Below are positions 1-32,815 of a stretch of DNA of 32,815 nucleotides, piece by piece. The stretch comes from an archaeon. GTDB lineage: Archaea; Nanobdellota; Nanobdellia; Woesearchaeales; GW2011-AR4. The number at the start of each line of letters is the position of its first letter. The first letter of the stretch is position 1. The notes below the pieces were generated by a model, which was given only the letters and a program-made list of their open reading frames with translations, had not been told where the DNA came from and made no database searches. A program made the translations under genes and the position numbers. Location: positions 1 through 32,815 of the forward strand of contig NZEC01000011.1 in assembly GCA_002688925.1 (NCBI GenBank), in the 5' to 3' direction.

Positions 1-1171
<1,171 letters not shown>

Positions 1172-1312
1172 TTATTTATTGGTCGCAAGTATCACAAAAA
1201 TTACACATACTTGATAGTAATATCAAGCACAAGTTAAGTTCAATGTCAAATTTTAGAATTTGGATATCTAAAACATAGACGGAGGCGATAGAGTACTAGC
1301 AAATTATTAGTG

Positions 1313-1327
1313 TATTTAAATGTTTCG
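1313..1327 (-). promoter_or_regulatory. BRE/TATA promoter of the rRNA transcript
   Basis: Minus strand CGAAACATTTAAATA, an archaeal BRE+TATA, about 140 nt upstream of the 16S 5' end. The same 15-mer recurs at 11479-11493. Confidence 0.7.
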
Positions 1328-1379
1328 TTGATGTTGAATCCTATATAATAATCCATAAAATTTAAATAAAATGCCCTAA

Positions 1380-1934
1380 TTGCCTGTTTACATGAATTCT
1401 ACAGAAAAACCCACAGCAATGCTTTCTGAGGAGCACCAAAGCATACTCAAGGTAATAAATGCACTAATAAAAGAATGCGATGCTCTTGAACAGAAAAAAG
1501 AGCTGGATAAAGATTTTTTTGAAAAAGCTATAGATTTTATACGAAACTTTGCCGATAAATTCCACCATGCAAAGGAAGAAGATATCTTATTCATAGAGTT
1601 ATGCAAAGATGAAGTACAGATGCATTGCAATCCTATACCGCAGATGCTGCATGAACATGACCTGGGAAGGAATTTCGTGAAAGGCATGGAACAGGGATTA
1701 AATGAAAACAATAAAGCCAAAGTGATAGAAAATGCACGAGGTTATATACAATTGCTTCAGGAGCATATCGACAAGGAAGATAATATCTTATATCCTATGG
1801 CTGATGAAGCCCTAAATCCAGAAATCCAAAAAACAATTCTTGAAAAATTTAAGCAGGCAGAACACAAAAGATTCACCGAAGGGACAAAAGAAAAATACAT
1901 TGCCCTTGCTGATGAATTTGAAAAAAGAAATTAA
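1380..1934 (+). CDS. Hemerythrin HHE cation-binding domain protein (true start may be ATG at 1392)
   Basis: His/Glu pattern LSEEHQSIL..KFHHAKEEDILF..MLHEHDLGR..LLQEHIDKEDNILYPMAD. Confidence 0.85.
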   Translation: MPVYMNSTEKPTAMLSEEHQSILKVINALIKECDALEQKKELDKDFFEKAIDFIRNFADKFHHAKEEDILFIELCKDEVQMHCNPIPQMLHEHDLGRNFVKGMEQGLNENNKAKVIENARGYIQLLQEHIDKEDNILYPMADEALNPEIQKTILEKFKQAEHKRFTEGTKEKYIALADEFEKRN

Positions 1935-1937
1935 AAA

Positions 1938-2246
1938 ATGACCGAAAGCTGGAAAAATTTAAGCAAGATTATTGAATATTCTAAGGATGGTGTATTAAGC
2001 AAGGTATTGGCTAAAACCGAAAAGAATAATATAACCTTATTCAGCATGGCAGGCGGAACAGAAATATCCGATCACACATCCACAAAAGAAGGATTTATTT
2101 TTGTCATAGAAGGCAAAGGCATCTTCAACCTAAAAGGAGAAAATATTCCAATGCTCCCCGGAACATTCATTTTCATGGAAAAAAACGATGTCCATTCGCT
2201 AAAAGCCGAGGAAAACACTTCTTTCTTGCTTTCATTGTGTAATTAG
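1938..2246 (+). CDS. Small cupin-domain protein
   Basis: Cupin-like pattern ISDHTSTKEGFIFVIEGKGIFNLKGENIPMLPGTFIFMEKNDVHSL. Confidence 0.75.
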   Translation: MTESWKNLSKIIEYSKDGVLSKVLAKTEKNNITLFSMAGGTEISDHTSTKEGFIFVIEGKGIFNLKGENIPMLPGTFIFMEKNDVHSLKAEENTSFLLSLCN

Positions 2247-2307
2247 AGCTAATTATTCTAAGTTAAACCCCTAACATTTTTATACATTAAAACATTCATT
2301 ATCTAAA

Positions 2308-3354
2308 ATGGATGATATTTACAACAAAATAACAGAACTGGTAAAAAATAATATCCTGGATGTTGATGATAATTTTGTCAAGTTTTCTGATTCGGGCTAT
2401 GATGCAGTTAAATTCGATAAAAATAATTTTAGTAATATTGAAAACATAAAATCTGACAATAAAATAGCCTTTATTGATGGGGGAAGCTCGGAAATATTAA
2501 AGTCATCAAATTTCTCATTAAATCTGATAAGGATTTATTATGCAGTTTACTTCAAAAACAAGAGAATAAAATCCGGAAAGAATGACTTCTATTCATTTAC
2601 CTGCGCAAAAAATGTCAATAATGAGATATATTTTGATACTGAGATAATAGGAATAAAAAATAATATTATCAGCAAGGAAGGTTTGTTATTGAGTTCTTTA
2701 GATGAAACTATTAAACAAGGCATAACAAGAGCAAATATCTCAAATATGGCAAATTTAGTAAGGAGATTCTCAGAGATTAAAACCGCTGCTAAAGTTGTAG
2801 AAAGCCTGGATGAGAATGACATTATTGTTTTAGACGGCTCACTACAGTGCACTTTTACAAATGAGAAAAAGTACCTGGAAGAATTATATGAAAATGCATT
2901 AAGAAATAAAGTTATTGTGTGTGGCTTAAGCAAGACAACAGCATTGATGACAGATAAAGGAAATTCAATAACTAGTGCGTTAAACAAATTCAATTTTGAT
3001 GGGAAATGGGCTTATCATCCTGTTGCAGATATAAAAAATGAAAATCATCAGGCAGATATTGCTTTTGTAAAGTTTCATGAAAAATCAAAGTATATGTTTA
3101 GGTTTGAGATATTTAGAAAGCAAAAAGAGCGCATTAAAGATGCCATAAATTTAATTTCCGGAAATTGCAAAGACCCTGTTTTTATTGGGTATCCTTATGG
3201 CCTTGTAGAAGCGGACAGGAGCGCAAGAATATCAAACAGTGAGAAGGAAATGATGCTGACATTTTTTAGCATAAAATTCGGAAAAGAGTGGGAAAAAATA
3301 AAAGATTCGTTAAGCAGTGTTGATGCCCATGAGATTTTAGATAGTATTGGGTAA
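2308..3354 (+). CDS. NurA-domain nuclease
   Basis: NurA-like motifs AFIDGGSSEI, IIVLDGSL and C-terminal YPYGLVEADRSARIS. Confidence 0.75.
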   Translation: MDDIYNKITELVKNNILDVDDNFVKFSDSGYDAVKFDKNNFSNIENIKSDNKIAFIDGGSSEILKSSNFSLNLIRIYYAVYFKNKRIKSGKNDFYSFTCAKNVNNEIYFDTEIIGIKNNIISKEGLLLSSLDETIKQGITRANISNMANLVRRFSEIKTAAKVVESLDENDIIVLDGSLQCTFTNEKKYLEELYENALRNKVIVCGLSKTTALMTDKGNSITSALNKFNFDGKWAYHPVADIKNENHQADIAFVKFHEKSKYMFRFEIFRKQKERIKDAINLISGNCKDPVFIGYPYGLVEADRSARISNSEKEMMLTFFSIKFGKEWEKIKDSLSSVDAHEILDSIG

Positions 3355-3359
3355 AAAAA

Positions 3360-4373
3360 TCAAACCCCATAAACACTCTGCCTTGCGTCATTAAGATAAG
3401 CCTGCCTTGTTATCAGCCTTTTTCCCAATAAGAGCTCTAATGCATGCCTTACAGTTCTCTCAGGCAAATAAGTCATGTTAATTATTTCTTTCTGCGTCAG
3501 ATTTCCCTCATAAGAAAGAATCTTGTAGACTAATTTTGCGCTCGGAGGCAGATTCATTGTCTTTTCCTCGCTTAAGGAAACCGTTCTTTTCTTGAGCTTG
3601 TTCTCAATTGCATAATCCCTTGAAAACTCTATAAACTGGGCATCATATTTTGATTTTTCTATCTTCACGCTATCACTCTTCAAATTTATCCTTACATCCC
3701 CATCCATGATTACAATTGGAGAAATAGCATCTATATCAGTAATGTTAATTTTTGATTTATTTGAAACAATGGCAGTAGTCTTTTTTTCAATTGAAGATAT
3801 TGGGGTTATGGATAATATCTCTGGCTCATCCAGGATTATCGGACCATAGGCAGAAAAGCTGTAGCCTGTGCTGCCTGTAGGCGTTGCAACTATAAGGCCA
3901 TCTGCATTGTCTTTCCATAATTTTTCATTATTGAGATTTAATGAATATCTTATCAAAGAAGCGCTTTTTGAAGAAAAAATACCTATGTCATTTAATGCAG
4001 CATACTTGCTATTGTCATTAAACTTTGCAACTATCCTTGACCTTTTAAAAATCTTAAATTTATCTTTTTCTATCAAATCTATATATCCCAAAAGATTTGC
4101 AGCATCTGACTGTGCAAGAAAGCTCTGCATTGAGCCTACTCCCAATAAGGGAATCTGCCTTTTTCCAAGATCCCTGAAAGTTTTCAATATTAAATTATCA
4201 TCCCCAAAAGCCAAAATCGCATCTGGAGTTATTTCATCAATATTCTTTTTATTCCCTATAATTTTTAAATTTTTATCAACAGCATAATCGGCATTTATCT
4301 TCCTGAGGTAAGATACTGCACGTTTTGCAAGCTCCAGGGAATTTTTATCTAATTTGCTTGTTACAAAATACAT
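3360..4373 (-). CDS. NAD kinase-like domain fused to C-terminal winged HTH; putative NAD(P)-responsive regulator
   Basis: NADK signatures LNDIGIFSSK and DGLIVATPTGSTGYSFSAYGPII; GGDG region reads AFGDDNLIL; C-term PPSAKLVYKILSYEGNLTQKEIINMTYLPERTVRHALELLLGKRLITR is wHTH-like. Confidence 0.8.
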   Translation of the reverse strand: MYFVTSKLDKNSLELAKRAVSYLRKINADYAVDKNLKIIGNKKNIDEITPDAILAFGDDNLILKTFRDLGKRQIPLLGVGSMQSFLAQSDAANLLGYIDLIEKDKFKIFKRSRIVAKFNDNSKYAALNDIGIFSSKSASLIRYSLNLNNEKLWKDNADGLIVATPTGSTGYSFSAYGPIILDEPEILSITPISSIEKKTTAIVSNKSKINITDIDAISPIVIMDGDVRINLKSDSVKIEKSKYDAQFIEFSRDYAIENKLKKRTVSLSEEKTMNLPPSAKLVYKILSYEGNLTQKEIINMTYLPERTVRHALELLLGKRLITRQAYLNDARQSVYGV

Positions 4374-4393
4374 ACAAAAAAGTAAAAAAACCT

Positions 4394-4403
4394 TATTTAA
4401 ATA
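4394..4403 (-). promoter_or_regulatory. TATA box for the NADK-wHTH gene (leaderless)
   Basis: TATTTAAATA centred about 26 nt upstream of ATG at 4373. Confidence 0.6.
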
Positions 4404-4416
4404 ATTTGCTATTTAT

Positions 4417-4431
4417 AGGCAAATATTGCCT
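4417..4431. promoter_or_regulatory. Candidate operator palindrome AGGCAA-ATA-TTGCCT
   Basis: Perfect 6-bp inverted repeat in the divergent NADK-wHTH/nadA intergenic; overlapping ATTTGC(4404-4409)/GCAAAT(4419-4424); additional TTGCCT half-site at 4456-4461. Confidence 0.5.
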
Positions 4432-4473
4432 CTTTTTTTACAAAACCAGTTAAAATTGCCTGATTGCATAACT

Positions 4474-4485
4474 ATTTTAAAAATA
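4474..4485 (+). promoter_or_regulatory. TATA box for nadA (leaderless start at ATG 4503)
   Basis: ATTTTAAAAATA centred about 24 nt upstream of ATG 4503. Confidence 0.5.
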
Positions 4486-4502
4486 CCTTGTCATTGGTAG
4501 GA

Positions 4503-5438
4503 ATGCAGCTTCAACAAACCATATTAGAGGAGAAAAATCCGGATGAAAAGCTAATACAGCTAATTCTAGAGCTGAAAAAACAATTAAACGCAGTTATTCT
4601 GGTGCATAACTACCAACGGCCGGAGATGTACAAAATTGCCGACTTTATAGGCGATTCTTTAGGCCTCTCCGAGGAAGCAGCTAAAACAGATGCTGATATC
4701 ATCTTATTCTGCGGCGTGAAATTCATGGCAGAAACAGCAAAAATTCTAAGCCCGAAAAAAACAGTTTTATTGCCCAGTTTAGATGCAGGATGCGCTCTTG
4801 CTGATATGGCAACCCTTGAGCAGCTAAAAAAAGTAAAAGAAAAACATCCGGATGCTGCAGTTGTAAGCTATGTGAACGCAAATGCAGACATAAAGGCTGA
4901 ATCTGATGTCTGCTGCACTTCCATGAACGCTGTTAAAATTGTCAATTCCCTTCCAAACAAGGAAATAATTTTTTTGCCTGACAAAAATCTTGGAAGGTAT
5001 GTCGCTTCAAAAACAGACAAAAAAATAATTTTGTGGGATGGCTATTGTTTTGTGCATGACAAGCTTAATGCTGAAATGCTTGATGACTTGAAAAAAGATA
5101 TGCCCGGAGCAAAGATAATTGCGCATCCAGAATGCAAAACTGATATCCTACAGGAAGCAGACCATATTAGCGGCACAGGCGGCATGGCAAAATTTGCAAA
5201 TTCAAGCAATGCAAAGGATTTCATTGTTGTCACAGAATGCGGCATGACAGAAAAATTAAAGGAAGATGTTCCGGATAAAAATTTTTACTCGTTCTGCAAC
5301 ATCTGCCCTTACATGAAATACACAACCCTGCCTTTAGTCGTAAGCTCATTGACCCAAAAGCAGCATGAAATAACTCTTCCTGAAGAAACAATAAAAAAGG
5401 CAAGGAAGGCTTTAGATAAGATGCTTGAATATAGCTAA
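4503..5438 (+). CDS. nadA: Quinolinate synthase (ORF track begins at TTG 4464; ATG 4503 preferred)
   Basis: VILVHNYQRPEMYKIADFIGDSLGLSEEAAKTDADIILFCGVKFMAETAKIL; AHPECK; ECGM; CNICPYMK. Confidence 0.95.
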   Translation: MQLQQTILEEKNPDEKLIQLILELKKQLNAVILVHNYQRPEMYKIADFIGDSLGLSEEAAKTDADIILFCGVKFMAETAKILSPKKTVLLPSLDAGCALADMATLEQLKKVKEKHPDAAVVSYVNANADIKAESDVCCTSMNAVKIVNSLPNKEIIFLPDKNLGRYVASKTDKKIILWDGYCFVHDKLNAEMLDDLKKDMPGAKIIAHPECKTDILQEADHISGTGGMAKFANSSNAKDFIVVTECGMTEKLKEDVPDKNFYSFCNICPYMKYTTLPLVVSSLTQKQHEITLPEETIKKARKALDKMLEYS

Positions 5439-6354
5439 GATGAAAAATGGTATTATTTATGAATTCTGGGGTAGAAGCAAACTTTTAAACTTGGGAAATA
5501 AGCGATATTCTGATTATGTCAAAAATTTTTTTGAGGATAAATTAAAAAATGATATGATCAATAAAGACATTACAACAAAAATTCTTATAAAAAATAATAG
5601 TGCAAGAGCAAGTATTGTAGCAAAAGAAGATGGAATTCTCTCCGGCATGGAAGAATGTTCTATTTTATTCAAAGGACTTAAGGTTAAAAATAAAAAAAAG
5701 GATGGAGAAAAAATAAAGAAAGGCCAGGTAATAACAGAATTAAGCGGAAATATAAACAAGTTCCTTGGAGTTGAAAGAACAATTCTTAATGTTTTGCAGA
5801 GAATGAGCGGCATCGCAACAATAATCTATAATCTGAATAAAAAAATAAAAAATAACTGTAAAATAGCAGCAACAAGAAAAACTTTATGGGGTTTATTGGA
5901 TAAAAAAGCAGTTTCTATAGGAAAAGGCCTTACTCACCGGTTGAACCTTTCAGACGGAATATTAATCAAAGATAATCATATAAAAGCATTGAATAATGAT
6001 ATTAAAACAGCTTTAATTCTTGCAGATAATAATAAAAAAACAAAGTTTGTTGAAATAGAAGTAGCTAATAAAAGACAGGCATTGAAAGCAGCATTAACGA
6101 TAAGCTCATTAAAGAATAAAAAATCAAAAAAAATATTTGCAATAATGCTCGATAATATGAGCCCAAAAGAAATAAAAAAAACAATTGATGAGATAAAGAG
6201 CAAAAAACTGCAGAATAATGTATTGTTTGAAGCATCCGGGAACATTAATGAAAAAAACATAGCAGAATATTCAAAAACAGGGATTGATATAATCTCATTG
6301 GGATTTATAACCCACTCTGCAAAAGCTTTGGATATAGCATTAGAAATAAAATGA
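5425..6354 (+). CDS. nadC: Nicotinate-nucleotide pyrophosphorylase / quinolinate phosphoribosyltransferase
   Basis: LGVERTILNVLQRMSGIAT, AATRKTLWGLLDKKAVSIGKGLTHRLNLSDGILIKDNHI, FEASGNI; follows nadA. Confidence 0.93.
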   Translation: MNIAKMKNGIIYEFWGRSKLLNLGNKRYSDYVKNFFEDKLKNDMINKDITTKILIKNNSARASIVAKEDGILSGMEECSILFKGLKVKNKKKDGEKIKKGQVITELSGNINKFLGVERTILNVLQRMSGIATIIYNLNKKIKNNCKIAATRKTLWGLLDKKAVSIGKGLTHRLNLSDGILIKDNHIKALNNDIKTALILADNNKKTKFVEIEVANKRQALKAALTISSLKNKKSKKIFAIMLDNMSPKEIKKTIDEIKSKKLQNNVLFEASGNINEKNIAEYSKTGIDIISLGFITHSAKALDIALEIK

Positions 6355-7142
6355 TAACAGGTATTATTGGCTGCGGAAATATTGGAACAGAGCTCGCATT
6401 ATTCATGGATAAAAGAAAGGATTTTGAATTGAAATATTTGTTTGATATTGATAAAGATAATTCAGATAATTTAACTAAAAAATTAAAAAACAGCAATCCA
6501 AAATTTGCATCATTTGATTCACTGATAAAAAATTCTGAATTGACAATTGAGTCAGCAGACAAAGAAGCAGTTAAAAAAATACTGAAAAACAAGGATCTAG
6601 ATAAAAAAAACAAAAAACTGCTTGTAATGAGCACTTCCGGATTGTTTGAAAATATTTCTTCACTAAAAAAAACAAAAAACTGCGATATTTACCTTCCTTC
6701 CGGTGCAATTGCGGGCTTGGATGCAATAAAATCAGTATCTGGAAAAATAAGCTCATTGACTTTAACAACAACAAAAAATCCAAAAGGGATTGCAAACGCT
6801 CCATTTATATTAAAAAATAACATTAATCTTAAAAAAATAAAAAACAAAAAAATAATTTTTCAAGGCAAACTAAAAGAAGCAGTTGTTGGCTTTCCAAAAA
6901 ACATCAATGTCGCAGCAACATTATTCCTGGCATCGAAATTCAATAATATAAAAATTAAAATAATTGCCGACCCAAAAACAAAAACAAACATCCATGAGAT
7001 AGTATGCAAAGGGAATTTTGGAAACTTAACTTTAATTGCTGAAAACCTGCCAAGCAAAAACCCAAAAACAAGCTATCTAGCGATATTGAGCGCAATTCAG
7101 GTATTGAAGAATATAAACAATAAGGTAAAAATTGGGTCATAA
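6351..7142 (+). CDS. nadX: L-aspartate dehydrogenase (NadX type)
   Basis: N-terminal GIIGCGNIGTELALF Rossmann motif; YLPSGAIAGLDAIKS; operon position after nadC. Confidence 0.87.
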   Translation: MITGIIGCGNIGTELALFMDKRKDFELKYLFDIDKDNSDNLTKKLKNSNPKFASFDSLIKNSELTIESADKEAVKKILKNKDLDKKNKKLLVMSTSGLFENISSLKKTKNCDIYLPSGAIAGLDAIKSVSGKISSLTLTTTKNPKGIANAPFILKNNINLKKIKNKKIIFQGKLKEAVVGFPKNINVAATLFLASKFNNIKIKIIADPKTKTNIHEIVCKGNFGNLTLIAENLPSKNPKTSYLAILSAIQVLKNINNKVKIGS

Positions 7143-7193
7143 TTTGTTTTTTTACAAAGTTTTTTAAATTTATAAGATTTTACTTTAATTATT

Positions 7194-9434
7194 ATGTATG
7201 AACTGATAATTTGCGAGAAGCCATCAGCAGCAAAAAAAATATCTGATGCCCTTGCTGATGGAAAGGCAATAAAGGAAAACATCAACGGAGCCCCAATCTA
7301 CAAAGTCACTCATGGAAAAAAAGACATTGTTGTGGCATGCGCAGTTGGCCATCTCTACGGCCTTGCTGAAAAAGGGAAAAAAACATGGAACTTTCCTGTT
7401 TTTGACATAGAATGGAAGCCTGCATCAGAATTAAACAAAAAATCAGATTTTTCAAAAAAATACCTGAATACAATTAAAAAATTATCTAAGGAAGCTGATT
7501 CTTTTACTATAGCAACAGATTATGATGTTGAAGGAGAAGTTATTGGGTTAAATGTAATAAAATATGCCTGCAACCAAAAAGACGCAAATAGGATGAAATT
7601 CTCCACTTTGACAAAGCCGGACTTAATAGAAGCATACGAAAACAAGAAAAAAACCCTTGACTGGGGACAGGCAAATGCTGGGGAAACAAGGCACTTTCTG
7701 GACTTCTACAATGGAATTTCATATTCTCGCGCTTTAACTTCTTCAATTAAAACAGCTGGCAGCTTTAAATTAATGTCTACAGGCCGTGTCCAAGGCCCTG
7801 CATTAAAGATAATTGTTGACAGAGAAAAGGAAATAAAAAAATTCAAGCCAGTTCCTTTCTGGCAGATAGAATTGCAGGGTGCTGTTAACAAAGGAAACAT
7901 AATTGCATGGCACAAAGAAGACAAATTCTGGGAAAAAGAAAAAGCAGACAAAGTTATGGATTTAGTTAAAAAAGAAAAAAAAGCTTCAGTAAAAAAAACT
8001 CAAAAAAGGCAGTTTCAGCAATCACCCCCAGTGCCTTTCGATCTAACAACAATGCAGGTAGAGGCTTATAGGTGCCATAAGATAAGCCCTAAAGATACAC
8101 TGAGCATTGCCCAGGAGCTTTACACATCCGGATTCATCTCTTATCCAAGAACATCTTCCCAGCAGCTTTCTGATAAGCTTGGATTCAAAAAAATATTTAC
8201 CCAGCTTTCTAAGCAAAAAAAATATTCTGAATTGATAAAAAAAATTCTTAAAACGAGTTTAAAGCCAAATAACGGGAAAAAAACAGATCCTGCACATCCT
8301 GCTATTTACCCAACCGGAATTAATGCTGAAGGCATAAACGAAAGAGAGCAAAAAATCTATGATATGATAGTAAAAAGGTTCATGGCAACATTTGCAGAGC
8401 CTGCAGTAAGAGAGACTATGACAATAGACATAGACTGCAAACAAGAGATATTTATTGCAAAAGGTACAAGGACTGTTGAAAAAGGATGGCATATTTTTTA
8501 TGAGCCATATGTTAAGCTTGAGGAGGAAGAGCTGCCTCAGGTAAAGGAAAAGGATATTGTTGATGTCAAAAAAATAATAATGCACAGCAAGGAAACACAG
8601 CCGCCAAAGCGCTACACTCCTGCCTCTATTATCAAGATGCTTGAATCAAAAAATTTAGGGACAAAAAGCACAAGAGCATCCATAATAGATACTTTATTTC
8701 AAAGGGGCTATGTAGATGGAAAAGCAATTGAAGCCACAAATCTGGGAATAAGGACTATAGAAACTTTAGAAAAGCACTGCCCTAAGATTATCGATGAAGA
8801 ATTAACCAAGCATTTTGAAGAGGGGATGGAAGAAATAAGAGAAGGCAAGATAAAAAGCAAGAATGTTTTGGATGAAGCCAAGGGAGAAATAAAAAACATA
8901 ATGGAAGACTTTAAGAAACATGAAAAAGAAATTGGAAAATCGCTTTTAGATGCAACCATTGAGACAAGGGACGCTTTAAGCACTTTGGGAAAATGCCCTG
9001 TTTGCAAATCAGGAGACTTGCAGATAAGAAGCGGCAAGTATGGGAGGTTTTGTGCCTGCAACCAATACCCCAAATGCAAAACAACTTTTTCTTTGCCCTC
9101 AAATGCATTGATCAAGCCCGCAGGAAAAATATGCGAAACATGCGGCTATCCAAAAGTTCTGGCAATTAAAAAAGGAAAAAAGCCAATGGATTTCTGCATA
9201 AACAAACAATGCACCTCAAAACATGTTGAAGGAAATATTGGAAAGGAAGCAAAGGAAATTGCAAAAGGCATAGTAGAAAAGGAATGCCCAAAATGCAAAA
9301 AAGGAAAAATTGTTTTAAGAGGATCAATTTATGGCAAGTTTTACGGCTGCTCAAATTATCCAAAATGCAAATACACTGAAAAGCTCGGTGAAGGCCCGTT
9401 AAAAGAAGATTTTGATAAAAAGAAAGCTGAATAA
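7194..9434 (+). CDS. topA: DNA topoisomerase I (type IA) with C-terminal Cys4 zinc-ribbon repeats
   Basis: Toprim LIICEKPSAAKKI / ATDYDVEGEVIG; active-site region YTSGFISYPRTSSQQL; C-terminal CPVC/CETC/CPKC motifs. Confidence 0.95.
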   Translation: MYELIICEKPSAAKKISDALADGKAIKENINGAPIYKVTHGKKDIVVACAVGHLYGLAEKGKKTWNFPVFDIEWKPASELNKKSDFSKKYLNTIKKLSKEADSFTIATDYDVEGEVIGLNVIKYACNQKDANRMKFSTLTKPDLIEAYENKKKTLDWGQANAGETRHFLDFYNGISYSRALTSSIKTAGSFKLMSTGRVQGPALKIIVDREKEIKKFKPVPFWQIELQGAVNKGNIIAWHKEDKFWEKEKADKVMDLVKKEKKASVKKTQKRQFQQSPPVPFDLTTMQVEAYRCHKISPKDTLSIAQELYTSGFISYPRTSSQQLSDKLGFKKIFTQLSKQKKYSELIKKILKTSLKPNNGKKTDPAHPAIYPTGINAEGINEREQKIYDMIVKRFMATFAEPAVRETMTIDIDCKQEIFIAKGTRTVEKGWHIFYEPYVKLEEEELPQVKEKDIVDVKKIIMHSKETQPPKRYTPASIIKMLESKNLGTKSTRASIIDTLFQRGYVDGKAIEATNLGIRTIETLEKHCPKIIDEELTKHFEEGMEEIREGKIKSKNVLDEAKGEIKNIMEDFKKHEKEIGKSLLDATIETRDALSTLGKCPVCKSGDLQIRSGKYGRFCACNQYPKCKTTFSLPSNALIKPAGKICETCGYPKVLAIKKGKKPMDFCINKQCTSKHVEGNIGKEAKEIAKGIVEKECPKCKKGKIVLRGSIYGKFYGCSNYPKCKYTEKLGEGPLKEDFDKKKAE

Positions 9435-9569
9435 TTCTATTCATATAAATTTAAATAATTAAACTTATAACTTACTGGTTAAATATGATATAAATTTTTG
9501 GAATTCTTATAATCAATATTTATGCAAAAAACAACAAACATTAAAAAATAGATGCCATTACCATAGTCC

Positions 9570-11369
9570 ATGAAAAAAATAATAATCTTCCTGATATTGC
9601 TGTTACTGATTCCTACAGTTAATGCCCAAAGGGGTAATATGAAGCTGCTTGCAGTTTCTGAAACAAATAACGGCTATAAAGGTGGAGTTGCAGACTTGTT
9701 CCTTGAAATCAAGCCGGGCTCCGGCCGTGTTTTTTTAGAAACTTTTCCTTTGACAAAAGTAGACACTCAAATCTCAACAAGGTTTGCAAAGGAAATAGCA
9801 TGCGATTTTGCAGAAGCTGATTGTGAAAAATTTGATTTCTTTTATACAATAACAGCAGGCTCATCAATCATTGCAGGCCCATCTGCAGGAGCAGCAATCT
9901 CAGTTTTGACATTCTCCTTGATTAAAGGTGTTGATTACGATAAAAACATAGCAATAACCGGTACAATAAATTCTGGCGGCTTAATCGGACCTGTAGGAGG
10001 AATAAAAGCAAAGATAGAAGCTGCAGACAGGATTGGATTAAAAAAAGTTCTCATACCTCTTGGAGAACTAATTGCAGCGGAAACCATAACAGGAAATGAT
10101 GCTGCAAATAAAAGCACAAACCCAAGTATAAACGAAAGTTTTGACCTGGAAGAGATGAGAAAAGAGCTTGACATGGATATCATTGAAGTTTCGACTTTAG
10201 ATGAGGCAATATTTGAATTTACAGGCAAAAGATTCAGGCAAAAAAAAGCGGATTTGACCATAAGCCCAGATTATAAAGATACGATGAAGATGCTTGCAAT
10301 ACAATTATGTTCAAGAAGCACAAAACTAAAAAACAAAATCTCAGATTTTCCGGCTACAGGAAACAGGACAGAACAAATACAAAAAAACGCATTCAATCTG
10401 TCTGAAAAAGGCAAGGACTCGTTTAATGATGGAACTTACTATTCCGCAGCATCCTATTGCTTTGGAGCTAATGTCGAGTTTAATTACCTGGATTTATTAG
10501 CTCAAAATTTGACAGAAAAAGAGATAACAGAAAAAGTTCAAGAGCTAAAAGAAGAAATAAAAAATTTTGACACGGAAATAGGAAACAGGGGAATAAAAAC
10601 TATTACAGACCTGGAATCATACATGGTTGTAAAGGAACGATTGATAGAAGCAAATGATTTCCTGAACCTTGCACTGGAAACTATTACAAATAAAAATACA
10701 AGCCTGCATAACCTAGCATATTCAATCGAAAGAATAAACTCAGCAGAATCTTGGTCTAAATTTTTATCAAATACAGGGAAAAAATTTGACCTCAACAGTG
10801 AGGTAATAAAAAATACATGCAAGACTAAGCTTTCAGAAGTGGAAGAACGACTTCAATATGTCCAGCTTTATTTTCCGCAAAACCTCGCAAATACAAGAAA
10901 AGAGCTTGAATACGCTTACCTAGATTTAGAGGAAAATAACTATGAGCTGTGCCTTTTCAAGGCAAGCAAGGCAAAGGCAAATGTTGATACTATCTTAAGC
11001 GTTTTCGGAGTAAGCACTGATAATATCAACAGCGTAATTGACCAAAAGCTCAATATTGTTGAAAGGAATCTTGTAGAAGAAACTGAAAAAGGCATTTTTC
11101 CTATCCTGGGTTATAGCTACTTTGAGTATGCAAATTCCCTGAAAAACTCAGATCCTTTCTCTGCATTGCTTTATTCCGGTTACGCATTGGAATTAAGCAA
11201 TCTTGACATATACTTTAAGAGCTATAATGGGAATATTAATTTTCCAGAAATTGACAAAAAGCTTTTTGTCGTTTTAATATTCGGAATTATACTTGGAATA
11301 ATAATTGCGAATATTCCAAGGATAAGCAAAAAAACAACTAAAAGAAAACCAAAAAGAATCAATAAATGA
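9570..11369 (+). CDS. Secreted/membrane-anchored Lon-like S16 protease without AAA+ domain
   Basis: Signal peptide; catalytic Ser motif AGPSAGAAISV and GPVGGIKAKIEAA (Lys); C-terminal TM helix LFVVLIFGIILGIIIANIP plus basic tail. Confidence 0.85.
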   Translation: MKKIIIFLILLLLIPTVNAQRGNMKLLAVSETNNGYKGGVADLFLEIKPGSGRVFLETFPLTKVDTQISTRFAKEIACDFAEADCEKFDFFYTITAGSSIIAGPSAGAAISVLTFSLIKGVDYDKNIAITGTINSGGLIGPVGGIKAKIEAADRIGLKKVLIPLGELIAAETITGNDAANKSTNPSINESFDLEEMRKELDMDIIEVSTLDEAIFEFTGKRFRQKKADLTISPDYKDTMKMLAIQLCSRSTKLKNKISDFPATGNRTEQIQKNAFNLSEKGKDSFNDGTYYSAASYCFGANVEFNYLDLLAQNLTEKEITEKVQELKEEIKNFDTEIGNRGIKTITDLESYMVVKERLIEANDFLNLALETITNKNTSLHNLAYSIERINSAESWSKFLSNTGKKFDLNSEVIKNTCKTKLSEVEERLQYVQLYFPQNLANTRKELEYAYLDLEENNYELCLFKASKAKANVDTILSVFGVSTDNINSVIDQKLNIVERNLVEETEKGIFPILGYSYFEYANSLKNSDPFSALLYSGYALELSNLDIYFKSYNGNINFPEIDKKLFVVLIFGIILGIIIANIPRISKKTTKRKPKRINK

Positions 11370-11377
11370 TTATTAAA

Positions 11378-11456
11378 CCCCGGCAAAGCCGAAACCTTGC
11401 CAGGGAAAAAGAGGTGATAGATTATTGTTAATTACTTAACAATAGTCTTATCGTAT
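11378..11456 (-). ncRNA. Candidate two-hairpin small RNA with an anti-Shine-Dalgarno linker
   Basis: Promoter at 11479-11493(-) identical over 15 nt to the 16S promoter; hairpin 11416-11452 (GUAA loop on minus strand); linker ACCUCUUUUU (11406-11415); hairpin 11378-11405 (UUCG loop on minus strand); T-rich tracts downstream on the minus strand (about 11335-11355). Confidence 0.45.
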
Positions 11457-11478
11457 TGTTACTGTATCATAGTACTAC

Positions 11479-11493
11479 TATTTAAATGTTTCG
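11479..11493 (-). promoter_or_regulatory. rRNA-like BRE/TATA promoter (CGAAACATTTAAATA)
   Basis: 15/15 identity with 1313-1327(-); no minus-strand CDS follows. Confidence 0.6.
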
Positions 11494-11537
11494 CATTTTT
11501 TTTGGCCTATAACTGAAAAATAACATAAATAATCAGT

Positions 11538-12533
11538 ATGGAAACAAAAATTAAAAGGTGCAATATCTTAATTTTATTTCTCTTCTTATTTTTAATAAGC
11601 AGCTGCAGCAATATTTTAAATAAAAACAGTGTTAATTCTAAGGATATTTATGAGCCAAATATAAACTTAAATGCTTATTTCTGCCCCAGGGATAATTGTG
11701 CTGCTATAATAAAAAATTTAGTGGATAATGCAGAAAGTTCTGTTCACTGCGCCCTTTACGATCTCGATCTGAAAGAACTAATCACTGCAATTGCAAAAAA
11801 AAGCAAAAAGGCCGATGTAAAAATAGTGATTGACCACAATAACTATGATGAGCAGATTAAAGGGCCGGGAATAAAAGTAGCAAAATCAAAGCAGTACATG
11901 CACAATAAGTTCTGCATAGTCGATAATAAAAAAGTATTAACAGGAAGTTTTAACCCGACAACAAACGGCGCTATTTATAACAACAACAATGTCATAACAA
12001 TAGATTCAGAATATATTGCTGTTAATTATGAAGACGAATTCAATGAATTATGGAACGGCATCTATGTAGCAGGAGATAAGGTAAAATATGAAAAAATAAG
12101 TTCTGATAACCTGGTTATAGAAAATTATTTCTGCCCAGAAGATGGCTGCAAACAGCATACAATAGATGCTTTAAGCGATGCACAAGAAAGCATTTACTTC
12201 ATGACATTCTCCTTTACAGATGAGGACATTGCAGATGCAATCTTATTCAAAAATGTAGATATAAAAGGAATTTTTGAAACAACGCAGGCCGGAAGCAAGT
12301 ACTCCCAATATCAAAGATTAAAAGATTTTGGCCTGGATGTAAAAAAAGACAAAAACAAAAGAAACATGCACCACAAGGCATTCATAATAGACAGGAAAAT
12401 TGTATTAACAGGAAGCTTTAACCCAACAGGAAGCGGAAACTTCAGGAATGATGAAAATATAATAATAATCCACAATAAAGCTATTGCAGATAAATTCTTA
12501 GGGGAATTTAATATTGTCTGGAATCTGGAATAA
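11538..12533 (+). CDS. PLD-family phosphodiesterase/nuclease, predicted lipoprotein
   Basis: Two HKD motifs: HNKFCIVDNKKVLTGSFNPT and HHKAFIIDRKIVLTGSFNPT; N-terminal hydrophobic stretch ending in LISSCS (lipobox-like). Confidence 0.88.
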   Translation: METKIKRCNILILFLFLFLISSCSNILNKNSVNSKDIYEPNINLNAYFCPRDNCAAIIKNLVDNAESSVHCALYDLDLKELITAIAKKSKKADVKIVIDHNNYDEQIKGPGIKVAKSKQYMHNKFCIVDNKKVLTGSFNPTTNGAIYNNNNVITIDSEYIAVNYEDEFNELWNGIYVAGDKVKYEKISSDNLVIENYFCPEDGCKQHTIDALSDAQESIYFMTFSFTDEDIADAILFKNVDIKGIFETTQAGSKYSQYQRLKDFGLDVKKDKNKRNMHHKAFIIDRKIVLTGSFNPTGSGNFRNDENIIIIHNKAIADKFLGEFNIVWNLE

Positions 12534-12564
12534 AAATTCACTTCTTTTTGCTGATAGTCTCAAG
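12481..12564. repeat. 84-bp perfect inverted repeat partner of 16642-16725
   Basis: Base-by-base comparison; similarity continues imperfectly to about 12625. Confidence 0.9.
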
Positions 12565-12625
12565 CTCTTCTGATTTCTCCAGCTCCAAAAATGCGTTTGC
12601 AAGCTGCTTTCCTCCCACAACTTGG
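12538..12625 (-). pseudogene. C-terminal remnant of a second TrkA-N channel-like gene (paralogue of 15901-16668)
   Basis: Minus strand encodes QVVGGKQLANAFLELEKSEELETISKKK*, versus QVVGGKQLANAFLELEKSEDLETISKKK* at the full gene; most nucleotide differences are synonymous. Confidence 0.8.
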
Positions 12626-12701
12626 GCAATATTTTAAATAAAAACAGTGTTAATTCTAAGGATATTTATGAGCCAAATATAAACTTAAATGCTTATTTCT
12701 G
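12626..12701 (+). repeat. 76-bp perfect direct repeat of 11608-11683 (N-terminal part of the PLD gene)
   Basis: GCAATATTTTAAATAAAAACAGTGTTAATTCTAAGGATATTTATGAGCCAAATATAAACTTAAATGCTTATTTCTG present at both places. Confidence 0.95.
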
Positions 12702-12732
12702 ATTAAATAATTATAAAAAAGAAATATATAAA

Positions 12733-14154
12733 CTAATAACGATAATGCTCCGACTTGTAGGGGCCCTCAACCTTTACATTGATATAATCAGCCTGTTCTT
12801 TAGTCAGCTTAGTTAATTTAACTCCCAGCTTATCAAGATGTAATCTTGCAACTTCCTCATCCAATTCTTTTGGCAGGATATAAACACCAATTTCAAGGCT
12901 TTCTGCCCATAATTTAATCTGAGCTAGTGCCTGGTTTGTGAAAGAGTTTGACATAACAAAGCTTGGATGCCCGGTTGCGCATGATAAGTTTATCAAACGT
13001 CCTGCTGCAAGAACATAAATGCTGTGCCCATCTTCAAAAGTATACCTGTCTACAGGGCATTCATTGCCTTTAATCTGCTCTTTTTTAATTCCTGGCAGTT
13101 TATCAAGTTCTGCTACCTGTATTTCATTATCAAAATGGCCTATGTTGCAGACTATTGCCTGGTCTTTCATTTTTTTCATGTGCTCTACTGTTATTATATC
13201 GCGGTTGCCTGTTGCTGTAACATAGATATCAGCGTGAGGCAGGGCATCTTCTACAGTTGTGACTTTATATCCGGTCATGCTTGCCTGCAAGGCGCAGATT
13301 GGATCAATCTCAGAAATCATCACCTTGGCTTTTTCATTGCTCAATGATTCTGCTGAACCTTTTCCAACATCACCATAGCCGCAAATCATTGCTGTCTTTC
13401 CAGATATCAAGACATCCATTGCCCTTTTTATTCCATCGACTAAAGAATGCCTACAGCCATAGATATTGTCAAATTTTGATTTTGTAACTGAATCGTTTAC
13501 ATTAATTGCAGGGAACAAAAGCTTTTTGTTTTTCATCATTTCATAAAGCCTATGCACTCCGGTTGTTGTCTCTTCTGAAACTCCTTTTATTTCCTTTGAT
13601 ACATTTGTCCATACATCTTTCTTTTTTTCATAAAGTTTTTTTAAAACGTTGATTAGTTCTTTAAAATCTTCACCTTCACTGCTGTAATCTTTTTCTAAAA
13701 TTTCCGGATTTTTTTCTATTTCTACTCCTTTGTGAATCATTAAGGTTGCGTCTCCTCCGTCATCCACAATCAAATTAGGGCCTTTCCAGTCTCCAAAATC
13801 AAGGGCTTTTTCTGTACACTCCCAATATTCTTTTAGTTTTTCTCCTTTCCACGCAAAAACAGGAATTCCTGCTTTTGCAATTGCTGCTGCAGCATGATCC
13901 TGAGTTGAGAAAATATTGCAGGAAGCCCATCTTACTTCTGCTCCCAATGCTGTTAAAGTTTCTATTAAAACTGCTGTCTGGACTGTCATGTGCAAGCTGC
14001 CCATAATCCTTGCTCCTTTTAATGGACTTTTGCTGGCATACTTTTCCCTTGTTGCCATCAATCCGGGCATCTCTTTTTCCGCTATCTCAATTTCTTTTCT
14101 TCCAAATTCTGCCAATTTTATATCTTTAATCCAGTAATTTTCTGTTTTTTCCAT
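12733..14154 (-). CDS. ahcY: Adenosylhomocysteinase (S-adenosylhomocysteine hydrolase), long bacterial-type form
   Basis: [53 protein letters not shown]-terminal [10 protein letters not shown]; start at ATG 14154 preceded by GGTGAT. Confidence 0.96.
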
Positions 14155-14244
14155 TAGAATCACCTATTTAGTTTTATTTTTTTGAATTACTTAAGTCAAG
14201 GTAATGAGTTCAAATTTATATAGATTTCCAATTAAAACCTAAAT

Positions 14245-14306
14245 TTTGTCCGTAAAAATTAATAAAAGCTGGACAAATAACGAAATATTTATATATAACT
14301 TGGACA
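14245..14306. promoter_or_regulatory. Candidate Lrp-type operator array: TTTGTCC (14245-14251), GGACAAA (14271-14277), GGACA (14302-14306)
   Basis: Perfect TTTGTCC/GGACAAA inverted repeat plus a third half-site in the ahcY/Lrp divergent intergenic. Confidence 0.5.
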
Positions 14307-14316
14307 TTATAATTGT

Positions 14317-14751
14317 ATGGAGTTTAGATTAGATAAAAAAGACCTGCGAATTGTTTCAGTCCTGAAAGAGGACGCAAGGCTTCCTATAAGGGATATTGCA
14401 AAAAAAACCGGGATTAGGCCAAGCACAGTGCATCAAAGAATTAAAGCGTTAAGGAAACAAGGGGTCATTGAAAAGTTTACTCTGAAATTAGACAATAAAG
14501 CCATTGGGGAGAATTTTATTGTTATTATGTGGATCAAGACAAAGCCTGCTACAATTCTTGGAGATAATATAATCAACAATAAGCATGTCAGAGAGGTATT
14601 TGGAATTACAGGAGAATATGACCTGATGCTCAAATTAAAATTCAAAAATGTTGAGGAGTTTAATGATTATATCATAAAGTTCAGGAAAGACAGGCAGATT
14701 CAGTCTACATTAACTATGATTGTTACTGCCAATATCAAGGAAGAGGTTTGA
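14317..14751 (+). CDS. Lrp/AsnC-family transcriptional regulator
   Basis: LDKKDLRIVSVLKEDARLPIRDIAKKTGIRPSTVHQRIKALRKQGVIEKF plus a RAM-like C-terminus (VFGITGEYDLMLKLKFKNVEEFNDYI). Confidence 0.92.
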   Translation: MEFRLDKKDLRIVSVLKEDARLPIRDIAKKTGIRPSTVHQRIKALRKQGVIEKFTLKLDNKAIGENFIVIMWIKTKPATILGDNIINNKHVREVFGITGEYDLMLKLKFKNVEEFNDYIIKFRKDRQIQSTLTMIVTANIKEEV

Positions 14752-14826
14752 TGACACAATTAAAAAATGTTCAATAATAAAATAAAAATTAATTAAATTA
14801 GGAATAAAAATTAGATAAAAAAAATA

Positions 14827-15726
14827 CTAGAAATCCCTCAATTCCTTAAACTCATTGTATCTTTTTTCTATGTCTTTGATATTGATTTTCTTTAGGTTTT
14901 CTATTGAAAATCCTTCTGCGTTTAATGATGCGACAACGCTGCCGTAGATTACGGCTTTTCTCATGTTTTCTTCACTAACATCATTAGTTTTTGTCAGGAA
15001 TCCTGTAAATGCGCCTCCAAAGCAGTCGCCGCAGCCGGTTGGGTCTTTTATGTTTTCTAATGGGTAGCCTGGAGCATTGAAGTGTTTGCTGTCTGTAAAC
15101 AATAATGCGCCATGCTCGCCTTTTTTTATAATGACTGCTTTTGAGACCAGTTTTAATGCTATTCTTGCTGCTTTAACAAGATTAGGAGTGCCGAATAGCT
15201 GCCTTGCTTCTCCGTCATTTAAAATAAGGATGTGGGCTTTTTTTATTGTTTCCAATAATTGCTCTTTTTTTATGTCAATCCAGAAATTCATTGTGTCCAT
15301 TACAATAAGTTCCGGGTTGTTTAATGTGTTGATTACTTTAAGCTGCTGTTCAGGATCAATGTTTGCAAGGAAAACGTATTTTGCATCTTTATAGCTTTCC
15401 GGAACTGCAACAGAATAGGATTCAAGTGAATTAAGCTCTGTCTTCAGTGTTTTGGCTTCATTCATGTCAAACTCATAAAAGCCCTGCCACTTGAATGTTT
15501 TTTCTCCGGTGGTTATTCCATCAATATTTATTTGCCTGCTTTTCAGGAATTCAATATGCTCATTGGGAAAATCCTTTCCTATTATTGACATTATTCCTGG
15601 TTTTGAAAAGAATGATGCTGCAATTGATGCATAACAGGCGCTTCCACCCAATGCATTTTCGACTTTGCCAAAAGGCGTCTCTATGAAATCTAGGGCAACT
15701 GTTCCGATTATAATTGGTTCCGGCAT
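14827..15726 (-). CDS. PfkB-family carbohydrate/nucleoside kinase
   Basis: ALGGSACYASIAA and DPTGCGDCFGGAFTGFL. Confidence 0.92.
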   Translation of the reverse strand: MPEPIIIGTVALDFIETPFGKVENALGGSACYASIAASFFSKPGIMSIIGKDFPNEHIEFLKSRQINIDGITTGEKTFKWQGFYEFDMNEAKTLKTELNSLESYSVAVPESYKDAKYVFLANIDPEQQLKVINTLNNPELIVMDTMNFWIDIKKEQLLETIKKAHILILNDGEARQLFGTPNLVKAARIALKLVSKAVIIKKGEHGALLFTDSKHFNAPGYPLENIKDPTGCGDCFGGAFTGFLTKTNDVSEENMRKAVIYGSVVASLNAEGFSIENLKKINIKDIEKRYNEFKELRDF

Positions 15727-15780
15727 AATATTTTGGAAAAAATGATTGTTTAAAAAGTTTTAGTTTATGATTTTGGAACA

Positions 15781-15803
15781 TTGGCAAATTACGCATAAGC
15801 ACT
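15781..15803 (+). repeat. Intergenic repeat copy 1 (TTGGCAAATTACGCATAAGCACT)
   Basis: Near-identical in inverse orientation to 18836-18858. Confidence 0.5.
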
Positions 15804-15900
15804 AACTTTGGCAATAATCTCAGATTCAACAAAACCTTAGTAATAAACAAAAAACTTTAATAATAACTATATAATAAATCATTTAAAAAAGAGGTAGTTA

Positions 15901-16668
15901 ATGGCAGATGCTAATATAAAGAATCTTGTATTCGGGATGCTTCTTCTTGTAATCCTTATCTTTGGAGGGGCATACTTGTTCAGCTTCATAGAGGGAGTAA
16001 ACTTATTTGATTCATTATATTCTATTTTTTTGGTTGTGACAACTGTAGAAAGCCCTGAAAATCCCCTCACATTTAATGGAAGAGTCCTGATAATGGTGGT
16101 ATTGGCTTTTGGCATGGGGCTGATGTTTTATATTGCAATATCTATAGCAAGCGCCGTTATAGAGGGAAACACAACATTATTATTAGGCGGAATTAAAGGA
16201 GGTCTGGTCAGAATGAAAAAAGAAAAAAATCATACTATTGTATGCGGTTATGGAAAATTGGGGAAATATGTTTGCAGCATATTAAAGGAGAAAAAGCAAA
16301 AGTATATTGTTATAGATAAAGACAGTGATAAATGCACAAACTTGGTTTCTAGCGGAGAATCTGTTTTGCAAGGTGATGCTTTAGATCCTCGTGTCTTAAA
16401 AAAGGCAGGAGTAGAAAAGGCCAGAGGCCTTATAGGGACTTTAGGAGAAGATTCTGAAAATATATATCTTATAATGACAGCAACTGATCTTAATCCAAAC
16501 CTTGATTTAGCAGCAAAGGCAGAGGAGGAGCATGCAGTTGAAAGGCTGCATAAAGTAGGGGCAAAAATAGTTGTATTGCCGCAGGTTGTTGGTGGGAAAC
16601 AGCTTGCAAATGCATTCCTGGAGCTGGAGAAATCAGAAGATCTTGAGACTATCAGCAAAAAGAAGTGA
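15901..16668 (+). CDS. Two-TM ion-channel-like protein with RCK/TrkA-N domain
   Basis: TM1 - LYSIFLVVTTVESPENPLTFNGRVL - TM2 - IVCGYGKLGKYVCSIL Rossmann domain; upstream SD AAAAAAGAGGTAG. Confidence 0.85.
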   Translation: MADANIKNLVFGMLLLVILIFGGAYLFSFIEGVNLFDSLYSIFLVVTTVESPENPLTFNGRVLIMVVLAFGMGLMFYIAISIASAVIEGNTTLLLGGIKGGLVRMKKEKNHTIVCGYGKLGKYVCSILKEKKQKYIVIDKDSDKCTNLVSSGESVLQGDALDPRVLKKAGVEKARGLIGTLGEDSENIYLIMTATDLNPNLDLAAKAEEEHAVERLHKVGAKIVVLPQVVGGKQLANAFLELEKSEDLETISKKK

Positions 16669-16725
16669 ATTTTTATTCCAGATTCCAGACAATATTAAAT
16701 TCCCCTAAGAATTTATCTGCAATAG
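16642..16725. repeat. 84-bp perfect inverted repeat partner of 12481-12564
   Basis: Base-by-base comparison. Confidence 0.9.
16673..16725 (-). pseudogene. 3'-end remnant of a PLD-family gene
   Basis: Identical to the reverse complement of the last 53 nt of CDS 11538-12533. Confidence 0.85.
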
Positions 16726-16836
16726 GCATACTTCGGGTTTATCATCGCATCATACAGGATTTCAAAAATAAGCGAGGAATTCGGCTTTAAGGAAGACGGA
16801 AAAGCGATACAAAAGCTTGTTAAAAAGAGGAAATAG
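16726..16836 (+). pseudogene. 36-aa C-terminal fragment of an unidentified protein, truncated at the rearrangement breakpoint
   Basis: Reads AYFGFIIASYRISKISEEFGFKEDGKAIQKLVKKRK*, open from exactly the base where the inverted repeat ends. Confidence 0.5.
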
Positions 16837-16842
16837 CCTAAT

Positions 16843-17262
16843 ATGGGAAAAAGAAAAAAAGAGGCCCAGCTAAGTGTAGAATACATGGTGATCATAGGAT
16901 TTGTTACAGTAATAACCATACCCCTGGTAGTGATCTATCATTCTTTCACCCAGCAATCCAGCGAGGAAATAAACTCTGCGCAGATACTTCAGATCGCGAA
17001 GAAGGTAGTTGACGCATCAGAATCAGTATATTATCTTGGCGAGCCTTCCCAGACAACACTAGCAGTAAATATACCCGGTAATATTATCTTGGCAAACCTA
17101 TCCGGCAATGAAGTCGTCTTTAAGATGAAGACAAGGTCTGGAAGAGCAGATATAGTCCAAAGCTCTTCTGTAAACATAACAGGATCTTTGCCGATAAATG
17201 AAGGCGCTTACACAGTAACAATTAAGGCCATATCTAACCATGTTGAAGTTTCTTACAAGTAA
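16843..17262 (+). CDS. Class III signal-peptide pilin-like protein
   Basis: KKKEAQLSVEYMVIIGFVTVITIPLVVIY (QxSxEY motif). Confidence 0.8.
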   Translation: MGKRKKEAQLSVEYMVIIGFVTVITIPLVVIYHSFTQQSSEEINSAQILQIAKKVVDASESVYYLGEPSQTTLAVNIPGNIILANLSGNEVVFKMKTRSGRADIVQSSSVNITGSLPINEGAYTVTIKAISNHVEVSYK

Positions 17263-17263
17263 A

Positions 17264-17659
17264 ATGAACTATATTAAATCCCAGTCATCTACGGAATTTC
17301 TTATCCTAACAGGCTTGGGTTTTCTGATCGTGATGGTGTTTATAGCGCTCTCAGCCAATGAAGTAAAAGAATTTAGGGACCAAAAAGAATTTTTTTTGTT
17401 AAAAGACCTTGCATTAAAACTGCAGAAAGAAGCAAGCATAGCGGCATCTGTCGAAGACGGCTATGAAAGAACATTTACCCTCCCGGACAAGCTTGAAAAT
17501 ACAGTAGACTATTCAATAATAACACAGAACAGCATCATAACAGTAAACTCATCAAAAACAGTTTTTTCTGTTAGAATACCGGACATCACAGGAAACTTCA
17601 CAAAAGGCAGCAATAAGATAGAAAGAAAAGCCGGTAAAATATACATAAACAGGCAATAG
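17264..17659 (+). CDS. Class III signal-peptide pilin-like protein (ORF track start 17240; ATG 17264 preferred)
   Basis: MNYIKSQSSTEFLILTGLGFLIVMVFIAL. Confidence 0.75.
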   Translation: MNYIKSQSSTEFLILTGLGFLIVMVFIALSANEVKEFRDQKEFFLLKDLALKLQKEASIAASVEDGYERTFTLPDKLENTVDYSIITQNSIITVNSSKTVFSVRIPDITGNFTKGSNKIERKAGKIYINRQ

Positions 17660-17662
17660 AAG

Positions 17663-18796
17663 ATGAAAAAAAATAAGCTAAAAGCACAGATATGGTTTAC
17701 GGATTTTGTTATTGGCACGCTTATATTTTCATTTATGCTCATTGCATATTATACTTATACAACAAACATATCTAAGCAGAATTCTTTTATAATGGATGAT
17801 TTGATTTCTGACGGAAAATCAATTTCTTCTTCGGTTTTGCTTTCTGGATTTCCGGACAATTGGAATAATGCCACAGTGCAAAGCATTGGCATCACAAACA
17901 ACAATCAAAAAATAAATAACACAAAAATAGTGGATTTTAACAGAATTTCCTATGATACGACTAAAAAGCTTTTTGGCACAGCACATGATTATCTTATATT
18001 TTTTACAGATGAAAACGGCACTGTGCTCAATGTAGAGGGAGTTTGCGGCATAGGCAAGCCGGAAATAAATCTGACTTTCAACACAAGATCCGCATATTAT
18101 AATAGTGATGACACTGATTCATTCCTAAAAGATTTTATGATTGAAACATTAGTTGCGGATATTTATAATGAAGATGACCCTATAAATGATTTCGATGCTT
18201 TTATAGTTAATATCAATGATTACGGCTTTGTTGCGATAGAGCATCCTGACCTCTCAACCGCTATTTTTGATAACAATAAGAAAGCAATTGAGGATTACAC
18301 TTCAAACAGGGGATTTTTGATGATGTCTGGACAAATTACCAGCGGCCAGGAAAAAGAGATGGCTGGAGTAAAATACTATAAAAAATCCGGGCAGTCAATA
18401 AGCAACAGGAACTCTACAATAGTTTCTGAGGATGAATTTTTATCATTCACAGTAGGGAAAAACATCATATTCAGCCAGGCTTATTACGTTGAAAATCAAT
18501 CAGAATCACAAAACTTTACCGAGATTGTAAAATTCAACGATGACAATAAAATAGCAGTTTCAAGATGGTCTTATGGCAATGGCAGCGTTTTTTACTTCAG
18601 CGACTTTGATGTTAGCTTCTTCAGCGGAAATTTTGTGGAAGAGATAACAGAAGCAATAAAAAAATGGGGCAATTTTAAGTGCAACCCTATAGATTTAGGC
18701 AACACCCAATATAAAAATTTCATAAAGCTTGAGCGTTTTTTGATATACAATTCAAAGCCAATAAAAATGGTGTTTTACTTATGGAGCAATATTTAG
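17663..18796 (+). CDS. Pilin-like secreted membrane protein of the T4P locus
   Basis: Short basic N-term, then a TM helix (KAQIWFTDFVIGTLIFSFMLIAYYTY) and a large extracytoplasmic domain with N-x-S/T sequons. Confidence 0.65.
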   Translation: MKKNKLKAQIWFTDFVIGTLIFSFMLIAYYTYTTNISKQNSFIMDDLISDGKSISSSVLLSGFPDNWNNATVQSIGITNNNQKINNTKIVDFNRISYDTTKKLFGTAHDYLIFFTDENGTVLNVEGVCGIGKPEINLTFNTRSAYYNSDDTDSFLKDFMIETLVADIYNEDDPINDFDAFIVNINDYGFVAIEHPDLSTAIFDNNKKAIEDYTSNRGFLMMSGQITSGQEKEMAGVKYYKKSGQSISNRNSTIVSEDEFLSFTVGKNIIFSQAYYVENQSESQNFTEIVKFNDDNKIAVSRWSYGNGSVFYFSDFDVSFFSGNFVEEITEAIKKWGNFKCNPIDLGNTQYKNFIKLERFLIYNSKPIKMVFYLWSNI

Positions 18797-18828
18797 CTTA
18801 TAACTTAGTAAATAACTAAGGTCGGTAT

Positions 18829-18899
18829 AAAACTCAGTGCTTGCGCGTAAATTGCCAAGTCGAGAAGCCATCTAAGGTCCAGCACAAGCACTGGGTTTT
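18829..18899. other. Long-stem intergenic structure, possible ncRNA or 5' regulatory element
   Basis: AAAACTCAGTGCTTG (18829-18843) pairs with CAAGCACTGGGTTTT (18885-18899): 15 bp including one wobble, 41-nt loop. Confidence 0.45.
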
Positions 18900-18979
18900 G
18901 AATGAGCTTTGTTGCGAACTCGCACAATCCACTTAGACTCACACAACCCTAAAAACTAAAACTTTTAACATAAAACAAA

Positions 18980-19906
18980 ATGAACAAAAAAGGAGTTTTT
19001 TTTACATTTGCTGCAATTGCCCTGTCTGTTATAATAATAATGTCATTCAATACATACAAGTCATATGATATGAAAGAAAAAACAGATGTTGTTGCAGTGA
19101 GAATAAACACTGTGAACAATTTCATAAAAGATATTGAGCAGGATCTGGAAAAAGGGTTGTTTATAGCAGGTTTCAGGGCTTTTTTAAGCATGGGAGAGAG
19201 TATTGCAAACAAGGGCACTTTTATCACAAATTTAGAGGGAAGCTTTGAAGAATTAGTATTGCAGGGAACATTAAATAATGAGGAATTGAGTCTTATGAAA
19301 GACAGCACTTTTACTGACTGGTCTGAGAAAATAGAAGCACAGGCCAATAAGGTAGGCATCACTGTAAATTTTACAATACTCAGCGTCAGTATAACCCAGG
19401 AAGATGCATGGTCTGTTCTAGTAAATGCTAACTTAAGCCTTGAAGTGAGAGACGAAAAAAACACATCCTCATGGAAAAGAAACAAGAGCATGGCAGCAGA
19501 AATAAGCACAGAAAGTTTTGAAGATCCTCTTTATACATTAAACAGCCAGGGAAGGGTGATAAGCGCAATAACTAAAAGCCCGATAACAGATTTTACTGAT
19601 GAAGGGGATGTAAGCAATCTGTTGGAATTTATCAACAACTCATATTACATAGAATCAAACACCTCTCCTAATTTTTTGATGAGGCTGCAGGGAATATTAT
19701 CAAATTCATCCACCGGAATAGAAAGCCTTGTTAATCTTGAAGAATTCCAAGAACAAGGCCTTGCAATAAAGGACAGAAGTGCAGTTGATTATATTTATTT
19801 TGGCACTCAAAGCACATCAAACTACAGGATTAATAACACACCAGAATGGTTTAAGCTTGATAATGGCCATTTAGAAATTTACAAAGTTCAGAATATAACT
19901 ATATAA
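18980..19906 (+). CDS. Pilin-like secreted membrane protein of the T4P locus
   Basis: MNKKGVFFTFAAIALSVIIIMSF N-term followed by an extracytoplasmic domain; gene context. Confidence 0.6.
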   Translation: MNKKGVFFTFAAIALSVIIIMSFNTYKSYDMKEKTDVVAVRINTVNNFIKDIEQDLEKGLFIAGFRAFLSMGESIANKGTFITNLEGSFEELVLQGTLNNEELSLMKDSTFTDWSEKIEAQANKVGITVNFTILSVSITQEDAWSVLVNANLSLEVRDEKNTSSWKRNKSMAAEISTESFEDPLYTLNSQGRVISAITKSPITDFTDEGDVSNLLEFINNSYYIESNTSPNFLMRLQGILSNSSTGIESLVNLEEFQEQGLAIKDRSAVDYIYFGTQSTSNYRINNTPEWFKLDNGHLEIYKVQNITI

Positions 19907-19910
19907 AAAA

Positions 19911-22586
19911 ATGCATAAAAAAAGAGGAATATTTTTCACAATAGATTCAATTTTAGCTGCTGGTATATTCTTTATTATTTTAATTCTAGTATCAACATCT
20001 TATATATCTCAGTCTCCTAAAGTCCATGTAAGCTTTATGTCTCAAGATATAGTAAGGGTTTTTACAAACATCAAAGTAAGTGAGCTGGATAACGATTATG
20101 TAAAAACCTTAATTCAAGAAGGAAAAATAACTAGGCTAAACAGCACAATCTTGGAGCAAATTGGAGAATTTTGGGCAGAAGATCAAATTGATTTGGCAAA
20201 AAACTTTACTAAGAGCATAACCAATTCTTTAATACCTGGACGCTTTGGGCTTGGAGTGTATGTAGATGGAGATGAGATATATTCAAGAAATAAAAGTATA
20301 ACAAGGAATCTTATATCCTCCAGAAAGATAATAAGCGGAATAGAAAAGGACAAACCAATTGAAGGGTTTGCATCCAAGGCTGGATTGACTGGAATAAAAA
20401 GCAAAACGACAAATGCATATACTTATTTTGGAGGATTTGAGGGAGAAGGCAATTTAATAAAAAGGATTGTCCTTCCAAATGATGTAATTGATATAATCAA
20501 CGCCACTTTAGAGGCTGAACCGGGAGGGAATTTTGATTTATATATTAACGGTTTCGATTCTGGAAGCTATACAAAGGGCTCTGCTGGTGGCGGCGCTATG
20601 CTCGCAGATAAGTTTTCAATTGATGAAGATTATTATGAAAATTTCAAAAATGGGATAAACTTTTTTACAATAAATTTTACTGGACTGAATCCGTTTATTG
20701 CAGGAGGTTTTTTAAAGGTGAGATACACAACTTCTGAAATTAATGATACGCTAGAGAATGATAATAAAAGATATTGGTTACCTGGTATAAATGGTTTTAT
20801 CAATTATTATGGTTCGGTATATTCTGCAGGAAATCTGGAAAATATGGAAATCTATTTGGATTTCTTTAGCAACTATACAACATTTATGAAAATTGGAAAT
20901 ACAACTGTTTACAATAATAATACTAATGGCTCAACTACTGCTTTTCTTGACAACTCAACTTTAGCTGATATATTTGCAGCAGACGGTATTTCTTATTCTG
21001 ATTTAAGTAAAAAAGCACTTCCAGTAAGACTTGGAATTGTAAATGTAAGTTCAAAGGGGAATGCTGATGTAATGCTTGTTACTGATGTTAGCGGAAGTAT
21101 GCAATTCTGTACTAGTGGTGATGCAGGTTCGTATCTTAATTGTACAGATTGGTGGGATGACACATTACATCTTAGAGGTGAAAGATGGGTTGATACAATA
21201 ACATGTGAGAGAAAAGTTGATGTGTATAAAGATGCTAGCAATATTTTTGCAGACATAATATTGAATATAAGTGGAAATAAAATTGGTTTAGTAGATTATA
21301 CAAATTATTATGGGGGTTGTCATTGGTTTTGGAGTTGTTATGTTTGTGAATATCCTAATAATTGTGGTTGGAATTGGGCCAATCCAAATTGCATTGTTCC
21401 TTTTCCTGATAGCATTGCCAGAACTAATGATTTAACAATAGATTTAATTACAATGAAAAATGTGATAGACACTACAGAAACATGGTGGGGTACTTGTACT
21501 TGTTGTGGCATAAATAAGGCAGTAGAGATATTAAACGAGCAGAGTAGTGTTGCAAGAAACAAAAGTTTAGTTGTAATGAGTGATGGAGAAGCAAATCACA
21601 TATGCGCAGAGCAAGGAACTGGAAATGCAAAACAAGATGCAATTCAGGCAGCACAAGATGCATGTGGCCAGGGAATAAGTGTTTTTACTATAGGTTTTGG
21701 AGCTGATGTTGATGCAGCAGCATTGCAAGCTATGGCATGCGGAGGTGGAACTTATAATGATGCTACAGACACATCTGAACTTGAAGAAGTTTACAAAGAA
21801 ATTGCTGGGGAGATTATTGAATTAACTTATGAAACACAACAACCTTCTGTAACTCTTACATCGCATCTTAACCCTACTTCATATATACAACTCAATTATT
21901 CTGAAGTCTCTAGTTTAGTATTCGGCAAAATACCATTAAGTTTTGAGACAGATAGATTTGGAAATAATATTACTACAGGAATATTAACTATTCCAGAAAA
22001 AACCACTATATTTGATGCAAAAGTAACTTCTTATTCTGGAGATAAATGGACAGATAACTTTGTTGTTAATAATGATCAAGTTTATAAGTTGACTGACTAT
22101 AATGATGATTATAGTGTTTTGGGAGATCCTTATATTGTTAATATTCCAGTTGAAAATTTAAATACTGGGACTAATAACTTAATAATAAGTACTGGAATTT
22201 CTCCAACTAACAATACTGGAGGCTCTTTAGACGACAGGGCAATTTACACTTTACTGATAAATGCATTTTCAGACTTTTCTGCAGTTGTTGCAAAGTCAGA
22301 AGGATGCAACTGGAATGTAAGATATGAAGATAGCACTACCGATTCAATAACAATACCAACTACTTACAGTAAAAATGATATTTGTTATTATGAAAATGCA
22401 ACTTATGAGCAAGACGATGCGATGGATATAGTAATTTATAATTTATTTGAGAATCTTGATGTTGATAAAGACGGGCTTTTAGATTTAAAAATAAGCGAGG
22501 GAAACTTCAATATAGAGACTTTAACAATATCAAAGGTTCCCAGCTTATGGGGCCCTGCTATTGTAGAGGTTAGAGTTTGGGAGTAA
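19911..22586 (+). CDS. Pilin-like N-terminus plus von Willebrand factor A domain; putative pilus adhesin
   Basis: MHKKRGIFFTIDSILAAGIFFIILILVS; MIDAS motif VMLVTDVSGSMQF; later NKSLVVMSDGEAN and GISVFTIGFGADVDAAALQAMA. Confidence 0.88.
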   Translation: MHKKRGIFFTIDSILAAGIFFIILILVSTSYISQSPKVHVSFMSQDIVRVFTNIKVSELDNDYVKTLIQEGKITRLNSTILEQIGEFWAEDQIDLAKNFTKSITNSLIPGRFGLGVYVDGDEIYSRNKSITRNLISSRKIISGIEKDKPIEGFASKAGLTGIKSKTTNAYTYFGGFEGEGNLIKRIVLPNDVIDIINATLEAEPGGNFDLYINGFDSGSYTKGSAGGGAMLADKFSIDEDYYENFKNGINFFTINFTGLNPFIAGGFLKVRYTTSEINDTLENDNKRYWLPGINGFINYYGSVYSAGNLENMEIYLDFFSNYTTFMKIGNTTVYNNNTNGSTTAFLDNSTLADIFAADGISYSDLSKKALPVRLGIVNVSSKGNADVMLVTDVSGSMQFCTSGDAGSYLNCTDWWDDTLHLRGERWVDTITCERKVDVYKDASNIFADIILNISGNKIGLVDYTNYYGGCHWFWSCYVCEYPNNCGWNWANPNCIVPFPDSIARTNDLTIDLITMKNVIDTTETWWGTCTCCGINKAVEILNEQSSVARNKSLVVMSDGEANHICAEQGTGNAKQDAIQAAQDACGQGISVFTIGFGADVDAAALQAMACGGGTYNDATDTSELEEVYKEIAGEIIELTYETQQPSVTLTSHLNPTSYIQLNYSEVSSLVFGKIPLSFETDRFGNNITTGILTIPEKTTIFDAKVTSYSGDKWTDNFVVNNDQVYKLTDYNDDYSVLGDPYIVNIPVENLNTGTNNLIISTGISPTNNTGGSLDDRAIYTLLINAFSDFSAVVAKSEGCNWNVRYEDSTTDSITIPTTYSKNDICYYENATYEQDDAMDIVIYNLFENLDVDKDGLLDLKISEGNFNIETLTISKVPSLWGPAIVEVRVWE

Positions 22587-22666
22587 AAAATTGCAGAATG
22601 AACTTTGATAGATACACACATTTTGATAGAAACATTTTTAAATCAATTATCTAATAAATTATTAAA

Positions 22667-23809
22667 ATGGGATTAAAGAACTCCGTTATAGAAACTGGTG
22701 TTGATAAGCTGGTTAGTTTAATCAACGCAAAAGGAAAAATTGCTTCTTACGATGCTGCGAAGGAGCTTGGTGTAAGCTCGACAGTCGTCATGGAATGGGC
22801 GGATTTTCTTGAAGAAGAGGGCATCATAAATATTGAATACAAGTTTACAAAGCCGTTTTTAATCGCAAGAAAGCTCGCAAAAAAAGATGTGCAGGAAAAG
22901 GCAAAGGAATTTTCCGGCAAAAAAGACATTTTTGTAAGAAAAGCAGAGATTTCACTAATCTTTCTTGATAAGGAAGCTGAAAAGCTGAAAAAAATAAAGG
23001 ATGAGTTTGACAAAATCAAAAAAGAGCTTGGATTTGATATGGGAAGCGTTAAGAATGAACTTGAAGAGCTCGATAAGTATGAGCAATTGAAAATAGGCAT
23101 GGATAAGCAGATTGAGAATCAAAGAACCAGTGCAATGTATAAAATTGAAGAGATGACAAGACGGGTTTTAAGGGAGAGAAAAAAATACCAGTATATACTG
23201 TCAGAAATCAAAAAAGAAGAGCATGATTTGAATAGCGAAAAGAATGAAGTGCATTCACTTGAAGAAAGCGAGAAAATTATCAAAAGCAGGATTAATAAGC
23301 TTAAGGCCATTATAGAGCAAGTGGAATCCAGAGTCAAGCAAGAAGAGGAAAATGTCCAAATCTCTGAAAGCCATATCCAAAAGCTCGATATTATGGCAAA
23401 AACCATGAAAATAAGGGTTGAGAGTGAAAAAGGAGTAATAGAGCATTTGATAGCAGAGAGCAAAGAGCAGACAAAAAAGATAAAGGAATTGCAGAATAGA
23501 GTGATAGAGAAGATAGCAGAGAAAGAAAAAAAGCTGAAAGGCGTAAAAAAAGCATCTAAGAAAATAAAGGAGCTTTTCAAAAAAAGGATGGGTATCATGA
23601 ACCTTATTGAAAGGATGAACAAGGACAGGAATGTGCTGCAAAAGGAATTAATCGCTTTGATAAGAAAAGCAAAATCATTTGAGCTAAGCTCAAAAAACGC
23701 AAACATAGGGGACCAGATAGTCAATATAGAAAAAAAATTCAAGGAAGTTGACACCAAAAAGAAATTTTTTGAAAAAGAAGTAAAGAAATTAAATACATTT
23801 TTTAAATAA
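22667..23809 (+). CDS. N-terminal winged-HTH plus long coiled-coil protein
   Basis: KLVSLINAKGKIASYDAAKELGVSSTVVMEWADFLEEEGIINIEY (HTH-like) followed by about 280 aa of charged coiled coil. Confidence 0.7.
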   Translation: MGLKNSVIETGVDKLVSLINAKGKIASYDAAKELGVSSTVVMEWADFLEEEGIINIEYKFTKPFLIARKLAKKDVQEKAKEFSGKKDIFVRKAEISLIFLDKEAEKLKKIKDEFDKIKKELGFDMGSVKNELEELDKYEQLKIGMDKQIENQRTSAMYKIEEMTRRVLRERKKYQYILSEIKKEEHDLNSEKNEVHSLEESEKIIKSRINKLKAIIEQVESRVKQEEENVQISESHIQKLDIMAKTMKIRVESEKGVIEHLIAESKEQTKKIKELQNRVIEKIAEKEKKLKGVKKASKKIKELFKKRMGIMNLIERMNKDRNVLQKELIALIRKAKSFELSSKNANIGDQIVNIEKKFKEVDTKKKFFEKEVKKLNTFFK

Positions 23810-23991
23810 AAATAAAATAATATTAAGCAACTACAGCGAAATAGATAGCCGCTGATGTGGGCGGGTAAAATTGTTGCTAACAAGGAAAATAAAAAATAAC
23901 AATAAAAAATAACAATAAAAAATATTAATTTCAAAATCAAACCAATTATATTTAAATTATTGTCACATAAATCAAAAAAAGAGGTGGTATC

Positions 23992-25566
23992 TTGAAAAGA
24001 AAATCAAGGCATAAAATAAGTAGTAAAAAGCATCATACTTCGCATTCACATAAATCCAAATCAACTAATAAGAAAACTCCTCATGGCATCAAAATCATTT
24101 CTACTTATAATTTCGATTCCGGAAATATACCAATAACAATAAAGATATACGTAAAAAAAGGGGAATTTGTCCCGATATATGATGTTTCTATAGCAGGCAT
24201 AAGCAAAAACACAGAGATTGTTCTGGAGAAAATAAGGGAAGAACTCACTGCACAGGTAAGTTTGGGAATGGTAGACATATTAAGCATGAAAGATACAGGA
24301 ATCATAGAAAAAAAATTCGGCCAGGCTATAGGGACCCTGCTCAATAAGCATTTTCCCGACGCAAATGAAAAGGTGATTAATTTCCTAAAGTCATATTTAA
24401 TACAGAAAAGCCTGGGCATGGGCTCAATTGAGATTCTTATGGATGATAATGAACTTGAGGAGATTGCAATAAACTGTGCCCAGGACCCGGTCTGGGTTTA
24501 TCATATAAAGCATGGATGGCTGAAAACATCCATAACTCTGCCCAATGAAGAGCAGATCAGGCATTACGCTGCCATGATAGGAAGAAGGGTTGGAAGGCAG
24601 ATAACAGTGCTTGAGCCTTTAATGGATGCTCACCTTGCAAGGGGAGACAGGGTGAATGCTACTTTAGAGCCGATATCTGTAAGAGGCAATACAATCACCC
24701 TAAGAAAGTTTGCCGCAAAGCCATGGACAATAACAGATTTCATAAAATCAGAGACAATATCCACAGGATCAGCAGCCTTGATATGGCTAGGCGTCCAGTA
24801 TGAATTGGCTGCATTGATAGCAGGAGGAACAGCTACCGGGAAAACCTCTATGCTGAATGTTGTCGCAAATTTCTTTCCCCCGAACCAAAGAATAATAAGC
24901 ATAGAAGATACCCGAGAGATTCAACTTCCTAAATTTCTGCACTGGATCCCTATGATAACAAGGCTTCCAAACCCCGAAGGCAAGGGAGAAATTTCAATGC
25001 TTGATTTGCTTGTAAACTCATTAAGAATGAGGCCTGACCGCATAATATTTGGTGAGATAAGAAGAAAAAGAGAGGCAGAAGTTCTTTTTGAAGCAATTCA
25101 TACAGGCCATTCCGTATATGCCACTCTGCACGCTAATGACACTAATGAAACAATAACCAGGCTTACAAACCCCCCAATCGAGATACCAAAAACAATGCTG
25201 CCAGCTATCTCTATGATCATCGTCCAGTACCGTAACAGGCGAAGTGGAATTAGAAAGACATTCCAGATATCTGAAATTTTGCCTAATTCCGAAACAAACA
25301 CTTTGATACAATTAGACATAAAGTCAGGAAAATTAAATAAGATAAACAGGTCAAAATCTTTGTTTAATACAATTGAGACCTTTACAGGATTTTCAAAAAA
25401 GGAAATGGTAAAGTCATTAAAAGAAAAAGAATCGGTTCTTAAGTGGCTGGTCAAGCAAAACATAAACACAGTGGATACTGTAGGAAAAGTAATGGCAGAA
25501 TACTACACGCAGCCCGATTACCTAATGGGTTTTGTCAAAAAAAATAAGCCTTTAATTAGAAAATGA
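23992..25566 (+). CDS. Type II/IV secretion / T4P assembly ATPase (archaeal GspE/TadA-like), TTG start
   Basis: Walker A-like LIAGGTATGKTSMLN; SIEDTREIQLP; LRMRPDRIIFGEIRRKREAEVLFEAIHTGHSVYATLHAND; SD AAAAAAAGAGGTGG before TTG. Confidence 0.94.
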   Translation: MKRKSRHKISSKKHHTSHSHKSKSTNKKTPHGIKIISTYNFDSGNIPITIKIYVKKGEFVPIYDVSIAGISKNTEIVLEKIREELTAQVSLGMVDILSMKDTGIIEKKFGQAIGTLLNKHFPDANEKVINFLKSYLIQKSLGMGSIEILMDDNELEEIAINCAQDPVWVYHIKHGWLKTSITLPNEEQIRHYAAMIGRRVGRQITVLEPLMDAHLARGDRVNATLEPISVRGNTITLRKFAAKPWTITDFIKSETISTGSAALIWLGVQYELAALIAGGTATGKTSMLNVVANFFPPNQRIISIEDTREIQLPKFLHWIPMITRLPNPEGKGEISMLDLLVNSLRMRPDRIIFGEIRRKREAEVLFEAIHTGHSVYATLHANDTNETITRLTNPPIEIPKTMLPAISMIIVQYRNRRSGIRKTFQISEILPNSETNTLIQLDIKSGKLNKINRSKSLFNTIETFTGFSKKEMVKSLKEKESVLKWLVKQNINTVDTVGKVMAEYYTQPDYLMGFVKKNKPLIRK

Positions 25567-26378
25567 CAAATATCTTATTCCAAATAATAGCAAGAAACTT
25601 TCCAAAGCTGAAGTTTAAGCTCAAGAAAGCAGGCATGAATTACAGGTCTGAAGAGTTTATCAAGAGAACTTTTTTGTCTGCTTTTTATATGACAACAGGG
25701 ATTGCATTTTTTTTTGTATTGATACTTGCAAAATTTGATGTGCTTAAGGGCATAATGGTCATATTCATTCCAATCATCTTTTTTATGCTTTTTAGCTATC
25801 TGCTGAGATTTCCCGACGTTAAAATATCAAAAAAAGAGAAAGAGATAAGCAGGGAAATTGTATTTGCAGGCAGATATCTGGTAATAGAGCTTGAATCAGG
25901 AGTCCCATTATACAATGCCTTTGCCAACATATCCAAAAATTATGAGGTCATTGGCCAGTATTTCAAGGAAATAAACAACAAAGTGGATTTAGGCACAAGC
26001 ATGCAGGATGCATTGACAGAAGCAGTAGAGTATATTCCTTCAGATAATTTCAGGAGGATATTATGGCAGATCCTTAACTCTATAAGAACAGGCTCCGATG
26101 TTGCTCAATCTCTTATATCAGTTCTTGAGCAGATTGCAAGGGAACAGACAATAGAAGTAGACAAGTACAGCAAAAAATTAAACCCATTGGCAATGTTTTA
26201 CATGATAATAGCTGTTATCCTGCCGTCTTTAGGTGTAACGATGATAGTTGTCTTCTCCTCATTTGTACAATTTGAGCTTGGCCTGACCGCACTTATATTT
26301 ATAGCATTCTTACTGGGTTTTGTTCAGTTTATGTTTCTTTCCGTAATAAAATTCTCACGACCAGCAATTGAATTTTGA
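25563..26378 (+). CDS. T2SF-domain platform protein (TadC/PilC-like)
   Basis: FAGRYLVIELESGVPLYNAFANIS ... ILNSIRTGSDVAQSLISVLEQIAREQ plus TM helices; overlaps the ATPase gene by 4 nt. Confidence 0.85.
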   Translation: MTNILFQIIARNFPKLKFKLKKAGMNYRSEEFIKRTFLSAFYMTTGIAFFFVLILAKFDVLKGIMVIFIPIIFFMLFSYLLRFPDVKISKKEKEISREIVFAGRYLVIELESGVPLYNAFANISKNYEVIGQYFKEINNKVDLGTSMQDALTEAVEYIPSDNFRRILWQILNSIRTGSDVAQSLISVLEQIAREQTIEVDKYSKKLNPLAMFYMIIAVILPSLGVTMIVVFSSFVQFELGLTALIFIAFLLGFVQFMFLSVIKFSRPAIEF

Positions 26379-27568
26379 AAATGCCTAAACTACATATGCC
26401 TAACCTTAAGGAATTTCTGAAGAAAAAACAGGAAGAAACTGCAAATCAGGAAGAAACTGCAAATCAGGCAGATAAACCCAAGCCTAAATTTAATATTTTT
26501 CCTTTTTTCAAAAAGAAGCATAAAAAAGAAGGAAAAATTGAGCACTTCAAGAAGGAAATAAAAAAACAGGAAAAAAAAAGAGCAAGTGTGCAGAAAAGAA
26601 GGCATAACTTAATGCTTTATGTTGAAAAGGCAGGTTTAAGCATTGCTCCGGAATTAGTGTCAAAAAAACTTTTCAACATATGTGTTTTCATAAATTTAAT
26701 TATCTCAGCTTTCCTGATATATCATTTTTCTACTACCTTTGGGATTACATGGCCGACAATATTACTATCTATAGCCACCTTATGGATTTTTGTTTTCATT
26801 ATGCTGCTTTTTGTATTATGGGTTCTGTTTTATCTTGTTATTGATTTAAAGATTTTCAAAAGAAAAATTGGCATTGAAGATGTCCTTCCAGATTTCCTGC
26901 AGTTAACAGCATCCAATATCAAGGCAGGCATGACAATAGACCGTGCATTATGGTATGCTGTTAGACCTAGATTTGGAGTTTTAGCAAAAGAAATAGAGAT
27001 AGTGGCAAAGGAAACAATGGGAGGAGAAGACTTAGAGGAGGCATTACAAAAGTTTGCTGACAAATACGGTTCTGCTTTGTTGAAAAGGTCCATTAGCTTG
27101 CTAATAGAAGGAATAGAAGCAGGAGGTGAAATTGGAGACTTGTTGAATAAAATTGCGCTAAACATACAGGAAACCAAGATAATGAAGCGCGAAATGGCAG
27201 CAAATGTAACAACTTATGTTATATTCATAACCTTTGCAGCAATACTTGCAGCCCCTGTTCTCTTTGCGCTTTCAGGCACTTTAATACAGGTTATAGGCAG
27301 TTTTGGATCAGTGTTGGATAATGGTGCTTCAGGCGCTGGATTTGGATTGTCTTTTTCAGGCAGCGGTATAGAATATAGTGATTTCAAAATATTTGCAATG
27401 GTATCTTTAATAGTTACCTCATTTTTCTCAGCAGTAATCATTGCCACAATAAAAAAAGGCAATGCAAAATCTGGATTAAAGTACATACCAATATTCATAA
27501 TAACATCAGTAACACTATTTTTGATTGCAGATGTGGTTTTGGGAAAATTATTAGGAAACTTTTTTTAA
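26375..27568 (+). CDS. T2SF-domain platform protein (TadB/PilC-like)
   Basis: DVLPDFLQLTASNIKAGMTIDRALWYA ... LLIEGIEAGGEIGDLLNKIALNIQETKI plus TM helices. Confidence 0.87.
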   Translation: MKMPKLHMPNLKEFLKKKQEETANQEETANQADKPKPKFNIFPFFKKKHKKEGKIEHFKKEIKKQEKKRASVQKRRHNLMLYVEKAGLSIAPELVSKKLFNICVFINLIISAFLIYHFSTTFGITWPTILLSIATLWIFVFIMLLFVLWVLFYLVIDLKIFKRKIGIEDVLPDFLQLTASNIKAGMTIDRALWYAVRPRFGVLAKEIEIVAKETMGGEDLEEALQKFADKYGSALLKRSISLLIEGIEAGGEIGDLLNKIALNIQETKIMKREMAANVTTYVIFITFAAILAAPVLFALSGTLIQVIGSFGSVLDNGASGAGFGLSFSGSGIEYSDFKIFAMVSLIVTSFFSAVIIATIKKGNAKSGLKYIPIFIITSVTLFLIADVVLGKLLGNFF

Positions 27569-27764
27569 TTATCAAGAGTTACACTATCATTTAATTGCCC
27601 AAAAATTACTACTAAGTATGGACTATAATATATATATTACACTATAACTGTATATCAGTATACAAAAACATAACATTTAAATACTAGCTATTGTATTAAT
27701 TTCCATTGATTAATAGAATCAGAACTAAAATACTAGATTATAATAAAAATAAGAGGTGTGAATA

Positions 27765-28214
27765 ATGAAACTTAACCCAATCAGGCATAAAAAATCTCAA
27801 GCAGCCATGGAATTCTTAATGACCTATGGTTGGGCTATTCTAGTCGTTCTCGCTGCAATTGCAGCATTAGCATATTTCGGTGTTTTAAGCCCTGAAAAAT
27901 TTCTGCCTGAGAAATGTCTAATTGAGACAGGCTTCACATGCATAAGCAGTAAAGTTGAATCTACTCAATCAACAATAGTATTTTCAAATGGATATGGGAA
28001 GAGTATAGTTATAGACACCATCCAGATAGGTGGCTGTCAAGCTAGTTTCAATACATCCATGACAAGTGAAGACGAAGACCTTTTTGTTATAACCGGATGC
28101 AATAATGGAGATGTAAAAGATACATTTAAGGGTGATGTTACTATAAAATACATGGAAAAGCGTACTGGTCTTAATAAAACCGCATACGGTGTAATAAATA
28201 CAAAGATAGAATAA
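27765..28214 (+). CDS. Class III signal-peptide pilin (major pilin candidate 1)
   Basis: KKSQAAMEFLMTYGWAILVVLAAIAALAYFGVLSP; SD AAGAGGTG; four Cys in the head. Confidence 0.9.
   Translation: MKLNPIRHKKSQAAMEFLMTYGWAILVVLAAIAALAYFGVLSPEKFLPEKCLIETGFTCISSKVESTQSTIVFSNGYGKSIVIDTIQIGGCQASFNTSMTSEDEDLFVITGCNNGDVKDTFKGDVTIKYMEKRTGLNKTAYGVINTKIE
27789..27835 (+). repeat. 47-bp perfect repeat shared with 28255-28301
   Basis: AAAAAATCTCAAGCAGCCATGGAATTCTTAATGACCTATGGTTGGGC in both pilin genes. Confidence 0.95.
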
Positions 28215-28239
28215 AAATTAAAATTATTAAAAAAGCGAT

Positions 28240-28677
28240 ATGAGTAAAATGTTTAAAAAATCTCAAGCAGCCATGGAATTCTTAATGACCTATGGTTGGG
28301 CAATTTTAGTAGTTTTAGTTGCTATTGGCGCATTAGCATATTTCGGTGTTTTAAGCCCGGATAAGTTTCTGCCAAGCAAATGTACATTACCTGCAGGAAT
28401 TGCGTGTATGGATTTTAAAGTAGGAACAGGTGCAGTAGATGTAGTGTTGAGGAATGGCCTTGGATTTGATGCAACTTCAGTTACTGTTGCAGTAACCGGT
28501 TGTGGAACATCTGCAAGCGCAGGCTTATCAAACGGCGCGCAATCAACATTCACATCTGGATCTTGCACCAATACAGCAGGCTCAAAATTCAGCGCCGACG
28601 TTAATGTATCCTACACAAATGCAGACTCAGGATTATCGCATAAAGTGCAAGGTTCAATAACAGGAAGAGTTGAATAA
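28240..28677 (+). CDS. Class III signal-peptide pilin (tandem paralogue)
   Basis: KKSQAAMEFLMTYGWAILVVLVAIGALAYFGVLSP; near-identical N-terminus to the preceding gene. Confidence 0.9.
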   Translation: MSKMFKKSQAAMEFLMTYGWAILVVLVAIGALAYFGVLSPDKFLPSKCTLPAGIACMDFKVGTGAVDVVLRNGLGFDATSVTVAVTGCGTSASAGLSNGAQSTFTSGSCTNTAGSKFSADVNVSYTNADSGLSHKVQGSITGRVE

Positions 28678-28926
28678 AACTCTTTTATTTTTTCTATAGT
28701 TCTTATTTTGGAAATTATCATAAACTATCAATTATATACGATAATCATGGCTTATTCGGCTTTTATTGGGCCAGAAACAGTGAATAATAAAGCAATTTAA
28801 ACATCAAGTTCCATAATTATTCTAAATTTTTATTTTACTAGTTCAGTAAGAAATTCATTTGAATCTTTAATTGTCTATATCCCTATTTAAGATAAATAAA
28901 AAAATAAACCTAAAGAAAAGAAAAAT

Positions 28927-29574
28927 TTAAACCTGCTGTTTCTTCTTCTGATACATCACTATCAGCGCAATTCCTATTATCACAACTATTGCTGCTATAA
29001 TCCATGCTGTTGGAGATTTTCCTGGCGCTTCTACTGGTTTTGGCTCTTCTACTGGTGTTGGTGCAGGAGCTTCTGCTCTTGGACAATCAGCTTCACAATT
29101 ATCGCTATTCTCATTTTCTTCACAGATGCCATCTCCGCAGGTTACTGTCCTGACATTTAAAGTTGCAGAACTTTTACTAAAGCCTTCGCTAGTAATCCAC
29201 CTTGTTTCAAATTCATGGCTTCCTTCAGCACTAGGCGCATCAATCTTATAGGTTATGCTTGGTGATCCTGAACTTGCAGTAAATGCCCAGCTATGCCTGT
29301 CAAAGCCCTCTTTTTGGCTTGCCTTAGTTGCATAGCTTACATCATCTTTTGCTTCTTCAGAGCCAGAGATTTCCCATGATTTTAGGCTGATTGTATTTGG
29401 AATGGTATCTTCAATAGCTACACCTTCTCCTGCTGGTGCGCCATTAAGGGTCAATGTTATGCTGACCTCTGCACCTGGATCAACTCTTGCAGGCATATCT
29501 CTACCAACACTTGCTGCAAAAACTGCGCTTAAAGCCAATAATGACATAACTAACAATACAATTAATTTTTTCAT
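28927..29574 (-). CDS. Secreted, C-terminally anchored protein with CGDGxCxxxEN..C..DC motif
   Basis: Signal peptide; CGDGICEENENSDNCEADCP; Pro/Ala/Glu-rich linker; C-terminal TM AWIIAAIVVIIGIALIVMY. Confidence 0.75.
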   Translation of the reverse strand: MKKLIVLLVMSLLALSAVFAASVGRDMPARVDPGAEVSITLTLNGAPAGEGVAIEDTIPNTISLKSWEISGSEEAKDDVSYATKASQKEGFDRHSWAFTASSGSPSITYKIDAPSAEGSHEFETRWITSEGFSKSSATLNVRTVTCGDGICEENENSDNCEADCPRAEAPAPTPVEEPKPVEAPGKSPTAWIIAAIVVIIGIALIVMYQKKKQQV

Positions 29575-29576
29575 TT

Positions 29577-32500
29577 TTATGCACCACCTGCTGAATAATA
29601 AGCGTCTATTGCATCGAGTATTTCAATCAATGACGGGCTTCCTGTTGCATAGAAGCTGTCAATCATATCAAGTATGGCCTGTAATTCTGCACTTGCAGCA
29701 GTCTTACTTCCAATTGCAAAGTAGCTGAATCCAGGTGTCTCTGCTTCGTAATTGACATATGTATCGTCAGTTCCAGTGACCTTTACAGCAAGCCTGTTCC
29801 ACTTGTTATCATTATACCTGTATAAAGAGATATCATTGGATGCAAGATTACTGTCATCAAGCCATGATTTTGTAACTCTGAAGCTTATTTTTAAGGTTTC
29901 TGCATCACTATCCACAATATTCTTCTTATTGATTCTTAAATACTGGAATACTTTTGCAGCTGCAGCTGCTGAAACCGGCTTTTTAGTTAAGGCTTGAACC
30001 TCGATTTCTACATCGCTCAACTCGGATTTAATATTATCAACAGTAACTTTGGTTATTCCTACTGTTGACTTATCAACATCTAAGCTGAAAGATGAGCCAG
30101 CAGGTACTGAATTCCAGACCTGTGCTTTTGAATCTGAAACCGTGCTTACTGCTGCAGCTCCTCCGCCACCTGTACCAGTTCCTGCTGCTGATTCTTCTTC
30201 TTCTTCATCTTCATCAGCTGCAGGGCTTGTTGTGAATTGGAATGTACCATTCTTAGCAAGATTACCATTAAAGTCATATAAACTAATATTGTAATAATAT
30301 GTTGTGCCGGAACTTAAACCAGTTAAAGTCACAGACTGCGATTGGCTGAAGTCTGTTTGCATCCCATTTGTAAATGAACTTCCATTAGTTGGAATTACAG
30401 TTGCATTCACTGATTCATTAACATTGCTTACAGTAATAGTTGCTCCGCTTGAGCTTACACTGCTTGCAGTTGGTCCAGGAGTGTTTGATGCTGTGCCATC
30501 TGACATTTCAAAAGTCATGTTTGTTTCATTAATATTGCCTGATGCATCTGTTACATTATAAGTTATATTATAAGCACCATCCTTAAACCTAACCTCGTCC
30601 CAAGTACAAACCTTATCATTTCCTAATGTAATAGGAGTTGCTGCACTTGATACATTGCTTGTAGCTGAGCTTTTAGTTGTATCTGTCAAGTTCAGTATGT
30701 ATTTACAACTTGTAGCATCAGAGCTTACAGTCACATTCGGAACAAACCCGCTTACTCCTTGTGGTGTTGCAGGAGTATTTATTGCTACAGTTGGCGCTCT
30801 TGAATCATTACCACCGCCAGCAGCAGAGAAGTGAGGCACGAATAGTAATGTTTTGCCACCACCAGTATTATTCCAGCATGGAGTTGTTGTTGTTCGACTA
30901 AAGTCAGCAGTACATTTACTTACATTAGTCCTATCAGTTAAGTCATCTGAATTTGAGAACCACCATATTTCTTGTGCTAGGCGATTAGCTCCAGATATGT
31001 TAAATGGCAATAGAACCTTGCCGAAATAACTATTTGTATCATTAATAAATTCATCTAAGCTTGAATTAAAGTATACAAAATCAAAGAGGTCAGCTGTAAT
31101 GTTATTCTCAATTCCTGCAATAATCCCAGCATCATCTATTAAAATAGAGAAGTTTATCTTATCCCAATTAGCAGCAGAGCCATTCAGTTCTGTTATTGTT
31201 ACATTAATGCTGTCTAAATCAGTAGATGAATTTAGATTTATAAATATTTCAAAAGTATTGTCAATATCTGTTGTATTTGCTAGTCCGTAACCTCCTCCAA
31301 CATCCTTTTTTCTAATAGTAACATTTACTGGAACACTATTCAGTGTCCTTAAATAACTAGCAATGCTATTATTTATTTCGCCAGCTTTTATTGGCCCAGT
31401 CTGAACAAATGTTATTACACTGCTGTTTCTTTCATTTCCTAATGTATCATTAGCCCATATTTTAATTGTATGGGTTCCAGGAGTAAAGTTGGCATTCACA
31501 CTTATAAAAGAGACATTTTCTCCTTGGTATGTTGCTAAAAATGCACCAATTGCAGTTCCATTTAGACTACTGTTTAGAGTATTGCTGCCATCCAAGTAAA
31601 ACCCAGCACTATCAATTCTGCTCATACTATCAAATGCAGAAATATTTATCTGTGTAAGGTCTGAATACCTTGCTCCATCAACAGGGCTATGAACAGTTAA
31701 GGTTGGCGCATAATCATCGACTGCAAACTGGAAACTTGCTGTTTGAGTATTTCCTGCATCATCAGACACTTCTATTGTTACTGTTCGATTTTTCTCTTCA
31801 TCAGCAGGACAAAGTGTAGTATCCGAAACATTCTCATGGAAAGGATATATGAAACTTAGATTTGCTACAGGGAAATTTCCACTTGAACTTGCAATTACAT
31901 GATTTGTTGTATTACATGTTGATGTCCATGTAAAATTTTTCATCTTGCCTGTTGCGCCATTTGTTGCAGTAAAGTTAAGACCAGTTCTAATCGTTACATT
32001 GGATTGATTTACAGCTGATAAGCCATTTTCTAAACTACTTAAAGTAATTGTTGGAGTAACTCCGCTTTCTATGGTAAAGTTATGGAATTCTCTCTCTAAA
32101 TTGTTCCATGAATCAATTGCAGTTACTACAATATAATGTGAGCCATTTCCTAATGAACAGCCAGCTGTTGACTCGATTTGGAATGATCCGTTTCTCCATC
32201 CTCTTCCACTATCTCCTGTTTCTACATGGTATGCTTGAAGACTTGCTGAAGAACTGAAGAATGCAGATTTTTTACAGATATCATATCCTCCGGTAGAAGC
32301 AGGAGCTAAAGTGCCATCAACACTTATGTTTATACTAGTCAATGCACTCCCTTCATTTACAGCCCAACTTATTAATGGCCTTGTATCCGATATATTACTT
32401 CCATTAACTGAAATTGTTCCATTAATGGTTATAGTTGGCACTGTAGTATCATTAATCTGGATTGTAATGTTTTGAATTGTTAAAGTAGTATTTATATTGC

Positions 32501-32815
32501 CTACTGTATCATTAGCCACAACCCTAAACGACACATTATCACCTTCATATATATTATGCCCAATTGGTGGAGTAAAAGATAGGTTAATCCAGCTTGAATT
32601 GCGAGATGCTCTATAATTTGAAGGAGATTGACTTACAGTTACCCAACTTGAACTGCTCTCATTATAAGCCTGCAATGCTCCCTGCAATACCTGCGTCAAA
32701 TTATCAGTAAAGTTAGCGAATGCATATAATGTTACACCTTGTGCCCTTGACACACCTTCTCCTGTACCTAATTCTATGGCGCTATTGCCCCCTCCGGTTA
32801 CATTAAATGTTGATG
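29577..32815 (-). CDS. Large surface protein with Ig-like repeats and PGF-pre-PGF-like C-terminal domain; partial, runs off the right edge
   Basis: Reading frame stays open to the window end (STFNVTGGGNSAIELGTGEGVSRAQ...); Ig-like SPVDGARYSDLTQINISAFDS repeats, many N-x-S/T sequons, C-terminal WNSVPAGSSFSLDVDKSTVGITKV...ETPGFSYFAIG. Confidence 0.85.
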   Translation of the reverse strand, partial: STFNVTGGGNSAIELGTGEGVSRAQGVTLYAFANFTDNLTQVLQGALQAYNESSSSWVTVSQSPSNYRASRNSSWINLSFTPPIGHNIYEGDNVSFRVVANDTVGNINTTLTIQNITIQINDTTVPTITINGTISVNGSNISDTRPLISWAVNEGSALTSINISVDGTLAPASTGGYDICKKSAFFSSSASLQAYHVETGDSGRGWRNGSFQIESTAGCSLGNGSHYIVVTAIDSWNNLEREFHNFTIESGVTPTITLSSLENGLSAVNQSNVTIRTGLNFTATNGATGKMKNFTWTSTCNTTNHVIASSSGNFPVANLSFIYPFHENVSDTTLCPADEEKNRTVTIEVSDDAGNTQTASFQFAVDDYAPTLTVHSPVDGARYSDLTQINISAFDSMSRIDSAGFYLDGSNTLNSSLNGTAIGAFLATYQGENVSFISVNANFTPGTHTIKIWANDTLGNERNSSVITFVQTGPIKAGEINNSIASYLRTLNSVPVNVTIRKKDVGGGYGLANTTDIDNTFEIFINLNSSTDLDSINVTITELNGSAANWDKINFSILIDDAGIIAGIENNITADLFDFVYFNSSLDEFINDTNSYFGKVLLPFNISGANRLAQEIWWFSNSDDLTDRTNVSKCTADFSRTTTTPCWNNTGGGKTLLFVPHFSAAGGGNDSRAPTVAINTPATPQGVSGFVPNVTVSSDATSCKYILNLTDTTKSSATSNVSSAATPITLGNDKVCTWDEVRFKDGAYNITYNVTDASGNINETNMTFEMSDGTASNTPGPTASSVSSSGATITVSNVNESVNATVIPTNGSSFTNGMQTDFSQSQSVTLTGLSSGTTYYYNISLYDFNGNLAKNGTFQFTTSPAADEDEEEEESAAGTGTGGGGAAAVSTVSDSKAQVWNSVPAGSSFSLDVDKSTVGITKVTVDNIKSELSDVEIEVQALTKKPVSAAAAAKVFQYLRINKKNIVDSDAETLKISFRVTKSWLDDSNLASNDISLYRYNDNKWNRLAVKVTGTDDTYVNYEAETPGFSYFAIGSKTAASAELQAILDMIDSFYATGSPSLIEILDAIDAYYSAGGA

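Follow-up and report, generated by a model that had tools for sequence, protein, structure and literature searches.

The window analysed here is a 32,815-nucleotide stretch of contig NZEC01000011.1 (assembly GCA_002688925.1) from an archaeon of the order Woesearchaeales (Nanobdellota; Nanobdellia), which carries the archaeal 16S gene on the minus strand at its start, with the 5' end of that gene near 1171 (-). Further along, two plus-strand genes, one with a Lon_C domain (9570-11369) and one PLD-like (11538-12533), flank a predicted small RNA of about 91 nt on the minus strand (11370..11460), whose extent we infer from the promoter position, the conserved stretch and an alignment of relatives (A3, below). 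An earlier, sequence-only reading of this DNA had proposed a non-coding RNA here, with a promoter matching that of 16S over 15 nt and no coding sequence downstream, and both points held: the 15-mer CGAAACATTTAAATA at 11479-11493 (-) recurs letter for letter ahead of the 16S gene, at 1313-1327 (-), and there is no minus-strand ORF of at least 60 amino acids between 10822 and 12311.

A promoter and a folded element on the minus strand

The 15-mer at 11479..11493 (-) reads as an archaeal promoter, with a BRE (CGAAA) and a TATA box (TTTAAATA), and the window contains four sites within two mismatches of it where 0.26 would be expected. Applying the spacing known from Nanoarchaeum equitans, in which box A lies 26-27 nt from the start of transcription (PMC3491384), places the predicted start of the small RNA near 11460. 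The arrangement is shared by the relatives, since GAAA-N1-3-TATA is found upstream of 75 of the 95 first modules in the window genome and its relatives, as against 22 of 639 random windows. In kind, the element has the appearance of a candidate anti-Shine-Dalgarno (anti-SD) small RNA with its own conserved BRE and TATA box and without a coding sequence. A first operator pattern, written as a regular expression, matched near only 1 of 73 sRNA promoters, and a looser one, RCYAYT, occurred in 34 of 77, lying 30-31 nt ahead of the TATA box (shuffles gave about 2.3 over the whole tested range); dyads resembling ACTACT...AGTAGT also surround sRNA promoters of relatives, for example at loci L012, L077 and L200, and motif and dyads may together mark the site of a regulator.

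When folded, the minus strand yields the order that the sequence-only reading had drawn, namely hairpin A, a linker and hairpin B, with a z-score of -4.96 and none of 200 shuffles as stable. Hairpin A (11416..11452, -), placed by fold and alignment, carries a GNRA loop (GUAA) and forms a lineage-specific 5' domain, and hairpin B (11378..11405, -) has 12 bp, a UUCG loop and a following UUU, and corresponds to a 13-pair helix over 51 sequences. The linker between them is present as AUCACCUCUUUUU (11418-11406, -), but its extent needed redrawing, for it forms part of a longer conserved box, AUCACCUCUUUUUCCC (11403..11418, -), which joins an anti-SD sequence to a run of U and continues into the CCC at the base of hairpin B. 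The anti-SD seed, ACCUCUUUUU, is unpaired between the two helices in the predicted fold, and in this genome the AUC preceding it takes part in the basal pairing of hairpin A. A stable fold is predicted for the plus strand too (z = -4.59), but hairpin B loses its wobble pairs there and no conserved ORF accompanies it, and we rejected a plus-strand reading.

Conservation and distribution of the RNA

A DNA search with the whole region aligned 126-156 bases, at 78-88% identity, in nine further genomes from related genera of the family, and in a tenth the region matched in two pieces; at locus L011 (G004:C37, near 1590), two extra hairpins inside hairpin A split the match in this way. Alignment A3 combines the window with nine of these relatives (10 genomes), gathered by whole-region similarity and without use of the box. 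Across these 10 genomes the box is unchanged while the stems vary in a paired fashion, with two pairs in each hairpin changed on both sides. In hairpin A, 96% of cells are paired, and pairing is destroyed by sliding the partners: a shift of one to three columns takes the paired cells of A3 from 97.8% to about 32-50%. A larger set of 51 modules was picked by the box, so most of the box is constant there by construction; within it, 91.4% of the cells in the 13 pairs of hairpin B are paired, 11 of the 13 pairs show compensatory change, and the covariation score is 0.505 against 0.219 in shuffles, none of which scored as well. The sequence-only reading had staked its case on compensatory change in the stems of relatives and on their keeping the ACCUC linker; both hairpins covary and the linker is retained. 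Its two-hairpin architecture stands for the window, where it is conserved, but hairpin A is not general across the family. Taken on these comparisons of sequence, it is well supported that the stretch represents a conserved RNA gene, beyond what chance would give.

The core module of the window (11373..11421, -) scores 59.9 bits with covariance model R1 (E = 6.7e-16). We applied a covariance model of the 3' half to the order, to a sample of the phylum and to four bacterial genomes that contain the exact box by chance. It matched 258 of 292 genomes of the order at E<=0.001, and 243 of 292 at E<=1e-6, as well as 243 of 285 genomes at E<=0.001 in the phylum sample, which includes many genomes outside the order, usually with one to few matches per genome; the bacterial genomes reached at most 29.3 bits and E values down to 1.5e-5, and matches weaker than about E = 1e-6 are therefore held uncertain. 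A pattern scan for the exact box followed by TNGC in the genomes of 85,462 species gave 58 stretches, nearly all from Woesearchaeota/Nanoarchaeota and none in viral contigs.

What is shared across this range is a core of BRE and TATA box followed by AUCACCUCUUUUUCCC, a hairpin and GGGUUU. In 14 of 16 loci measured outside the order, the TATA box lies 31-35 nt before CACCTC, and with this spacing the box would form the 5' end of an RNA predicted to be about 55 nt long. Woesearchaeales often have an inserted 5' domain, which differs in kind among them and of which hairpin A is the window's version; in other lineages hairpin A is absent or replaced, and some genomes carry two modules in tandem.

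Several further elements were seen in passing. The window genome has a second strong copy (L192, G000:C18:125193-125246), which lacks the hairpin A domain and has AACACCTCTTTTCCC as its box. The same box occurs in a second structured element (L021, at G000:C18 near 41046, L025 and L026), in which (A)TCACCTCTTTTTCCC and a spacer precede a long GGCCCCC...GGGGGCC stem; this element has no Rfam match, and an L021-type query found matches in 12 of 60 relatives, mainly to the stem part, with the box seen in few. In one genus (L012, L014, L016, L019), a conserved and structured-looking element, GCCCGTCACGAGAGTACC...GGTTAGTGTCACGGGC, adjoins the sRNA, with a TATA-like sequence upstream at some loci and no Rfam match in L012.

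Against Rfam release 15, neither the window element nor the scanned relatives scored at the gathering level for any family, and the matches were at chance level only; SRP RNA, RNase P RNA and C/D and H/ACA guides were set aside on covariance scores below gathering. Searching the literature with the box sequence turned up no paper, and the papers searched contained no regulatory RNAs of these archaea. The RNA is thus absent from Rfam and from the papers searched, though most of the genomes sampled from a large class of archaea have it.

Shine-Dalgarno leaders and putative targets

The 16S tails of the relatives read GGATCACCTCCWTTT or GGATCACCTCC, followed by a T-rich spacer, and the box equals this tail minus one C. 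The proposed mimicry of the 16S 3' tail is accordingly right as to the copying, but not to the letter. The 16S 3' end of the same archaea likewise consists of AUCACCUC with U-rich sequence after it, and in the window it shares the identical promoter 15-mer; the sRNA differs in being one C shorter, in being a separate gene and in having a hairpin after the box. That we are dealing with a non-coding RNA gene which has a 16S-like promoter and carries the 16S anti-SD sequence is, as a reading of the DNA, well supported.

Complements of the box were looked for in the leaders of genes. Strong SD 6-mers precede 24 of the 418 genes of the genome, against 17 at a shifted control position, and most are of the GGAGGT or AGGTGA type, without an A-run. 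SD-like sites do exist at the three places that had been put forward as the SD style of the window (about 15885, 23977 and 27749), but strong SDs are exceptional in this genome rather than a style of it. Two of the sites belong to putative targets. The pilus ATPase gene (23992-25566) has an AAAAAGAGGTGG-type leader at 23977..23988 (+), for which the computed duplex with the box has 13 bp and -17.0 kcal/mol, as against -12.5 for the 16S tail, and the leader of a pilin gene (27765-28214) has AAAAATAAGAGGTGTG before its ATG, at 27743..27758 (+).

Orthologues of the pilus ATPase were recognised by Pfam T2SSE, and in 22 of 51, spread over 14 of 31 families, an A-run and then G(A/G)GG(T/G) precede a start codon. 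The background is 9 of 849 genes taken from three genomes and, in other species, 9 of 317 genes in the neighbourhood of the sRNA, where at least one of the sites is the antisense of the sRNA itself; the ATPase set was searched over a wider span, and with the wider span the latter background becomes 13 of 317 and the contrast persists. The other 29 of the 51 orthologues lack the defined site, some of them with ambiguous starts. In genomes without a detected sRNA the site precedes 0 of 4 ATPase genes, against 22 of 47, four being too few to mean much.

Among pilin genes, 35 of 42 have an SD-like motif by a loose regular expression and 33 of 42 the core motif, and for 30 of these 33 leaders the computed pairing is stronger with the box than with the 16S tail, in a comparison that is restricted to core-motif leaders and is the only one free of A-run selection; all 22 A-run ATPase leaders likewise favour the box, having been selected for the A-run. 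By comparison, the box is a better partner than 16S for 5 of 20 other SD genes of this genome. The p-values for these contrasts (about 1e-13 to 1e-23) overstate independence, because the orthologues are related. When all genes were ranked by duplex, the ATPase leader was among the best-ranked in two distant genomes, in a ranking made noisy by uncertain start codons. Genome-wide, AAAAAGAGGTGA with one mismatch allowed occurs at 35 sites, against 29 for the reversed pattern, and is not enriched. An ion channel/TrkA_N gene (window 15901-16668, with a channel Pfam hit) has an AAAAGAGGT-type leader in two genomes, here and at L045, and is a possible further target.

The pilus ATPase and the pilins thus form a conserved gene set with sites complementary to the box at their start codons, and can be regarded as putative targets. 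The sequence-only reading had already suggested them among the messages sequestered by the RNA, and we can put figures to this part of it, with A-run leaders in 22 of 51 ATPase orthologues and box-favoured leaders in 30 of 33 pilins. A small regulon is more likely than the general sequestration of SD-led mRNAs that it also proposed, given how few strong SDs there are and that most other SD genes favour 16S.

A possible anti-Shine-Dalgarno regulator of pilus genes

We put at about even weight the proposal that this is a trans-acting anti-SD sRNA which blocks translation of a small SD-led regulon, with the pilus ATPase and pilins as the best-supported targets. The minus strand would give rise to a small RNA in which a copy of the 16S 3' tail (AUCACCUC), directly followed by a U-run, stands unpaired, with a stable 3' hairpin closing the molecule. 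Its box would base-pair with A(4-7)-G(A/G)GGUG leaders in front of start codons, and such pairing would keep the 30S subunit off and repress a few SD-led messages; an Lsm (SmAP) protein, whose gene is present in 55 of 60 relatives, could bind the U-run. An anti-SD sRNA with a limited regulon is the simplest reading, and such RNAs are known in alphaproteobacteria and Methanosarcina. Two points weigh against it: 16S itself would bind the same leaders, and a near-invariant box of 16 nt exceeds what target pairing alone would need.

A-rich sequence before an SD can aid initiation without any sRNA. It is therefore conceivable, if rather unlikely, that the pilus genes are simply highly expressed and have leaders with ordinary strong SDs and A-rich enhancers, that both these leaders and the RNA follow the 16S tail, and that the RNA has an unrelated role. 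GAGGTG does pair with 16S as well, and high expression of pilin genes is probable; yet most of the remaining SDs in the genome are of the GGAGGT or AGGTGA type, lack the A-run and pair better with 16S, and GAGGTG is preceded most often by A, although G would suit 16S better.

We consider it unlikely that the box is a protein decoy, mimicking the pre-16S end (AUCACCUCC and the U-rich spacer) so as to titrate, or report on, a factor of ribosome assembly or of initiation, for example the endonuclease Nob1, with no pairing to mRNA. The near-invariance of the box across the class would suit a protein site, the box is a single C away from the relatives' pre-16S 3' region, with the T-rich spacer directly after, and the tandem modules of some genomes resemble a titrating RNA; but a decoy leaves unexplained why A-run pilus leaders fit the box better than 16S, and the absent C falls exactly at the 16S 3' end.

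Still less probable, to our mind, is a housekeeping particle, in which the RNA would be an Lsm-bound structural RNA, with its U-run between elements, or a guide for another RNA, and the likeness to the 16S tail would be secondary. Its presence in most sampled genomes at one to few matches each, its single-stranded U5 and the frequency of the Lsm gene would agree with this, but a search of 16S and downstream rRNA in nine relatives gave no one partner site for the box that was consistent among them, though G-rich stretches there do reach -17 to -19 kcal/mol via wobble, and no C/D, H/ACA or other Rfam family was matched. Very improbable is a reading in which there is no gene, the hairpins being a terminator or spacer and the TATA serving the plus-strand gene at 11538: the TATA core is palindromic (ATTTAAAT) and T-rich sequence follows hairpin B, but the element is kept whole where the flanking genes are quite different, both the position of the BRE and the wobble pairs point to the minus strand, and outside the order the distance from box to promoter is nearly fixed.

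Returning to the anti-SD sRNA, a broader form of the proposal, which we advance tentatively and hold to be possible rather than probable, is a class-wide riboregulator of DPANN archaea that, with its copy of the 16S tail and its rRNA-type promoter, would control type IV pilus synthesis and tie pili to ribosome-making capacity. A role for pili in the attachment of DPANN archaea to their hosts is suspected (PMC11291902). If the target prediction is true, translation control would be linked to surface pili, and gene control in these hard-to-culture organisms would become more open to testing.

The closest counterparts by mode of action are found in alphaproteobacteria, where the anti-SD sRNAs NfeR1/alpha-r14 and AbcR1/AbcR2 repress translation by covering the SD (PMC10746234, PMC8844928). 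They share with the archaeal RNA unpaired, near-invariant anti-SD motifs amid sequence-variable stems, repeated within one RNA. They belong to another domain of life, however, and their motif is CCUCCUCCC rather than AUCACCUCUUUUUCCC, while the archaeal candidate has one or two modules and a different structure. Membership of the alpha-r14 (NfeR1) family by descent was rejected, because that family has CCUCCUCCC in three hairpins and both motif and architecture differ. Among archaea, sRNA154 and sRNA41 of Methanosarcina mazei mask ribosome binding sites (reviewed in PMC5867862) and are, like the present RNA, archaeal and intergenic. The likeness is one of description: those RNAs were described in Methanosarcina, whereas the RNA reported here is class-wide and a near copy of the 16S tail.
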